From assembly GCF_004006665.1 (NCBI RefSeq), contig NZ_QOCL01000003.1:496001-560000 (forward strand): a DNA stretch of 64,000 nucleotides, written 5' to 3'. The DNA comes from Halobacteriovorax sp. HLS (GTDB lineage: Bacteria > Bdellovibrionota > Bacteriovoracia > Bacteriovoracales > Bacteriovoracaceae). Position 1 is the stretch's first letter, and each line of letters starts with the position of its first letter. The notes below the pieces were generated by a model. The model saw only the letters and a program-made list of their open reading frames with translations, did no database searches and was not told where the DNA came from. A program made the translations under genes and the position numbers. Shown piece after piece: positions 1 through 64,000 of the stretch.

Positions 1-748
1 CTTGCTTCTTACCTTGCTCAAAGAGGTCTCTAACTCTTGAAGCACCAACACCAACAAACATCTCAACAAAGTCAGAACCTGAAATTGAGAAAAATGGAAC
101 ATCTGCTTCACCAGCAACAGCTCTTGCAAGTAAAGTCTTACCTGTCCCCGGAGGTCCTACTAATAAACAACCTTTAGGGATTTTACCTCCAAGGCTTGTG
201 TATTTCTTTGGATCTTTTAAAAAGTCTACGACTTCAACAAGCTCTTCTTTTGCTTCTTGAACACCTGAGACATCATCAAAAGTAACTTTCTTATCTTGAG
301 AATTCAAAAGCTTTGCTTTTGATTTACCAAAACTCATGGCCTTTCCGCCACCAGATTGTAATTGCTTTAAGAAGAACCAAAAAAGTACGAACAGAATAAG
401 CATTGGGGCCCACTGAACGAGTAAAGTCGTAAATAGACTTCCACTTTGTTCCTTTTGGTACTTTAGTGCTACACCATTATCTAGGAGATACTTCTTAGTA
501 TATTCATCCGTCTTACCAATAACAGTAAACTTATCACCATTTTCATAACTTTCTTTATAAGTACCTTTAATAGATAACTCACCAATGAAAGTTACGTCAG
601 AGACGAATTTGGATTGAACTTGTTGCAAGAATGTTGAGTACTCAACGATTTTCTCTTTCTTAATAGACTGGCTAGTCGCTTGCCATAATAAGACCATAGC
701 AAGAAATAGAAAAAGCCATAGTGCCCAAGATTTCTGTTGTTGTTTCAT
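1..748 (-). CDS. ftsH: ATP-dependent zinc metalloprotease FtsH (N-terminal part)
   Basis: Membrane-anchored AAA+ protease that degrades unfolded membrane proteins and regulators. Only the first 249 codons are in the window; the rest lies beyond base 1. Visible are a first membrane segment (about residues 9-23), a periplasmic domain of about 90 residues, a second membrane segment (about 115-130) and the start of the AAA domain with Walker A GPPGTGKT. The start ATG at 746-748 is preceded by an AAGGAAG-like ribosome binding site. tilS lies upstream on the same strand with a 156-base gap and no clear terminator, so the two may be co-transcribed; tilS-ftsH order is common in bacteria. The zinc-binding HExxH motif is outside the window. 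Confidence 0.96.
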
Positions 749-772
749 TATCTTCCTTAATTATTAAATTAG

Positions 773-792
773 TCTCGATAACCATATCGAGA
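773..792 (-). promoter_or_regulatory. Hairpin in the ftsH leader
   Basis: An inverted repeat TCTCGATA-ACCA-TATCGAGA (8 bp stem, 4-base loop) lies 25 bases upstream of the ftsH start. It has no T tract and is not a CIRCE element. It does not cover the ribosome binding site. It may be an mRNA stability or regulatory hairpin, or an operator; the sequence does not decide. Confidence 0.4.
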
Positions 793-904
793 TGTATAAG
801 TCCTTTATTCTAGTGATGATTATTTAAACATTCAAGCCTTTCACACTTAAATATTAGAGATTAGTTTAACAAAATTAAACCCTTGGCACGGAGCATTTTC
901 ATTT

Positions 905-2200
905 TTAAAAGAAAAAGGTCAATTTTTTCTGCTTTGAGTCTAGAATATGGGCCAGACTTTGAAACCAAATACCGTTTTCCAAACAGTACTGAGTTGTCTT
1001 TGGTAGAAGTGGATTAATCGCTCTCTGACCTCTTAAAATATCCTCATTTGATTTAGGGCCTATGGCCAAAAACGGTGGAAAGTAATTCTCATTATAAAAG
1101 AGCCTTGCTTTAAGCATTCTCTCAGGAATCTGAGAAGCTTGCTGAGAGCTCATTAATTGATGTATGAGTAAATCATCTAGGAGATTTACTTCCTTAGTTC
1201 CTTGCTCACTTAGCAGCACAAGGACACCTTTGAAGTTATAACCTATAACCCCACCAGAGAAACTTAATGGCCCTGACTTTCCCGTATGTGACATTCTCAA
1301 TAACTTTTGTACTTGATCATGAGTTGTTCCCCTATTGGCATTTGAGAGGTCTCTCACGGCCTCTAGGACCTTCTCTTCTTGTCCATTAAAATTGGATTTA
1401 AAATCGGCATTGATAAAGCAGACGGCCTTTTTCTTCCAAGAGCGCTTAACTACTTTTGAAGGTATTTTTTGAGTGGCCAAGGAAATATTCAATCCATACA
1501 TTTTAGCAACTTTATTAGAGCGATTTACATAGTTCTTAAGTATTTTAGAATACCTCGTTTTAAGCTTAGAGATAATCTCCTGGCGCATATAGTTTCTCTC
1601 AAAACGAGTGTCTTCATTACTTAAGTCCTCATACCATTGAATCTGTGCATTCGTGGCAAAGGATATGATATGTTCTTTTGTTAGGCACATTAGCGGTCTG
1701 CGGATAATCCCATTAACCACAGGTATCCCCAAGCAGCTCTTAGGTTCTGAGGTTTTCATTTGCTGCATTAAACTCCACTCAAATGAATCATCAACGTGAT
1801 GGCCTAGAGCAACTAGAGAATGCATATGGGCCTGCTCTTTGAATATTTTGTATCTTTCGTTACGAGCAGTATTTTCAAAATTTGGTAAATCAAGCGAGAG
1901 CTCAAGGTGTTTAACTATTAATGGGATGCCTAAATCTTTGCAAAACTTTCTAAGGTGATTTTCTTCTTGGTCGCTTTGGACCCTCGTCCCATGATTAATA
2001 TGGACGGCCTTAACCTTACTCATTCCATGATGCTTTTCAAGCCATTTAAGCATATAGGCCAAACTCATGGAATCCACACCGGCAGACAGCCCTACCAACA
2101 CACTGCCAGAATCTAGTAAATTTAGTCCCTCAATGAAGCGTTTTAAGTGCATTAAGATTTGATAATTTCGTCCACACTGCACTGTTTCTAATGATTTCAT
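905..2200 (-). CDS. tilS: tRNA(Ile)-lysidine synthase
   Basis: TilS converts the wobble cytidine of tRNA-Ile(CAU) to lysidine with ATP and lysine, so that the tRNA reads AUA. The N-terminal PP-loop ATPase domain is clear (about residues 30-215), with the nucleotide-binding motif at 39-44 reading SAGVDS instead of the usual SGGxDS, followed by the VHINHG and LGHHVDD motifs typical of the family. The length of 431 residues is normal; the C-terminal part (280-431) is divergent. No good ribosome binding site precedes the ATG. It is followed by ftsH on the same strand and sits back to back with a CAU-anticodon tRNA that could be its own substrate. Confidence 0.9.
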   Translation of the reverse strand: MKSLETVQCGRNYQILMHLKRFIEGLNLLDSGSVLVGLSAGVDSMSLAYMLKWLEKHHGMSKVKAVHINHGTRVQSDQEENHLRKFCKDLGIPLIVKHLELSLDLPNFENTARNERYKIFKEQAHMHSLVALGHHVDDSFEWSLMQQMKTSEPKSCLGIPVVNGIIRRPLMCLTKEHIISFATNAQIQWYEDLSNEDTRFERNYMRQEIISKLKTRYSKILKNYVNRSNKVAKMYGLNISLATQKIPSKVVKRSWKKKAVCFINADFKSNFNGQEEKVLEAVRDLSNANRGTTHDQVQKLLRMSHTGKSGPLSFSGGVIGYNFKGVLVLLSEQGTKEVNLLDDLLIHQLMSSQQASQIPERMLKARLFYNENYFPPFLAIGPKSNEDILRGQRAINPLLPKTTQYCLENGIWFQSLAHILDSKQKKLTFFF

Positions 2201-2245
2201 ATTTATAACTCATAGAAAAAACTAACAATTTACTACATTTATCTA

Positions 2246-2274
2246 TTGACTGTACTAAAATGCTTTATTAATAT
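2246..2274 (+). promoter_or_regulatory. Promoter of the CAU tRNA
   Basis: TTGACT (2246-2251) and TAATAT (2269-2274) are separated by 17 bases, a near-consensus sigma-70 promoter. Predicted transcription starts near 2281, about 13 bases before the mature tRNA 5' end. Confidence 0.75.
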
Positions 2275-2293
2275 CACCAACACAAAAGTTGAC

Positions 2294-2370
2294 CGCCTAT
2301 TAGCTCAGTTGGTTAGAGCGCAGCATTCATAACGCTGAGGTCACTAGTTCAATTCTAGTATAGGCGACCA
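2294..2370 (+). tRNA. tRNA with CAU anticodon (tRNA-Ile2 or elongator tRNA-Met)
   Basis: A full 77-base cloverleaf with encoded CCA: acceptor CGCCTAT/ATAGGCG, D-arm GCTC/GAGC, anticodon loop TTCATAA (anticodon CAT), variable loop AGGTC and T-arm ACTAG/CTAGT. It lacks the three G-C pairs at the base of the anticodon stem that mark initiator tRNA, and position 31-39 is an A-C mismatch. The body (GGTTAGAGCGCA ... TGAGGTC) resembles tRNA-Ile(GAU), which favours the lysidine-modified tRNA-Ile2, but elongator tRNA-Met cannot be excluded. A six-T run follows at 2373-2378. Confidence 0.93.
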
Positions 2371-2377
2371 CTTTTTT

Positions 2378-2521
2378 CTAGTTAACAAATTCGATCTGCG
2401 CTTCATTTCCTTCAATTACTTCTCTTGGCTTATGTTTCAAATACATTGCAAAAATAAACAAAATTACAAGAATACCGATAAGCACTTGCATTAATAACTT
2501 AATTCCATCATTCGAGTCCAT
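2378..2521 (-). CDS. Small single-span membrane protein
   Basis: Not recognised. A 47-residue protein with a short N-terminal segment, one hydrophobic span (about residues 10-27) and a charged C-terminal tail, so probably an inner-membrane peptide. The frame extends upstream to an ATG at 2587, but that would overlap the divergent receiver gene. The ATG at 2521 has GGA about 8 bases upstream and a TATTAT hexamer just before it, so I chose it. The gene ends 7 bases from the tRNA, tail to tail. Coding status is moderate because of its size. Confidence 0.5.
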   Translation of the reverse strand: MDSNDGIKLLMQVLIGILVILFIFAMYLKHKPREVIEGNEAQIEFVN

Positions 2522-2562
2522 AAAATTCCATAATAAGTATTTAAAAAAATCTGACTTACCTT

Positions 2563-2568
2563 TATAAT
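2563..2568 (+). promoter_or_regulatory. -10 element placing transcription start at the receiver start codon
   Basis: A perfect TATAAT ends exactly 6 bases before the ATG at 2575 and no ribosome binding site is present. A transcript from it would start at or next to the A of the start codon (leaderless mRNA). Confidence 0.6.
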
Positions 2569-2574
2569 AACACA

Positions 2575-2967
2575 ATGGCACAAACAAATTTCCTAATTAT
2601 TGATGATAAGTCTTTTTATTTTAGTATGCTAAAAGACCATCTTTCTATGCTGGGATATAAGGGAGAATTTAGACACTGCTCTGGTGCTTTAGAGGCCATA
2701 ACCTTTCTTGAGCAATTTAAACGCGAAGGTAAGTATATAGATATCATTATCTGTGATCTACAAATGCCAGAATACTCTGGAGTAGATTTCGTTAAGGCCA
2801 TTAAGAAGTCAAAACACTTTAACAATATCCCAGTCCTAATGTTTACAACGGAAAGTGAGAAAATGGATATCCTAGAGGCCATAAAGCATGGTGCTAGCGA
2901 CTATATATATAAGCCATGGAACGAAGAAGAGTTAGATATTAAAATTAAAAGACTACTAAAAAGTTAA
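2575..2967 (+). CDS. Single-domain response regulator (CheY-like)
   Basis: A stand-alone receiver of 130 residues with all conserved positions: acidic pair D10-D11, phospho-acceptor D61 (in ICDLQMP), T91/T92 and K113 in the YKPW motif. There is no output domain, so it probably acts by protein-protein contact like CheY or in a phosphorelay. No kinase gene is adjacent. The start has no ribosome binding site but a TATAAT six bases upstream. The last 23 bases overlap the convergent HAD lipoprotein gene. Confidence 0.93.
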   Translation: MAQTNFLIIDDKSFYFSMLKDHLSMLGYKGEFRHCSGALEAITFLEQFKREGKYIDIIICDLQMPEYSGVDFVKAIKKSKHFNNIPVLMFTTESEKMDILEAIKHGASDYIYKPWNEEELDIKIKRLLKS

Positions 2968-3814
2968 ATATTAGATCCTGACAACTACTCCCCCTTAGCT
3001 CTTTTAGAAAAGGCCTCGCTTGAGCTGCTTCGAATTTATTTGCTTTAAAATTCCACTGGCGTGAATGCTTATGGACAGAGTCTACAAAGTCGTTGCTCTT
3101 TCTGCTTTCTAGAGACTTTTGCAATATATCCTTCACCATGAATAATTTCTTCTTATCAAATAGACGAGCATGCTTAGTCTTTGGATCAAATGGGCCCTTT
3201 GTCATAGCAACTTGATCTGGCTGCTCAATGTGATAAAGAACACTTTGTAACCAAAGAAAGTTTCTACTTTGAGTTTCATTACTAGCAAAGCGTATATCAT
3301 CATCAATGTGAACAAGTGATGATAAGTCCGAATTAACGAGCTTCAAATTCTTCTTAAATCTATCAGTAAACGCAAGAGACTCATCAGTGCTAATGACTTC
3401 AAGGTCCTCCCTACTTAAAACCTTATAAGCTAAAATATAGGCGTTAGATTTTAAGATATTAATTTGTTTTAAGACCTCAATATTACGAGCACTTTGCCCT
3501 CCACTATAGTAGCTTATTCTCACATCGGGCCTTGAACTTAAGTACTCTAACAATTCAATGGCGCCATCATTTAGACGATAAACTTCATCTTGATAGTGAA
3601 TAATATTCTCACCCTCTAAGTTCTCACCTCTTTTTAACTGCTTAATCAGAGTCCAATCTAAATCGAAGACAATATCTACTGGGTCGAGTTGGGCCGGAAC
3701 ACGAGAGTTAGATGCGCAAGAAGCAACCATAAATATCAGTATAAATAGATATAATTTCACAGCTCTATTATCGTCATTAAATGACGAAAACATAAAAAGT
3801 TTTAACATATACAT
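2945..3814 (-). CDS. HAD-superfamily phosphatase-like lipoprotein
   Basis: Predicted lipoprotein with a hydrophobic stretch (about 20-30) and lipobox VASC, lipidated on C33. The mature part carries haloacid dehalogenase motifs: motif I DLDWT with D51 and D53, a motif II-like serine S104 in SYYSGG, and the acidic motif IV DDD at 171-173. This suggests a periplasmic or outer-membrane phosphatase related to secreted acid phosphatases; the substrate is unknown. Starts at 3814, 3808 and 3793 are possible and none has a good ribosome binding site; 3793 would give a more typical short n-region. The 3' end overlaps the convergent receiver gene by 23 bases. Confidence 0.75.
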   Translation of the reverse strand: MYMLKLFMFSSFNDDNRAVKLYLFILIFMVASCASNSRVPAQLDPVDIVFDLDWTLIKQLKRGENLEGENIIHYQDEVYRLNDGAIELLEYLSSRPDVRISYYSGGQSARNIEVLKQINILKSNAYILAYKVLSREDLEVISTDESLAFTDRFKKNLKLVNSDLSSLVHIDDDIRFASNETQSRNFLWLQSVLYHIEQPDQVAMTKGPFDPKTKHARLFDKKKLFMVKDILQKSLESRKSNDFVDSVHKHSRQWNFKANKFEAAQARPFLKELRGSSCQDLIFNFLVVF

Positions 3815-3886
3815 TCAGTAACTTAGCTTACTAAATAAAGTTAAATGAATGTGACCAGACTTTGTACACCTGATAAAGAGTTGTCA

Positions 3887-3905
3887 ATTTAGTGTTCATT
3901 TAGTG
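3887..3905. repeat. Direct repeat ATTTAGTG x2
   Basis: Two copies of ATTTAGTG start at 3887 and 3898, 11 bases apart (about one helical turn), in the region upstream of the barrel-lipoprotein operon. It may be a tandem regulator site; chance is possible in AT-rich DNA. Confidence 0.3.
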
Positions 3906-4025
3906 CATATAAGTTGCTGTTATCTTGAAAATTTCCAGAAAATATTGTTCCGCAATCATGGTATCGATCTTGCTCTAATAAGCTATATAAAAAAGAAAGT
4001 ATGCATTGCATCACAGCGCTGTATA

Positions 4026-4042
4026 TATTAGTTTAACTAATA
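4026..4042. promoter_or_regulatory. Operator-like palindrome upstream of the barrel gene
   Basis: TATTAGTT-T-AACTAATA is a perfect 8+1+8 palindrome ending 22 bases before the start at 4065. Its symmetry and position suit a dimeric repressor site. No regulator gene is adjacent. Confidence 0.4.
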
Positions 4043-4064
4043 CATAACTTAAGTAAGGCTAACT

Positions 4065-5201
4065 ATGACACCAACTAAGAAAATTATCGCAACAGCAATA
4101 GGAATATCTTTAGTTTCGATGTCTACTTTCGCACAAGCAGTTAGCACAACAAGTAACGAAAATAAAAATAAAGATACAGATGTAAAGATTGGACTTGGAC
4201 TTGGCGGCGTTAAATCAGACAGTACCCTTAATACAGCAAGCGTTATGGGTATTGGAGTAAGCGCATACGCTAAGTACTTTCTCACTCCAGAGCTTCATAC
4301 AAGATTAAGCGCTGGAATGAATTTCGAGACAGGCTCTAGCTCAAGTGCTCGTGACAATAATATCTACACACCAAGCAATGGAAACTATCTTAAAGAGGCC
4401 TTAGTTTCGTACTCACCGCTAGAGCTAATTGAACTAGAAGGTGGAGTAATTAATCAATCTTTCCTAGATGCTCCAATGGTTGTAGACAAGAAAGGGTTCA
4501 TTGCTGCCAAAGAGAAATTTCAATATAAAGTTTTAGATACATTATTTTCTGTAGTTGCAACACAAGCAATACCTAATAATAGAAATTTATCGCAAAGAAT
4601 AGATGTAACTGAAGAAGGTGATCCAAGATTCTATGCTGAGTCTCTTGTAATAGATCAACAACTATATATTGGAGATATCAAATTTAGTCTTACTCACTTT
4701 GCTTATGACAATATTTCAAACTCTGTTGCCTATGAGTCTATCCTACTTGGTAACTCAGGAACACCTATTAATAAAGGAAACGGAGTCCTGGCCAATACTT
4801 ATAGTGGATGGAATATCGATCTTAAGTACGCTTTTGATATATCTAATAACTACAAGTTAGAACTAAATGGAAATACATTAAAGAATACTGCAGCAAGTGA
4901 GAATAACTCGGCCTACAGAGCTGGAGCTAAACTTACTTATGCTTCTGAAGGTAATCGCTACTCACTTAAAATTGAAAACTTTAGCATTGATGCTGACGCC
5001 TCAGTGGCCTACTACAACTCTTCGAGATACGGGATGGCAAATAAAGAAGGAAATAGAATTAGATTTGAATACAAGAATATGCCTAAGCAAATAAATCTTG
5101 GAGCAGAATTAATTTCAAATAAAGTAATCAATCAAAATGTTTATCAATCAGATGAGACAGTAATACTCTTTAGCTTAAGGAAAACATATGATCTATTTTA
5201 G
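4065..5201 (+). CDS. Outer-membrane beta-barrel protein (porin-like)
   Basis: A 378-residue exported protein with a signal peptide cleaved after AQA (about residue 25). The mature protein has alternating polar and aromatic strands and glycine-rich turns typical of a barrel, and ends in an aromatic residue (DLF) like many BAM substrates. No specific porin family was recognised. The ribosome binding site (AAGG) is 9 bases before the ATG. The 3' end overlaps the next gene, a large lipoprotein, by 14 bases, which implies translational coupling and a shared function at the cell surface. Confidence 0.8.
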   Translation: MTPTKKIIATAIGISLVSMSTFAQAVSTTSNENKNKDTDVKIGLGLGGVKSDSTLNTASVMGIGVSAYAKYFLTPELHTRLSAGMNFETGSSSSARDNNIYTPSNGNYLKEALVSYSPLELIELEGGVINQSFLDAPMVVDKKGFIAAKEKFQYKVLDTLFSVVATQAIPNNRNLSQRIDVTEEGDPRFYAESLVIDQQLYIGDIKFSLTHFAYDNISNSVAYESILLGNSGTPINKGNGVLANTYSGWNIDLKYAFDISNNYKLELNGNTLKNTAASENNSAYRAGAKLTYASEGNRYSLKIENFSIDADASVAYYNSSRYGMANKEGNRIRFEYKNMPKQINLGAELISNKVINQNVYQSDETVILFSLRKTYDLF

Positions 5202-7983
5202 AAGACTTCTATCTCTTCTATTGTTAAGTGTACTTGTAGCAAGTTGCTCTTTTGGGGTAAAAGACAAAGAAGCATCGGCCAACAACTCACTACAACTCTC
5301 TTCATTTAGTAGAGTTAGTGCTCAAGCAATAGTCTCTGGGCAAAGCTCTCTAACGCAAGAAATTCAAGATGTGCGCTTCACTCTTAAAGCATGTCTAAAA
5401 GATCCTACAGGCGTAAGAGCATTGAATGCTAAAGAAGTATCAATCACAGGAATTAACGATAAGCTAACTACAGATGCAAGTGGTTGTGTCACTTGGTCAG
5501 AGATCAAAACAATCAACTACGGTGTTGCTCTAAACTGTTCAGAAGTTAATCGCACACTTACTCTTCCACAAGAGAGTGCAAGTATTAACTTGAAATATAC
5601 TCTCGACCCTTCAAACCAAGTATTTACAAACCTAAGTGTAGCTGGAGCAAAAGGATGTCAGAATGTAAATAACTCTGCACTTACAAAGAATGATCTTGAT
5701 AGCAAGCTTATTCTTGATGAAGTAAAGATGACAATTAAAGCAGCTTCTACACAACTTAAAAGAAGTGATGTGAAGTACCTAGAATACCAAATGGAGTTCT
5801 CTTCATGTGTTTACGCAAAAGCAACTAACACACCACTTAGAGATAGATTACTAGAGCTGACTTTTAACAATAGAGAAATCGAAGATACTCAGATAATTAA
5901 AGTTACAACAAATCATAAAGGTTGTTTTAAATATAGAAAAAAGTCTAGATATGTTCAACATAACTACTCACACTGGATGAATAGCGAATTAACAGTTCTT
6001 GTAAAAGAGGGTCCTTTAAAAGAAGAATCTATTTCAACAGGATTACTTTTAAACCCTTGGGATAATGACCTAGTAGATGCAAGATTTGGCAAAGCTGAAG
6101 AAAACCCAATCAAGCAAATGAATAAGTTTCAAATTGACGGGGTGATGTATATCTTAATCGGTAACAATGTTGATAACTTCACAGTTAACAAACACTTGAA
6201 CCTTACAATTGCAAAGACTTATCAAATTGTGCTTAACCCGCGAATTGACAGAGGTCACAGATTCAATACTCCAAGATATGAGAGACTTGAGCAAGGTAGA
6301 TTTAAACTAAAGTTCATGCTTCTTGCTCCTAATCACGCAGAGATGGAAATAGATTCTACAAACTTTGATGATTTCACTTTCATTACAGGAGCAGAAAAAG
6401 AAGTTGAAGTTGTAAATGGAACTATTAACACACTTATTGATCTTCCAATCAAAGTTGCAGACCTTCCTAGAATGGCACTGAGAACTGTTTCAATCTTCAA
6501 GCTTGAGCCAATTGACGAAGAAATTGGTCTAAAATCAAGTGTTGTTACAGGTTTCTTTAAAGCAAAGATTCCATGGATTAAAACAAATGTTATGAGTAAC
6601 GAAGCACTTAATACAAGCAGTAAAGATGATGCGTCTTCGAGATATACTCCAGAGTCTCATAAAGCAACAACGACAAAAGTAAATTCAAGTATTCTTGATG
6701 GAAATATTAATGCAAAAGACTTCTTTGATATTGAGTCCCTAGAAGGTGTAGAGAAATCTGAAGAAGATACAAGAAAAACTCAATTTAAAAACTATGTAGA
6801 TTATTTATTTGAAAACCTAAACTTCTTTACTGATAAAAGAGCATTTGCAAGTAAGTTCAAACCAAGTGCGCTTGAGATCTTTGCTTCTCAACAAGCTGCT
6901 ACAAACGAAAACTTTAACCACTTACCAGTAGCAGATGCACAGAAACTGCTTAATACAAAGAATTTAGAAAACAGAATTATTCATATAGCTAAAACTTTTA
7001 CTAAGACAGGAAAGCTAAATCTTCTAAGTAGTGGTGACACTAAATTACAAAGAGAAAGCTTTAAAAGACAACTATGTACTCTTGCTCTTGGGAAAGACAA
7101 TATTACAGAACCTGGTGCATTTATAGGAACACGTGAAACAAGCGACTTTATCAATTGTGTAAAGAACCCTGAATCATATATGGGAATAGAAATAAAGAGA
7201 CACGTCTCAAAGATTCACACGGTTAATCCTAAATATTCAAATGGATTTAACTTCAGTGTTGGCTCTAGGTTTTCAATCTATAAAGGAACAAGTGAATCAG
7301 AATACACAAGCATTAGATCTGGTATCGATGCCGCTGTAAAAATACCTTTTGGTGAGTTCTTTGGGCTTGGAATTAGACTATTTGATGTGTCTAAAGGAAT
7401 AAACTACAACGACTACGAAAATCAATCTTTTGGTGATGATGTATCAGAAAGTAAGTCAATCGGTGTAGAGAAGTTTGTAATCGACGTAACAGCAGATTAC
7501 AACCACTGTATTCTACTAAAGTCTAAAGCTTATAAGAATGCAACAGCGAGAAGAAGATCTCATAACTACGGAAGTAGCTATAGACCAAATAAGATTAAGT
7601 CATTCAAAGGTAAAGACTACTATGTATGTTCTAGACCATTTAAAGATACGATGGAAGAGTCTTGGTACTACCTGCAGTCATTTACTTCTGGAACTAGTTA
7701 CTTTAGAGACTCTTTTGGCCCAACAGAAATAAAGCTTATAAAAGTCATCAGAGGATACAAGAACTACTTAAAGTTTAGAGATGTACTAAGAGATGAGAAT
7801 AAGCACCTACTATATGTAGACTCAACTGGACTAGAGACTCCGGACAATAAAATCTACCACAACTGGAAACACCTAGTTGATGAAGAACAAATGAACTCAA
7901 AGGGTGATGAAGAGTCTAAGAGCGAATATGTTGACCTTGTCATTGATAATGTTGAAGGATCTCTTCCTGGAACGATAGAATAA
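5188..7983 (+). CDS. Large lipoprotein of unknown function (931 aa)
   Basis: Not recognised. The signal peptide ends in lipobox VASC with C20 as lipidated residue and Ser at +2, which favours outer-membrane placement. The N-terminal half has beta-rich stretches with spaced cysteines (ACLKD, SGCVT, NCSEV, KGCQN), possibly disulfide-linked Ig-like modules; a lysine-rich helical region near 480-600 follows, and the C-terminal third is rich in tyrosine and lysine. The start overlaps the upstream barrel gene by 14 bases and has AAGG upstream. The pairing suggests a barrel plus surface-lipoprotein complex. The Kazal-type lipoprotein gene follows 49 bases downstream. Confidence 0.7.
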   Translation: MIYFRRLLSLLLLSVLVASCSFGVKDKEASANNSLQLSSFSRVSAQAIVSGQSSLTQEIQDVRFTLKACLKDPTGVRALNAKEVSITGINDKLTTDASGCVTWSEIKTINYGVALNCSEVNRTLTLPQESASINLKYTLDPSNQVFTNLSVAGAKGCQNVNNSALTKNDLDSKLILDEVKMTIKAASTQLKRSDVKYLEYQMEFSSCVYAKATNTPLRDRLLELTFNNREIEDTQIIKVTTNHKGCFKYRKKSRYVQHNYSHWMNSELTVLVKEGPLKEESISTGLLLNPWDNDLVDARFGKAEENPIKQMNKFQIDGVMYILIGNNVDNFTVNKHLNLTIAKTYQIVLNPRIDRGHRFNTPRYERLEQGRFKLKFMLLAPNHAEMEIDSTNFDDFTFITGAEKEVEVVNGTINTLIDLPIKVADLPRMALRTVSIFKLEPIDEEIGLKSSVVTGFFKAKIPWIKTNVMSNEALNTSSKDDASSRYTPESHKATTTKVNSSILDGNINAKDFFDIESLEGVEKSEEDTRKTQFKNYVDYLFENLNFFTDKRAFASKFKPSALEIFASQQAATNENFNHLPVADAQKLLNTKNLENRIIHIAKTFTKTGKLNLLSSGDTKLQRESFKRQLCTLALGKDNITEPGAFIGTRETSDFINCVKNPESYMGIEIKRHVSKIHTVNPKYSNGFNFSVGSRFSIYKGTSESEYTSIRSGIDAAVKIPFGEFFGLGIRLFDVSKGINYNDYENQSFGDDVSESKSIGVEKFVIDVTADYNHCILLKSKAYKNATARRRSHNYGSSYRPNKIKSFKGKDYYVCSRPFKDTMEESWYYLQSFTSGTSYFRDSFGPTEIKLIKVIRGYKNYLKFRDVLRDENKHLLYVDSTGLETPDNKIYHNWKHLVDEEQMNSKGDEESKSEYVDLVIDNVEGSLPGTIE

Positions 7984-7988
7984 TCAAA

Positions 7989-8016
7989 TTGTAAAATCTC
8001 CTCTTTCATATATAAT
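7989..8016 (+). promoter_or_regulatory. Possible promoter of the Kazal gene inside a hairpin
   Basis: TTGTAA (7989-7994) and a perfect TATAAT (8011-8016) are 16 bases apart. Transcription would start near 8022-8023, inside the right arm of the hairpin at 7998-8028, giving an mRNA with a free ribosome binding site. Confidence 0.45.
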
Positions 8017-8028
8017 ATGATAGAGGAG
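7998..8028 (+). promoter_or_regulatory. Hairpin covering the ribosome binding site of the Kazal gene
   Basis: CTCCTCT (7998-8004) pairs with AGAGGAG (8022-8028), and after a T-T mismatch TCATAT pairs with ATATGA around a 3-base loop. The right arm is the ribosome binding site of the gene starting at 8033. Read-through mRNA from the upstream lipoprotein gene would hide that site. There is no T tract, so it is not a standard terminator. Confidence 0.55.
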
Positions 8029-8032
8029 CTAT

Positions 8033-8254
8033 ATGAAAAAGATACTACTTACCCTACTTTTATTTTCTGCATGCAGTACTGAACTCTCACCGAAGACGAA
8101 GACGAATTCCAAGAAAAACGCCCAAGAGTCCATTGATTCATGTGTATGCATGGAGATCTATCAGCCAGTTTGCGGCCGCGACGGAAATACCTACTCAAAC
8201 TCATGTGTAGCACAGTGTAAGAAAGTAAAATTCACCCAAGGCGAATGTCCTTAG
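8033..8254 (+). CDS. Kazal-type serine protease inhibitor lipoprotein
   Basis: A 73-residue protein: signal peptide with lipobox FSAC (lipidated C14), a short linker, then one complete Kazal domain with six cysteines (C37, C39, C47, C58, C62, C72) and the family signature PVCGRDGNTYSNSC. Kazal domains are tight inhibitors of serine proteases. A lipid anchor would place it on the outer membrane, where it could protect the cell from proteases of its own, of prey or of the environment (inference). A strong AGAGGAG site precedes the ATG but lies in a hairpin. The stop codon interlocks with that of the convergent FAD oxidoreductase gene in TTAG (8251-8254). Confidence 0.92.
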   Translation: MKKILLTLLLFSACSTELSPKTKTNSKKNAQESIDSCVCMEIYQPVCGRDGNTYSNSCVAQCKKVKFTQGECP

Positions 8255-9264
8255 GGATTTATTTTATCAATTAACTTCTTGGCCAAGAAGAAGGAAAATG
8301 TATAACCATTCTTATACACACCGTGCATAGAATAGACTCCGTCTATAATTTCATCACAATAAGGCATACGCTTTCTTCCTTTGTGTCTCTTTCCATTTCT
8401 TATAATGGCCTTATCGAAACTAGGTATCTTCTCTTTAAAGAGATCTTTATAAAAATCATACTGCTCTTTAATTTCGACAAAATCAACGCTGTCCCACTGT
8501 GTATCTAAAGTTGTACCACCAATTAGTACTGTCTGATTAAAGTGTCTATAGACCATATTATGATGCCCAGAAGAGACTACAAAACTCTTCTTGCCAAGAT
8601 TTACCCTTTCAAAAGTAATATAATCGCCAGCAATAGTCTTAGAGTAGCTTAAGTGAGCGTTTGTAAAGTTTTTAAAGAAATGGTTCGAGTATGCTCCAAG
8701 AGCACTGATGATAATATTGGCCTTATACTTCTTACCATTTAAGCAAGTGACAATTTTGTTTGAAGCAATATCAGTTATAACACTTTCAATCTTTCTAATG
8801 TCACATTTATTTATCTCTTGATCTAAAAACTCGCTTAACTCTTTATTATTAACGACAAAATTCTCTTCAGTAGCGCCTTGCAACTGAAGACCACAAACTT
8901 CTATATCGTAGAAGCTCTCGTGCCTACGAATAAATTTCTTTTTCTTATGTTCATCACTTGGCAGTAAAAAATAATGATCTCCAGGGTAGAAGCCTTTTAA
9001 TTTAGATTGATACTCTTTTGTGTAATGAAAAGACTCAACAATCATATCACCTAAGTCACTATTACCTTTTGTTGTACCATTAAGGGAGACAACACTAGTT
9101 GTATTATCTGAACATGGTGCTAGCACTGAGTTTTGTGAAATTTGAGCTACTTTAAGACTGTCAAGGTCAAATTTTGAATTATTAGACATTTCAAACAGAA
9201 TAGATTGAGCACAAATGCCATTTCCTAAAACTAAAATATCAAAAAATTCGTCATACTCAGTCAT
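8251..9264 (-). CDS. FAD-dependent oxidoreductase (DAO-like)
   Basis: 337 residues. The N-terminal dinucleotide-binding motif LGNGICAQS (residues 13-21) and the C-terminal GVYKNGYTFSFFLA stretch resemble the D-amino-acid oxidase family of flavoproteins, where the C-terminal glycine-rich segment closes on the FAD. The third glycine of the GxGxxG motif is alanine. The substrate is unknown. No signal peptide, so cytoplasmic. It is divergent from tex with a 117-base gap and interlocks stop codons with the Kazal gene. The family call is moderate. Confidence 0.72.
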   Translation of the reverse strand: MTEYDEFFDILVLGNGICAQSILFEMSNNSKFDLDSLKVAQISQNSVLAPCSDNTTSVVSLNGTTKGNSDLGDMIVESFHYTKEYQSKLKGFYPGDHYFLLPSDEHKKKKFIRRHESFYDIEVCGLQLQGATEENFVVNNKELSEFLDQEINKCDIRKIESVITDIASNKIVTCLNGKKYKANIIISALGAYSNHFFKNFTNAHLSYSKTIAGDYITFERVNLGKKSFVVSSGHHNMVYRHFNQTVLIGGTTLDTQWDSVDFVEIKEQYDFYKDLFKEKIPSFDKAIIRNGKRHKGRKRMPYCDEIIDGVYSMHGVYKNGYTFSFFLAKKLIDKINP

Positions 9265-9381
9265 TTTCTTGGTTTCTCATTGTCAAAGTAGGTAGCTCTC
9301 ATTATCGTATACGTTCAAATAAATTACTAAATTTAACACAGGGTTTCAACCTAAGAGACCAAATTTAAGGAGATTATTTAA

Positions 9382-11691
9382 ATGGCAATTGATTCAAATG
9401 CAGTAGTATATGCTTCAACTAATACAGAAATTTCGGCCAAGCAGATCATGGCAGTTCTTAGTATGTTAATTGAAGAAGACTGCACTATTCCATTTATTAC
9501 TCGATATAGAAAAGAGGCCACAGGTGGTCTTGACGAAGTTCAGATTAGAGATATTCAAGATAGCTATGAAGAGTATTTAGAGCGTGAAAAGAGAAGGGCC
9601 TTTATTCTTGAAACAATAAAGAAGCAAGAACAACTTACACCAGAGCTAGAAAAGAAAATCTTAGCAGCTCAATCAATAAATGTTTTAGAAGATATTTATG
9701 CTCCATTTAAAGTAAAGAAAAAGACAAAGGGAATGATTGCAACTGAAGCAGGACTTGCTCCTTTTGCAGATCTTATCTTAACGACAAAAGGATCTATGCA
9801 AGACCTTGCTAAAGAAGCCGTTAAGTTCATTAATCCTGAAAAGAAAATCGAATCCTTTGACCATGCCGTTAAAGGAGCTTGTGATATCATCATAGAGAAA
9901 TTTGCTCATGATATCGAAATTAAAGAACAACTCAGAAAGGACTACTGGAGTGAGGCCCTCTTAAAATCTTCAAAAAGAGACAAGGCCGAAACAATCAAAG
10001 ACTTTGAAAAGTATAAAGACTATTTCGAATTTGAGCAGAAAGTATCAGAGCTAAAAGATCCAAAGGCATCCCACAGGTTCTTAGCAATGAGAAGAGGAAT
10101 GACTCAAAAGATCCTCAAAGTTGAAGTTTCATTTCCTGAAGAAGTAGCAACAGGGCTGATTAAAAAGAAATACTTTGATGATGAAGCGTTAACACTTGTA
10201 AATGTTCTTTTGGATTGCTCTAAAAAAGCATTCAACAACTATATTCATAGCTCACTTGATCTAGAGATGAAAACAGACTTAAAGAAATTATCTGATGAGT
10301 CTGCAATTGATGTATTTGGTGTAAATTTAAAAAACCTACTACTGCAACCGTACCTAGGCTCAAAGACAGTACTTGGAATGGACCCAGGTGTTCGTACAGG
10401 AGTAAAACTAGCTATTGTTGATAAAACAGGGAAATTCATCGTTGATACAGTTGTTTATCCACACCCTCCAAAGAATCATGAAGTTGAATCCGCAAAAATA
10501 ATTGAGGCCATGATCGAACAATTCAATGTTGAATATATTGCAATTGGAAATGGTACTTATGGAAGAGAAACTCTTGCCATTGTAGAAAAACTTGTTCCTC
10601 AAGTTAAGGCAGGAAAAGTTAAGGCCACAATGATTTCAGAGGCCGGAGCATCAATTTACTCTGCTTCAGAGATAGCTAGAAAAGAATTTCCAGACAAGGA
10701 CCCAACTGTTAGAGGTGCGATTTCAATTGCGAGAAGATTCCAAGACCCACTAGCAGAACTTGTAAAAATTGACCCTAAATCTATTGGGGTTGGTCAATAT
10801 CAACACGACGTGAATCAAACAAGACTTAAGAAGTCACTTGATGGAGTCGTAGAAAGTTGTGTGAACTATGTTGGTGTTGATATCAATACGGCCAGTGCAC
10901 CACTTCTATCTTTCATTTCGGGAATAGGACCTAGCGTAGCAGGAAATGTTGTAAAGTTCAGAGAAGAAAAAGGCGGTTTTAAAAATAGAGAAGAGATCCT
11001 TAAGGTCTCTAGATTTAGTCAAAAAGTATTCTTACAAGCGGCAGGGTTCTTAAGAATATATAACGGAGAAAATCCGCTCGATAGTACCTTTATTCACCCC
11101 GAAAGATATGACTCTATCACTAACTGGTGTAAGAGCAATTCTATTGAAGTAAAAGACCTTCTTGAAAATAATGAATACATCTTAAAGATGGAAAAAGATC
11201 AGAAGTTTAAAGAAGAGATCGGTGAATTCACCCATGCAGATATAATCAAGTCACTTCGATCACCTTCTCAGGATCCTAGAACTGAATTTAAGACAACTGA
11301 ATTTAGAAAAGATATATCTAAGATTTCAGACCTTAAAGAAGATGAATGGTATCCAGGAATAGTTACAAATATTACCCAATTTGGTGCCTTCGTTGATATT
11401 GGTATCAAAGAAAATGGACTACTACATATATCTCAAATAGCGGACAAATTTGTTGAAAACGCTCTAGAAGAGTTAAAAGTAGGTCAAGAGCTTAAGGTTC
11501 GAGTCAAAGAAGTTGATCTTCAAAGAGGTAGAATATCTCTATCTTGTAAGAGTGATGACGGTAAAGCAGAGTTTAAATCGAGGCATGATTCAGGGCCAAG
11601 AACAAACTCAAGACCAAAGTCGCAACCACAAGCACAAGCTCCTTTAAAGAACAATGCTTTCGCGGCCCTTAAAGGAATGAAATTTAAATAA
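9382..11691 (+). CDS. tex: Tex-family RNA-binding transcription accessory protein
   Basis: Tex is a conserved cytoplasmic nucleic-acid-binding protein linked to transcription. Domain order is typical over 769 residues: N-terminal helical Tex region (1-190), central helical region, a YqgF/RNase H-like domain beginning near 328 (GMDPGVRTG), helix-hairpin-helix region with [12 protein letters not shown] (about 512-523), and an S1 RNA-binding domain (about 655-725, [16 protein letters not shown]). A short low-complexity tail rich in Pro, Gln and Ala follows. A strong AAGGAG ribosome binding site precedes the ATG. It is followed by a hairpin and a convergent gene. Confidence 0.96.
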
Positions 11692-11700
11692 CTCATTTTT

Positions 11701-11724
11701 AACTGCTCCTAAATAGGAGCAGTT
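11701..11724. terminator. Hairpin between tex and the convergent dioxygenase-family gene
   Basis: AACTGCTCCTA-AA-TAGGAGCAGTT is a perfect inverted repeat between two convergent 3' ends. A long T tract is missing on both sides, so this is an imperfect intrinsic terminator or an mRNA end-protecting hairpin serving both directions. Confidence 0.65.
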
Positions 11725-11728
11725 AAAC

Positions 11729-12052
11729 TTATTTAAATATCGACAAATTCAACTCTCTAATCTCACCCATCCAAATTGCATAATCTCTATGATCTTTTAA
11801 GTCATCACCTGTGACAGGATGGGAAAAGACAATTAGATCCTTTCTCTTAAGCGCAACAAAGCTTAACACATCTCCAAAGAGATCAGGTTCTACAAGTATT
11901 TGAACACTCCACATAGGGTGTGGACCAACATTCTTTTCGTGAAAACGACCAATTGAGACAGAGAATTTAGTAGAAATAAGTTCACACAACTCTTTGGCAT
12001 AATGTATGGACTCACTTGTATAGTATAGATGTATATGGAATTCTTTAATCAT
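11729..12052 (-). CDS. DOPA 4,5-dioxygenase family protein
   Basis: A 107-residue cytoplasmic protein matching the small DOPA-dioxygenase-like family: H6 and H8 in FHIHLYY, GRFHE with H38, VGPHPMW with H45, and SHPVTGDDLKDH with H78 and H88. In this family the conserved histidines bind iron; most bacterial members have no proven substrate. The start ATG has no ribosome binding site; instead an extended -10 (TGATATAAT) ends 6 bases upstream, implying a leaderless mRNA. No pathway neighbours are visible. Confidence 0.85.
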   Translation of the reverse strand: MIKEFHIHLYYTSESIHYAKELCELISTKFSVSIGRFHEKNVGPHPMWSVQILVEPDLFGDVLSFVALKRKDLIVFSHPVTGDDLKDHRDYAIWMGEIRELNLSIFK

Positions 12053-12058
12053 ATAAGC

Positions 12059-12064
12059 ATTATA
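12059..12064 (-). promoter_or_regulatory. Extended -10 at the start of the DOPA-dioxygenase-family gene
   Basis: On the minus strand TGATATAAT ends exactly 6 bases before the ATG at 12052. This predicts transcription start at the start codon. Confidence 0.6.
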
Positions 12065-12184
12065 TCAAAATATTAAAAAAAGAGTACCTTAGACATATAA
12101 ATATTCTTTATAACACCACTAAAAGTAATTTAATTTTCTTTATACCTTAAAGCTCCTATATTCTTGCCTAACAAAGGAGAACAA

Positions 12185-12682
12185 ATGAGAACAAAGAAAT
12201 TACTTACAATCTTAACACTATTATTAACAACACAAATTAACGCTGAGGAAACAAGCTTTACTCGTATCATTAAGGATGAAACACATAGTTCACAGATAAT
12301 ACTAGATCTGGAATCAGTTAGATGTTCTGGCCTCGGATACGGATTAGAGGAATTAAAAATATCTGTCCCATCTCTTAAATGGAGTGCCATTTTCGATCAC
12401 TCTAATAACGATAATAGAGGGCCATGTGTAACGGCAGGAACAAGGTTTTGCTCTTTTCTAGATCCAGAAGGAATACCTGATGTTCTTCTTGATCCAGAAA
12501 ATCCTAGAGAAAATATTCAGGTACGTGTTTTCTTAGAAGAAAGGTTTGATAAAAAAGAAAACCATTGCACTAGAACATTAGAAGAAAAAGTAGAAACAAA
12601 TGTTAGAGGCATTGATTTTACACACTCTAGAATTAAAGATATTGGAACAATTGATTTAGAAGAATGTAACAGACTATTTTAA
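12185..12682 (+). CDS. Secreted protein of unknown function
   Basis: Not recognised. 165 residues with a clear signal peptide (MRTKK followed by a leucine/threonine-rich core, cleavage near INA-EE). The mature part contains several cysteines (RCSGL, GPCVTAG, FCSF, HCTR, ECNRL) and is probably periplasmic with disulfides. The start at 12185 is set by the AAAGGAG ribosome binding site; an in-frame alternative codon at 12164 lies upstream of it. A hairpin terminator follows 6 bases after the stop. Confidence 0.75.
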   Translation: MRTKKLLTILTLLLTTQINAEETSFTRIIKDETHSSQIILDLESVRCSGLGYGLEELKISVPSLKWSAIFDHSNNDNRGPCVTAGTRFCSFLDPEGIPDVLLDPENPRENIQVRVFLEERFDKKENHCTRTLEEKVETNVRGIDFTHSRIKDIGTIDLEECNRLF

Positions 12683-12688
12683 AATATT

Positions 12689-12708
12689 GAGCACGCAACA
12701 ACGTGCTC
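12689..12708. terminator. Bidirectional hairpin terminator
   Basis: GAGCACG-CAACAA-CGTGCTC followed by TTTAGTTTT on the plus strand; the minus strand also continues into ATATTTT. It separates two convergent genes for secreted proteins. Confidence 0.75.
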
Positions 12709-12709
12709 T

Positions 12710-13525
12710 TTAGTTTTCAAAGCCACTAGCAGAAGTTTTCTCTCCAATAGAAGAGGACGTTGGAACCGCATAAGGAGTTCTTACTCTTTTAAAATCTGAA
12801 AGTGTTGACGTAGATCGCTTATAGTGAAACCCATTACAATAACCTTGATCCTGACCATGTAGAAAACAATCTGAATCTTGTTGTGCACTTGTATCCTCAG
12901 CTTTTTTCATACAGAAATCAATTGATCCTACAGCATCCCCTACTGAATCTAAACATTGCTTATAGGCCATAAATTGCTCTTTTTGACTCTGTTTTTCATA
13001 GAACCTATCATCAATTGCATTTACTGCTAAGTCTCTACAAATATACATGGCCTGATCCTGCTCTATACAATCTGCAACGAGCTGATCATATCGGTAACAA
13101 GACTCCTCATCTTCGAATGGACAATTTGGATTATCCGAGGCCTTAGAAGTTGGTTGCTTAGTACCTTTCGCCTTTTGTCTTAAAAACTTATTCTTCTTAA
13201 TATCTAATTTAGATTTAATGACATTCGTTTTACATTTATATTGATATCTCTGTTCAATATTCTTACAACTTTCAAAGTCCTTACTCGTCAGTGGCTCAAT
13301 ATCTGGATAACCTTTTTCAAGATAGGCCATATAGACCTTCTTATTCATTCTTATAATACTTGTACAAATTGATCTTTTCTCTTCTTTACCAAAAGTACAC
13401 TCTTTGAGCTCACTTTCAGTGATGATTATTGGACCACCAACTTTCACCTTTAAAACCTTAGATTCTGTAGCATTAACAACTACAAAGGAAGAAAGCATAG
13501 ATATTAAAAAAATCTTCTTAAACAT
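12710..13525 (-). CDS. Secreted cysteine-rich protein of unknown function
   Basis: Not recognised. 271 residues with a signal peptide (MFKKIFLISML..., cleavage near VNA). The mature protein is polar, lysine- and glutamine-rich, with many cysteines spread along its length (FEDEESCYRYD, DFCMKK, SDCFLHG), suggesting a disulfide-stabilised periplasmic or extracellular protein. The start at 13525 is chosen because GGAG sits 6 bases upstream; an in-frame alternative at 13549 would precede that site. It is convergent with the neighbouring secreted protein gene. Confidence 0.7.
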   Translation of the reverse strand: MFKKIFLISMLSSFVVVNATESKVLKVKVGGPIIITESELKECTFGKEEKRSICTSIIRMNKKVYMAYLEKGYPDIEPLTSKDFESCKNIEQRYQYKCKTNVIKSKLDIKKNKFLRQKAKGTKQPTSKASDNPNCPFEDEESCYRYDQLVADCIEQDQAMYICRDLAVNAIDDRFYEKQSQKEQFMAYKQCLDSVGDAVGSIDFCMKKAEDTSAQQDSDCFLHGQDQGYCNGFHYKRSTSTLSDFKRVRTPYAVPTSSSIGEKTSASGFEN

Positions 13526-13645
13526 TCTCGTCTCCAAATTACTTGACACTTTTGTATCGGACTATTTTGATAAAATATTTAAGAAAATTTCACTGATCCA
13601 GAGTATGCCCCATAAGCTACTGAAAATATTGCACAAAGAGATGAA

Positions 13646-14812
13646 TTACCCGATTGATCTGACATAGTCGAGATAGCTACTTTCTTCTTTTTTAAATTGA
13701 ATAATAGCAAGAGCGCTAAAAGTTATAGAGATAAAATAGGGAATGATAAAAGAAAGTAGAACACCTTTTAGTGTTATAAAAACGGGAATTTGTCGATCGA
13801 CGAAAATATCAGGCATTATATTTGGCGCATATACTTTCATAAGCCCAAGAAAAATAAAACCAAAGATGAGGCCACCAACAATACTTCCAAGGGTTGTTGC
13901 ATTTAAAAAGACTTTCATTGCAAATTCTAACTTCTTTTTTGAACTACCTAATATCCAAAATGACACTAGATCCCCTTTTACCTTACCTAGAAATATCATT
14001 AGTCCCGAGGTAATACATAGAGATACTAACAAAGTCATTCCCGTAAATAGAAAGAGCATTACAGAGTTTTCAAGCTTTAATGCCCATACCAAATTTCTAT
14101 TCTTATACTCCCATGTCTCTAACCGAGCTCTTCCAGAGAAGTTAGTATCCAGCATCTGCTGTAATTCATCGGCATCAACATCCTTATAAAGCCTAAATCG
14201 GTTGACAGCTCTTTTACGAATTAAGTTTTGTACAACAGGTAACCTAACCCAAGTATTAAACATGTCAACTTCAGGAACGTCAGTTCTAATGATAGAAGAA
14301 ATCGTAACATTTAATAAACGAGGAATATCATCAAGAAGACTGTCCACATGAGAGGGAGAAATAAAAGCGACATCATCACCGGCCATAGCAGAAACCTTAT
14401 AGGCCAAATCAGTTCCAATGATAACACTTTCAAGATCTTCTTTATTTAAAAATTGTGGAATACTTCTAGTTGTATCAATCCCCCTAAGGATAACAGGGGT
14501 AATAAAATTTAGATGTCTTAAAAGTAATTCAATCTCATATTCAACACTAGGTCTGTAGTGCTTATTAACAAGTTTATTATAGAGCAAGTCAACATCTTCA
14601 TCTGTGAAATCTTTTAAATAGATTACAGCACTACCTTCTATAGACTTAGATCTACCTGTTAATTTATTCTGAAGTCCTCCCATTGTGCTTTGGAGAACAA
14701 GAAGGGCAAAGCTAGAAATAAACAAACCAACGATTGCTAAAAATAACAATCGCTGGCGAGTTTTTGCTTTATAAATATACGAAAAGAAATATCGACAAAA
14801 GTTTAAGATCAT
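13646..14812 (-). CDS. FtsX/LolC-like ABC transporter permease
   Basis: 388 residues with one N-terminal membrane span (about 22-43), a periplasmic domain of about 200 residues and three C-terminal spans, the layout of MacB/LolC/FtsX-type permeases that pull lipoproteins or peptides from the membrane. No partner ATPase is nearby, so it must pair with one encoded elsewhere. It starts 4 bases after the end of fadJ on the same strand and is probably co-transcribed with fadI-fadJ, an unusual association. Confidence 0.72.
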
Positions 14813-14816
14813 CTAA

Positions 14817-16937
14817 TTAGATATCGTAGAACTTTTTCTTATTTGCCGCTAAATCTTTTAAATAAGCACACGGTGTGTACCTATCTTTATCAACTGAAGA
14901 AGCGCGCTTTTCCATTGCCTCAATTAATCGATCAAGACCTTCTGAATCAGCATACTTTAGTAGACCACCTCTAAATGGAGGAAAACCAATACCAAAAATT
15001 AAACCCAAATCCACATCAGCAGCGGTATCAACAATACCATCAGCTAAAACAGTTGCGGCCTCATTTATCATTGGAAGGAAGATTCTTAATTGAATCTCAG
15101 TTTCATCCATTTTCTTCTTTGTAGCCGGAAGTAGTGCTTGAACCTCTTCATTTACTCCTTCAACCTTTCCTTTTTTGTCATATAAGTAGAAACCTTTTTG
15201 ATTCTTCTTACCTAAGAAGCCTTTCTCAGTTAATAAAGAAGAAATTGGTGAAGATTTAACTCTATCTCCAAGACCATCATGGATGATCTTCGCAACTTTT
15301 TCACCAACATCTATACCAACTTCATCAAGAAGACGACAAGGCCCCATCGGCATACCAAAATTCAAGCATGCATCATCAATATCTTTCATAGGCACGCCTT
15401 CATTTAGAAGAAAACCAGCTTCATTCATAAATGGCATAAGAATTCTATTCACTAAGAAACCTGGTCCATCCTTAACGATAACAGGAGTCTTTTTTACCTT
15501 CATACACCAACCATAAAGGGCCTCAAGTGTTTCAGGAGCAACTTTATCATGAGTAATGATTTCCACTAATGGCATCATATGAACAGGATTGAAAAAATGA
15601 AGTCCTGCAAAACGTTCAGGCTTTTTAAGGGCCGTACTCATTTCTTGCACAGAAAGTGAAGATGTATTTGAAGTAATAATACAATCGTCCCTAACTTCTC
15701 CTTCAAGTTCAGAAAAAACACTCTTTTTGATATTCATATTTTCAACAATGGCCTCAATAACAAGGTCCACTCTTGGAAATCCTTCATAACCTGTTTGACC
15801 TTGGATTGATCTTTGCTTTCTCACAAATTCATCTTGAGTAATTCTCTTACGCTTAAGAGCACCACTAAAATTCGAAGAAGATTGCTTAAATCCCAGTTCT
15901 AAAGCCTCGACAGTTAAGTCTTTCATAATAGGGGCCATACCATTGTCGGCCATAAGCCATGCAATTCCCCCACCCATTGTTCCAGCACCAAGTGCCGCAC
16001 CTTTTTTCAATTTTGGAAGTTCCTTAGAACTTTTTGGACCAGAATATTTCTTAGCAGTTTCAGTCATAAAGAAGATATGCTGTAAGTTCTTACTCTGCTC
16101 ACTAACGCACAACTCTCCGAAGGCCTGAGCTTCTGCCGAAAGATAACTAGACCTTCCCTTCATAATCCCTGCTTCCATTACATCAAGAATTTTCAATGGT
16201 GCTTGGTAGAACCCCTTAGTCTTCTTTAAAACATTCTCTCTGGCCTTTTGAAAAATAATTTTCTTAGCAAAGAAGTTATCACTTGCTATATTTTCCAAAG
16301 ATTCTTTAAGGCCCGATTTCTTTTCAACTTCATTAAAATGAAATGAAGCCATTGTCTTAACTCTTTCTTTTGGATAGACACCGGCCACTAATCCAAGTCT
16401 CTTGGCCTTCTTTGCCTTTAACATCTTTCCAGTTAGAATGACATCTAATGATTTTGGAAGCCCAATCTTTCTTGGTAGTCTATATGTTCCACCAAAACCA
16501 GGAATCAGACCTAACTTAACTTCTGGTAATCCTAACATTGTTCCCTTGTCATCCGAGGCAACAATATGCTTACAAGAAAGAGATAATTCAAGACCTCCTC
16601 CAAGGCAAACACCATGAACAGCGGCTACTGTTGGACATTTCAAATCTTCAATCTTGTTAAAAATTGTCTGTCCAGCTTCTGCTCCATTTGCACCATCAGC
16701 TTCAGTTTTCATTGAGGCAATAAGATTTATATCAGCGCCTGCAATAAAGCATCTGTCTTTATGTGTCCAAAAAACAACTCCTTTTAGAGACTTGTCCTTG
16801 TGTAGTTCATCAAGAACATTAGAGAGCTCTTGTAGAGTTTCTTCATCTAGAGTTGTCATTGATTTTTTACAATTGTAACCAAAACCAATGTAAGCAACCT
16901 GCTCTTCCATTTCAAAACTTATTTTCTTAGTTTCCAT
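14817..16937 (-). CDS. fadJ: Fatty acid oxidation complex, hydratase/dehydrogenase subunit
   Basis: A bifunctional beta-oxidation enzyme of 706 residues. The N-terminal enoyl-CoA hydratase domain has CLGGGLEL with E117 and LPEVKLGLIPG with E139, the two catalytic glutamates. The 3-hydroxyacyl-CoA dehydrogenase domain begins with the NAD motif GAGTMGGG (317-324) and has the catalytic pair H447 and E459 in HFFNPV...LVE. The C-terminal dehydrogenase repeats are complete. The ATG lies 7 bases after the thiolase gene, so the two form the usual fadIJ operon. FadB is an alternative name; the thiolase resembles FadI, so FadJ is preferred. Confidence 0.95.
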   Translation of the reverse strand: METKKISFEMEEQVAYIGFGYNCKKSMTTLDEETLQELSNVLDELHKDKSLKGVVFWTHKDRCFIAGADINLIASMKTEADGANGAEAGQTIFNKIEDLKCPTVAAVHGVCLGGGLELSLSCKHIVASDDKGTMLGLPEVKLGLIPGFGGTYRLPRKIGLPKSLDVILTGKMLKAKKAKRLGLVAGVYPKERVKTMASFHFNEVEKKSGLKESLENIASDNFFAKKIIFQKARENVLKKTKGFYQAPLKILDVMEAGIMKGRSSYLSAEAQAFGELCVSEQSKNLQHIFFMTETAKKYSGPKSSKELPKLKKGAALGAGTMGGGIAWLMADNGMAPIMKDLTVEALELGFKQSSSNFSGALKRKRITQDEFVRKQRSIQGQTGYEGFPRVDLVIEAIVENMNIKKSVFSELEGEVRDDCIITSNTSSLSVQEMSTALKKPERFAGLHFFNPVHMMPLVEIITHDKVAPETLEALYGWCMKVKKTPVIVKDGPGFLVNRILMPFMNEAGFLLNEGVPMKDIDDACLNFGMPMGPCRLLDEVGIDVGEKVAKIIHDGLGDRVKSSPISSLLTEKGFLGKKNQKGFYLYDKKGKVEGVNEEVQALLPATKKKMDETEIQLRIFLPMINEAATVLADGIVDTAADVDLGLIFGIGFPPFRGGLLKYADSEGLDRLIEAMEKRASSVDKDRYTPCAYLKDLAANKKKFYDI

Positions 16938-16944
16938 ATACTAC

Positions 16945-18240
16945 CTACTTAATTAAATTTTCAATAATGCAGGCACCACCTTGGCCCCCACCGATACATA
17001 GAGAAGCGATACCTTTGTCCGCTTTTCTTCTTTTAAGCTCGTGCATAAGAGTCACAATCAATCTAGAACCTGTTGATCCAACAGGGTGACCTAGAGCAAT
17101 TGCTCCACCGTTTACATTTAATTTTTCAGAAGGAATTTCTCCAAGAGCTTTATCAAGACCAAATTTTGCAGCATACTTATCTTCTTTACATGCCATAGTT
17201 ACAGCAAGCAATTGAGCTGCAAAAGCCTCATTGATTTCTACTAAGTCCATATCTTTAACAGTAAGCTTTGTTCTCTCAAGAGCGCCATGCATAGAAAGAA
17301 GAGGTCCCATCCCCATTCTCTCAGGCTCTAGGCCATGAAAGTGATAATCTACCATTCTAGCGATAGGCTCTAAGTTATACTTTTTAACTGCTTCTTCACT
17401 AGCAAATAAAAGCGCCGATCCACCATCAGTAATTGGACATGCATTACCAACTGTAACTGTACCAGATCTCTTTTCAAAGTAAGGCTTCATTTTAGCAAGA
17501 CCTTCCACAGTAGAATTCTCACGAGGTCCAACATCATTAGAAAGAAGCTTATTAAGTTTTTCCCCAACTAGAAGTGGTAGTATTTCATCATCAAATTTTC
17601 CGGCCTTTTGGGCAGCTACAGCTCTATGGTGAGATGAGTTAGCAAATTCATCTTGCATGAGTCTTGTAAGGTCAAACTCTCTAGCTAAAACTTCAGCTGT
17701 TTGCCCCATATTCATTCCACAAAATGGATCCGTTAAACCTTGCTCAATGGCAATAATAGGAGAAAGAAAAGGAGGTCTAAAAGCACTAATTGCCTTAAGC
17801 TTATCCGACACTGTTCTTGCCTTCATCACATTGACGAATAACTCAGTCATTTCTTTACCGTATATAAGTGGCATTTGAGACATATTCTCGACTCCACCAG
17901 CAACGATTAAATCACTTCTTCCACTAGCAATCTTCAAGAAAGCTTGTGAAACTGCTTCCATACCAGAAGCACAATTTCTATGCACTGAGTATGCAGAAGT
18001 TTTCTTGTGTAATCCGGCTTCAAGAGCAATCACACGAGAAATATTTGGATACTTCGCAGGTGTTCCTGTGTTTCCAAAAATAACTTCATCGATACAATCA
18101 TAAGGGATGGATGTCTTATCCATCATATGACTAACTAAGTACGCTCCCAAAAAAGGTGCGTCCACATCTTTAAGATCGGCGCCGGCCTTCGCATGAGGTG
18201 AGCGTTTGCCATCTATAATATAAACAGGTTTCATGGCCAT
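16945..18240 (-). CDS. fadI: Acetyl-CoA acyltransferase (beta-oxidation thiolase)
   Basis: The thiolase that cleaves 3-ketoacyl-CoA in the last step of beta-oxidation. 431 residues with nucleophile C90 in HRNCASG, H385 in GHPVG and C415 in CIGGGQGGA, so all catalytic residues are present. The length and internal loops fit FadI rather than the shorter FadA. The ATG at 18240 has a GAGGAG site 5 bases upstream; another ATG two codons later is a less likely start. It is the first gene of the operon fadI-fadJ-permease. For a predator this pathway would use prey lipid (inference). Confidence 0.95.
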   Translation of the reverse strand: MAMKPVYIIDGKRSPHAKAGADLKDVDAPFLGAYLVSHMMDKTSIPYDCIDEVIFGNTGTPAKYPNISRVIALEAGLHKKTSAYSVHRNCASGMEAVSQAFLKIASGRSDLIVAGGVENMSQMPLIYGKEMTELFVNVMKARTVSDKLKAISAFRPPFLSPIIAIEQGLTDPFCGMNMGQTAEVLAREFDLTRLMQDEFANSSHHRAVAAQKAGKFDDEILPLLVGEKLNKLLSNDVGPRENSTVEGLAKMKPYFEKRSGTVTVGNACPITDGGSALLFASEEAVKKYNLEPIARMVDYHFHGLEPERMGMGPLLSMHGALERTKLTVKDMDLVEINEAFAAQLLAVTMACKEDKYAAKFGLDKALGEIPSEKLNVNGGAIALGHPVGSTGSRLIVTLMHELKRRKADKGIASLCIGGGQGGACIIENLIK

Positions 18241-18352
18241 CTTTTCTCCTCTATTAATTAGTTATGAGCTAAAAGCTTGTAATAAAAAGATTTATCTCAA
18301 AAATCATAGAGCAAAAATAGATAAAGGAAAAGGAAATAGAACAAAAAAAAGA

Positions 18353-18375
18353 GGGAGTAGCGCCACACTACTCCC
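18353..18375 (-). terminator. Rho-independent terminator of the 18435 barrel gene
   Basis: On the minus strand GGGAGTAG-loop-CTACTCCC is followed by TC and an eight-T run. It lies downstream of the barrel gene and upstream of the fad operon. Confidence 0.88.
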
Positions 18376-18409
18376 ACTTTAAACCGAGAAGAAAAACTAT
18401 CTACATAAA

Positions 18410-18426
18410 CCGACGTAATACGTCGG
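18410..18426. repeat. Small perfect palindrome
   Basis: CCGACGTA-A-TACGTCGG sits between the stop of the barrel gene and its terminator. It may be a 3'-end hairpin; no T run follows. Confidence 0.45.
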
Positions 18427-18434
18427 AAGATGGA

Positions 18435-19481
18435 TTAAAACTTAATAATAAGTGCTGCGTTAAGAGACATATTATTCGCCTCTTCAATTGCAGTACCTAC
18501 ATTCTCTAACCTTTGCTGATCAGGGTTAGTATTTGTTGAAGCACTTTGTGAGTTAAATGAGCTCCCAAAAGACTTCATATACTTAAACTCAAGACCTGCA
18601 CCGATTGTTTCACTAAAGTGAATCTCTGCACCTGCATTAACACTTCCTGAGACAAACGATGATGCGAAATTCTCATTACCAAGTTGTACAGAACCTAGAT
18701 TATATTGAGTATTATTGTCGTAACTTAAATCATGTCTATTATACCCAAGCCCTGCTCCAACAAACGGTCTAATTTGTGACTCAGTTGTAATGAAGAACTT
18801 AGAAGTCAGCTCTAGAGAAAGTCTCTTATAAGACATCTCTCTTCCTTGACCATAAGTATTTGTGTAACCCGGATTATAATAAGTTCCATAAGTCGGGTTG
18901 GTACCAGAGTACTGGTTAGAAACGTCAGTTATGCCCATATTTGCAAAACCTACACCTACACCAACACTAAATCTCTCATGAACTTGAGACTCTACGGCAA
19001 CACCAATATTTAAACTTGACTCTAATTCAAGTCCATTTTCACCTGTAATGTTCAATACACCTACAGTTGGTATAACTTTATTCTTCTTCTCTGTGCTCTT
19101 TACTTCAGCAACTGGAAGTGGGGCCACAACTTTCTTTTGAGTTGCAGCTTGAGAGACATTAACTTGGTCGAAATTTTGTCCGCTAAATGCTGACTGTAAT
19201 TTGTTAGCAAGCTTTTGCTCTTCTTGTAGTCTGATATTTTCAATTTTCTTTTGAACCATATCCTCATTTCTTTGCTCTAATTGCTTTCTGAGTTTTTCGA
19301 TTCTATCAGCAGCAGTTTCTTGCTTTGGAGCTTGAAAAGTTCCATTGATGTCGATTTGCTCAGAAGATAATACTGATTGAGCATCATCTAATAGAGGATC
19401 TGATTGACCAAGTACAACTGGTGAACTTAGTCCCATAGCTAGCAGCATTAATAATGCTTTTTGTGAGTGGCGATTTTTCAT
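18435..19481 (-). CDS. Outer-membrane beta-barrel protein with coiled-coil N-terminus
   Basis: 348 residues. A signal peptide (cleavage near VLG-QS) is followed by a coiled coil rich in Glu, Lys and Gln (about residues 58-95), a linker, and a C-terminal barrel domain from about 140 with repeated glycine/aromatic strands (VGVGVGFANMG, PFVGAGLGYNRH, NAGAEIHFSE), ending in KF. This resembles eight-stranded OmpA/OmpW-like barrels. The coiled coil may multimerise the protein in the periplasm. The ribosome binding site GGAG is 8 bases before the ATG, with a T-rich leader upstream. Confidence 0.8.
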   Translation of the reverse strand: MKNRHSQKALLMLLAMGLSSPVVLGQSDPLLDDAQSVLSSEQIDINGTFQAPKQETAADRIEKLRKQLEQRNEDMVQKKIENIRLQEEQKLANKLQSAFSGQNFDQVNVSQAATQKKVVAPLPVAEVKSTEKKNKVIPTVGVLNITGENGLELESSLNIGVAVESQVHERFSVGVGVGFANMGITDVSNQYSGTNPTYGTYYNPGYTNTYGQGREMSYKRLSLELTSKFFITTESQIRPFVGAGLGYNRHDLSYDNNTQYNLGSVQLGNENFASSFVSGSVNAGAEIHFSETIGAGLEFKYMKSFGSSFNSQSASTNTNPDQQRLENVGTAIEEANNMSLNAALIIKF

Positions 19482-19646
19482 AATAATTCTCCTACAATGG
19501 TTAACCTCAATGTGAGGAACCTGTTTAACGCATAAAGTCGTATTCCATTGTTTTATATCAAATCTAGAGAAAAATAGGGAAAATACCGCGATGCGTTGTA
19601 AAATTTACAATCTAGAGAAAATACACAATGTAAAATCAGTAAGTTA

Positions 19647-19850
19647 CTAGCGTCTAATGGTAAAGTAGCGGAGATCTTCGAAGTTAAAGGCCCTTTCAAA
19701 GGTACAGATTATGGCCTTTGACTGAGGTGCACAGTTCTTGGCCTCGCCAAGGATTGATGTTTTAACAATATCCATCACAGACATAAGCATAGTTACGACT
19801 ACGGCTATCATTAATACATATTCTACTGAGGTCTGGCCTTTATTATCCAT
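19647..19850 (-). CDS. Flp-type (type IVb) pilin-like small protein
   Basis: 67 residues beginning with MDNKG-QTSVEYVLMIAV: a short charged leader, a prepilin-type glycine, glutamate at +5 of the mature part and a hydrophobic helix. This is the signature of Flp/Tad pilins or TadE-like pseudopilins. No tad genes are in the window, so assembly genes must be elsewhere. The start has no ribosome binding site; TATAAT ends 6 bases upstream. Two cysteines in the C-terminal part could form a disulfide. Confidence 0.7.
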   Translation of the reverse strand: MDNKGQTSVEYVLMIAVVVTMLMSVMDIVKTSILGEAKNCAPQSKAIICTFERAFNFEDLRYFTIRR

Positions 19851-19856
19851 ACAATC

Positions 19857-19862
19857 ATTATA
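19857..19862 (-). promoter_or_regulatory. -10 element at the start of the Flp-like pilin gene
   Basis: On the minus strand TATAAT ends 6 bases before the ATG at 19850 with no ribosome binding site between them, predicting a leaderless mRNA. Confidence 0.6.
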
Positions 19863-19898
19863 GTATATTTTTAATAAAATGAAATAGGGCCGATTAGA

Positions 19899-21290
19899 CT
19901 ATAAAAATTGCTGGGCCTCTTTAATATCTACCATCGCTGTAAGAAGACCAAGTTGAGCGTCTTTATAAGGTCCAAAGTAGAAAACATTATCTAACTTACT
20001 CTTATAGAGTGGATTGGCAGAATCGTATATTTTCGTCTTTTTAGGTAAGTGAATATTTGATCTTTCAAAGAAGTTCAAAGGTTCAGAAATAAAAACTTCA
20101 TCCCCAAAGTGGAATTCTTCCACGGCCTCATATTGAATTTTCTCGCCAAGAACATAGTGCAAATCGTCCGAAAGCCAATCTCTTAAAGAAGATTTGAAGA
20201 AATCTATTTTTTGACCTTTTCTCTTTAGGACAAATTGTTGAGCACGTGCCATAGATTGATCAGAAATATTATCAAGAACAATTAAAGACTGATCAGTTCC
20301 AATTCTATTATCTCTAACTAGAATATGAACCCCTTTAGATAAGTGACTTTGCTCATAAAACTTCACACTGCTAACAACATTCTTATAACACTTATTATCT
20401 GGCCTAACTTTTAGTGGTAACTTTTCAGGCAGACCTCCGAGAAGAGCGACTCTGGCCGGGTGAATAATTCCTTCAAAACTAGCAAGTTCGAGACTCCATG
20501 GACTTCTTTTATAGAACTTCCACTCTCTAACGTGAGTCCTCTTTAGCTGACCACCCCGACTCTCAAAAAGTGGTAGTATCTCTTCAATTATTTTATCTTC
20601 ATTTAATAAATAGAAAGGAGATATTAAGCAATGAAAGAGATGGAAAATCTCAAGATCACTTGAGGCTATCGACATTCTACTTTGATAAAAGCTCTTGGCC
20701 CCGTAAATTAAACTCTTATAATCCCAATGATTTGAAGTATCTAAAATCATTCGACGAATATTTTCTTTAAAGAGAGTAAATATTTTTTTTAATTCAACTG
20801 GGCAGTGATTTAAAAAAGTATCAATAGACAGGTTTTGAAGATTACTAAAACGACATGCATTTCGCCCCATCCTATGACAAAAAGAAAGAAACTCCACATC
20901 AAAAGATTCTTTCTTCTCGGTATCTAAGTCGACTCCAAACTCTCCATCAATGGCAAGAAAGAAGTTTGGAAACTTCCTACTGAGTTCATAGAGATTTTCA
21001 AATGGAGAAGCTCCTAGGACAAGCTTGGTTTTATTAATATAGAAATGAACATCTTGTTGAGAGAGAAACCTATCTATATTTATGAGAGGTTCTAACTTAT
21101 TATCCTCACCCCAAGTTTTCAGAAAAACTCTTTCTAGTTCTGATAATTGTCTCCCAAAGAGTCCGCCATACTTAATTCTTTCATCATCAAGAATTAGAAT
21201 CTTTTGCTTCTTAGATAGCAGATCAAATCCAAAAAGATAGGATAGGTAATTGTGCCCTATTACGGCCATATCTACATTTTTCTCTAACAT
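19899..21290 (-). CDS. Unknown protein with Rossmann-like N-terminus
   Basis: Not recognised. 463 residues, no signal peptide. The N-terminus (DMAVIGHNYLSYLFG, then ILILDDE) looks like a degenerate dinucleotide-binding fold of flavoprotein type, with GHNYLS in place of GxGxxG, so cofactor binding is uncertain. The rest is helical and charged. It overlaps the upstream Kdo-transferase-like gene by 7 bases, so both are translated from one mRNA and may act in the same envelope process. Confidence 0.6.
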   Translation of the reverse strand: MLEKNVDMAVIGHNYLSYLFGFDLLSKKQKILILDDERIKYGGLFGRQLSELERVFLKTWGEDNKLEPLINIDRFLSQQDVHFYINKTKLVLGASPFENLYELSRKFPNFFLAIDGEFGVDLDTEKKESFDVEFLSFCHRMGRNACRFSNLQNLSIDTFLNHCPVELKKIFTLFKENIRRMILDTSNHWDYKSLIYGAKSFYQSRMSIASSDLEIFHLFHCLISPFYLLNEDKIIEEILPLFESRGGQLKRTHVREWKFYKRSPWSLELASFEGIIHPARVALLGGLPEKLPLKVRPDNKCYKNVVSSVKFYEQSHLSKGVHILVRDNRIGTDQSLIVLDNISDQSMARAQQFVLKRKGQKIDFFKSSLRDWLSDDLHYVLGEKIQYEAVEEFHFGDEVFISEPLNFFERSNIHLPKKTKIYDSANPLYKSKLDNVFYFGPYKDAQLGLLTAMVDIKEAQQFL

Positions 21291-22564
21291 ATTAACTTGT
21301 CCAACAATTCTTTATATTTCTTACGATGATTGTCTATTATTTTGGCCCTCTTGGTAAGTTCTTTTTTTCGATCATACTCACCTAACTTATCAAACAAGCT
21401 AGGTAACTCCTGCACAAGGCGTATATTCTCAGAACCTAAATCATTAATGAAGTCATACTCAGTTGATCTATGTGTTCTAGGCCCACAATAGATCATAGCT
21501 CCTGCCAAGTAGGGCTCTAAGACTGAATGAATACTTCGCCCATGCCCGCCGCCTATAAAACAGTGAGAAAATAGTGAAAAGCTCTCTAATAAAACCCCTG
21601 GGACGGGGTTAATAATAACCCTACCAGGAATAATTTCTTCACCTTTTTTTAAAATTTGATAAGGAAGATTAGGAGCAAATTTATGAATACTTTCAATGAT
21701 TGAGTTTATGAACTCATCTGACAGACCATGAGGAGCAACTGAAACAAAAATTTCCGAGTTAATTATACTTTTAATAAATTTTTCATTTTTAAAAACTTCC
21801 ATCTCATTTGGCCAAGCTGAACCTAGGATTAGACAAGTCGAAGGGTCTCTATTTTTTAAAAGACTTATATAATTATCCAGCTGGGAACGAGATTCTAGGG
21901 TCGAATTAGCAAGATCTAGCCTCTTTGAAATTTGCAAAATACGAAACTCAAACTCAACTACATTCTTAATTCCTAATTTATTAAAGAGGGCCACATCTTT
22001 AGTACTGGCAGCATAAATAAAATCGTAAAGAGAAAACTTACTGAAGCTCAAATGACCTGACTTCTCTTCTTTATTCTTTAATGATCCACTTAGAAGATAG
22101 AATTCAACATCTCTTCTGGCGCCATAGAGCATTAATTCACTAAAAAAGTCATAACGGCACATATACAACTTCTTAGCAGTTACCCAATCAGAGAACTTAA
22201 AAAATGGAAAATTGAGTAGGGCCAAGCGGTAAACTCGAAGGTTTTCAAACTGCTCATTCAATCTTAAACATCGTCTCTCTACTGAGTCAGACGTAAATAC
22301 GATTTCAACTAATTTTGAATTCTCCAGAAGATCTTGAACTAGAACCATACATTGTTCTAACTCGCCCTCGCTAGATACGTGAAAACAGGCATCGGCTTGC
22401 CTTGAAATGTCTTTAAAAGACGGCAATTCATTATTGCGTCTTTCAAAATCTCTTCTAAGCCTAAGTTTTGGCACAAAGATGATAATCACCCTTGAAATTG
22501 GATATAAAAAGTATCTCAGAATATGGATTACGTACTGCAGTAACACGTAAGTATTTAACTTCAT
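21284..22564 (-). CDS. Kdo-transferase-like glycosyltransferase (GT30, WaaA-like)
   Basis: 426 residues. An N-terminal hydrophobic segment is followed by HVSSEGELEQ (62-71), matching the conserved [AS]SVGE region of Kdo transferases, then ILGSAWPNE and GGGHGRSIHSVLEP...GAMIYCGP, matching the GS and GGHNxLEP motifs of WaaA. It is divergent and may transfer Kdo or a related sugar to lipid A or another acceptor at the inner membrane. It is the first gene of a two-gene unit with the 19899 gene. Two AAACTGTC repeats lie just upstream. Confidence 0.72.
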   Translation of the reverse strand: MKLNTYVLLQYVIHILRYFLYPISRVIIIFVPKLRLRRDFERRNNELPSFKDISRQADACFHVSSEGELEQCMVLVQDLLENSKLVEIVFTSDSVERRCLRLNEQFENLRVYRLALLNFPFFKFSDWVTAKKLYMCRYDFFSELMLYGARRDVEFYLLSGSLKNKEEKSGHLSFSKFSLYDFIYAASTKDVALFNKLGIKNVVEFEFRILQISKRLDLANSTLESRSQLDNYISLLKNRDPSTCLILGSAWPNEMEVFKNEKFIKSIINSEIFVSVAPHGLSDEFINSIIESIHKFAPNLPYQILKKGEEIIPGRVIINPVPGVLLESFSLFSHCFIGGGHGRSIHSVLEPYLAGAMIYCGPRTHRSTEYDFINDLGSENIRLVQELPSLFDKLGEYDRKKELTKRAKIIDNHRKKYKELLDKLIC

Positions 22565-22568
22565 TTAA

Positions 22569-22597
22569 AAACTGTCTCAAAATGGTGTCAAACTGTC
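22569..22597. repeat. Direct repeat AAACTGTC x2 upstream of the Kdo-transferase-like gene
   Basis: AAACTGTC occurs at 22569-22576 and 22590-22597, 21 bases apart (two helical turns), immediately upstream of the gene start at 22564. It may be a regulator binding site. Confidence 0.35.
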
Positions 22598-22652
22598 ATT
22601 ATTTTTGTTCAGCCCTTTTTATTTTGTCTAATTTTTGTCAGAAAATAACTTT

Positions 22653-22674
22653 TTCTTACATCTACTAGTAAGAA
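22653..22674. repeat. Inverted repeat upstream of the 22770 barrel gene
   Basis: TTCTTAC-ATCTACTA-GTAAGAA is a 7 bp inverted repeat with an 8-base spacer about 96 bases before the start at 22770. It could be an operator. Confidence 0.35.
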
Positions 22675-22769
22675 TGACCTATAAACAAATTAATCATTGA
22701 TATTTCATTTAAAAAAAGAGAAAAAACTTAACGGCAATATATCGGATAAAAATAGTAAGGAGAGAATAT

Positions 22770-23618
22770 ATGAAACTAACGGCACTAGTGGCGTTATTTG
22801 CAGCAATCACAGTATCATCTGTTTCTGCGGCAGAGACAACGGTAACAACAACGACTACAAATTCAAGCTCTAGCAGCCTGGCAAGCTTTTACAACACAGT
22901 AAAAGAGTCACCTTTTTCAATGGCATACCTAAATGATACTTATTCACAGTATAATATTGATGGTTTCACTTCTTACCACTACCTATATGCACACTATAAG
23001 TTAAACGCAAATAACAGACTATCTGTTATTCCTGCATTTAAAACTGACTTTAAAAAGAATTTCGAAGGAACAAGTGAGAGAGTAAATCATACTTCTTACC
23101 ACTCAACTCAACTTAGATACTCTCTAAGTAATATCCTTACAACTGAAGATCACGGTGTAAATCTTTCTGCTCAAGCAAGATACTATGTTTATTCAAAAGA
23201 TAATGCTGAAGCGACTGGATCAGATGGATACGGGAGAATTATTCTTTCTGCGTCTAGATCACTAGGAAAGAACACTCTTTCTCTAAGTACAGATTCTGTT
23301 GTATATAATAAGAACTCTTCTTCAGCAGCTAACACTCACTACAATAAGATCGGTGTTGGTTACGGATATCAATTCAATGACATCTTTTCTGCCTCAACAA
23401 GCATGAACTGGTACAAATTTGATTCAAATAACTCTGATGCCTTTACTGAATATTCTTATTACTCAGTAGGCCTAGACTTCGCAACTCCAATTGGATTAAG
23501 TATTTCTCCATATATTGAAGGTGTTGTTACTCAAGCTAAAGATGGAAGAGACGGACTTGCTTCTGATATTGTCAGAAACTCAAGTGTTGGTGTTTCATTC
23601 TACTATAGCTGGTTCTAG
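22770..23618 (+). CDS. Outer-membrane beta-barrel protein
   Basis: 282 residues with a signal peptide (cleavage near VSA-AE), a serine/threonine-rich linker and then repeated amphipathic strands with aromatic girdles (SYHYLYAHYKL, SVGLDFATP), ending in SWF; a C-terminal Phe is typical for barrels folded by the BAM complex. It is probably a porin or transport barrel; no specific family was recognised. AAGGAGAG lies 7 bases before the ATG. A strong terminator follows, so it is a single-gene unit. Confidence 0.8.
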   Translation: MKLTALVALFAAITVSSVSAAETTVTTTTTNSSSSSLASFYNTVKESPFSMAYLNDTYSQYNIDGFTSYHYLYAHYKLNANNRLSVIPAFKTDFKKNFEGTSERVNHTSYHSTQLRYSLSNILTTEDHGVNLSAQARYYVYSKDNAEATGSDGYGRIILSASRSLGKNTLSLSTDSVVYNKNSSSAANTHYNKIGVGYGYQFNDIFSASTSMNWYKFDSNNSDAFTEYSYYSVGLDFATPIGLSISPYIEGVVTQAKDGRDGLASDIVRNSSVGVSFYYSWF

Positions 23619-23641
23619 AAACTCCTCAAATTTAACACTTT

Positions 23642-23664
23642 AAAGCGACCATTTTGGTCGCTTT
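23642..23664 (+). terminator. Rho-independent terminator
   Basis: AAAGCGACCA-TTT-TGGTCGCTTT followed by more T, just after the 22770 barrel gene. Confidence 0.93.
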
Positions 23665-23714
23665 TTTTTGGCATTTTTTTCCCCTACTGTTCTACTCACC
23701 TATGTCTCTAAAAA

Positions 23715-23754
23715 CTTTTGAAAACTCACCGATAAGCTAGTGAGTTTTTAAAAG
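23715..23754 (+). promoter_or_regulatory. 15-bp hairpin running into the ribosome binding site of the GYF_2 gene
   Basis: CTTTTGAAAACTCAC (23715-23729) pairs along its whole length with GTGAGTTTTTAAAAG (23740-23754), with one G-U pair and a 10-base loop. The right arm includes the first bases of the AAGGA ribosome binding site for the ATG at 23764. No T tract follows. Confidence 0.6.
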
Positions 23755-23763
23755 GAAATCGAC

Positions 23764-24945
23764 ATGTCAAATGCACTATTAAAAGAAGATATCGAATCAG
23801 TTACAGAATTATTCTTAAATCAAGAACAATTAGAGTCTGGACAGTATGCTTTAAGTGAAGTTTTTCATCTATCAATTGATGAAAAAGAATATGGTCCAAT
23901 ATGGCAACAGGACATAAAAGAATTCCTACAAAGAACAAATAATTTAAATGAACAAACAAAACTTAAATCCCTGGACTCACAAGACTGGCAAGGTATTTAC
24001 GATCACCCACTATTTCAAAGAAGAAGACCACAACTTGTATCGACTCACTCACTTGATGAGCAAGAAACAACTTTTCAAGTACTAAAAGACGGTCAAGTAA
24101 GAGGACCCTTTACTTTATTTGAGATATCTTCAATGGTTGAAAAAAATGAAATTCTACTAGTAGATGAAGTCTCAATAGACGAAGGTGCAAGCTGGGGCCA
24201 TCTTTATGAGATAGAAGAATTTGATAGAAGAACTCTTAAATCAAACGAACAACTACCAAACTTACCAAAAGAAGAATTCTTAAACTCTAGACCTTCAAGT
24301 ACCGTTCAAGATGAAAAAACAAACCTCATTGCTGGGCTAGCATATATTGGAAACCTTAAAACAGGTAAGGCCAAGGCAAAAACCAATGAAGCTTCAAACA
24401 TTGGAAGTAATGATGAATACGAATTCAATTCTGACAGCGAAATCGAAGCAAGCTCAAGCTCATCAAAAATTATATGGGCCGTACTATTTGTAACTTCACT
24501 TGCAGGACTTTACTTTGTTCTATCAAGTTGGAATACGCCTACAGATAATTCAGATACGCAAAATGCAATTACAACAAATTCAAGCGATAACACCAACACT
24601 TCTCAAGTGCAAAAAGCAAAGATGCTAAAACCTGTTAAACTAAAACCTACTATTATAAGACCTAGTATAGAGAAATCATCAAAGGTAAATGATAGACCAA
24701 CTTCATTCACAAGAAGTAAGGCCTTTAGACAAGCTGCTCAAAAAAAGAAAATGGCAGATGATGCAAGAATCACGCAAGAAAATGACGACTACTACTATGA
24801 TGACAACACCGATCCAGTTGAACTAGATCCAGTAAGAAGAACACTTAGCAAGGAAACTATTGACCCTGAATTCCAAGATGAATTTATGGACGAAGAGAGA
24901 GCTCCTGCGTCAGACGAAGTGTTTAATGAAGAAGCTGAGTTTTAA
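23764..24945 (+). CDS. GYF_2-domain membrane-anchored protein
   Basis: 393 residues. Residues about 107-160 (LKDGQVRGPFTLFEI ... ASWGHLYEI) match the GYF_2 domain, a peptide-binding module found in bacterial regulatory proteins. The first 90 residues contain a similar pattern (YGPIWQQDIKEFL) and may be a divergent second copy. A membrane span follows near 234-256, then a charged, low-complexity tail of about 135 residues that would be outside the cytoplasm. The target is unknown. It lies directly upstream of tmk, and both starts carry long inverted repeats. Confidence 0.75.
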   Translation: MSNALLKEDIESVTELFLNQEQLESGQYALSEVFHLSIDEKEYGPIWQQDIKEFLQRTNNLNEQTKLKSLDSQDWQGIYDHPLFQRRRPQLVSTHSLDEQETTFQVLKDGQVRGPFTLFEISSMVEKNEILLVDEVSIDEGASWGHLYEIEEFDRRTLKSNEQLPNLPKEEFLNSRPSSTVQDEKTNLIAGLAYIGNLKTGKAKAKTNEASNIGSNDEYEFNSDSEIEASSSSSKIIWAVLFVTSLAGLYFVLSSWNTPTDNSDTQNAITTNSSDNTNTSQVQKAKMLKPVKLKPTIIRPSIEKSSKVNDRPTSFTRSKAFRQAAQKKKMADDARITQENDDYYYDDNTDPVELDPVRRTLSKETIDPEFQDEFMDEERAPASDEVFNEEAEF

Positions 24946-24966
24946 AAAAATCATAAATCTTGTGAC

Positions 24967-25003
24967 TTCATGATCTTATTTATGATAAAAATAAGGTCAT
25001 GAA
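24967..25003 (+). promoter_or_regulatory. 15-bp hairpin enclosing the tmk ribosome binding site and start codon
   Basis: TTCATGATCTTATTT (24967-24981) pairs fully with AAATAAGGTCATGAA (24989-25003), one pair being G-U, around a 7-base loop. The right arm contains both the AAGG site and the ATG at 24999. A TATGAT hexamer at 24981-24986 could instead be a -10 element for a short-leader transcript that lacks the left arm. Confidence 0.65.
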
Positions 25004-25688
25004 AGAAATAAATAGAGAATTAGTACAACAATTTAGACCACCTGCATTTCCAGGCTCATTCTTTTTAAGTTTTGAAGGGATTGAAGGAGCAGGAAAATCC
25101 ACACAAATAATTAGACTAAAAGAATATCTTGAGCAACAAGACTTTCGTGTTTTAATTCTAAGAGAACCTGGCGGTACTCCTTTTGGTGAAAAACTTCGCC
25201 AAGCTATTCTAAGCTCAACAACAGAACTTGAACCAATAGCAGAAGCCTATCTCTTTGCATCATCAAGAGCGCAACTTTTAACAGAAGTAACCCTAAAAGA
25301 ATTAAATACACCTGGCACAGTCGTTATATATGATCGATACATTGACTCTTCAATTGCTTATCAAGGTATGGCAAGAGGCCTAGGAGTTGATACAGTACTT
25401 CAAATTCACAATGTATTCCCGCTAAATCTAATGCCACATAAGACGTTCTATCTACAAATCTCTGCGGACACATCATTAGGTAGACAGACCATGAGAAATG
25501 CCCCTAAAGACTACTTTGAAGTTAGAGGAAAGGCATTCTACGAAAAATTAATTGATGGCTACAATACTTCAATTGATCTCTTTAGCGATAGAATTTCTGT
25601 TATTGATGGCAATAGAAGCTTAGATCAAGTATTCGAGTCTATTAAAGAACAGATCAACGAATTAATTTTCAAAAAAGATGAACAGTAG
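24999..25688 (+). CDS. tmk: Thymidylate kinase
   Basis: Phosphorylates dTMP to dTDP. 229 residues with P-loop GIEGAGKST (27-35), REPGGTP (55-61) and the YDRYIDSSIAYQG motif with D112 and R113, all standard for the family. The first 20 residues are an extension ahead of the core fold. It overlaps holB by 11 bases and begins the run tmk-holB-ricT-sbcD-sbcC; a similar tmk-holB-ricT order is known in Bacillus. Its start codon lies inside a 15-bp inverted repeat, suggesting translational or promoter-level control. Confidence 0.95.
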   Translation: MKEINRELVQQFRPPAFPGSFFLSFEGIEGAGKSTQIIRLKEYLEQQDFRVLILREPGGTPFGEKLRQAILSSTTELEPIAEAYLFASSRAQLLTEVTLKELNTPGTVVIYDRYIDSSIAYQGMARGLGVDTVLQIHNVFPLNLMPHKTFYLQISADTSLGRQTMRNAPKDYFEVRGKAFYEKLIDGYNTSIDLFSDRISVIDGNRSLDQVFESIKEQINELIFKKDEQ

Positions 25689-26505
25689 TCTTATAGAAGA
25701 TAAGCTTCAGCAAAAGCTATTTACCTTGTGGACTCAAGGCAAGCTCGCTCATTTCTATATACTTCAGGCACCCTCAACAGAGATTGAACCAAGAGAGTTT
25801 CTCAAAAGTTGGTGTAATAGTTTTATCGCTAAAACCATTGCGCACCAAAGAGGTACTTCAAAGGAGCTCGCCCTTGAAACAATTGAGGCCGGACATGGGG
25901 ACCTTCTTTATGTCACCAAGGAAAGTGAGACACAGAACTACAGTATAAAAGAAGATACATTTGACGAATTCTTTAGATTTCAGAATTTTAAAAATATGGA
26001 ATTATCTCAAAGGTTTATCGTAATAGATGATGCCCATTCTATTACGAAAGTCTTGAGCAATAAATTATTAAAAACCTTAGAAGAACCAGCTCCTAACACT
26101 ACAATCTTCTTACTTAACCCTAATCGATTTGAAGTCTTACCTACCATCACATCTAGAGCGATAACTCTTAGAATTGTTGGGCAAAACAGAGTCGACACAA
26201 GTACTGAGCTAAATACATTTTCGAAATATCTAGAGCAAATGTCTTTTGAGGATGGGTTTATTACACTAATTGCTCGTTACGAAAGAGATCAACAAGGTCT
26301 GGCAGAAATTATCGAATACTTAAAGAAGAACAAGGAAATTGAGAGAGGGCTCATCGATACTTTGACTCAGTATATTATTTATTCAAAAACAGACTTCCAA
26401 GAAGTTGAAAAATATCTTGATGCTATTAAATGGTATGAACAAGCAACTACCTTTAATAACTACTCAGCAGAGAAAATGACGGGAATACTGCGTCACATCA
26501 GATAA
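25678..26505 (+). CDS. holB: DNA polymerase III delta-prime subunit
   Basis: Clamp-loader subunit of the replicase. 275 residues with the delta-prime-like core: FIVIDDAHSITKVLSNKLLK followed by LEEPAPNT and ITSRA, the standard AAA+ sensor region. The N-terminal P-loop is replaced by LQAPSTEIEP, consistent with a delta-prime subunit that does not hydrolyse ATP; no zinc-binding cysteine cluster is seen. It starts inside tmk (11-base overlap). Confidence 0.87.
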   Translation: MNSSLIEDKLQQKLFTLWTQGKLAHFYILQAPSTEIEPREFLKSWCNSFIAKTIAHQRGTSKELALETIEAGHGDLLYVTKESETQNYSIKEDTFDEFFRFQNFKNMELSQRFIVIDDAHSITKVLSNKLLKTLEEPAPNTTIFLLNPNRFEVLPTITSRAITLRIVGQNRVDTSTELNTFSKYLEQMSFEDGFITLIARYERDQQGLAEIIEYLKKNKEIERGLIDTLTQYIIYSKTDFQEVEKYLDAIKWYEQATTFNNYSAEKMTGILRHIR

Positions 26506-26589
26506 TTTTAAGATGCCCTGTCACTAGACAAATCACTGAAAATTCATAATTATATTAGATTATACAAATTAATAATGGATTAATACACA

Positions 26590-27936
26590 ATGCAAGAAAA
26601 TGCAGATATAGAGCAAAACTCAACTGAAGATCAAGCTCCACAAAATACTGACCAGCTTCAAAGCGAAGACTCAAATAATAACCAAGAAAACTCATCCTCT
26701 AATGATCGTTTTACTGATGGTGAAACAATTAAATTAGTAAGAGTAAGATTTCCTGGAAATTCGAAGTCATTCCCTTTCCTAGTCGGAAAGAGAAACTTTA
26801 TGTACGGTCAAAAAGTTATGGCCATGAGCGATAGAGGAATGACTGTAGGGTATATTAATTCACTACCGTATGATGTAACTTTTGAAAAATCCATGCTTCC
26901 ATTAAAGAGTATTAGTAAAGAAGCTACTCAAGAAGATGTTGATGAACAGAGAAGTTACTATCTAAAAGAAAAAGAAGCTGAACGCTATTGTATTAAGCTA
27001 ATTGAGAAGCATAAATTATCAATGAATATTACCCATGTTGAATTTATCCAATTTGGTAAGAAAGCTGTATTCTATTTCAATGCCCCAGCAAGGGTTGATT
27101 TTAGAGACCTAGTAAAAGATCTGGTTGGTGAGCTTAAGATGAGAATTGAACTCAGACAGATTTCGGTAAGAGATAGGGCCGCTGCAATTGGAGCAGTTGG
27201 TGTTTGTGGACTACAAACTTGCTGCTCAAGTTTTCTAAAGAACTACGGTAATGTTTCAATAAAGATGGCAAAGAACCAAAACCTCGCTCTTATACCTAGT
27301 AAAATTAATGGTATCTGTGGTCAAATAAAGTGCTGTATTCGTTATGAAGATGATGTTTACTCACAAAAACGATCACTTCTTCCTAAAGAAGGTACATATC
27401 AAAAAGTTGCAAACGGAGATATTGGTAGAGTTCAAAAACTACATCTACTTGTCGAACAATTTGACATGATCACTGACAAAGGCGAAATTCGTAGATACTC
27501 AGTCAATCAATTTTCTAAGGAAAACGGAAGACCTCCAAAAACATGGACTTTTCCAAAAGAGCTACGCCACATTGTCAATGAAACAAGCACAGTAATTGGA
27601 CTTACTGATGAAGAGCAGAAAAAATCAGAAGAATTCTTAAAGAAGTACAATGAAGGACATGACAAAGAAATCCATGAAGTTCTACTTGATGAGGCCTCTG
27701 ATGATGAAGACACTAAAGAGCTTGATTCTATAGAAAAAGAAATGACACCAAAGAAGAAGCCGCACAATAAGCGTCCTAATAATCGTAACAAGAAGCCAAT
27801 GGCCGCAACTGGGACGAACCAAAAAGCAAAGCACAAGAACAACGTTAATAACGAAGCAAAAGACGGTGACAGACCTCAGAAAAAGAGAAATAATCGTCGC
27901 CCTCAAAATAAGAACAGACCTAAAAAAGAACAATGA
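26590..27936 (+). CDS. ricT: PSP1-domain protein, RicT/YaaT-like
   Basis: 448 residues. The central PSP1 domain (about 45-270) contains RVDFRDLVKDL, the cysteine signature VCGLQTCCSSF and the ICGQIKCCIRYE motif typical of RicT/YaaT. In Bacillus RicT works with RicA and RicF on RNase Y-dependent mRNA processing and phosphorelay control. The tail (370-448) is highly basic and low in complexity, likely RNA-binding; the N-terminal 35 residues are acidic and Gln/Asn-rich. No partner ricA/ricF is visible. Its stop overlaps the sbcD start (ATGA). Confidence 0.88.
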   Translation: MQENADIEQNSTEDQAPQNTDQLQSEDSNNNQENSSSNDRFTDGETIKLVRVRFPGNSKSFPFLVGKRNFMYGQKVMAMSDRGMTVGYINSLPYDVTFEKSMLPLKSISKEATQEDVDEQRSYYLKEKEAERYCIKLIEKHKLSMNITHVEFIQFGKKAVFYFNAPARVDFRDLVKDLVGELKMRIELRQISVRDRAAAIGAVGVCGLQTCCSSFLKNYGNVSIKMAKNQNLALIPSKINGICGQIKCCIRYEDDVYSQKRSLLPKEGTYQKVANGDIGRVQKLHLLVEQFDMITDKGEIRRYSVNQFSKENGRPPKTWTFPKELRHIVNETSTVIGLTDEEQKKSEEFLKKYNEGHDKEIHEVLLDEASDDEDTKELDSIEKEMTPKKKPHNKRPNNRNKKPMAATGTNQKAKHKNNVNNEAKDGDRPQKKRNNRRPQNKNRPKKEQ

Positions 27937-29144
27937 AAATAATCCATACAAGCGACTGGCACTTAGGAAAGAAACTATATCGTTCCAGTCGCTCAGAGGA
28001 ACAGAGAAAATTTCTCGACTGGCTTACTCAATATATAATTACTAATAAGGTTGATCTGCTACTAATCAGTGGTGATATCTTTGATGTGCCATCTCCTCCT
28101 AACGATGCATTAAAGCTCTATTTCGATTTTTTAAAATCAATTACAGACTCCTGTGACATTAAGATATTTATTATTAGTGGTAATCACGATAGTGCAAATT
28201 TCCTCATGGCACCTGCACCGTTTTTAGAAAATAATAATATTTTCATTAGTGGAAATTTAACGGATTTGCTTGAAGATAGAATAGAGAAATATACAACAGA
28301 ACTTACAATAAAGGGAGAACGAGTAAATATATCGATGCTTCCTTACTTTAGAACTCATGAGCTATATAATCTGGCAAAGAAGTGGAATCTTGACTATGAT
28401 CAAGGTCCCCTAATTATCCTAGAAAATATTCTAGAAAAGCTAAAAGTTAAAAACGGTGCTAAATCAATATTGATGGCCCATCACCTCTTTGGTAGCTACG
28501 AAGAGGCAGGATCAGAACTAGGACTTACGCTGTCTGGAATTGAATCTATACCAACAAAACTTTTAGCTGATTTTGACTATGTGGCCTTGGGTCATATACA
28601 CAAATCTCAAACACTATCCAAAGACTCCCCTGTAATTCATTATAGTGGATCTCCTATGGCCTTTAGATTTAGTGAAACAACGACAAAGACTTTCAGCGAA
28701 ATCATTATTGAAGATAATCAACTTAATTACTCTCTGGTCGATATACAGCAATTCGACAAACTCTTAAGAGTGAGCTGTACAAATGAAGAGCTAGAACAAT
28801 ATAAAGAGCAGCTCATTTCAACATATAGTGACAGTGAATTAGTTATTTATGTAGAGTTTAAAATCAAGACAGACGTTCCAATAACAGGACTTGCTGATAA
28901 GCTTCGATCAGATTTGGCAGAACACTCAATTCACTTACTCAGTGTACAAACTATCGTGCAAAAGAGTACCGAACATGATCAAGAACACTTTCTTGAAAAG
29001 AGTTTAACTACAGAAGAATTATTTAAAATGTACTACCAAAAGAAGTTTCCAAACTCTAAAGAACTTCCTACTGAACTTAGAGAAGACTTTATCAAACTTT
29101 TAACTCAAGTTAGAGAAAATACGAATGAGACTTCAGTCAATTGA
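27933..29144 (+). CDS. sbcD: Exonuclease SbcD (Mre11-type nuclease)
   Basis: Nuclease subunit of the SbcCD complex, which cleaves DNA hairpins and processes protein-blocked ends. 403 residues with all phosphoesterase motifs: SDWHLG with D8 and H10, SGDIFD, GNHD, HHLFG and GHIHK, which together bind two Mn ions. The start overlaps the ricT stop by 4 bases and the end overlaps sbcC by 20 bases, so production of both subunits is coupled. Confidence 0.95.
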   Translation: MKIIHTSDWHLGKKLYRSSRSEEQRKFLDWLTQYIITNKVDLLLISGDIFDVPSPPNDALKLYFDFLKSITDSCDIKIFIISGNHDSANFLMAPAPFLENNNIFISGNLTDLLEDRIEKYTTELTIKGERVNISMLPYFRTHELYNLAKKWNLDYDQGPLIILENILEKLKVKNGAKSILMAHHLFGSYEEAGSELGLTLSGIESIPTKLLADFDYVALGHIHKSQTLSKDSPVIHYSGSPMAFRFSETTTKTFSEIIIEDNQLNYSLVDIQQFDKLLRVSCTNEELEQYKEQLISTYSDSELVIYVEFKIKTDVPITGLADKLRSDLAEHSIHLLSVQTIVQKSTEHDQEHFLEKSLTTEELFKMYYQKKFPNSKELPTELREDFIKLLTQVRENTNETSVN

Positions 29145-32100
29145 AATAGAAAATATCACATCCCTTAGTGGGAAGCACTTCATCGACTTTGAAGATATTC
29201 TCAAAGAGGGAGAGCTCTTTGCTATTACAGGACCTACAGGATCAGGAAAAAGTAGTATTCTCTCATCAATTAGTCTTGCTCTATATGGAAAGAATTACAA
29301 GAAGAGTCTAGACAGTCGAGACTTCGTCACTCTTGGAAAAAGTAGCGCTAGTGTACACTTAAACTTTCAAACAAAAGGCCAAAGTTACAGAGCAAGCTGG
29401 AGCTTGAAAGTATTAAAGAAAAATGGTGACGCAATAAAGAAGCCATCCCCTTCAAGAGTTCTAACTCAAGATGGAGTGGCCATAGATAAGAGCGCTGATG
29501 AGGTCGTTGGTCTAACTTTTGAGCAGTTCATAAGATCAGTTGTACTTAATCAAGGCCAATTCTCAAAATTTATAACTTCCAATTTTTCAGAAAGAAGAAA
29601 AATTTTAGAAAGGCTATACTCTGAAAATGAAATTTCTGAACTTAATAAAAAACTAAGAGAGAATGTTACAGGTCTAAGACAGGAAATAGAGATTCTGCAA
29701 GTAAAATTAGAACAATCATTACCCTATTCAGAAGATGAAATCCATGAGGCAAAGGACAAATTGCCCGACACAACAAATCAAAAGAAAAAAATAGAGGCCC
29801 ACTACGACAACTTCTCAAATATCTCACAACACCTCAAAGATTTTACTGAACTCAGTTTAAAGAGATTAGAATTTCGCAAAAAGGATCAAGAAAATAAAGA
29901 AAAGCTAACTATAGCAAATGACGAAAGAAATCACGCTCTTAAAAACCAGAGTCTATTTACGACTAAACTTGAGTCATACAAAGAAGAATACGAACAACAA
30001 AAAGAAATTCTAAAAAAGGCCATGCTCCTCTCAAGCAAGAATGAGCACTTAAAAGAGAGTATTCAAAAGATAAGTTCACAAATTGAACTACAAACGAATA
30101 AACTTGAGCAACTTAATGAAAAGATAGACCTGCAAAATACTCAAAACAGTGATCTACAAAGATTAAGAGAACAAACAGGTCTTAACAATAAGTTAAAACA
30201 CCTTGGCACCAGTGAACTCACTGAACTAACTCAGCTCAATAGTGACTATATCTCAATTAATACAAATAACGATATTCATCGAAAAAATCTTGAAGCCTAT
30301 GATAACGATCTAGAAAAACTTACTCTTGAAGGTAAGAGTGAGGCCTTAAACCTACAGAACTTAATAACAAGTAGAGATGAGCTAACCTTTGAGTTAATAG
30401 AAAAGAACTATGATGAAAACTCTTACAAACTTATAAGAGATAAAATTCATAATATTGAAGATATTATGAAAGAAAAGAATAACCTTATTTCACAACTGAG
30501 CGTCTACAAAGATCAAATAAAAGAACTCGACCAAAGAAATAGTGAAATAAAGAAAATGAAAACAAGAGAGAATCTCTCAAAATTTCTCGATGAATTTAAT
30601 CTGTTAGAACAAAAGATTGAAGATACTACTAATATCTATGAGCTTGAAAAGAATGACTCTCTACTTGCCGAATTAATTGACCAATCTATTTCTCAAAAAC
30701 AGTGCCAACTCTGCCTAAAAGATATTGAAGTGAAAAACCTTCAAGATATAAAAGAGAAGATTATCAATCGCTCTAAAAATAAGATCACAAAAGAAGATAT
30801 TGAAAAATTAAATTCTAAAAGAACACAACTCTCTTCTAAAGTTCAAGGCCTAAAAATACAATCACTAAACGAAAGTAATGAAGTTGACGCAAATAATACT
30901 AAGATTATTGTCTTAAGGGAAAATCTTAACTTAGAAGAAGAGCTTAATATCGAATTAGAAAATTTAGCTCAAAATAGAAAAGTACTTCAAAAAGGCCTTG
31001 AGAAATTTCAGGAAATTAGTAAAGAAATTGATTTAAAAGAACAACTTATTAAAAACTTGCGAGAAACTTTTAAATCCAAAAAAGATCAGCATGAAAAACT
31101 TTTAAAACTTGTACAAGAAAATAGAGAACAAATCTCACAAAAGAAAGCAAGTATCGAACAGTTATGTAACTTTGCCCTCTGCGAGAATGAATCGGCCCTA
31201 TTAAAACAAATGATTATTCAGGCCAAAGAACATCTGGAGCTTGATCGTCAAATAAAACACAACTTAGACCTCATCTCACAAATTCAAAAACAAGCTGTTG
31301 AACTAGAGTTATCAATCAAAGATGGCAACACGGGACTTGTTGTCCAGAAAAATGAGTCTAACGAACTCGTTATACAAATTGAGCAAATAACTAATGGTGA
31401 AGATCTATCGAGGCTGACATCTGAGCTAGAAAAACAACGTGAAGCTATGAACGAAGAGCTTAAACAAATCACAAAATTGTCAGCAGAAAAAGAGACAAAC
31501 TATACTCGCCTATTAACGGTTCGTGAATCTATAACAGATCAATTTAAGGCCATTGAAAATTCACTAATGTCATTAATGGGACAATTACAAAAAGTGTTTA
31601 AAGTAGCATCAAATTATGACTCATTAAATCATGAGACAAATATATTCATTAGCAAATCACTACAACTCAAGACTTATCTTGATGATTTTCAATCAATTGA
31701 AGCAATTAAAAGAGCAAATGAAACTTTAATCCAACAAGAAAAGGAACAACTTAAAAATAAGCTAAATGAATTAGCTCAACAACTGGCCGTCTATACAGAA
31801 AAGATTAAATTATACGAACAAAAATCTTCTGAGCAAGAACACTTCAAATTAGAACTAAAGGCCAAGCTAGAAAATCAAATGAGATTTACTAATCTAGTAG
31901 ATGTACTTGGAAAGAATAAGGACGAGTTCAGAAATTTTGTTTTAGGTTTTATAGAAAAACAACTTATTTTAGCGACAAATTCAGAACTAAACTCTATTTG
32001 TGAAGGACGCTATAAATTAACGCAAAAAGAGAGCACTCACGGTCATGAGTTCTTTATAATAGACAGCTGGAATGGTGCTCTAGAGAGAAAAGTCTCTACA

Positions 32101-32388
32101 CTATCTGGCGGAGAAACTTTCCTTGTCTCATTAGCAATGGCCCTTTCACTAGCAGAAATGACTCGAGGCCAAGTTGATATTGACTGTTTCTTCATCGATG
32201 AAGGTTTTGGAAGTCTAGATAAGGACAGTATTGAAGATGCATTTAATGCTCTAATGGCCGTTAGATCTAGAGGGAAGCAAATTGGTATTATTTCACACAT
32301 TAAGGAACTGACTGATCGTATAGCTGCAAATATACGGCTAAACAAATCAAACGATGGTCAGTCGAAAATAGATATTATATTCAACTGA
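29125..32388 (+). CDS. sbcC: Exonuclease SbcC (Rad50-type ATPase)
   Basis: ATPase partner of SbcD. 1087 residues: Walker A GPTGSGKSS (36-44), long antiparallel coiled coil (about 170-850) with the zinc hook CQLC (C527, C530) at its apex, then signature LSGGE (about 993) and Walker B IDCFFIDEGFGSLD. All expected parts are present and length is normal. The hook allows two complexes to join across DNA. It is the last gene of the tmk-to-sbcC run and converges on asnS with an 11-base gap that holds no terminator. Confidence 0.96.
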   Translation: MRLQSIEIENITSLSGKHFIDFEDILKEGELFAITGPTGSGKSSILSSISLALYGKNYKKSLDSRDFVTLGKSSASVHLNFQTKGQSYRASWSLKVLKKNGDAIKKPSPSRVLTQDGVAIDKSADEVVGLTFEQFIRSVVLNQGQFSKFITSNFSERRKILERLYSENEISELNKKLRENVTGLRQEIEILQVKLEQSLPYSEDEIHEAKDKLPDTTNQKKKIEAHYDNFSNISQHLKDFTELSLKRLEFRKKDQENKEKLTIANDERNHALKNQSLFTTKLESYKEEYEQQKEILKKAMLLSSKNEHLKESIQKISSQIELQTNKLEQLNEKIDLQNTQNSDLQRLREQTGLNNKLKHLGTSELTELTQLNSDYISINTNNDIHRKNLEAYDNDLEKLTLEGKSEALNLQNLITSRDELTFELIEKNYDENSYKLIRDKIHNIEDIMKEKNNLISQLSVYKDQIKELDQRNSEIKKMKTRENLSKFLDEFNLLEQKIEDTTNIYELEKNDSLLAELIDQSISQKQCQLCLKDIEVKNLQDIKEKIINRSKNKITKEDIEKLNSKRTQLSSKVQGLKIQSLNESNEVDANNTKIIVLRENLNLEEELNIELENLAQNRKVLQKGLEKFQEISKEIDLKEQLIKNLRETFKSKKDQHEKLLKLVQENREQISQKKASIEQLCNFALCENESALLKQMIIQAKEHLELDRQIKHNLDLISQIQKQAVELELSIKDGNTGLVVQKNESNELVIQIEQITNGEDLSRLTSELEKQREAMNEELKQITKLSAEKETNYTRLLTVRESITDQFKAIENSLMSLMGQLQKVFKVASNYDSLNHETNIFISKSLQLKTYLDDFQSIEAIKRANETLIQQEKEQLKNKLNELAQQLAVYTEKIKLYEQKSSEQEHFKLELKAKLENQMRFTNLVDVLGKNKDEFRNFVLGFIEKQLILATNSELNSICEGRYKLTQKESTHGHEFFIIDSWNGALERKVSTLSGGETFLVSLAMALSLAEMTRGQVDIDCFFIDEGFGSLDKDSIEDAFNALMAVRSRGKQIGIISHIKELTDRIAANIRLNKSNDGQSKIDIIFN

Positions 32389-32399
32389 CCCGAATCTAT

Positions 32400-33797
32400 T
32401 TAAAAGTCACATGACTTTGGATTTCTTGGGAATGGAATAACATCACGAATATTAGACATACCAGTGATATACATTATAGCTCTTTCGAAACCAAGACCAA
32501 ATCCTGCGTGAGGAACAGATCCATACTTTCTTAGATCGGTGTACCACCAGTACCCCTCTTTTTCCATTCCATCAGCATCCATTTTTGCAATAAGCTTGTC
32601 ATAATCTTCCTCTCTTTGGGAGCCTCCGATAATTTCACCTACACCTGGAACAAGAACATCCATTGCTCTAACTGTTTTACCGTCTTCATTTTGCTTCATA
32701 TAGAAGGCCTTACAGTCGGCCGGATAATCAGTCACAATAACAGGTGCTTTAAAATGCTTCTCAGAAAGAAATCTCTCATGTTCAGTCTGTAGTTCTTTTC
32801 CCCATACTGTAGGGAATTCAAATTTTTGTTTACTATTGCTAAGTATTTCAATCGCCTCAGTATAAGTAATTTTCACAAACTTTGTATCTCTAACATGAGC
32901 TAGCATATCAAGATGAGTGGCATCAATATCAGCCCCATGACGAGTGACAAGAAAATCTAGTTCATCTTTACAGTGCTCAAGAGCATGAGCGATTAAATAC
33001 TGAACATACTCACTTGCTAGATCTGCAATATCGTCTAAATCTGCAAAAGCAACTTCTGGCTCAATCATCCAAAACTCAGATAAGTGCCTTGGAGTATTTG
33101 AGTTCTCTGCTCTAAAAGTTGGCCCAAATGTATAAATGGCTCCCATACCTGAAGCAAAGCACTCACCCTCTAATTGTCCTGTAACACAAAGAGAAACTTC
33201 TTTACCAAAGTAATCTTGAGTAAAATCTACTTCACCTTTGTCATTTAGAGCGGGATTTTTTGAATCCAGAGTTGAGACTCTAAACATCTCGCCAGCACCC
33301 TCTCCATCAACAGCAGATATAATTGGTGAGTTTAGATAATAGAATCCTTTGTCAGAAAAGAACTTGTGAGTGGCCATGGCCAACTCATGCCTAACTCTAA
33401 AAATAGCTCCAAAAGCATTTGTTCTCATTCTTAAATGAGCATTCTCTCTTAAGAACTCGAGTGAGGTCGCCTTTTTCTGTAGCGGGTAACTCTCATCAGT
33501 CTTACCAATAATTTCGACAGACTTGGCCTGCATTTCTACTTTTTGACCCTTTCCACCAGAAGGAACGAGTAGGCCTGTAATTGCCACTGATGAACCAATT
33601 AAGAGTGTAGAAACTTCTTCGTAGTTTTCAAGTTCAGCGTCAACGACAATCTGTAGACTGCCTTGCGAAGTTCCATCATTTAAAACAACAAATGAAAACT
33701 TCTTTGATTTACGGATAGAGCGAATCCACCCCTTTATAAGAACTGTCTGATCAACAATTTCTTCTTTTAAGATTTTCTTTATTAATAATCTTTCCAT
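32400..33797 (-). CDS. asnS: Asparaginyl-tRNA synthetase
   Basis: Class IIb synthetase that attaches Asn to tRNA-Asn. 465 residues: N-terminal OB-fold anticodon-binding domain (about 1-105), then the catalytic domain with motif 2 (FRAENSNTPRHLSEFW) and motif 3 (GFGLGFERAIMY). It lacks the features of AspRS. A GGAG site precedes the ATG. It follows the PfkB kinase gene by 16 bases on the same strand, probably one transcript. Confidence 0.97.
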   Translation of the reverse strand: MERLLIKKILKEEIVDQTVLIKGWIRSIRKSKKFSFVVLNDGTSQGSLQIVVDAELENYEEVSTLLIGSSVAITGLLVPSGGKGQKVEMQAKSVEIIGKTDESYPLQKKATSLEFLRENAHLRMRTNAFGAIFRVRHELAMATHKFFSDKGFYYLNSPIISAVDGEGAGEMFRVSTLDSKNPALNDKGEVDFTQDYFGKEVSLCVTGQLEGECFASGMGAIYTFGPTFRAENSNTPRHLSEFWMIEPEVAFADLDDIADLASEYVQYLIAHALEHCKDELDFLVTRHGADIDATHLDMLAHVRDTKFVKITYTEAIEILSNSKQKFEFPTVWGKELQTEHERFLSEKHFKAPVIVTDYPADCKAFYMKQNEDGKTVRAMDVLVPGVGEIIGGSQREEDYDKLIAKMDADGMEKEGYWWYTDLRKYGSVPHAGFGLGFERAIMYITGMSNIRDVIPFPRNPKSCDF

Positions 33798-33813
33798 TAC
33801 TTATTTCTCCGAA

Positions 33814-34809
33814 CTACTTAAGTTCTTGTGCTTTTAATTCATCAACTTGTGATTGTTCTAGCCTAGCTCCAAACTGCGTTACTAATTTACTTGAAGCACT
33901 ACAAGCAACACGCCCAGCTTCCCCGTAACTTAGTCCATGAGTAATTCCATACAAGAAAGCTCCTGCAAAGAGATCTCCAGCACCATTTGTATCAACAGCA
34001 GAAACTTTATTTGTTACGACTTCAATTTCTCTTTCACCATCATAGACAATCGCACCTTTTGCTCCACAAGTGATAGCAAATGTCTTTGCAACACTTTTGA
34101 GTTTAGCACAGGCCGAGTCAACATCTTCTGTCTCAGTAAACTTCATTGCTTCTTCTTCGTTACAAAAAAGAATATCCAGCTTCTTATCTCCAATCATCTC
34201 TACAAAACCTTCTTTGAAGAAACTAACAACTCCAGGATCTGAAAATGTTAATGCAGTTTTAATTCCGTTAGCTTGCGCTATTTCTCTTGCCTTAATTGCA
34301 GCTGCTTTACCAGTTGGAGATGTTACAAGATAGCCTTCCATATATAAGTATTCTGAGTCTAGTAATTCAGATTCTACTAACTCATTTTCTGAAAAAGTTT
34401 CTGTGATACCTAAAAAAGAGTTCATCGTTCTTTCAGCATCTGGAGTAATAAGAACCATGCACTTCCCAGTGATACCATCTTCTCTATTTTCTCCCATATT
34501 CGTTGTTACGCCGTTAGCAATAATGTCCTTATAATAAAACTCTCCCACTTCATCGTTTGCAACTTTACAAGAGTAAAAAGACTTACCACCAAATTGAGAA
34601 ACAGCAATAATTGTATTAGCAGCAGATCCTCCACAATTTCTCTTATGTTGAATTCCCGTAAGATGTTCTAAGAGTTCAGATTGTCTATTTTGATCAACAA
34701 GAGTCATAAGACCTTTTTCAACATTCATTTTTGTTAAGAAAGAATCAGTTACTTCAAACTCCATATCGACAAGAGCATTCCCTATTCCATAAACGTGGTA
34801 TTTTTTCAT
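33814..34809 (-). CDS. PfkB-family carbohydrate/nucleoside kinase (adenosine-kinase-like)
   Basis: 331 residues. PfkB signatures are present: an N-terminal GIGNALVDME, the GGSAANT motif, and the anion-hole/catalytic DTNGAGDLFAGAF motif near the C-terminus. Overall layout resembles adenosine kinase or related sugar kinases; the substrate cannot be fixed from sequence alone. The start at 34809 is chosen by its AGAGGAAT ribosome binding site; an in-frame ATG eight codons upstream lacks one. Upstream is an extended -10 (TGTTATAAG) and a near-palindrome around 34854-34870. Likely operon with asnS. Confidence 0.85.
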   Translation of the reverse strand: MKKYHVYGIGNALVDMEFEVTDSFLTKMNVEKGLMTLVDQNRQSELLEHLTGIQHKRNCGGSAANTIIAVSQFGGKSFYSCKVANDEVGEFYYKDIIANGVTTNMGENREDGITGKCMVLITPDAERTMNSFLGITETFSENELVESELLDSEYLYMEGYLVTSPTGKAAAIKAREIAQANGIKTALTFSDPGVVSFFKEGFVEMIGDKKLDILFCNEEEAMKFTETEDVDSACAKLKSVAKTFAITCGAKGAIVYDGEREIEVVTNKVSAVDTNGAGDLFAGAFLYGITHGLSYGEAGRVACSASSKLVTQFGARLEQSQVDELKAQELK

Positions 34810-35001
34810 ATTTATTCCTCTGAAATTAAACATTTTTGAGGGAAATCTTATAACATATAAGCTTGATATGTCATGAAAAATTGCATAATTATCAACAAGT
34901 TAATAAATTTCCTAATATTTGTTTTATTTAGAACTTAAATGAGGAAACTTTAAAAAAAATAGATTATAATTGTATTAGTTATAAATACAAAAAGAGGGCC
35001 T

Positions 35002-35652
35002 ATGAGCATTCCAGCATTTTTACAGAAGAAAAAAGATGAATTATCTAAGAAAACTAAATCAACTAAGAATGACTTTAGAGCAAAGTGCGAAGGAATTCTT
35101 GAACAGATAAAGACTTATAACGAAGAGCGCCATAATGAGCTAACAAAGACCTTTAAGTCTAGATACGACAAAATTAATATTCAAAAGAAAATCATTCTAG
35201 GCTTCTACGGACAATTAGTTAATGAGCTCAAAACTTTAAAAGAGCAGGCCGGTGACAATATCAAGAAAGCACCAGTGATTAAAAAGGCCAAGAATTTAGA
35301 AAAGAAAATTGAAAAGAAAGTCGACAAAGTTGTTAAATCGACGAAAAAGAAAGTTACTAAAATTGTTAAGCAAGTTGAAGAAGCAGTTGAAGATGCTGTA
35401 AATGAAGCCAAAGGAGCTAAGGCCAAGAAAAAGGTTACTAAGAAAGCCCCTGCAGCGAAGAAGAAGGTCACTAAAAAGGCTCCAGCAGCAAAGAAAAAAG
35501 TGACAAAGAAGGCTCCAGCAGCAAAGAAGAAAGTGACAAAGAAAGCGCCAGCGGCAAAGAAGAAAGTGACAAAGAAAGCCCCTGCGGCAAAAAAGAAAGT
35601 TACAAAGAAAGCTCCTGCTGCTAAGAAAAAAGTTACTAAAAAAAGTAAATAG
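35002..35652 (+). CDS. Histone H1-like, lysine/alanine-repeat DNA-binding protein
   Basis: 216 residues. The N-terminal half (1-100) is helical and charged; the rest is extremely basic and ends in seven units of an 11-residue repeat AKKKVTKKAPA (last one truncated). Such tails occur in bacterial H1-like proteins (AlgP, HctB type) that compact DNA. In a predator with dormant or attack-phase cells, nucleoid compaction is a plausible role (inference). Good GAGGG ribosome binding site. A hairpin of TTGTATT/AATACAA lies just upstream (34970-34990). Confidence 0.82.
   Translation: MSIPAFLQKKKDELSKKTKSTKNDFRAKCEGILEQIKTYNEERHNELTKTFKSRYDKINIQKKIILGFYGQLVNELKTLKEQAGDNIKKAPVIKKAKNLEKKIEKKVDKVVKSTKKKVTKIVKQVEEAVEDAVNEAKGAKAKKKVTKKAPAAKKKVTKKAPAAKKKVTKKAPAAKKKVTKKAPAAKKKVTKKAPAAKKKVTKKAPAAKKKVTKKSK
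35425..35652 (+). repeat. 33-bp coding tandem repeat, seven units
   Basis: Units begin at 35425, 35458, 35491, 35524, 35557, 35590 and 35623 (last partial). They differ mainly at synonymous positions, so selection keeps the peptide while the DNA drifts. Copy number may vary between strains. Confidence 0.95.
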
Positions 35653-35658
35653 TCTATT

Positions 35659-35691
35659 GGCCCAGTCTAGAGATTTAATCTATACTGGGCC
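35659..35691 (+). promoter_or_regulatory. Inverted repeat ending at the YceI start codon
   Basis: GGCCCAGT (35659-35666) pairs with ACTGGGCC (35684-35691); inside, TAGA pairs with TCTA around a 7-base loop. It ends 1 base before the ATG at 35693 and lacks a T tract. Confidence 0.5.
35681..35686 (+). promoter_or_regulatory. -10 element at the YceI start
   Basis: TATACT ends exactly 6 bases before the ATG at 35693; TTGGCC at 35657-35662 could be the -35. This predicts a leaderless transcript and competes with the hairpin reading of the same bases. Confidence 0.45.
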
Positions 35692-35692
35692 T

Positions 35693-36661
35693 ATGAAATC
35701 AATCTACCTAATATCTCTATTTCTCATCTCATTCAATTTACAAGCTTCAGTTTGGCACATTAATTGGCAACACTCTAAGATTGGCTTTTCAATTGGATAT
35801 ATGGGTGTATCAGAGGTTGATGGGAGCTTTCTTAAATATGAAGGAAGTTTTAAGTATGATGAAGCAACTAAGAAATTAAGTGATGTAGATGTTAAAATAG
35901 ATACATCCTCAATTGATACGACCAACAAGAAGCGCGACAACCATCTTGTAAAAAGTGAATTCTTTGATTCTTCTAAATTTCCGTTTATGCTTTTTAGATC
36001 AGACAAGGCCATATATAAAGAGGGACTAAGCACTAAATTAGATGGTTACCTTAAAATTAAAGATATCCAAAAATTAGTGACTCTGAGTATTGACTTAAAA
36101 GGTATCAAAACTGATCCATGGGACAAGAATAAGAAAACCCTTTTTCTCGAAGCGACTACCGAAATTGATAGAACAGATTTCGAGTTATTGTGGAATAAGA
36201 AACTTGATGATGGTTCAACTCTACTATCGAGTAAAGTTAAAATTCTATTAAAGATAGAGGCCTTTGAAGAAGGTGTTAGGCCTGCCTTTTCGAGATTCTA
36301 CCTTCCCACAAAAGATATTAAACAAAACAAAGGTGAATTGCTTGCAGATATCGAAAGTCAGAAAATTGATAAAATAGTCACCCCGATTGATTCTAAAAAA
36401 AGAGTTACTAGCAATATTGTAAAAGAAACTAATTCTGACAAAGGTATGGTCTATACACTGGTATTTGGATTTATCATATTTGTACTTCTAATCATTATTT
36501 CAATTTTTATTCAGCTCTATCTAACAAAACTATTAGAAAAGCTAGGGTTTAGCGAGAATCTCACTTTCATTATTCCAAGTACACTTATTATAATACTCTT
36601 AACTATTACGGCCCATTTCGTAGCACCTTACATGGGATATGGGACCCATCCCTGGCAATAG
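35693..36661 (+). CDS. YceI-domain protein with C-terminal membrane region
   Basis: 323 residues. A signal peptide (MKSIYLISLFLISFNLQA) is followed by a YceI domain (about 20-185; VWHINWQHSKIGFSIGYM, with the alternating strand pattern of this lipocalin-like isoprenoid-binding fold). A linker and two membrane spans (about 255-285 and 295-315) follow, which is unusual because YceI proteins are normally soluble. It may tether lipid binding to the inner membrane. The ATG at 35693 is favoured because it opens the signal peptide; a TTG 36 bases upstream is unlikely. Confidence 0.82.
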   Translation: MKSIYLISLFLISFNLQASVWHINWQHSKIGFSIGYMGVSEVDGSFLKYEGSFKYDEATKKLSDVDVKIDTSSIDTTNKKRDNHLVKSEFFDSSKFPFMLFRSDKAIYKEGLSTKLDGYLKIKDIQKLVTLSIDLKGIKTDPWDKNKKTLFLEATTEIDRTDFELLWNKKLDDGSTLLSSKVKILLKIEAFEEGVRPAFSRFYLPTKDIKQNKGELLADIESQKIDKIVTPIDSKKRVTSNIVKETNSDKGMVYTLVFGFIIFVLLIIISIFIQLYLTKLLEKLGFSENLTFIIPSTLIIILLTITAHFVAPYMGYGTHPWQ

Positions 36662-36662
36662 G

Positions 36663-37424
36663 CTATCCTCTAGTAAAAACTAATTCATTTTCCTTAGAAA
36701 GATCACTTCTAAAAGTGTAACCATCTTGAGAGAATTTCTTAAGCTCATTAAGTTTAGTAATCTTATTTTCAACAATATATCTGGCCATCATTCCTCTGGC
36801 CCTTTTTGCGAATAGTCCTACAACCTTATAAGCGTCATTCTTCTTTTCTTTAAAAACAGGCGTGATCACATTCGCCTCCAACTTTGAAAAATCAATTGCA
36901 CTCGAGTACTCATTTGAAGCACAGTTAACTAGATATTCGCTACCTTTCAAGTCCTTATTAAGCTCCTTAGTTAGATCACTTTTCCAAAACTCATAAAGGT
37001 TCTTTGATCCAGCACAAGCAAAACGAGTTCCCATCTCAAGTCGATAGGGCTGAATCAAGTCCAAAGGACCAAGTAGGCCATAGAGACCTGAAAGAATTCG
37101 CAAGTGTTTTTGAGCGTATTTTACATCAGATTTCTTTAAACTTCTCGCATCAAGCCCTACATAAGTATCACCCATAAAAGCGTAGATTGCGGCCCGTGCA
37201 TTTTCGTCATTAAATGGAGTACTAAAAGATTTATACCTATCAACATTTAACTTTGTAAGAGCATCAGAGAGTTTCATTAGCTTAGATATTTCATCAGCAG
37301 GCGTTTTTCTCAAGCTTTTTATAAGAACAGAGGACTTGTCTAAAAACTTAGGCTCACTGGTTTTAAAACTTGGGATTTCTGATTCAAAATCTAACTTCTT
37401 AGCTGGTGAAACGACCACTAACAT
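36663..37424 (-). CDS. yaaA: Peroxide stress protein YaaA
   Basis: 253 residues matching the YaaA/DUF328 family: VVSPAKKLDFE at the N-terminus, then LSGLYGLLGPLDLIQPYRLEMGT. YaaA limits intracellular iron and DNA damage under peroxide stress in E. coli. The full length is present and no export signal is seen. GAGAG lies upstream of the ATG. It converges with the YceI gene with one base between the stop codons. Confidence 0.94.
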   Translation of the reverse strand: MLVVVSPAKKLDFESEIPSFKTSEPKFLDKSSVLIKSLRKTPADEISKLMKLSDALTKLNVDRYKSFSTPFNDENARAAIYAFMGDTYVGLDARSLKKSDVKYAQKHLRILSGLYGLLGPLDLIQPYRLEMGTRFACAGSKNLYEFWKSDLTKELNKDLKGSEYLVNCASNEYSSAIDFSKLEANVITPVFKEKKNDAYKVVGLFAKRARGMMARYIVENKITKLNELKKFSQDGYTFRSDLSKENELVFTRG

Positions 37425-37560
37425 TGATAACTCTCTTGTGTATTTTTTAGGTATTCTACAAGAAAAAGGTGCCTTATGGCCATGGCAGTAAGGGTCTAAA
37501 TAGCTATTTTTTGGTTGAACAAATTTGAATTTTTCTTAAATTTTTGCTTATTCCACAACC

Positions 37561-37569
37561 TGCTATAAT
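37561..37569 (+). promoter_or_regulatory. Extended -10 promoter of the membrane PilZ gene
   Basis: TGCTATAAT is a consensus extended -10. Transcription would start near 37576, giving a short leader with AAAAGG before the ATG at 37597. Confidence 0.6.
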
Positions 37570-37596
37570 CAACAAAACAATAGAAAAGGTAGAGAT

Positions 37597-38352
37597 ATGA
37601 AAAATAGGCCTCTGTTATTTATAATCCTTGGATTACTACATATTGCTGAGCCGATATTTAAAGTTTTGTACTTTAAAGCAAACACAGGTTTCTCGTTTTC
37701 ATTAATACTCAATAATATTTTCCAAATGAATGGTATTAGGCAAATATTTGAGTTCTGGTTTCTATTTCCAATTGGTGGTTTGGCATTATTTGGTGTTAAG
37801 AAATGGAGTTACCCGGTATTTGTTGGCGTTCAAGTTTATTCTGTATTCACTCATCTAAATTATGAATCATTTACTTGGCCATATGTTAGTAACACTCCTC
37901 AATGGCCTAGTCTTGCAATATTGAGCTGTAATATTGGCATGATCCTCTATTTCTTATTACCAGAAATAAGAAAACCATTCTTTGATAAGGATATGCGATG
38001 GTGGGAACACAGAGAAAGATACACTCTACGAATTCCTTGCTCATTTAGCTCTTCTAATAACAACTCACTGCAAGATGCCGAGATTCTCAATATTTCATTG
38101 TCAGGTGCATTTATGCAAGTAGACCACAAGAACTTCAAACAAGGTGACAGAATAACTGTTAATTTATCCTTTCTTGATGAGCATATATCCCTTAGAGCGA
38201 AGATTGTAAGTCTTCACTCCTTTGAAGAGGCCAAGGGTGTAGGTCTAATGTTTGAGTATGAGACTATTTGGGAACAACTTCATATGACAAAAATTATTAA
38301 GATTATTTCTAAGGCCACAAAGAAACACTATAAGCAGGCCATGGCCGCTTAA
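37597..38352 (+). CDS. Membrane protein with C-terminal PilZ domain
   Basis: 251 residues. Four hydrophobic segments (about 6-24, 32-45, 54-68 and 106-121) are followed by a cytoplasmic PilZ domain with the c-di-GMP-binding residues R141xxxR145 and N165-x-S167-xx-G170 (NISLSG). It should sense c-di-GMP at the inner membrane and pass the signal to a membrane partner. Good AAAAGG ribosome binding site. Stop codon interlocks with rsmJ in TTAA (38349-38352). Confidence 0.87.
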   Translation: MKNRPLLFIILGLLHIAEPIFKVLYFKANTGFSFSLILNNIFQMNGIRQIFEFWFLFPIGGLALFGVKKWSYPVFVGVQVYSVFTHLNYESFTWPYVSNTPQWPSLAILSCNIGMILYFLLPEIRKPFFDKDMRWWEHRERYTLRIPCSFSSSNNNSLQDAEILNISLSGAFMQVDHKNFKQGDRITVNLSFLDEHISLRAKIVSLHSFEEAKGVGLMFEYETIWEQLHMTKIIKIISKATKKHYKQAMAA

Positions 38353-39068
38353 AATATATAGAGATCATAACGAGCGCTCTTTCCGATATATTTAGAAGAA
38401 GGGCGCGCAGTTAAAGTTGGGGACTTAACTCCCCTTTTCACAACAAGTCTTTTAACTCCACTGCCTTTTGCCCACTTAAACACTTCCTCTTCATCAAGGT
38501 CGTTACCTACCAATTCTCGAAAGACCTGCATCTCTTTTCTAGGAAGTGCGCTTTTTTTCTTACCCTCTTCCGGATACATTGGATCGTAATAGAGAACATC
38601 TGGAGGATCATTCTTCAATAGCTCTGCATAATCTAGTGCGCTTCCGAAATTTATTTGAAATGAATTGCTATTAAATTTCTCTCTTGCACTTAGTAATAGA
38701 GCCGCCACACTTGGATTTCTCTCAAAGGCGGTGACTCGAGCTCCAAACTTCAAAATCAAGATCGAATCTTTAGCAGATCCACAAGTTAGATCCCATACAT
38801 GAGTCATCCCTTGTCCTTTAATCCCAAGAGATTTTGCAAGAGGCTCACGATTAATTGAATATTTTTTATTTTGATGAGAGGCCCATAATTCATTTAGATT
38901 AAATTGAATATCACCTCTTTCTTTAGAGCGATAATAGAGTTCATTATCTCGATAAAGAAGCCCTTCGACACAATTTTGGCTACTTTGCTCTATGTCAAAG
39001 TATGTTCTAAGAGGAGATAATTCCTCTGGTTCAATTTGTGTCTCTGAATATATAAATAAGTCTTCCAT
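38349..39068 (-). CDS. rsmJ: 16S rRNA m2G1516 methyltransferase RsmJ-like
   Basis: 239 residues. SAM-dependent methyltransferase with motif I VWDLTCGSAKDS, FERNPSVAALL and the catalytic-loop YYDPMYPE followed by KKSALPRKEMQVF, which together match RsmJ. The protein modifies one guanosine of 16S rRNA in the small subunit. There is no ribosome binding site; an extended -10 (TGATATAAT) ends 6 bases before the ATG, as for the DOPA-dioxygenase-family gene. It is divergent from gcvP. Confidence 0.87.
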   Translation of the reverse strand: MEDLFIYSETQIEPEELSPLRTYFDIEQSSQNCVEGLLYRDNELYYRSKERGDIQFNLNELWASHQNKKYSINREPLAKSLGIKGQGMTHVWDLTCGSAKDSILILKFGARVTAFERNPSVAALLLSAREKFNSNSFQINFGSALDYAELLKNDPPDVLYYDPMYPEEGKKKSALPRKEMQVFRELVGNDLDEEEVFKWAKGSGVKRLVVKRGVKSPTLTARPSSKYIGKSARYDLYIF

Positions 39069-39074
39069 TCTTGC

Positions 39075-39080
39075 ATTATA
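39075..39080 (-). promoter_or_regulatory. Extended -10 at the rsmJ start
   Basis: Minus-strand TGATATAAT, 6 bases before the ATG at 39068. Predicts a leaderless mRNA. Confidence 0.6.
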
Positions 39081-39165
39081 TCAGCGATTTTCTATAGATA
39101 AAGCCAATAATAACATGGTATTAATAGATTCGAAAAAATACACACAAAAGAAAAGGATATCGTTC

Positions 39166-42100
39166 ATGAACAAGAGAACAAACCTACCATATGACCCTAC
39201 AAAGCTTGAAAGGGAATTAACAAAATACTACATAAGTGCAACTGATGCTGAGCTACAAGAAATGATGGAAGAAATTGGAGTTAAAGACTTTAAAGAACTC
39301 TATTCCCATATACCAAGTGAAGTTCTTATGGATGAAGCACCTAAAATTGCTCCAGCATTAGAATATGATGACCTTATTGATCATGTAGAAAAACTTTCAA
39401 ATAAAAATAATCTTAAAACTAGTTTTATCGGTGATGGTCTACAGCAGTACAAGGTTCCAAGCGTTGTCCCATATGTATGTGACATACGAGGACTAACTAC
39501 TGCCTATACACCTTACCAGCCAGAAAGGTCGCAAGGAACATTGTGGACTCTTTGGATGTACTCTAGCACTCTAAGTATGCTAACAGGTTTTGAAGCGATT
39601 AATGCTTCATTCTACGATAGATCGACTTGTTTATTCGAAGCATGTAATACGGCCCAGAGAATAGTAAAGAAATCCTCTAAAGTCATTATCTCTGAAGGTA
39701 TTTACCCGGGAGATATGGAAGTTCTAAAAACATTAGCTAGAGAAACAGCTCTTGAGCTAGTAACAATTCCACTAGACCAAGAAACTGGCATCACGAATAT
39801 AGAAACAGCAAAGAAGATAATAGAAGAGAATAAAGAGGGTCTTGCAGGCTTCGCATTCTGCCAAGTTAACCAATTCGGCCTACTAGAAGATGTGCATGCT
39901 CTTACTGATCTCTGTAGCGAAGCAGGTATACAATCCATCGCTATAATTGATCCTATGCTACTCGCATCTGACTGTTTGATTCAACCAAGTCTCTACGGAA
40001 GTAAACAACAAGGTGCTGACATGATAGTTGGTGAAGGACAACACTTGGCCATAGGTCCTAACTATGGTGGGCCAGGACTTGGAATCTTTGGTATTAGATA
40101 TAATGAATCTAATAAACTAGCTATTCGCTCTAGTGCTGGTAGATATATTGGAAAAGGAAAAGATCAATCTGGAAATACTGCCTTAGCAATGGTGCTTTCA
40201 ACTCGTGAGCAACATATCAGAAGAGAGAAGGCCACAAGTAATATTTGTTCTAACCAGTCATTCCTCTCTACAGCCGCTGGTGCGGGAATACTTGGACGTG
40301 GTGAAAAAGGAATGACTGAGGCAGCAATGTCAGGTCGTGACCTAGCACTTCAGGCCTATGTAGAAATATGTAAATATGAACAGTTCACTGCGGCCTTTGA
40401 ATCTACGCCATTTTTTAATGAAATTGCGCTACAATACAGTGGGGATCTTGAGCAACTTATAAAGCAAGCATCTGATAAAGGAATTCACCTTGGCGTTTCT
40501 CTTAATGGACGTCACAGCAACAACAATATCCTAAAAATGAGCTTCTCCGATATTCATGGAGACAAAGACCTTGAAGAGCTCTTTACATTCTTAAGCTCTG
40601 TTTTAACTTCTAGTGATATTGAAGTTGATATTCCTGAAATTCCTCAGACACTATTACGTTCTCAAAAAGTAGGTCTTCCTGATTTTGATGAAGATGATAT
40701 TAAAAAATTCTACGATACTCTAGGTGAGATGAACGTCTCTCCTGATGACAATATCTACCCTCTCGGTTCATGTACTATGAAGTACAACCCATACATAAAT
40801 GATTACGCAGCATCGTTAAAAGGATTTACAGACACACACCCTCAGGCCCCTGATGAAGACTGCCAGGCAAATCTTGAAATTCTCTATCAAACACAGGAAA
40901 TGTTTAAGGAGATTACAGGACTTCCAGGCGTAGTGACTCAGCCAGTTGCAGGCGCACAAGGTGAACTTGTTGGACTTAAAATGTTTCAGGCCTATCACAG
41001 AGATAATGGAAATGGAGATACGAAGAATATCATTCTTATCCCAAGAAGTGCTCACGGAACGAATCCAGCAACTGCAACTATGGCAGGTTTTGAGACTCTA
41101 AAAAAAGAAGGAATTCAATACGGAATCGTAACAATTGAGGCCAAAGAAAGTGGTGAGATGGATTTTGATCAACTAAAAGAGATGGTTGAAAAATACAATA
41201 CACGTATCGCTGGAATCATGGTCACTAATCCAAATACAGCGGGAATATTTGAAACAAGATTCAAAGAAATGTCAGATCTTATTCATTCCGTAGACGGACT
41301 AGTCTATATGGATGGTGCAAATATGAATGCAATTGCGGGTTGGGTTGATCTTAATAAAATGGGAGTCGATGCCGTCCACAACAATCTACACAAAACATGG
41401 ACTATTCCTCACGGAGGTGGTGGTCCAGGAGATGCAATCGTAGGAGTAAGTGAAAAACTTTTAGACTATATTCCTGGCGGACAAGTAAAATTAGTAGATG
41501 GAAAGTATCATAACTATAGAACTGAAAAAACAATCGGTAGCTTTCATAGACATCATGGAAACTTTGCACATAAAATCCGTTGCTACACATATATTAGAGC
41601 ACTAGGTGGTGAAGGTGTAAGAAAAATGTCCGCTGTTGCAGTTCTTAGCTCGAAGTACCTCTACAGTAAACTAAATAAGCTATTCCCATCTCTTCCACAG
41701 GCCAGTACAAGTGCACCTAGAATGCACGAATTTATTCTTACTTTCTCAAACGATGAATTTGCAAAGATAGCATCAGCTGGAACTCCAAAGGCCCAGGCCG
41801 TTGCAAAAATTGGAAAGTTATTTTTGGATTTTGGTCTACATGCTCCAACAGTTGCTTTCCCTGAAGTCTATGGACTTATGATAGAGCCTACAGAATCATT
41901 TACAAAGAAAGAGCTAGATGACTTTGTAGAAGTTCTAAGAGAAATCAATCATATTGTTAATGAACATCCTTCAGTACTAACGACAACACCTCACTTTACA
42001 CCTGTGAGAAAAGTGGATGAAGTCGATGCAAATAAGAATCTTACTTTAAACGAGGTCATTACAGCATTTCCTACTCTACCTAAGAATATTGTAGAGCCAG

Positions 42101-42168
42101 GTGTTTTAACTGCTATGAAACCAAGTGAAGTAACAAAGAAAATATTAGCAGCTCACGAATCTTTATAA
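39166..42168 (+). CDS. gcvP: Glycine dehydrogenase (decarboxylating), P-protein
   Basis: PLP enzyme of the glycine cleavage system. 1000 residues from the ATG at 39166, chosen for its AAGGAT site; the frame is open 58 codons further upstream but would run through the rsmJ promoter. The N-terminal half (1-465) resembles subunit 1 of split P-proteins (TAYTPYQPERSQG, RREKATSNIC), the C-terminal half resembles subunit 2 (LGSCTMKYNP, RSAHGTNPA, PLP lysine K743 in HKTW). So it looks like a head-to-tail fusion of the split type. The partner genes gcvT and gcvH are not in the window. A strong terminator follows. Confidence 0.95.
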   Translation: MNKRTNLPYDPTKLERELTKYYISATDAELQEMMEEIGVKDFKELYSHIPSEVLMDEAPKIAPALEYDDLIDHVEKLSNKNNLKTSFIGDGLQQYKVPSVVPYVCDIRGLTTAYTPYQPERSQGTLWTLWMYSSTLSMLTGFEAINASFYDRSTCLFEACNTAQRIVKKSSKVIISEGIYPGDMEVLKTLARETALELVTIPLDQETGITNIETAKKIIEENKEGLAGFAFCQVNQFGLLEDVHALTDLCSEAGIQSIAIIDPMLLASDCLIQPSLYGSKQQGADMIVGEGQHLAIGPNYGGPGLGIFGIRYNESNKLAIRSSAGRYIGKGKDQSGNTALAMVLSTREQHIRREKATSNICSNQSFLSTAAGAGILGRGEKGMTEAAMSGRDLALQAYVEICKYEQFTAAFESTPFFNEIALQYSGDLEQLIKQASDKGIHLGVSLNGRHSNNNILKMSFSDIHGDKDLEELFTFLSSVLTSSDIEVDIPEIPQTLLRSQKVGLPDFDEDDIKKFYDTLGEMNVSPDDNIYPLGSCTMKYNPYINDYAASLKGFTDTHPQAPDEDCQANLEILYQTQEMFKEITGLPGVVTQPVAGAQGELVGLKMFQAYHRDNGNGDTKNIILIPRSAHGTNPATATMAGFETLKKEGIQYGIVTIEAKESGEMDFDQLKEMVEKYNTRIAGIMVTNPNTAGIFETRFKEMSDLIHSVDGLVYMDGANMNAIAGWVDLNKMGVDAVHNNLHKTWTIPHGGGGPGDAIVGVSEKLLDYIPGGQVKLVDGKYHNYRTEKTIGSFHRHHGNFAHKIRCYTYIRALGGEGVRKMSAVAVLSSKYLYSKLNKLFPSLPQASTSAPRMHEFILTFSNDEFAKIASAGTPKAQAVAKIGKLFLDFGLHAPTVAFPEVYGLMIEPTESFTKKELDDFVEVLREINHIVNEHPSVLTTTPHFTPVRKVDEVDANKNLTLNEVITAFPTLPKNIVEPGVLTAMKPSEVTKKILAAHESL

Positions 42169-42172
42169 GTTC

Positions 42173-42211
42173 TTAAGGTATGTCACATAATCGTGGCATA
42201 CCTTAATTTTT
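42173..42211 (+). terminator. Rho-independent terminator of gcvP
   Basis: A 14-bp stem (TTAAGGTATGTCAC with GTGGCATACCTTAA, one G-U pair, 6-base loop) followed by TTTTT. Confidence 0.93.
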
Positions 42212-42240
42212 CTTCAATTATACTCAGTTACACATATTTC

Positions 42241-42283
42241 TTATCATTTTAACCGATAATTATAAAAAGGATTAAAATGATAA
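42241..42283 (+). promoter_or_regulatory. 12-bp perfect inverted repeat enclosing the 42277 start codon
   Basis: TTATCATTTTAA (42241-42252) is fully complementary to TTAAAATGATAA (42272-42283), which contains the ATG. The 19-base loop holds the AAGGA ribosome binding site and a TATAAA hexamer. Confidence 0.55.
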
Positions 42284-42714
42284 AACTTCTTAGTAAATTA
42301 ATTAAGCTCGAAGACTTTGAACTTACAAAGCATAGTCTTCTATTAAAAAATGATACAAGTGGTACATCAATTCATGAATTAGAAAAAATAAATATAGACT
42401 CAATTGACGAGGAATTTATTAATATTACGCTCCCTCTACGCTCACTTGGAGAAAACCATAACGTCACACTATATATATATGAAAATCCTATTTCAAAAGA
42501 AGATCTCTCAAAAATCAGTAGTAAGAACTACAAGAGCGCAATTGAATTCATAGGAAAAGTATCAGCACTAGAAGCAGATGATGAATATCAATATGCTAGT
42601 ATAGAGCTAACTCAGTACGATAAATTTCTTTGGAAGAAAGTCTGTGAAAAATATGACAAGGCCCAAGAAAGAGTTATGCAATTGATCTATCAAGAGGAAC
42701 AAGATGAGTTTTGA
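42277..42714 (+). CDS. Unknown protein, possibly PilZ-like
   Basis: Not firmly recognised. 145 residues, no export signal. The C-terminal half (EFIGKVSALEAD ... ASIELTQYDKFLW ... MQLIYQ) has the strand-helix rhythm of a PilZ-like domain, but the c-di-GMP-binding arginines are not evident, so it would be a degenerate member. It overlaps the downstream receiver-TPR gene by 11 bases, implying joint function. Its start codon is in a 12-bp inverted repeat. Confidence 0.65.
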   Translation: MIKLLSKLIKLEDFELTKHSLLLKNDTSGTSIHELEKINIDSIDEEFINITLPLRSLGENHNVTLYIYENPISKEDLSKISSKNYKSAIEFIGKVSALEADDEYQYASIELTQYDKFLWKKVCEKYDKAQERVMQLIYQEEQDEF

Positions 42715-44011
42715 TAAATCAAATAAGAAGAATAAACATATAGTAGACTGGTTTAGTTCTAAAACAGCACTAATTCTAGAGCCTGTCGCCATGAACAGAA
42801 CAACCATTAAGAAAACTCTTATAAACTTTGGTGTAAATAAGGATAAATTCTTTATTCCAGAAACATATATTGAGGCCAAAGAATTAATCGATCTTCAAAA
42901 ACCTGAAATTATATTTATTAGAGATATTATCGACAATGATAAAGGAATAGATCTACTAGACTTTCATGTCAAAACAATTCCCAACAGATTAAACTGTGGA
43001 TTTTTCTTGATCAGTAATGATAACTCTCCATCAATCTCATGCATCGTTCTCGATACTGAAGCAGATGGTGTCCTAACACTACCTTTTACAGGAACAGCAA
43101 TTAATAAACTCATTGGTGGAAGTCTTGCGAAGAAATATAGCCCAAACCCTTATATAAGAATGGTTGAAGAGGCCAAGGCCAAGGCAGTAGAAGGTGATAT
43201 AAATAGTGCTATAGAACAACTAAAAGTTGCTAGCGATATGAATAAAACTCCTGTTTTATCAAACTACTATATTGCTAAACTCTATATAGAAAGCTCAAAC
43301 GAGGCAGAAGGAGAGAAGATTCTATCCGAGAATTTAGAGCTTAATTATAAGCATTATAAAACTCTAAAAGAGCTTGCAAAATTATATAAGAAACAGAGTC
43401 GATTTAAAGATCAATATGATATCTCATCCCTTCTACTAGAGAACTATACTCTAAATCCTGAACAGATACCTGATCTAACCAAGCTCAGTATTCAAAATGA
43501 GAAGTATGAGGATATATGGAATTACTCGAAAGTATTTTCAAAAGTAAAAACTCAATCTTCCAAAATCAGGCAATTTATTTCGGCAGGACTAGCTATTTGT
43601 GGTCGCTTTATGGTTAAAACTAATAGGATTGATGAAGGAAAGAAGGCCATTGTAAAATCAGCAAAACTCTCAAATGGAAAAATTGAAATTTTAAAGAATC
43701 TTGTCCATAGTCTTCATCAGATTGGAGACAAAGAAAGTGCTCAAAAGATCATCTCTGACTATACCAACGATAATACAGACGAGACACAACTAGAGGTCTT
43801 AAAATTTGAAATCTTTGCTAAAGAGTCCCTAACCCCACAGACCTTGGAAAAAGGAAGAGCACTTTTAAAAAGCGGAGTAAATACAATTGAGATTTACAAT
43901 ATTATGATTGAGAAACTTGTAAAGGGTAATGTTAAGAAGGACACTATTATCGAGTTAATTGATGAGGCCAAGAAAGCCTACCCCGAGGCAAACTTTCCTG
44001 AACTTGATTAG
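42704..44011 (+). CDS. Receiver-like domain plus TPR repeats
   Basis: 435 residues. The N-terminal 135 residues follow a receiver fold (ALILEPVAMNRTTIKKTL, IIFIRDIIDNDKGIDLLDF, LTLPFTG) but the acidic pair is replaced (E at the first position), and the switch lysine is missing, so phosphorylation is doubtful. The remainder is helical with TPR-like repeats (SNYYIAKLYIESSNEAEGEKIL and following). Known homologues include CheY-TPR proteins that act as scaffolds. It is translated with the 42277 gene. Stop interlocks with the convergent 5'-nucleotidase in TTAG. Confidence 0.78.
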   Translation: MSFDKSNKKNKHIVDWFSSKTALILEPVAMNRTTIKKTLINFGVNKDKFFIPETYIEAKELIDLQKPEIIFIRDIIDNDKGIDLLDFHVKTIPNRLNCGFFLISNDNSPSISCIVLDTEADGVLTLPFTGTAINKLIGGSLAKKYSPNPYIRMVEEAKAKAVEGDINSAIEQLKVASDMNKTPVLSNYYIAKLYIESSNEAEGEKILSENLELNYKHYKTLKELAKLYKKQSRFKDQYDISSLLLENYTLNPEQIPDLTKLSIQNEKYEDIWNYSKVFSKVKTQSSKIRQFISAGLAICGRFMVKTNRIDEGKKAIVKSAKLSNGKIEILKNLVHSLHQIGDKESAQKIISDYTNDNTDETQLEVLKFEIFAKESLTPQTLEKGRALLKSGVNTIEIYNIMIEKLVKGNVKKDTIIELIDEAKKAYPEANFPELD

Positions 44012-45705
44012 AACTGATCAATTCTGTAAGGAATTTCAACTCTAACTGGTTTAGGCCTAGGCTGTAGAATAGATGTTCTAAAAGAATCCCTACTCTTACC
44101 ATATTCTCTAGTGATCACACCGACTTCTTTTACCTTATTTGAAATAGCATCCCAAACAGTTACATCAGACTTAGAAATATTTCTTAACAATTGTCTTACT
44201 GAACCGGAAATCCCTAGCCCACCAACGACAATTCCTTCAGGCATAGCAACTCGATACTTTCTATAAGGTCTGATTTTTTCTCCATTAACTCTAATATTTA
44301 CCACATCAAAGTCTTTCTCAATACCTAGGAATTTTCCTAGAATTCCAAGAGGGTGATCAGGGTCATCAGATATATCTCTATCAACAATTGAAGTATTTAT
44401 ATCAATAATTTCATTTTCATCATCAATTAGGTCGAAATTCACTCCAGAGAAAGTTACTGGAAACTGTCCCTTAAGGAAGAATCTTATCAATGACTTTAAA
44501 ACAACACCATGTACATCTACCTTATAAACATACCATCCATACTTATCGTTAAGATCAAAGACTCGAGGATAAGTATTAAATATCATCTCTCTAGTAATTG
44601 GACCGTCTGGTAGACTCGCTCCTCCAAAGCCAGGAGAATGAAAACTTATATCTGCTCCAACACTATCTTTAATCGCATCAGTAATTAATTTAGTCCAAGG
44701 AGTTAAGACATTTACACTATTGCGCAACTTAAGCTGAGACTCTCCTACTACTTCTTGTAAGAACTCTTCGCTATAGAGATCATTCAATGTTTGACGGCTA
44801 TCTTGCACGAACTGATCAATTTTTTCGTCATGCTGATCAGCAGAATAAATAGGGATAAGATCGTAATCTAAGATTTGTAATGGTCTGCCTTTTTCAAGTC
44901 GTAATATAAGTTTACCAAGAAACCTAGCATGGGCCCCAGTTTGAACGATAGGCCTTTCAACACCATTGAGATCTTTTTGCATCACAGGCTTCATAATGGC
45001 CGTATGAGAATGACCTCCAATGAGTAAATCAATATTGGCGGCATTTTTAATGATCTTCTTATCGCCATTGACACCAACATGGGTTAGAGCAATGACATAA
45101 TCATGTCCTAAGCTTTCTTTCATTTTCTTGGAGACTTCATGACCTACTTTGGATGGTTTATCGATATCACCGCCTGAAAATCTCCACTTATAAAATAGTT
45201 CATTAGTAGTTAGACCCATTACACCAAGTTTTATGTCATCGATATAGAAGGTCGTGTACGGCTTAACATTCTTTCGAATAGCAGAGTGAAGAAGCCCCTT
45301 AGGTTTAAAGTTTGCACCAAGATATTCAAAAATTGGAGGTTGTTCTTTAAGTAACTTATTAAGCTCTTTTCCACCCATGAGCCAATCATGGTTACCAATG
45401 GCAACAGCATCAAAACCCATCTCTTCCATTATTTTAAAACTACGCTTACCTTTGTCGGCCATATAGTAGAGATTACCTTCAAGAAAGTCTCCTGCGTCGA
45501 ATCTTAGAGTGGGTATTCCTTGTGTTGTGGCCTCTACTTCTAACTCATCCATCTTGGCCTTAAGAGCAGCATAACTACCACGACTAGGGTCAATTATTGT
45601 ATTGTCATAATATGAGTGAAGATCATTAGTATGAAGAATTTGAACGACACTTGCTACTGAATTAAAACTAACAAGTAGAGATATAAATAAGTATAGATTT
45701 TTCAA
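44008..45705 (-). CDS. Secreted 5'-nucleotidase / 2',3'-cyclic phosphodiesterase-like metallophosphatase
   Basis: 565 residues, UshA-like. Signal peptide (MKNLYLFISLLVSFNSVAS) with cleavage near residue 18, then the metallophosphatase domain with HTNDLHS, GNHDW and GGHSHT metal ligands, and a C-terminal 5'-nucleotidase domain. It would hydrolyse nucleotides in the periplasm, useful for salvage of prey nucleotides (inference). It starts with TTG, supported by an AGAGG site 7 bases upstream and by the signal peptide. A TTGTCA-17-TTTATA promoter lies upstream on the minus strand. Confidence 0.9.
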   Translation of the reverse strand: MKNLYLFISLLVSFNSVASVVQILHTNDLHSYYDNTIIDPSRGSYAALKAKMDELEVEATTQGIPTLRFDAGDFLEGNLYYMADKGKRSFKIMEEMGFDAVAIGNHDWLMGGKELNKLLKEQPPIFEYLGANFKPKGLLHSAIRKNVKPYTTFYIDDIKLGVMGLTTNELFYKWRFSGGDIDKPSKVGHEVSKKMKESLGHDYVIALTHVGVNGDKKIIKNAANIDLLIGGHSHTAIMKPVMQKDLNGVERPIVQTGAHARFLGKLILRLEKGRPLQILDYDLIPIYSADQHDEKIDQFVQDSRQTLNDLYSEEFLQEVVGESQLKLRNSVNVLTPWTKLITDAIKDSVGADISFHSPGFGGASLPDGPITREMIFNTYPRVFDLNDKYGWYVYKVDVHGVVLKSLIRFFLKGQFPVTFSGVNFDLIDDENEIIDINTSIVDRDISDDPDHPLGILGKFLGIEKDFDVVNIRVNGEKIRPYRKYRVAMPEGIVVGGLGISGSVRQLLRNISKSDVTVWDAISNKVKEVGVITREYGKSRDSFRTSILQPRPKPVRVEIPYRIDQF

Positions 45706-45803
45706 CGAAAGCCTCTTTGTGATTCAAAATCATATAAATCATGAAGGAGACAAATTGACAACTTAGAACAGTGATAATGACCACTTATATAGGGACTCTA
45801 GGA

Positions 45804-46574
45804 CTACTTAGAAAAGTATTTATTTAAAAACTGTTGTGACTTACCGCTATGTTCCAAAATTTTAACTTCCGAGTCGATAATACTCTTAAGTTTGTCGGCG
45901 TACTTGAAGTTCTTATTAATTAACCAATAGAATTTTTCAGTCTCAATACCAGCAAGCTTCTTGATTGCAATTTGCTCGGAATCCTTAAAGTCGACAAGCT
46001 GAGTCAAGAGGACTTCTTTTCTGGCAAGACCAACACTACAACGCTTCTTTACAACTAAATCTAAAATTTCATGAATTCCTTTAGAGATCATGGTTACATC
46101 ATCATTATCAAGACCGAAATTATTGAACGTATAACCCTTTTGACCACATATAAGATCTAGTTTTTTTAACTCTTTACTTGTTTCAATCTTAGAGAAGTTG
46201 GCCTCTAATTTGTCGAGGTAGAAATACACAGGAGTCAAAGAGTAGATTGGATTAGTCATCACATAGTCTCTTTGCCTTTGTTCGTTCTTGGCCGCATCAA
46301 GAACAATGGTAATATCTTTACTAATCCCATCGTGAAGACACCTCTTCCAAGGCCTTATAACAATTTCAAAGCCTATGTCATGCTTAGAGAAAATATGAGT
46401 CAGGACATCCAAGTTATAGCCTGAAAACATCTTAGTGTTAGAGCGTGAAGGAATACTAAATGGAGGCCACCCAGCATCTTCGGCGCAGACTTTAAGAACC
46501 TTATCAAATAGTTTTGCCTGCACAAAACTCGAAGAACTCAAGAGAATGAATATAACTAAAGAAAAAACCTTCAT
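45804..46574 (-). CDS. Periplasmic solute-binding protein, family 3
   Basis: 256 residues. Signal peptide ending near VQA-KL; mature part begins KVCAEDAGWPPFS and contains SGYNLDVLTHIF and a C-terminal YWLINKN, typical of amino-acid-type family 3 binding proteins. No permease or ATPase genes are adjacent, so it may be an orphan sensor or scavenger. The ATG at 46574 is used; an upstream TTG is less likely. A TACACT hexamer ends 6 bases before the ATG and no ribosome binding site is seen. Confidence 0.8.
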   Translation of the reverse strand: MKVFSLVIFILLSSSSFVQAKLFDKVLKVCAEDAGWPPFSIPSRSNTKMFSGYNLDVLTHIFSKHDIGFEIVIRPWKRCLHDGISKDITIVLDAAKNEQRQRDYVMTNPIYSLTPVYFYLDKLEANFSKIETSKELKKLDLICGQKGYTFNNFGLDNDDVTMISKGIHEILDLVVKKRCSVGLARKEVLLTQLVDFKDSEQIAIKKLAGIETEKFYWLINKNFKYADKLKSIIDSEVKILEHSGKSQQFLNKYFSK

Positions 46575-46586
46575 CAACTAAGTGTA

Positions 46587-46610
46587 AGGAGTAAATGCTC
46601 AGGAGTAAAT
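46587..46610. repeat. Direct repeat AGGAGTAAAT x2
   Basis: Copies at 46587-46596 and 46601-46610 in the divergent region between the solute-binding-protein gene and rlmF. A possible binding site; 14-base spacing is not a whole number of helical turns, so chance is possible. Confidence 0.35.
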
Positions 46611-46671
46611 AAATATTTTATATTCTCCTTAAAGATAGAGACTATTGCCATAATAGGTGCTAATTAACGTT

Positions 46672-47583
46672 ATGCAAAACCTTAAGAAATTACATCCAAA
46701 TAATATACACAACACAAAGTACAATCTAGCGGAACTGGCAAAGGTCTCTAGCGGATTAGAAAAGTACATAAAGATTGGCAACAACTCTAACTCTACTATT
46801 GATTTCGATAATCCTAAGGCCCTTATAGAGCTAAATAAGGCACTTTTACTCAAGTACTATGGACTAACAAGTTGGGAATTGCCGGATGGTCATCTATGTC
46901 CTGCCATACCAGGTAGAGCAAATTATATTCATTATCTCAATGATCTTATAGAAGAGAACAAGAGTACTGATAACTCCTCTAAGAAAGTAATTAAAGTTCT
47001 AGATATAGGTACAGGTGCAGGCTGCATCTACCCTATCCTAGGTCATGCAATTTATGGATGGAAGTTTGTTGCAACCGATATCAGCTCCAACGCGATAAAT
47101 TCATGTAAGAAAGTTATTCGAGAAAATGGACATTTGAAAAAGTTCATAGGTCTTAGGTTTCAGAAATCTAAAGATGATATATTCAAGAGTATTATTAAAA
47201 GTGATGAATTCTTTGAAGCGACAATGTGTAATCCACCCTTCTATAGTTCGCTTGAAGAAGCTGACGAGAAATCAAATAAGAAGAAGAATAATTTGAGTAA
47301 GAAAAGTGGTGGTAATATAAATCACAACAACCTAAGAACATTTGGTGGATATGAAAATGAACTTTGGTGTGAAGGTGGGGAACTAAGTTTCATTAAACTT
47401 ATGATAGAACAGAGCACTTCACTACAAAGAAATTGTCGATGGTTTACAACATTGGTCTCAAGTAAAGAAAACCTTATACTTCTTAAAGAGATATTAACTA
47501 AAACAAGTATTACAGATCTAAGAATTATTAAGATGGAAACCTCTAATAAGATTAGTCACATACTTGCATGGTCATTTATATAA
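46672..47583 (+). CDS. rlmF: 23S rRNA m6A1618 methyltransferase RlmF
   Basis: 303 residues. Matches RlmF: N-terminal LHPNNIHNTKYNLAEL, SWELPDGHLCPAIPGRANY, SAM-binding VLDIGTGAGCIYP, and the adenine N6-methyltransferase motif NPPF at 187-190. Modifies A1618 of 23S rRNA. A stretch of Lys/Asn/Ser (about 200-215) interrupts the core. The ATG at 46672 is preferred over an in-frame GTG at 46657; neither has a strong ribosome binding site. An extended -10 (TGCCATAAT) lies at 46646-46654. Converges on the Cache gene with one base between stops. Confidence 0.92.
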   Translation: MQNLKKLHPNNIHNTKYNLAELAKVSSGLEKYIKIGNNSNSTIDFDNPKALIELNKALLLKYYGLTSWELPDGHLCPAIPGRANYIHYLNDLIEENKSTDNSSKKVIKVLDIGTGAGCIYPILGHAIYGWKFVATDISSNAINSCKKVIRENGHLKKFIGLRFQKSKDDIFKSIIKSDEFFEATMCNPPFYSSLEEADEKSNKKKNNLSKKSGGNINHNNLRTFGGYENELWCEGGELSFIKLMIEQSTSLQRNCRWFTTLVSSKENLILLKEILTKTSITDLRIIKMETSNKISHILAWSFI

Positions 47584-47584
47584 T

Positions 47585-48184
47585 TCAATATGGATTTTTC
47601 TCAGGCGCACACAAGTCTTTAGGTTCAAACATTCCATGAGACATGTAAACTCCAGCGCCAACGACTACATTCTTTTTTAATGTTGGGTCAAAACACCTTT
47701 TAATAAAAGAAACCTTCTCTCCCCTTTCAAAATACCCCTTATGTTCCCAAAGATAAGGAACCCAACACCCCTCAGGTTTAATAGTAGCAGACTTGTTAAA
47801 TTTTTCGAAAATTTTATGTCCACCAAAGCTCTTATGGGCAAGGTCTCTTTGTTTTTGTAGTCGTGGATTATTTGGATGCATAAGCATAACAAAGTGATTC
47901 TTATAATTTGTTCGATTAAGCCCAGGCATATAGTCTTGTACCCAAACATAATTATTTACACAGTGCCTTGATTCATTAATCTTAGAAAAGGCCCCCAAAG
48001 GATCGCTAATACTTCTAGAGCCTAACTTTTCAATCCACTCACAAGATAGCTCTACAGCATGCTTAGCAGCGGCAATTTTCCCATTAGCAGAATTACAATT
48101 TTCAGTATCAGAAAATTTTGAGTACTCTTTAGCACTTAAACTAAACAAACTAACAGAACTAACCAACAAAATTAATTTTAACAT
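47585..48184 (-). CDS. Secreted single Cache-domain protein
   Basis: 199 residues with a signal peptide (MLKLILLVSSVSLFSLSA). The body fits a single Cache (sCache_2-like) fold: NNYVWVQD, then VMLMHPNNPRL, GGHKIFEKF, WVPYLWEHKG and VVVGAGVYMSHG. Cache domains bind small ligands as extracellular parts of chemoreceptors and kinases. Here no membrane span or output domain is attached, so it would act as a free periplasmic sensor or binding protein. Two or more cysteine pairs are present. GGAG lies before the ATG. The gene follows the caspase-like gene on the same strand. Confidence 0.75.
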   Translation of the reverse strand: MLKLILLVSSVSLFSLSAKEYSKFSDTENCNSANGKIAAAKHAVELSCEWIEKLGSRSISDPLGAFSKINESRHCVNNYVWVQDYMPGLNRTNYKNHFVMLMHPNNPRLQKQRDLAHKSFGGHKIFEKFNKSATIKPEGCWVPYLWEHKGYFERGEKVSFIKRCFDPTLKKNVVVGAGVYMSHGMFEPKDLCAPEKNPY

Positions 48185-48265
48185 TTATACTCCAATTATT
48201 TTTAAACTAATCGGAATTCTGATGAAAAATTTAATCAATCTCTAATAATTAAACATTTCTTAAGT

Positions 48266-49198
48266 TTAAAGAGAGATATACACTTTACCAAGGTTTTCTT
48301 TGATAATATCAATAACTTCACCCTGCTCATTCTTAACAGGAGTGGATCTAAACCATGTCCCTTTTAATTCACCATTTGCTTCCATCTCATTAGTCTGTCT
48401 CTCTTCCCATGTACCAGATTCAGACTTCCAGTAATGAGCTCCATTATAAATTTTAGAGTATCCACCATCATCATCTCTTTGTTGAAAGAATGGAGAATTT
48501 TGTCCTGTAGCGACTACGGTTTGACACCCGGACATTTTAGTAAAGTTAGTTGCAAAGTAGGCAGAGACATTACATGCATAAAATTGCGCTATACAACTTG
48601 AACAAAACTTAATAGTACCCTTTTGAACTTCTTTGATTACATCATCTTCAATTGTCCTTGAGCCATTTTTCGCAATCCCTTCTGGTCCATGCTTATAATC
48701 AACATAAATTCCATTAAATCCTGACTTCCCTGATAATCCATGTCCCTCACCAGTACGACCAGAACTTCTCCACCCGTGAGATGTTGAAACAATCTTAGGA
48801 ATACAACCATAATCCTTAGTGTAAGACTTAAGTGCTTTTATAAAGGCCTTTCCATTTTTCCAAGAGACAACTTGGTCATAGTTCTTCTTACTTAAAATTA
48901 AATCAAATGCAGGCTCATCTTCATTTGATTTTTTAACCAAACCAAGACCACGATTATTACCTTCAAACGAAATAATTCCATCATTTTCAACTCTAGAAAT
49001 ATTCATTTGCTCTATAAAATTATTACGATACTCAACAGCTTCTGGAAGAGAACCAACAACTTTTGGAAGCCCTTCTCCATGACCGTTTGAAAAAACTTTC
49101 GTCATATATCTTTCAACAAAATTATCCAAAACGCTTGCGCTAGCACTTAAACTTAGAACAACCGCAAACAGACCAAAGGCCACTTTATTTATCTTCAT
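48266..49198 (-). CDS. Secreted caspase-like (clan CD/CHAT-like) cysteine protease candidate
   Basis: 310 residues with a signal peptide (cleavage near ASA). The region 135-235 follows the clan CD layout: a strand ending in STSHGW with H141-G142, a glycine-rich loop, then the hydrophobic strand CIAQFYACNVS with C209, and TVVATGQ after it, as in caspase-hemoglobinase and CHAT peptidases (HG ... AC-[SN]). Active-site residues therefore appear present, though the family call is by eye. The start at 49198 has GGAG upstream; an alternative ATG lies 36 bases earlier. A TGATATAAC extended -10 lies upstream. It is divergent from the papain-like gene. Confidence 0.6.
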   Translation of the reverse strand: MKINKVAFGLFAVVLSLSASASVLDNFVERYMTKVFSNGHGEGLPKVVGSLPEAVEYRNNFIEQMNISRVENDGIISFEGNNRGLGLVKKSNEDEPAFDLILSKKNYDQVVSWKNGKAFIKALKSYTKDYGCIPKIVSTSHGWRSSGRTGEGHGLSGKSGFNGIYVDYKHGPEGIAKNGSRTIEDDVIKEVQKGTIKFCSSCIAQFYACNVSAYFATNFTKMSGCQTVVATGQNSPFFQQRDDDGGYSKIYNGAHYWKSESGTWEERQTNEMEANGELKGTWFRSTPVKNEQGEVIDIIKENLGKVYISL

Positions 49199-49354
49199 AA
49201 TTTTCTCCATTAATCTCAACGTTATATCACGCAAAGCGTCAAACTGATCAAAATAAGTAATATTTACAGTGAGAGAACTCCCCAGGCCGGTATAAATTTC
49301 ACTGAGCTTGTGGATGGCATATTCAGCAAGTAAGAAATAGCAAAGGACTATAAG

Positions 49355-50170
49355 ATGATTAAGCTATTACTACTACTTACAGCAATGTCAGTGAGTGCCA
49401 AAACTGTTGATTTAAAACAATATCAAGGCCCGGTTAAGAACCAGCTAGATAGAAATACATGTGCTTACTTTGCAGTCACAGCACTAGTTGAAGGCGTTAT
49501 CAAACAGAAATTCAACAAGAGCTATGATATTTCAGAGCAATTTCAAATTTACTATGGAAAAGAATATTTCAATGAATATAGTGATAAGGAGTATGGAAGC
49601 ACCTCAGACATAGCAATGAATTTTACCAAACAGTACTTCTTCATGAAAGAGGCCGATGTACCATATCAAACATCCTATTTTGAACCTAATCGCCCATGTG
49701 AAAATGAAGATCCTTTCGATACATCATCTCCTTCATATTGCTTTTCTCAAGCTCCTCTGGAGTGGGATAGCTCTAAGAAAGTAAAAGTCGATGGTCTAAA
49801 ATATGATTGGATAACTGGTCTATGGAGTCCTGGAAAAACAAGAGCGCAATTAATTGAACAAAGAATTGATAAAGGAAGACCCGTTGTCTTAACGCTTAAA
49901 GTATATGCCCCACAATGGGACAATGCCCATGTAACTTATACTGAAGAAACGGATAAACTATGCGAGTCAGGAACTTATCAGTGCTATGGACACGCCATTG
50001 TCTTAACCGGATATGATGATGTAAAAAAGATTTTCCATTTCAAAAATAGCTGGGGAACGAATTGGGGAAATGCAGGTTACGGAACAATGAGCTATGACTA
50101 TGTTAACAACTATTCAGATTCACCTGTATCAGTCTACTTCGACAGAATACTGGGAAATATAAGAGAATAA
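49355..50170 (+). CDS. Secreted papain-family (C1) cysteine protease
   Basis: 271 residues. Signal peptide cleaved near residue 15, after which the catalytic domain begins at once: VKNQ with Q30 (oxyanion), nucleophile C36 in TCAYFA, H213 in YGHAIVLTGYD and N231 in KNSWGTNWGNAGYG. The whole C1 catalytic set is intact. Papain-type enzymes normally carry a 60-100 residue inhibitory propeptide; none is present. Acts in the periplasm or outside the cell. AAAGGA ribosome binding site. One base separates it from the next secreted-protein gene. Confidence 0.88.
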   Translation: MIKLLLLLTAMSVSAKTVDLKQYQGPVKNQLDRNTCAYFAVTALVEGVIKQKFNKSYDISEQFQIYYGKEYFNEYSDKEYGSTSDIAMNFTKQYFFMKEADVPYQTSYFEPNRPCENEDPFDTSSPSYCFSQAPLEWDSSKKVKVDGLKYDWITGLWSPGKTRAQLIEQRIDKGRPVVLTLKVYAPQWDNAHVTYTEETDKLCESGTYQCYGHAIVLTGYDDVKKIFHFKNSWGTNWGNAGYGTMSYDYVNNYSDSPVSVYFDRILGNIRE

Positions 50171-50171
50171 T

Positions 50172-51146
50172 ATGAATAAATTTCTGATTGTAACTTCTTT
50201 AACAATTCAAATGGCATTTGGTGCTGAAGTTGATTCTTTCACAAGAAGAAACGAGTCTTTCATAGACTCTTCAACTTATATTAATAAGTTTGCTAACGAA
50301 GCATTGATAAGTGCGACATCAAAAGTAGAACAAAACTGTAATACTGAACAAGCAAAGAAAGAGCTATATGAACAGTTAACAAAGTACTTTGCAAATCACA
50401 CAAAAGGAAAGCTCGTAAAAGACCTTCTGCATGGCGAAGAGATTGATAGAAAGATTACTCCTCTTAGGGAATCAATTTACGGAAAGTGGAAACCACTAGA
50501 TGGACTACGACTGGGGTCGAGATCTGCCCATAAAAGAGAGTTCCCTCTAAGTCCTCTGATAAGAGTCGGAGATCGGTTAATAGGAATAGATAAGCTTGAA
50601 CATATGTTTGGCATGGGACAGAGGTATTTCAAAAAACACTACCTTAAGAAAAAAGATTTAAAGAAAGTTCTAAAATCAGGAATAATCGGAGAAAAATTTA
50701 TCTTAGGTGGACAGTTTTTAGCAACCGGAGTTTTCTCATTTGCTGACCTAAGTGCAAATTTTAATGGAATGAGATTTTGGAACCATATGTTGCAGGAAAA
50801 CCCAGATATATTAGGAGCAAAATACAACTACGGCCCTTATATACTATGTGAAAATAATACTTTTAAGGTTAACCCACAAAAGAGCATTGATTTTAGAAAT
50901 TATATTGACGCCTCAGTTGATGAGAGTATCAACTGTCCAAAATTTGCAAGAAAAACAGCAGTAAAAAAATATACTCAAGCACTAGAAGAGCTTAATATGA
51001 AATGCCCACTCGTAGATAGTGAGCTTGAAGATATAAAACAAAAGTATTCAGTTATCATCAAAAGTGATAAGAAAAAAAGACCTATTTCACATTGGATAAT
51101 AAACGATGAAATAGTTGAAGATGTAAGTTACTTCAATGAGTTTTAA
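50172..51146 (+). CDS. Secreted protein of unknown function, paired with the papain-like protease
   Basis: Not recognised. 324 residues with a signal peptide (MNKFLIVTSLTIQMAFG-A). Mature part is basic and mostly helical with four cysteines late in the sequence (LCENN, NCPKF, KCPL, plus one near QNCN). One base separates its start from the papain stop, so it is co-translated with the protease and may be its inhibitor, chaperone or partner (inference). A hydrophobic stretch near 175-195 could be buried. It overlaps the DEAD-box helicase gene by 11 bases. Confidence 0.65.
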   Translation: MNKFLIVTSLTIQMAFGAEVDSFTRRNESFIDSSTYINKFANEALISATSKVEQNCNTEQAKKELYEQLTKYFANHTKGKLVKDLLHGEEIDRKITPLRESIYGKWKPLDGLRLGSRSAHKREFPLSPLIRVGDRLIGIDKLEHMFGMGQRYFKKHYLKKKDLKKVLKSGIIGEKFILGGQFLATGVFSFADLSANFNGMRFWNHMLQENPDILGAKYNYGPYILCENNTFKVNPQKSIDFRNYIDASVDESINCPKFARKTAVKKYTQALEELNMKCPLVDSELEDIKQKYSVIIKSDKKKRPISHWIINDEIVEDVSYFNEF

Positions 51147-52344
51147 AGATCTAATAAGTAATGAATTGATTCTTAACAATCTTACCCATCTTAATTATAG
51201 TACACCAAGTCCTATACAAAGAAAGTGTATTCCTTTAATCACTAAAGGTGTCGATTTAATAGGTATTGCTCAAACAGGTACCGGAAAAACAGCGGCCTTC
51301 AGTTTACCAATAATTGAAAGATTGCTCGTCAAAGACAAAATCAATAATACACCAAAGTGCCTTATCGTTGCACCTACAAGAGAATTAGCTAACCAAATTA
51401 ATGATAGTATTCTTAACTACGCAAAGAATAGTCAGATCAGATCTATAAACCTCATAGGAGGTGTTAGTAAAGATAATCAAATAGAAGTTCTGGAAAAGGG
51501 TATTGACTTTGTTGTAGGTACACCAGGACGTCTTATTGACCTAATAGAAAACAAGTACCTAGATCTAAATTGTATAGAACATTTTATTTTAGACGAAGCT
51601 GACATGATGCTCGACATGGGATTCTTACAGGATATAAAGAAATTAAATAACTATCTCAATAAAGAAAAACAAACTATTCTATTTTCAGCAACGATGCCTA
51701 AAGAAATTGAAACTCTAGCAAAATCTATTTTGAACAGACCTCAGAAGATTGAAGTGACTCCACAATCATCAACTATAGAAAGTATTAATCAAACACTCTA
51801 CTTTGTGAATGACGAGCAAAAATTACTTTTACTTAAAAATATTATTGAAAATAACAATATTCAAAAGGCGATCATATTTTGCAAGGCCAAGTATGCAGTT
51901 GCAAATGTAGTAGAATTCTTAGATAGCATAAATATTGAAACACGTCAGATTCATAGCAATATAACTCAAGTCCAAAGAGAGCAGTCGTTACTAGACTTTA
52001 CAGAAGGTAGAGTAAGGTTTTTAGTTGCAACAGAAATTGCTTCTAGAGGTATTGATGTAAACGACATAGACCATGTAATAAACTTCAATATCCCTGAAGA
52101 TCCGACGAACTATGTCCATCGTATTGGAAGAACGGCGCGAGCAGGCAAAAGCGGTAATGCAATATCACTTTGCAGCTCAAAAGAACTTGCCTTAGTTAGG
52201 AATATTGAATCACTTATAAAAAAGACAATTCCTAGAATTAGTGATCAGCCATTTCACCAAGACTTAGTTATACCAGTAAAAAAGAAAAACTCTTCTAGAA
52301 GAAGATCCCGTAAACACCAGGCAGACAAAAGAAAGAAACACTAA
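51136..52344 (+). CDS. DEAD-box RNA helicase (RhlE-like)
   Basis: ATP-dependent RNA helicase of 402 residues. All core motifs are present in order: AQTGTGKT (I), PTRELA (Ia), TPGR (Ib), DEAD (II), SAT (III), IIFCKAK (IV), TEIASRGID (V) and HRIGRTARAG (VI). A short basic tail ends the protein. Likely role in RNA folding or decay at low temperature, as for RhlE/CsdA-type enzymes. It overlaps the upstream secreted-protein gene by 11 bases, an odd operon partner. Confidence 0.94.
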   Translation: MSFKDLISNELILNNLTHLNYSTPSPIQRKCIPLITKGVDLIGIAQTGTGKTAAFSLPIIERLLVKDKINNTPKCLIVAPTRELANQINDSILNYAKNSQIRSINLIGGVSKDNQIEVLEKGIDFVVGTPGRLIDLIENKYLDLNCIEHFILDEADMMLDMGFLQDIKKLNNYLNKEKQTILFSATMPKEIETLAKSILNRPQKIEVTPQSSTIESINQTLYFVNDEQKLLLLKNIIENNNIQKAIIFCKAKYAVANVVEFLDSINIETRQIHSNITQVQREQSLLDFTEGRVRFLVATEIASRGIDVNDIDHVINFNIPEDPTNYVHRIGRTARAGKSGNAISLCSSKELALVRNIESLIKKTIPRISDQPFHQDLVIPVKKKNSSRRRSRKHQADKRKKH

Positions 52345-52371
52345 AGTAGGTTTTCATTCTTAAAATATTAG

Positions 52372-52377
52372 TATAAT
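52372..52377 (+). promoter_or_regulatory. -10 element at the RluA-like gene start
   Basis: TATAAT ends 7 bases before the ATG at 52385, with no ribosome binding site. Predicts a leaderless or near-leaderless mRNA. Confidence 0.55.
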
Positions 52378-52384
52378 TAAGTGT

Positions 52385-53470
52385 ATGGCCATTCTAAATA
52401 AAATATTTTCCACAAAAATGTATCAGGCGACATATTATGTCGAAGAAACACATGAAGGGATGCGGCTTGATCAATTCTTACAAATCTACCTAGAGAGCTG
52501 GTCTAGACAAGAAGTCAAAAGAAGAATTAAGGCCAAAGATGTAGTCATAAAAGACAGACCGGGCAAACATAGGTCATCAACTATTTTACATTATAAGGAA
52601 GAGGTCACCTTCACTGTCCATAATACGACACAAGAAGATGAATACTGGAATGGTGAACTTCTAAAAAAACAAGAACATCCTGAGATCTTATTTGAAGATG
52701 AGAATATTGTTGTCATTTCTAAGCCTGCTTATATGGCCGCACACCCTACAGGAAGTCATCTATTCTACTGTGCCACAGTCTATTTCGGCGAAAAGTATAA
52801 TCAGACAATGCATAGCATACACAGGTTAGACAGGGAAACATCAGGCGTAATGCTCATAGGAAAAAACCCTGACACTTCAAACCAGCTGGGCGAAGAGTTC
52901 TTCAATGATAAGGTTAGAAAATGTTATTTCTTTATAGCTAAAGAAGTTGAAGATGCTACTCAAGATGATTTTTTTGAGTCGAGAGAACGACTAGGCCCAA
53001 ATGAAGATGGACTAAAGAGAGTTTATATCAATAGTCATCCTGAGCAGTCGAAGCTCGGAAAAAGGGCACATACTAAATTTAAAGTTCTACACAGAGAAAA
53101 TGGTTATGTTCTTGCCTTGGCCTTTCCACAGACTGGTCGACAACATCAAATAAGAGTTCATGCAATGGTCAGAGGTCTACCACTATTAGGCGATAAACTC
53201 TATCTTGGTAATTTCAAAATGTTTCAAAGGTTCAAAGACAAGATTGCAACTCAAGCAGATCATGATGAAATGGAATTTAACCGTCATGCACTACACGCTG
53301 TAGCGCTCAAAATAAGATACAATGGCCAATACAAGGTATTTAGGTCTGCCATTCCAATGGATTTTATACCTATTATTGAAAACAAGTTCACTCTCCCAAT
53401 AGATAAGATCAATGAGCGGATAAAGTCCGGTGTCCTAGAGTATTTCGATAGTAATTCAGACGACTTATAG
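52385..53470 (+). CDS. RluA-family pseudouridine synthase
   Basis: 361 residues. N-terminal S4 RNA-binding domain (about 20-85, [19 protein letters not shown]) and catalytic domain with the signature [12 protein letters not shown], in which the Asp is the catalytic nucleophile, and GRQHQIRVH later. It modifies uridines in rRNA or tRNA; the exact site cannot be assigned. The ATG at 52385 has no ribosome binding site but a TATAAT just upstream. An alternative ATG lies 36 bases downstream, also without a site. Confidence 0.92.
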
Positions 53471-53523
53471 GATTGATTAACTACCCTATTAATGCTAAAT
53501 TCCACCATCAAATGAGGGATAGA

Positions 53524-55131
53524 ATGAGCAAGACAATAGACGATATTGAGTCAGTTGATACACATGAAACATATCTAGACGAGCTAGAATTAAAGTACAC
53601 TCAAAGTGAACTTGATACAGCTTTAAACTTTTTAGATATGATGGTTAATCATAGTGAGCAACTAGTTCATCTTAGTGAGCAAGATAGAGTTAAATTACTT
53701 ACCCTATCGGGAAGACTATCAAGACCAGATCGCAAAGAAATTAAGAAACGCCAAAAAGATGTTAAAAGAATCCGTAAAAAGAAAAAAGCTCTAGACGATA
53801 GAAATGCAAGGGCCAACACAGGAATAAGATCGGCCAGAGAAGACGCTATCTTTGTTGCACCAAAGATGATTGGTATCGACCAAAAGCTACTCAATGAAAA
53901 AACTGCAGAGTTAAACTCGCCTAGAAACTGCTATGTCTGCAAGAGTGAATTTACTAAACTCCATCACTTTTACGATACAATGTGTACCTCATGCGGAGAC
54001 TTAAACTACTTTAAAAGACATCAGAGGACTGATCTAACTGGTCAGGTTGCACTTATAACAGGTTCAAGATTAAAAATTGGGTACCACTCAACCCTTATGA
54101 TGCTGCGATCAGGAGCTACGGTAATAGCTACCACAAGATTTCCTGTCGATTCTGCCATTCGCTATGCTAAAGAGGAAGACTTCAGCGATTGGGGGCATAG
54201 ATTACATATTCATGGACTAGATCTAAGACATACACCTTCCGTTGAGCTTTTCTGCAATTATATAGAATCAACGTATGATCGTTTAGATATTCTTATTAAT
54301 AATGCGGCCCAAACAGTAAGAAGACCTCCTGGATTTTATGAACATATGATGGAGAATGAGCAAAAGGCCATCAGCTCATTTTCAAGCCCTGTCAGACAAC
54401 TATTAGAAAGACATGAAGGTTGCCTCATTGCACTGGGAGGCTCAGGAAATACTCAACTAGTGGGTACTTCAGATACAGAGGCCCTTCCAGTTTCATGGCA
54501 TAAACAAAATGGTCCAGGACTTGGAATTAGAGAGTCTGCTAAACTATCACAAATTCCTTATACCATAGACGACTCACTAGTTACTCAGGAGATCTTCCCA
54601 AAAGGTGAACTTGATGTTGATTTACAACAAGTTGATCTTAGAAAGACTAATAGCTGGCGTTTGAAATTAGGAGAAATAAATACTCCTGAAATGGTTGAAG
54701 TTCAGCTTGTTAATGCAATTGCTCCATTTGTTCTTTGTAACAAACTGGCGCCAATGATGAAAAGAGACAATACTGGTAAGAAGCATATTGTAAATGTAAC
54801 GGCCATGGAAGGAAAGTTTCATCGCTTTAAAAAGGAAGCAAGGCACCCTCATACAAATATGGCAAAAGCGGCCCTAAATATGCTTACTCATACTTCCGCT
54901 GGAGATTTTGCAAAATATGGTATCTATATGAATGCAGTCGATACTGGGTGGGTAACTGATGAAGATCCAGTCGAACTAGCGAAGAGAAAAGAAAATCTTC
55001 ACGACTTTCAGCCCCCACTAGATATTGTCGATGGCGCGGCAAGAGTTTGTGATCCATTTATTGATGGTATAAATACAGGCAAACATTGGTGCGGTAAATT
55101 TTTAAAAGACTACTTCCCTATTGACTGGTAA
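53524..55131 (+). CDS. Large SDR-family oxidoreductase with zinc-ribbon-like N-terminal region
   Basis: 535 residues from the ATG at 53524, selected for its GAGGG ribosome binding site; the frame is open to 53473. An N-terminal charged helical region (1-125) rich in Lys and Arg is followed by a CYVC ... CTSC four-cysteine cluster (about 139-162), then a short-chain dehydrogenase domain with the cofactor-binding [11 protein letters not shown] and NNAAQT motifs. The usual YxxxK catalytic motif is not clear; [11 protein letters not shown] sits in its place. The substrate is unknown. Upstream and downstream genes are co-directional and close. Confidence 0.8.
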
Positions 55132-55137
55132 AGGAAA

Positions 55138-55626
55138 ATGATGAGTCTTGTAAAGAAGATTGGAACAACTAATGATGGTGATACTGTTTATGCAATCAAT
55201 GAAAGATTGGCAATAACAGAGTTTGCAGAATTATTAACGATTGAAAGTGATGGAGAGCTTAAAACCTTAAGTGGAGAGCTGGCATTCTATGGAGTTGCTC
55301 TTGAGCAAATTGATGGCAGTGTAACCATCCAAGAAATTAAGAACTACTTCTACGACAAGAGAAATATTGAATTAGATGGTCATATAGTAAATATGGAAAA
55401 ATTGACAATTGATTCAACACCATTTGAAATAACTGAAAACCCAAGTGATGATACTCTAAAAATACAATACAAGAGCAGTTATTTGATTTTCGATGAAGAA
55501 AGCGAAATTGTAGATAGTTACTTTGAAAATGACCATGATGAAGAGATGTTGCTAACAATTGATGGTGCATATATGGATGAAGCTGAAAACTTCATCCCAT
55601 TTGAGGTTGTTGACAAGCTACTTTAA
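55138..55626 (+). CDS. Unknown cytoplasmic acidic protein
   Basis: Not recognised. 162 residues, acidic, no signal or membrane segment. It has a beta-rich pattern (VYAINERLAITEF, TLKIQYKSSYLIFDEES, LLTIDGAYM). It starts 6 bases after the SDR gene with AAAGGAAA as ribosome binding site; two ATG codons in tandem are both possible starts. Stop codon interlocks with the convergent DUF5522-like gene in TTAA (55623-55626). Confidence 0.7.
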   Translation: MMSLVKKIGTTNDGDTVYAINERLAITEFAELLTIESDGELKTLSGELAFYGVALEQIDGSVTIQEIKNYFYDKRNIELDGHIVNMEKLTIDSTPFEITENPSDDTLKIQYKSSYLIFDEESEIVDSYFENDHDEEMLLTIDGAYMDEAENFIPFEVVDKLL

Positions 55627-56060
55627 GAAATTTTAACAAATGAGTTAACAATTTCTAAACTTAGTCCCTGATTCTTAAAATGCTCATTAAGATATATTTC
55701 AATACCAACCAGTGTTCCCATCTTGAGTACACCACATAGCTGTCCTTTTAGCTTAATTAACTTATATCTATCTCTATTAGAACTTGTTATAGGAAAAACC
55801 TTCTTCTTAGTACCAAAAGCAGAGCTAAGAAGTGATTCACTCACACTTTCTTTTTTAACTTCAGTATTCTTATCTATAATTGACTGGGCCACAGAAATCA
55901 TTTCATCAGTCACTTCAATCAACTCTAATGGATGGTTTTTTAAAGTAAACCCATATGGACAATGAAGACAATTGGTCTTACAGCATGATCCACGATTACT
56001 TAAATAAGTACTTGTATATACGTCTAGGCCTTCTTCATTTAGGTAAGTAAGCTCACTCAT
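55623..56060 (-). CDS. DUF5522-type cysteine-cluster protein
   Basis: 145 residues. The N-terminal 35 residues hold the DUF5522 signature NRGSCCKTNCLHCPYG, a compact four-cysteine cluster likely to bind metal. The C-terminal half, from SNRDRYKLIKLKGQ, is a separate unrecognised domain. Cytoplasmic. AAGGAA ribosome binding site. Function unknown for the family. Confidence 0.8.
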   Translation of the reverse strand: MSELTYLNEEGLDVYTSTYLSNRGSCCKTNCLHCPYGFTLKNHPLELIEVTDEMISVAQSIIDKNTEVKKESVSESLLSSAFGTKKKVFPITSSNRDRYKLIKLKGQLCGVLKMGTLVGIEIYLNEHFKNQGLSLEIVNSFVKIS

Positions 56061-56161
56061 TTGATTTCCTTTCTTAATTAGAGCTTAGATTTAACATTTT
56101 GATTAGAAAAATGCACATAAATTTGATATTTCTGTATTTATCATGCTATCGCTATGAGTTA

Positions 56162-56536
56162 ATGAAAATATTTTTAAAAATGCTCTATTTTAACATTCTA
56201 GTATTTCTAGTAAAACACTCAAAAACTGCTAGAGATAAAACCTATGAAGCTTTAAAACAAATAAAGCATGTCCTAAGTACTGAGTCAAAAGAAAGTGTTC
56301 AAATGGTTGAAATATACAATAAGGCACTAAAGAGAAAAGCGACATCACAAGAGCTTAAGTGGGCAAATGACCAGCTCCAAGATATATTTAAGACTTTGGG
56401 ATTAGGTGCGTTTCTGATACTCCCGTTTGCTCCTATAACACTTCCTCTACTCATTAAGTTATCAAAATACTTTGGTATTCAATTAACACCAAGCTCTATG
56501 TCAAAATCTAAAGACGAACAAAGTGATAAAATTTAA
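56162..56536 (+). CDS. LETM1-like short membrane protein
   Basis: 124 residues. The C-terminal half (LQDIFKTLGLGAFLILPFAPITLPLLIKLSKYFGIQLTPS) resembles the LETM1 core: a charged helix, a PFAP-containing hydrophobic segment and a tail. In mitochondria LETM1 handles K+/H+ exchange; bacterial relatives are largely uncharacterised. The start could be 56111 or 56162; neither has a strong ribosome binding site. The frame also opens from a TTG at 56099. Confidence 0.65.
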   Translation: MKIFLKMLYFNILVFLVKHSKTARDKTYEALKQIKHVLSTESKESVQMVEIYNKALKRKATSQELKWANDQLQDIFKTLGLGAFLILPFAPITLPLLIKLSKYFGIQLTPSSMSKSKDEQSDKI

Positions 56537-56581
56537 AGAATAATTAATATTTCATTGAAAAATTTGTGAGAAAATTATCAA

Positions 56582-57787
56582 ATGAAAGTATTACTTGTTG
56601 ATGACATGGAAGAGATTATTGATCTTGTGAGCATATCTCTTGAGAGCTTTGAAAATATTGAAATAATTAGTGCCTTTAGTGGTAACCAGGCCAGAAAAAT
56701 TCTCTCAAGACAAAGAGATAACATATCTCTTATAATTAGTGATTATGAAATGCCTGATGGTGACGGCCGCGTCGTCTATAATGCAAACCGAGCAATTGGT
56801 ATTCCTTTTCTATTTCACAGTTCTTCACTAAGATCTAATCTTAAAGATTTCGAATTTTGTGAAAGTTTTGCAACCTACTTCCTAGATAAACCTGCAGCAC
56901 CAAAGAAACTCATAAAGAAAGTATCATCAATCTTAGATATTTCTTTGGTGACAAATACAAAGTACGCACTTATCAATGAGTACTATATTATTAAATATTT
57001 CGCTATATTCGAATCTATTTACATAAAGCTGAGCGAAAACCACTATACACTTGTTAGTAGAAAATCATCGCCAAACAAAGAATATGTTCTCTCATTGATA
57101 AAAAATAAAGAATTAACCGATTTCTACATTGGCCCAGACTGTTATATAAATTTACTAGAAGAAATTAATAATAAGAATACAGACTCAGTAGAAAGCTTGC
57201 AGGATACAGTTGAACTTATATCTATTTATTCAAATAAGCTTATCGGAAATGAAAAAGAAAATAAAATAATTAGAGATAAATTAGACAGCTCTTTTAAAGA
57301 GTTAGGAAATCAAAAGAATTTAAAGTCATTTATGACTGGAGCTTTTAGAAAAGGTCAATACAACTTATCTCATTCTATATTAACTTTTTATTTAAGCGCA
57401 TTCATGCTTAAAAAGAAGAACCTTCATGATGAAAGAACACTATATTCCTTCTTCATAGCCTCTCTGTTTCATGATAGTTTCTCTCCAAAAATCACTTCAG
57501 ATCTATCACTTGAAGAGTATATAAAAATAGAAAAAGACCATTGTACAAATGACAATTTATTAAAGAAGTTAGAGCCTAAGGCCTACTCATTGATCGAAAC
57601 ACATCACAACATTCAAAGCTCTGAATTTTCAAGACTATCAAGAGAAGAGAAAATATTTGCTAGCGCTCAGGTTCTGGCCAGTGAAAGTATTCTAAGAAAA
57701 GAATATACTATAAAAAGGATTAAAAGTAGAATACAACAAAGCTCTTCTTTAAAAGAGCTCTTAAGTTTCATAGATGATTATTTCTAA
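56582..57787 (+). CDS. Response regulator with degenerate HD-type output domain
   Basis: 401 residues. N-terminal receiver with D7-D8, phospho-acceptor D54 (IISDYEMPDGDG) and DKP lysine. A middle region (about 130-250) resembles the ones in the 59086 gene. The C-terminal region has SLFHDSF and SLIETHHN, remnants of an HD-domain: HD and HH are kept but the GYP motif is absent, so phosphodiesterase activity is uncertain. It starts a signalling island. Stop codon interlocks with the hybrid kinase gene in CTAA. Confidence 0.77.
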   Translation: MKVLLVDDMEEIIDLVSISLESFENIEIISAFSGNQARKILSRQRDNISLIISDYEMPDGDGRVVYNANRAIGIPFLFHSSSLRSNLKDFEFCESFATYFLDKPAAPKKLIKKVSSILDISLVTNTKYALINEYYIIKYFAIFESIYIKLSENHYTLVSRKSSPNKEYVLSLIKNKELTDFYIGPDCYINLLEEINNKNTDSVESLQDTVELISIYSNKLIGNEKENKIIRDKLDSSFKELGNQKNLKSFMTGAFRKGQYNLSHSILTFYLSAFMLKKKNLHDERTLYSFFIASLFHDSFSPKITSDLSLEEYIKIEKDHCTNDNLLKKLEPKAYSLIETHHNIQSSEFSRLSREEKIFASAQVLASESILRKEYTIKRIKSRIQQSSSLKELLSFIDDYF

Positions 57788-59004
57788 GCAACCTTAATAA
57801 CCAAGTCCATCAATGAAGCAAACTCAGGCTTAGCTACACTATAGAAATTCTTTCGCCCTTTAGAATATTTCTCCACATCACTTGGAAGCTGACCTGAAAA
57901 TAGAACAAATGGAATAGTACTATTAATAGAACGAACCATTTCAAAGAAATCTAATCCTGTAAGTTTAGGCATTCTATAGTCACTAATTATTGCGTCAACC
58001 TGGTTATATTTAAGTAGATTAAATGCAGAGTTCCCATCTTTAGCAAGCAGAACATTATAAGTCTTCGCTGCATCAGATTTAATAATATCTAATATATCAA
58101 GCTCATCATCAACTACAAGAATAGTCTTCTTAGATTCGCTCAAAGACTCAAAAGGTATCTTAAAATCAAACTTGGCTCCACTAGTATAACTAGAATCGTA
58201 AGAGACAGAGCCTTTATTCATTTGAATATATTTACGAACAAGAAAAAGTCCAATTCCCGAGCCTTCATCTGCCTTAGTTGTATAATTTAGTTCGAATATT
58301 TTTTCTTGGGAATCTTTAGGGACACCTCTTCCATTATCAATGATTGAAAAAAAGAGATGATCACTATTTTTAGAGATATTTAAATTAATAATCTTTGGAC
58401 CGTCATTTTTCTTAACCTCAAAGTAAGCATTATTAATTAAGTTAAACAAACATTGAGTTAGTGTTGTACCAATAACATTTATCTGAGCATCCATAACACC
58501 ATCTTCAATGTTGACGACTAAGTTGACATCCATCTCTGAAAAAAGAAGTGAGAAATTAGAGCGCACCCCCGAAATTAATTCAACAAGAGAAACTCTATGA
58601 AAAGAGACTTCATCTTGATCAACTTCAGTCCTAGCATGAACGAAAACATTCTTAATTCTCTCAATCGATGCCCTGATATCATCGAAATTTTCAGTAATCA
58701 TATCTAGGTTTTTAATCTGCTCTTTAGAGATTAATTTTTCAAGAACTTTCAAAGAACTATTTACAATGGCCAGAGGATTATTAACTTCGTGAGCAATCTC
58801 AGCGATCTTTTCACTCAAAGAAATATTCCTTTCATCATCAGGATGATCATAAACCTGTAGAATTCTACCTTCATCCATATTAATAGTTTTAACTAAGAAT
58901 GGTTCATGATTAGCTATATAATCTCTATGAGAAATCTCTACTGCATTAAAGTTAGAATCATAAATATAAAAGACCTCACCTTCATTGATTCCTAGTTTCA
59001 ACAT
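57784..59004 (-). CDS. Hybrid histidine kinase with C-terminal receiver
   Basis: 406 residues, no membrane span. N-terminal 60 residues are a PAS-like or short sensor part; phospho-acceptor H72 in AEIAHEVNNPLAIV; ATPase domain with N-box INNAYFEVK, D-box DNGRGVP and G-box GSGIGLFLV; then a receiver (LVVDDELDILDI, ISDYRMPKLTG, KPEF). The arrangement suits a cytoplasmic phosphorelay hub passing phosphate to the neighbouring receivers. GGAG precedes the ATG. Confidence 0.92.
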   Translation of the reverse strand: MLKLGINEGEVFYIYDSNFNAVEISHRDYIANHEPFLVKTINMDEGRILQVYDHPDDERNISLSEKIAEIAHEVNNPLAIVNSSLKVLEKLISKEQIKNLDMITENFDDIRASIERIKNVFVHARTEVDQDEVSFHRVSLVELISGVRSNFSLLFSEMDVNLVVNIEDGVMDAQINVIGTTLTQCLFNLINNAYFEVKKNDGPKIINLNISKNSDHLFFSIIDNGRGVPKDSQEKIFELNYTTKADEGSGIGLFLVRKYIQMNKGSVSYDSSYTSGAKFDFKIPFESLSESKKTILVVDDELDILDIIKSDAAKTYNVLLAKDGNSAFNLLKYNQVDAIISDYRMPKLTGLDFFEMVRSINSTIPFVLFSGQLPSDVEKYSKGRKNFYSVAKPEFASLMDLVIKVA

Positions 59005-59085
59005 ATATTACTCCAAAATTAAGATTAGCTTCAGTAAATGTGAATTATAATTATTTTAAGTGTAAAAGACATATAGGACAACTTA

Positions 59086-60471
59086 ATGAAACTATTATTT
59101 TCCACGCCAGATCATTCCTTGGTGAATGAAATTATGGTTTCTTTTAAAAAAGAGAATATGGACGTGGTCTTTTGCGCTAATGGTAAAGAGACTCAACTCA
59201 AGCTTTCTAGTACTGAGATAGACTATCTAATACTTGACTCAAAAATTCAGCATCACTCCTTTCTATTTGTCGTAAAATTTTGCCGTATTAATAATCCGAT
59301 GACTGAGATCATTCTTACCTTTGACTCTAAAAAAGAAATGGAAGATATGGATTTCACAGAGGCCGAACTTATTAAGCTTGGAATACACACTCCTGTATTT
59401 GCAAAGAACTATATAGAGGCGGTTCATAAAATAATTAAAAAAGATACATCCTTTGAAAAATGGAAAGTTGTCAAAGAAATAGACATAAACGAAGCTTTAA
59501 AAGAGGAAGTCGCTGTAAATGTTTTTGACAGCCAATTTACAAAAATTGCCATTAAAGACTTCTATTCAGGAAACACTAGTATCTTCGATGTTTTTTTAAA
59601 ATTAAATAAGAATAAGTACTTAAAAATTCTGAACCAAGGAGAGAGTTTTAATCAAGAAAAACTCAAGAAATACAAAGAAGAGCATAATTTAGACACACTC
59701 TATTTCAAAACAGAAGATCGTTCAACATATATAAATTACATCAATGATCTAGTATCCAAATCAAAGAAGAGCTCTTCAAGGGCATCTGTAAAGAAGTCAA
59801 ATCTCTTATCAAGTATATCGGAAAAGTATTTAGAAGAAATTTACACTAAGGGTCTTAATAAAAACTTATATCAAGAAGGAGTCAAAATTTGCGATAATAT
59901 ATATAATACTTTGTCCACAAATGAGAAAACTTCAATGCTACTTAAGAAAATATCCGAACATTGTACTTCTCATCACTTTCTGACTTCTATTTTTGCAGTA
60001 ACTATAGCTAAGAGAATAGATTGGGCCGGCAGGGCCACTATTAATAATCTATCTCTTGGTTCAATGTTACACGATGTAGGAATGTGTCGATTCAAATGGT
60101 TTAATGATAATCCAAACATACCTTATGAAATGCTCTCAACCACACAAAAAGAAGACTATTTAAAGCACCCTGAATACGGATACGAAATGCTACAAGATAT
60201 TCACTATATTCCAGAGGCCGTTAGACAAATTGTTCTACAACATCATGAATATATTAACGGGACTGGTTTTCCAAATCAGCTAACATCTCAGAAGATCTAT
60301 CCCCTTGCTAAGATTGTCTCATTGGCCGACTATATGAGTACAAAGATTATTGAAACTCAATCTTCACCAATGGAGGTACTTAGACAATTTATTCCAAATC
60401 AAGATGAAACCTCAAAGTTTGAACCACAATATATCAAGGCCTTGATAAGGAGCTTTGTTGACGATGAGTAA
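59086..60471 (+). CDS. Receiver-like plus HD-GYP-type protein
   Basis: 461 residues. The N-terminal 130 residues look like a receiver lacking the acidic pair; the middle is helical; the C-terminal HD-GYP domain keeps LHDVG (H329, D330), HPEYG, HHE (386-388) and a GTGFP motif in place of GYP (the Tyr is Phe), followed by LADYMS. It may hydrolyse c-di-GMP, or only bind it. It overlaps the downstream gene by 8 bases and is divergent from the hybrid kinase. Confidence 0.85.
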   Translation: MKLLFSTPDHSLVNEIMVSFKKENMDVVFCANGKETQLKLSSTEIDYLILDSKIQHHSFLFVVKFCRINNPMTEIILTFDSKKEMEDMDFTEAELIKLGIHTPVFAKNYIEAVHKIIKKDTSFEKWKVVKEIDINEALKEEVAVNVFDSQFTKIAIKDFYSGNTSIFDVFLKLNKNKYLKILNQGESFNQEKLKKYKEEHNLDTLYFKTEDRSTYINYINDLVSKSKKSSSRASVKKSNLLSSISEKYLEEIYTKGLNKNLYQEGVKICDNIYNTLSTNEKTSMLLKKISEHCTSHHFLTSIFAVTIAKRIDWAGRATINNLSLGSMLHDVGMCRFKWFNDNPNIPYEMLSTTQKEDYLKHPEYGYEMLQDIHYIPEAVRQIVLQHHEYINGTGFPNQLTSQKIYPLAKIVSLADYMSTKIIETQSSPMEVLRQFIPNQDETSKFEPQYIKALIRSFVDDE

Positions 60472-62059
60472 GTACAGAATTTGCTACTACGGTAGCTCTA
60501 CAGAATTCCTCGAAACACTAAGAGTCTTTATAAAAAAACAAAAAGACCTTGGGTTAGTACTTGATCAAGTAGATAAATTTCCTACGCATAATCAAGAAGA
60601 TCGCAAAACTACGATTATAATAGACACGGAAATAATACATAAAGATAAGCAGTTATTAAATAAGATATTAAAAATTCGAAAATCAAAATTCTCAAGTAAC
60701 TACCTATTCATAGTTTTAGAAAATTCATTTTGTAAAGACAGCAGTCAGCTCGTGTACTTTAGAAGTGGTATAAACTATATCATAGTTAAAGATGGTGATA
60801 TAACGTCTTCTCTTAATCAACTCTTCTATCTTATGGTCGAAGAAGATTTCCCCTGCCCAAAATTTGCAACGACAAGAAAGTTCTTTGCTAAAGCAACTGT
60901 AGAGACACCACTTTTTGTTACTCAAGTCGATAGAAACTTCATAAATATTGCAAGTGATATACCAATGCAAGATGAAGTGGATGTAGATTTTGCACAGGGA
61001 TTGAAACTAAGTCTTAAAAGAGAAGAAGAAACTAATAATTGTCCTGACTCTTTTAACTTATACAAGTCCACTTTTTCATTTATTGAGCATGGAGCATGGG
61101 AAGGCACCTCATATAGTTCATGGGACACAATTGAGACTCAAGTAGAAAATTTCGAAAACACAACTCAAAAAATAAAGCATAGAGTTCTCCTGGTTGATAC
61201 TAGTCAAACATTCAAAGAAAACGAAGACCTATTCAATACTTTTATGGAAGCAATTGACACTGACGTATTCTCTTCAAAACATCTTGATATGAGCAGTATT
61301 CGTGAGCGTGGATATAGAATTATAATTATAGGAAAATTAGCTCCACAAGAAGATAGGGTTGATTTTCTTTTTGAACTCGTTCAATCAATCATGAATCAAA
61401 ATATTGAGTCAGAACCAATGATTATTTTTCCTGATTCTAAATCTACTCCAGAGGCCTTAAAAAAGGTTATAAGATATAAGAAACTTCTGTGCTTTAAGCA
61501 CGAACTTGACACAAGCACACTGACAAATTTTATCGGAGTTCTTGCAGGCCAAGAATGCTTAACTTTAGACACTTATCAGCTTGGATTAGAAGAGAAAAAT
61601 TCAGTTTGTTATCAATCTACTGATGTACATATTACTTCAATCAGTGAGTTCTTTGTTACCTTTACAACAAAAGAAGAGATCCCTCTTTACTCATATGTAC
61701 GCTTAGATATTGGAATACAATTAAATCTATTAATTATACCTCCTTTGAGATTTTTAAATAAAGTTGGAGGAAAACAACACTATATGGCCTTCGTCTTTCT
61801 ATTGAGTGAAGAAGATCTGCAACTGCTAAGAAGGTCTGTAAACCACTATATGTTCATTGAAATAAATGAAATAGATGATAAATTTAAAAGTTACTTTGAC
61901 AAAAAGTATGAGGTTATTGAAGAAGCTCCAGCAGAAGTTAAAGAAGAAACTGATCAGGAGCAAGAACAAACAGAAAATGGGACTGAAAGTTTATATGAAG
62001 ACAATGAAGAACCAATTTCTCAAATAAAATATAAGAAAGGCTATATATCAAAACTCTAG
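60464..62059 (+). CDS. Unknown signalling protein, PilZ-like C-terminal part
   Basis: Not firmly recognised. 532 residues from the ATG at 60464, which overlaps the preceding stop and has AAGGAG upstream. The N-terminal region (YRICYYGSSTEFL...) has a receiver-like strand pattern without conserved Asp residues, and a second such region appears near 235-350. The C-terminal region (about 385-480: DVHITSISEFFVTFTT, then LLSEEDLQLLRRSV) resembles a PilZ-like domain with no RxxxR motif. An acidic tail follows. Likely a scaffold or effector in the same pathway as the HD-GYP protein. Confidence 0.65.
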   Translation: MSKYRICYYGSSTEFLETLRVFIKKQKDLGLVLDQVDKFPTHNQEDRKTTIIIDTEIIHKDKQLLNKILKIRKSKFSSNYLFIVLENSFCKDSSQLVYFRSGINYIIVKDGDITSSLNQLFYLMVEEDFPCPKFATTRKFFAKATVETPLFVTQVDRNFINIASDIPMQDEVDVDFAQGLKLSLKREEETNNCPDSFNLYKSTFSFIEHGAWEGTSYSSWDTIETQVENFENTTQKIKHRVLLVDTSQTFKENEDLFNTFMEAIDTDVFSSKHLDMSSIRERGYRIIIIGKLAPQEDRVDFLFELVQSIMNQNIESEPMIIFPDSKSTPEALKKVIRYKKLLCFKHELDTSTLTNFIGVLAGQECLTLDTYQLGLEEKNSVCYQSTDVHITSISEFFVTFTTKEEIPLYSYVRLDIGIQLNLLIIPPLRFLNKVGGKQHYMAFVFLLSEEDLQLLRRSVNHYMFIEINEIDDKFKSYFDKKYEVIEEAPAEVKEETDQEQEQTENGTESLYEDNEEPISQIKYKKGYISKL

Positions 62060-62067
62060 GAGACAAT

Positions 62068-62505
62068 ATGAGTAAGTTAGGAAATCTACTATTAGTAGAC
62101 GATGAAGAATTAATCTTAAAGAAATCAAAAATCTTATTAGAAGACTTTGCTGATGAAATATATACAGCTCTAAACGGAACCCTTGCACTTGAGCTTCTTA
62201 GTAGTAATGAAATTCACTGCATCGTTTGCGATATAAATATGCCAGGTTTAAATGGTATTGATGTAATAAAAGAAGTTAGAAAGAGAAATATTGAAATACC
62301 ATTCATTTTTTACACAGGTCATGGTTCTACTGAACTAATGAAAGAGGCCATAAAGTATGGTGCTTTTGACTTTCTAGACAAACCTAGCTTAGATGGACTT
62401 GAGGAAGTTGTTCAAAGAGGATTGGCCGAGAGCCTACAGGTTGAATCTGTACAAAACGAGGACTTTGTTTCTGAATATAAGAAAATGATTAGCTCTCAAA
62501 AATAG
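62068..62505 (+). CDS. Single-domain response regulator
   Basis: 145 residues. Complete receiver: LLLVDDEE with D11-D12, phospho-acceptor D55 (IVCDINMPG), T83 and K105 in the DKPS motif. A short C-terminal extension follows. It starts 8 bases after the preceding gene with TAGGAGAC as ribosome binding site, so it is the third gene of the 59086-62505 operon. It converges with the histidine kinase gene, overlapping by 17 bases. Confidence 0.93.
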   Translation: MSKLGNLLLVDDEELILKKSKILLEDFADEIYTALNGTLALELLSSNEIHCIVCDINMPGLNGIDVIKEVRKRNIEIPFIFYTGHGSTELMKEAIKYGAFDFLDKPSLDGLEEVVQRGLAESLQVESVQNEDFVSEYKKMISSQK

Positions 62506-63901
62506 AATGACTTGGTAGTGTTATAGTGAAAGCTGTATTTGGTAGTGCACTAAACTCTACACTTCCTAAGTTCTTTGATATTAATTGCGTCACAGAATAT
62601 AGTCCTACCTTCTCACTCTCCTGTGACATCATAGATCCATAAATAAGGTCCTCATCAGCGCCTTGTCCACAATCTTCAATTACAAGAATAATATTACTAT
62701 CGCTTTTACGAGTCGAAACCCTGAGCCACTTTTTGTCACATTCTAATTTGATCAAATGATCAATTGAATTTTCAACTAAATTAAAAACACATTGAATAAT
62801 TTCGTACTCTAGAGCATGGACAGTATGATCTTTAGAAATATCAAAGATAACCTCAATATTATTTTCTAAGAATTTATTTAAAAAATATAACTCAATTGCA
62901 TGTTGTATATTTTCGGCCTGAAATGTACTTACAACAGTTTTCTCTTTACTTTGTATCAACTTCTTCATGCTTAGAGTTGTAGAGCTGATTCGCTTTACTG
63001 ACTCCTCTATCTCTCTGGCCTCTTCTTGAACTAAGGCCTCACGAGATTTCTTAGTCAGGATTCTAGCGCTAGAAGATATAATAGAAAGTGGGTTATTTAT
63101 TAAGTGTGCAAGGTTTTCAGAAAGATTTCCTATCGTATCATTTACGGATCTTGACTGGATATTTCTACTTTCCATAAGCAAGCGATTTGCCATTGTATTA
63201 ATCCCCTGCTCGAGTTTCACAAAGTCACTAAATTTAGACGCTTCTACTTCTGATGAAGATAATGTTTCAATACTAAAGTTATTAACATAGTCAGAAACAA
63301 CTGCAATACTCCTACTAATATGATTAGACAAAGAGACTGTTAACCATGAAATTAACCCTCCAAAGAAAATCACAAACAATATATTTATAACTAGTATATT
63401 AAAGAGAATCCTCTCTTTATATTTTAATAAGAATTGAGATATCACAAGAGCATCGAAGTACATCTGTTCACTATCATCCATCATTTGTGATATTTCTTCT
63501 GAGCTAGAAATATTTTCAAGGCCTTGAATTCTCTCGTTCTGACTGGAGTATAGATTGTGAAACATCTTTAAGTGATTATTGTACTTTGAGTCGCCCTTAA
63601 CAAAGAGTGACTGATAGGTTTTTCCTATCGTTTCATATAATTGTTTTGATGAAGATTTGATTGCAGAGAAATCTACATCTTTTTCATAGCGATACTCTAA
63701 TGACAATTTTTGGAATATTACTTGCTGCTCAAGTGCTAGATCAGCATAGCTATGGGCCTCAATGATTTGAGTATCAATTTCTTTAGTTACTTTTCTACTA
63801 AGAAAGAAAAGGGCCGAAAGAACTAAAATCATCAAAGAAAAAATCAAGAATATTCGTTGAATCAGGAAATTCCGAATATTCATAGGTTTATTAAAAATCA
63901 T
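62489..63901 (-). CDS. Membrane sensor histidine kinase
   Basis: 471 residues. Two membrane spans (about 18-36 and 165-189) enclose a helical periplasmic sensor domain of about 125 residues; a HAMP-like segment follows, then H266 in LAHLINNPL and the ATPase domain with NLVENSIDHL, IEDCGQGAD and VGLYSV. The start ATG at 63901 is fixed by a TATAAT ending 6 bases upstream and no ribosome binding site; a TTG two codons earlier is rejected. It converges with the single-domain receiver, a likely cognate partner. Confidence 0.9.
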   Translation of the reverse strand: MIFNKPMNIRNFLIQRIFLIFSLMILVLSALFFLSRKVTKEIDTQIIEAHSYADLALEQQVIFQKLSLEYRYEKDVDFSAIKSSSKQLYETIGKTYQSLFVKGDSKYNNHLKMFHNLYSSQNERIQGLENISSSEEISQMMDDSEQMYFDALVISQFLLKYKERILFNILVINILFVIFFGGLISWLTVSLSNHISRSIAVVSDYVNNFSIETLSSSEVEASKFSDFVKLEQGINTMANRLLMESRNIQSRSVNDTIGNLSENLAHLINNPLSIISSSARILTKKSREALVQEEAREIEESVKRISSTTLSMKKLIQSKEKTVVSTFQAENIQHAIELYFLNKFLENNIEVIFDISKDHTVHALEYEIIQCVFNLVENSIDHLIKLECDKKWLRVSTRKSDSNIILVIEDCGQGADEDLIYGSMMSQESEKVGLYSVTQLISKNLGSVEFSALPNTAFTITLPSHSIFES

Positions 63902-63907
63902 AATCAA

Positions 63908-63913
63908 ATTATA
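63908..63913 (-). promoter_or_regulatory. -10 element at the histidine kinase start
   Basis: Minus-strand TATAAT ends 6 bases before the ATG at 63901, predicting a leaderless mRNA. Confidence 0.6.
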
Positions 63914-63960
63914 TTCTGGAATAAGAATTAAACAATATATATGAAGTCAAAAGATTAAAA

Positions 63961-64000
63961 ATGAAGATTACCTTACAGATAGATTACCTTAATATTAAGA
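63961..64000 (+). CDS. Possible start of a gene cut by the window edge
   Basis: An ATG at 63961 opens a frame that runs to the end of the window (13 codons, MKITLQIDYLNIK). There is no ribosome binding site. Within it AGATTACCTTA is repeated at 63965 and 63981. Too short to judge. Confidence 0.2.
   Translation, partial: MKITLQIDYLNIK

Follow-up and report, generated by a model that had tools for sequence, protein, structure and literature searches.

The tmk locus and its start hairpin

The window, by which we mean the whole 64,000-nucleotide stretch of DNA analyzed here, comes from Halobacteriovorax sp. HLS, a marine predatory bacterium. Its forward strand carries tmk (24999..25688), which encodes a thymidylate kinase of 229 aa (Pfam Thymidylate_kin, 5.8e-44). 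Among named proteins, its nearest relatives, at 80% identity, belong to Halobacteriovorax marinus and a Bacteriovoracaceae bacterium. A co-directional gene lies upstream (23764..24945, +), encoding 393 aa with a GYF_2 match too weak to reach the Pfam cut-off, and its stop is located 53 nt before tmk; a terminator scan found no intrinsic terminator between the two genes. Downstream, a DNA polymerase III delta' type gene (275 aa, 25678..26505, +) overlaps the end of tmk and is presumably co-transcribed with it, and genes of the PSP1 and metallophosphoesterase families also lie on this side. The upstream gene has a hairpin of its own at 23715-23754, where 15 pairs (CTTTTGAAAACTCAC...GTGAGTTTTTAAAAG) form directly 5' of its SD; the co-directional gene before it, at a distance of 145 nt, already has a terminator at 23642-23664.

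The start of tmk is covered by an inverted repeat of 15 bp, with arms at 24967-24981 (TTCATGATCTTATTT, +) and 24989-25003 (AAATAAGGTCATGAA, +) and a 7-nt spacer. The arms form 14 Watson-Crick pairs and one T-G pair (G-U in RNA), yielding a stem of 11 A-U, 3 G-C and 1 G-U pairs, and both an AAGG and the ATG at 24999 are contained within the right arm. These features had been reported in a preliminary description of the locus, and the sequence and its computed fold confirm them. The 111 nt from 24930 to 25040 fold at -20.7 kcal/mol; dinucleotide shuffles average -12.6 (sd 2.8), which gives z -2.9, and none of 200 shuffles is as good. In a long transcript bearing both arms (L001), the computed pairing probability of the AUG is 1.00.

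The palindrome is unique. Searched in degenerate form with up to 3 mismatches, it has a single match in the window, namely itself, with 0 expected, and its 31-base core, at up to 3 mismatches, occurs in the whole genome at the tmk site only (matches on both strands). A shared operator or regulon was therefore rejected, the palindrome being single-copy in its own genome and its arms variable among relatives. Nor is the hairpin an intrinsic terminator, which would be a GC-rich stem followed by a T-run, the terminator scan being negative; the tail behind it, AGAAATAAAT, is A-rich and without a T-run.

A predicted promoter within the hairpin

An extended -10 element, TG-A-TAAAAA (24983..24991, +), reaches across the loop into the inner part of the right arm, and the same element is conserved at tmk across the family. 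Its TG (24983-24984) precedes the hexamer TAAAAA (24986-24991), which is without the final T of TAnnnT but has the TG extension; its end stands 7 nt from the ATG. An alternative -10, TATGAT at 24981-24986, overlaps this element; from it, tmk would be predicted to start some bases earlier, still to the right of the left arm. The sequence TGTGACTTC (24961..24969, +) is the same in all five same-genus genomes in the alignment and is probably the upstream (-35 side) element of the tmk promoter. In this alignment of the genus, TGTGACTTC and ATGnTAAAAATA never change, but the stretch separating TAAAAATA from the ATG does. The AAGG is missing from four of the five same-genus genomes, relatives having, for example, AAATACTCTATG.

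The region before tmk was compared in 69 loci, and in 45 of these a single start codon is possible. Of the 45, 24 carry an extended -10 (TGnTA) whose hexamer end is 5-7 nt from the ATG, versus a mean of 0.88 in shuffles (max 5, 500 shuffles), and in 19 of the 24 the distance is exactly 6 nt; SD-like motifs precede tmk at 7/45. As the main texts of two studies describe, leaderless genes carry an ORF-adjacent -10, TANNNT, at a distance of some 6 nt from the start codon (PMC3160421; PMC12340547). The tmk genes of the family fit this arrangement, with a TAnnnT-like element about 6 nt before the start and no SD in the predicted transcript. Because this -10 is of the leaderless type known from the main text of PMC3160421, transcription is predicted to begin at about the ATG (~24999), within the right arm, and to give a leaderless tmk mRNA. 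The left arm is therefore not expected in tmk's own message, and would be found only in read-through RNA of the upstream gene. An apparently leaderless tmk would, for the same reason, have no ribosome binding site to hide. The 5' end of the predicted leaderless mRNA is without unusual structure (z +0.8).

These predictions bear on the interpretation in the preliminary description, namely an RNA switch or thermometer that hides the ribosome binding site and regulates tmk translation. We now consider this highly improbable. If transcription came from an upstream promoter, the stem would indeed hide the AUG (pairing probability 1.00), and with its 11 A-U, 3 G-C and 1 G-U pairs it could melt with heat, but a leaderless-type promoter lies inside the hairpin and the SD-like AAGG is not conserved. 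Rfam yields nothing relevant, the best match at E<=1 being snR42, whose 12.5 bits fall short of the cut-off of 61; with no match and no conserved leader sequence, the conserved 5' UTR aptamer of a riboswitch is missing. An RNA thermometer, a hairpin in a gene's own 5' UTR, is disfavored as well, the predicted tmk mRNA having almost no 5' UTR. The earlier reading was said to fail if transcription began inside the right arm, so that the left arm was never made, and this is what is predicted for tmk's own mRNA.

Other members of the group differ in their start type. In the genus g14 (e.g. L040, L042, L045, L049, L054; Bacteriovorax-like), tmk has no leaderless -10 and carries an SD-like AGGA instead; the change to the SD type coincides with absence of the hairpin, except in L040 (score 24.5). 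A Bdellovibrio transcription start site paper maps promoters of the attack phase only, and its main text contains neither "leaderless" nor "tmk" (PMC3627812).

Conservation of structure across the family

A total of 129 family genomes were searched and a tmk match was found in 121; 109 loci were fetched, and one (L025, without upstream sequence) was dropped. The remaining 108 comprise, by a hand-made genus list, 38 leaderless loci, 17 clade members that are SD-type or untagged, and 53 more distant loci. The tmk start codon was picked by the -10 or the SD, blind to the hairpin. In a swap test, the left part of each region was replaced by that of another genus, with composition and the -10 kept. 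Over the 38 leaderless loci (19 genera), the own hairpins score 14.38 versus 9.86 for swapped ones (sd 0.46, max 11.17 of 200). The difference is retained without the window's genus (13.32 versus 9.81, sd 0.48, max 11.64) and with one locus per genus (13.61 versus 9.92, sd 0.66, max 11.74). Likewise, the ViennaRNA MFE is -9.28 for own and -5.23 (sd 0.43) for swapped sequences, and -9.06 versus -5.39 without the window's genus. Scores of at least 18 are reached by 11/38 leaderless loci, versus 0.34 expected, and scores of at least 14 by only 16/38, with 3.9 expected. No comparable signal was obtained for the 17 SD-type or untagged clade members (own 10.41, swapped 9.68) or the 53 more distant loci (10.20, 9.79).

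The signal is confined to the start codon. In a position scan, own arms exceed swapped arms solely for right-arm ends at 0..+7 relative to the ATG (9.51 versus 6.88; 9.11 versus 7.72), with no excess from -36 to -5 of the tmk ATG. For the AUG itself, the pairing probability shows no significant rise (own 0.605, swapped 0.522, max of 100 swaps 0.622), and in several species the stem merely abuts the AUG. The same-genus genome G002 has no real stem at tmk.

The arms themselves turn over. They read GAGTATTT/AAATACTC in L003 and L004, GTTCATAGCTATG/CATAGTTATGAAC in L043, ACTGCCAT/ATGGCAGT in L046, GGGAGAT/ATCTCCC in L044, GGGCCA/TGGCCC in L060 and GCCTCA/TGAGGC in L009. Covariation of the stem among relatives had been suggested as a check in the preliminary description; column by column within the genus, 1/11 pairs changed on both sides, which 337/500 shuffles reach. 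The stem shifts its register when it re-forms, which is why compensatory changes do not rise above shuffles. Judged by the swap comparisons, the tmk hairpin is under selection.

Start-covering hairpins across genomes

Hairpins over gene starts were also counted genome-wide, with gene starts, those of E. coli K-12 included, taken from a simple ORF picker and not from annotation. In 464 kb of the own genome (397 gene starts), 8 hairpins whose right arm ends at -8..+6 score at least 25, versus 0.3 in shuffles, and start hairpins therefore occur beyond chance. The first genome-wide test, with all genes mixed, gave a modest holdout excess (scores of at least 21 in 6/358 versus 1.7-2.1). The orientation of the neighboring gene was then considered in four family samples: the 464 kb of the own genome, further stretches of it (G000), G001 of the same genus and G136 of the same family. 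Scores of at least 21, a right-arm end at -8..+6 and no T-run were required. Behind a co-directional gene at 21-150 nt, start-covering hairpins occur at 22/358 starts, with 1.45 expected. They occur at 1/123 with a co-directional gap above 150 nt (0.5 expected), at 0/555 with a gap of 20 nt or less (1.8 expected) and at 1/426 divergent genes (2.25 expected). The co-directional and divergent classes differ at 3e-7 (Fisher). With scores of at least 20 and T-runs not excluded, the counts per sample are 10/84, 5/93, 5/82 and 9/99 for co-directional genes, and 1/144, 0/118, 0/78 and 0/86 for divergent genes; the three samples taken once the pattern was known give 19/274 versus 0/282.

The split by neighbor orientation was chosen post hoc, and only the later test on G013 and G041 was blind to it: 4/85 co-directional (0.4 expected) and 0/134 divergent genes (0.45 expected) in G013, and 3/93 (0.05 expected) and 2/122 (0.6 expected) in G041, which represents another family of the same phylum. 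In 400 kb of E. coli K-12, 0/87 co-directional genes have a start-covering hairpin (0.65 expected), and the contrast between the family and K-12 is modest (p 0.011).

The co-directional link brings forward the main rival to any function at tmk itself, in which the hairpin is the 3' end of the upstream mRNA, either as an exonuclease block or as a U-tract-free terminator, and overlaps tmk through shortness of the intergenic space. Such hairpins go with a co-directional upstream gene also where the right arm ends at -24..-9 (14 versus 1.8), the gap before tmk has no other terminator, and rapid sequence turnover with pairing kept would fit a 3'-end hairpin. We nevertheless find this reading unlikely, given that the swap excess at tmk is limited to right arms ending at the ATG, with none elsewhere in the intergenic space, and that the tail is A-rich with no T-run. 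Hairpins with a T-run, the ordinary terminators, sit further upstream of starts.

An action at the DNA level, in which tmk transcription would be controlled by an operator palindrome across the -10 or by a promoter prone to form a cruciform, is quite unlikely. The center of the palindrome is near the predicted -10, and a few SD genes have palindromes around a TATAAT that end before the SD. However, the arms vary between species and between genes, the palindrome is single-copy at up to 3 mismatches, and only 1/426 divergent genes carry such a hairpin, though operators should be at least as common there. Stem mismatches point the same way: outside SD windows, the sense strand has 17 G-U and 4 A-C (p 0.007 at 1:1, 0.026 at 0.55), a surplus that sense RNA would be expected to show; within the tmk hairpins alone the ratio is 4:2, too few. 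The preliminary description had favored RNA-level over operator selection on account of its single G-U pair. That part of its switch interpretation is now supported, by the better pairing of own over swapped arms, the unique palindrome and the 17:4 ratio.

Template switching copies one palindrome arm into the other. Over a short range, it could perfect palindromes without any function, and the patchy occurrence, the rapid turnover and the stemless G002 would agree with such a by-product or with chance. We regard this as very unlikely, since clustering behind co-directional genes, absence at divergent and tightly coupled ones, and recurrence in independent genera are not expected without selection.

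Arm sequences of start-covering hairpins vary from gene to gene, and the genes are diverse. They include a YceI-domain gene in the window (start at 35693) and others which, from their sequences, we take to be dapF-like (in G136) and cell-wall enzyme-like. The YceI hairpin (35656-35694, ATTGGCCCAGTCTAGA-gatttaa-TCTATACTGGGCCTAT), the second in the window to cover a start, ends in the ATG, 40 nt behind a co-directional gene, and TATACT is found 6 nt before the ATG. At 48184, a minus-strand start, ATTCCGATTA...TAATTGGAGT pairs the SD of a 200-aa gene. In G136, a distant family member, the presumably dapF-like gene at L170:8459-8486 (minus) has CATAGGACTG-tgctaaaa-CAGTCCTATG, whose right arm contains the ATG and whose loop contains an extended -10. 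A G013 stretch (L198-L217), 126 nt downstream of a co-directional gene, has TTCCTCAGTTC-attataatagta-GTGAACTGAGGAG; its loop holds TATAAT and its right arm an SD-like GAGGAG, which is the layout of T4 gene e. A perfect 17-bp inverted repeat, TTTTCGTGATACTAACA/TGTTAGTATCACGAAAA, at G000:C3:145034-145073 (L077) lies shortly before the gene for a 321-aa protein in which a helix-turn-helix-like stretch was recognized by eye from the sequence.

A promoter in the loop was tried as a genome-wide rule and rejected: 10/65 non-terminator hairpins have one versus 9.8 expected, and 9/35 versus 5.6, which is not significant. The arrangement, as a conserved -10 inside the hairpin, is shown for tmk only. Hairpins at strict leaderless genes in general were likewise rejected as a rule: over 151 such genes, own hairpins score 10.89 versus 9.94 (sd 0.21, max 10.55), with no excess in two of the four samples.

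Proposed insulation from read-through transcription

We propose, at a probability of about 0.5, that the tmk hairpin is a read-through insulator, similar to that of T4 gene e but in leaderless form. The mechanism we infer is as follows. The tmk promoter, with its extended -10 inside the hairpin, would start a leaderless mRNA at the AUG, and this message, without the left arm, would be freely translated. Transcripts entering from the gene 53 nt upstream, with no terminator on the way, would carry both arms and fold, leaving the AUG paired or abutted by the stem, and unused. In effect, tmk and the polymerase-subunit gene behind it would be uncoupled from expression of the upstream gene.

Insulation is the best explanation because structure is kept despite sequence change, on the start codon and containing or abutting a leaderless-type promoter, and because such hairpins lie behind co-directional genes and not behind divergent or tightly coupled ones. 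Silencing of stray upstream messages is more likely than an on/off switch, and a start codon covered by a hairpin does not imply a switch in that gene's own mRNA. As a counterpoint, an internal AUG without an SD may need no extra blocking.

The genome-wide counts hint at widespread insulator use in the group. A tentative extension, which we hold to be possible while leaning against it, is that in the predatory Bacteriovoracales and relatives start-covering hairpins replace terminators, throughout the genome, in guarding against read-through translation between co-directional neighbors, the leaderless promoter-in-hairpin combining promoter and insulator in one element evolved at the level of structure. 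Halobacteriovorax is culturable, which makes the insulator idea simple to test.

Comparison with known systems

The literature consulted, mostly outside subscription journals (including PMC9753608 and PMC7566282), yielded no described bacterial counterpart in the texts available. The closest likeness is with phage T4. As described in the main text of PMC3014915, gene e (also soc, 49 and I-TevI) has a translation-inhibiting hairpin over its start; its long transcripts fold and are poorly translated, and transcripts from the late promoter lack the 5' strand. There the promoter lies in the DNA encoding the 5' strand of the hairpin, and the predicted geometry at tmk is the same. A stable hairpin over the start would form in a long transcript of tmk, the conserved extended -10 lies inside it, with the start of transcription predicted, and the context for a long transcript is a co-directional neighbor with no terminator between. 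In contrast to gene e, tmk is a housekeeping gene of a cellular genome with a sigma70-like extended -10, its mRNA is predicted to be leaderless where T4 has an SD leader, its inhibition is a proposed one, and its arm sequence turns over between species.

The transposases of IS10 and IS50 are protected from outside transcription, and lacI-lacZ has a read-through hairpin. In these systems, as proposed for tmk, the read-through RNA folds over the start and the proper mRNA lacks one arm. They differ in belonging to mobile elements or a catabolic operon with an SD, and not to a leaderless gene.

Genes with an ORF-adjacent -10 resemble tmk in having the -10 about 6 nt before the start and a predicted transcription start at the ATG (PMC3160421; PMC12340547). 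They differ in that the main texts describe no hairpin around the -10: "hairpin" occurs 0 times in the first and once, in a reference title, in the second, and "inverted repeat" in neither.

The tmk case is likely a leaderless form of an insulation mechanism already known. Insulation by a promoter within a hairpin has so far been described for a handful of genes in phages and transposons. A recurring version on chromosomal genes, leaderless ones among them, that is selected for its structure would, if true, represent a general, terminator-free means of independence for neighboring genes in compact genomes.
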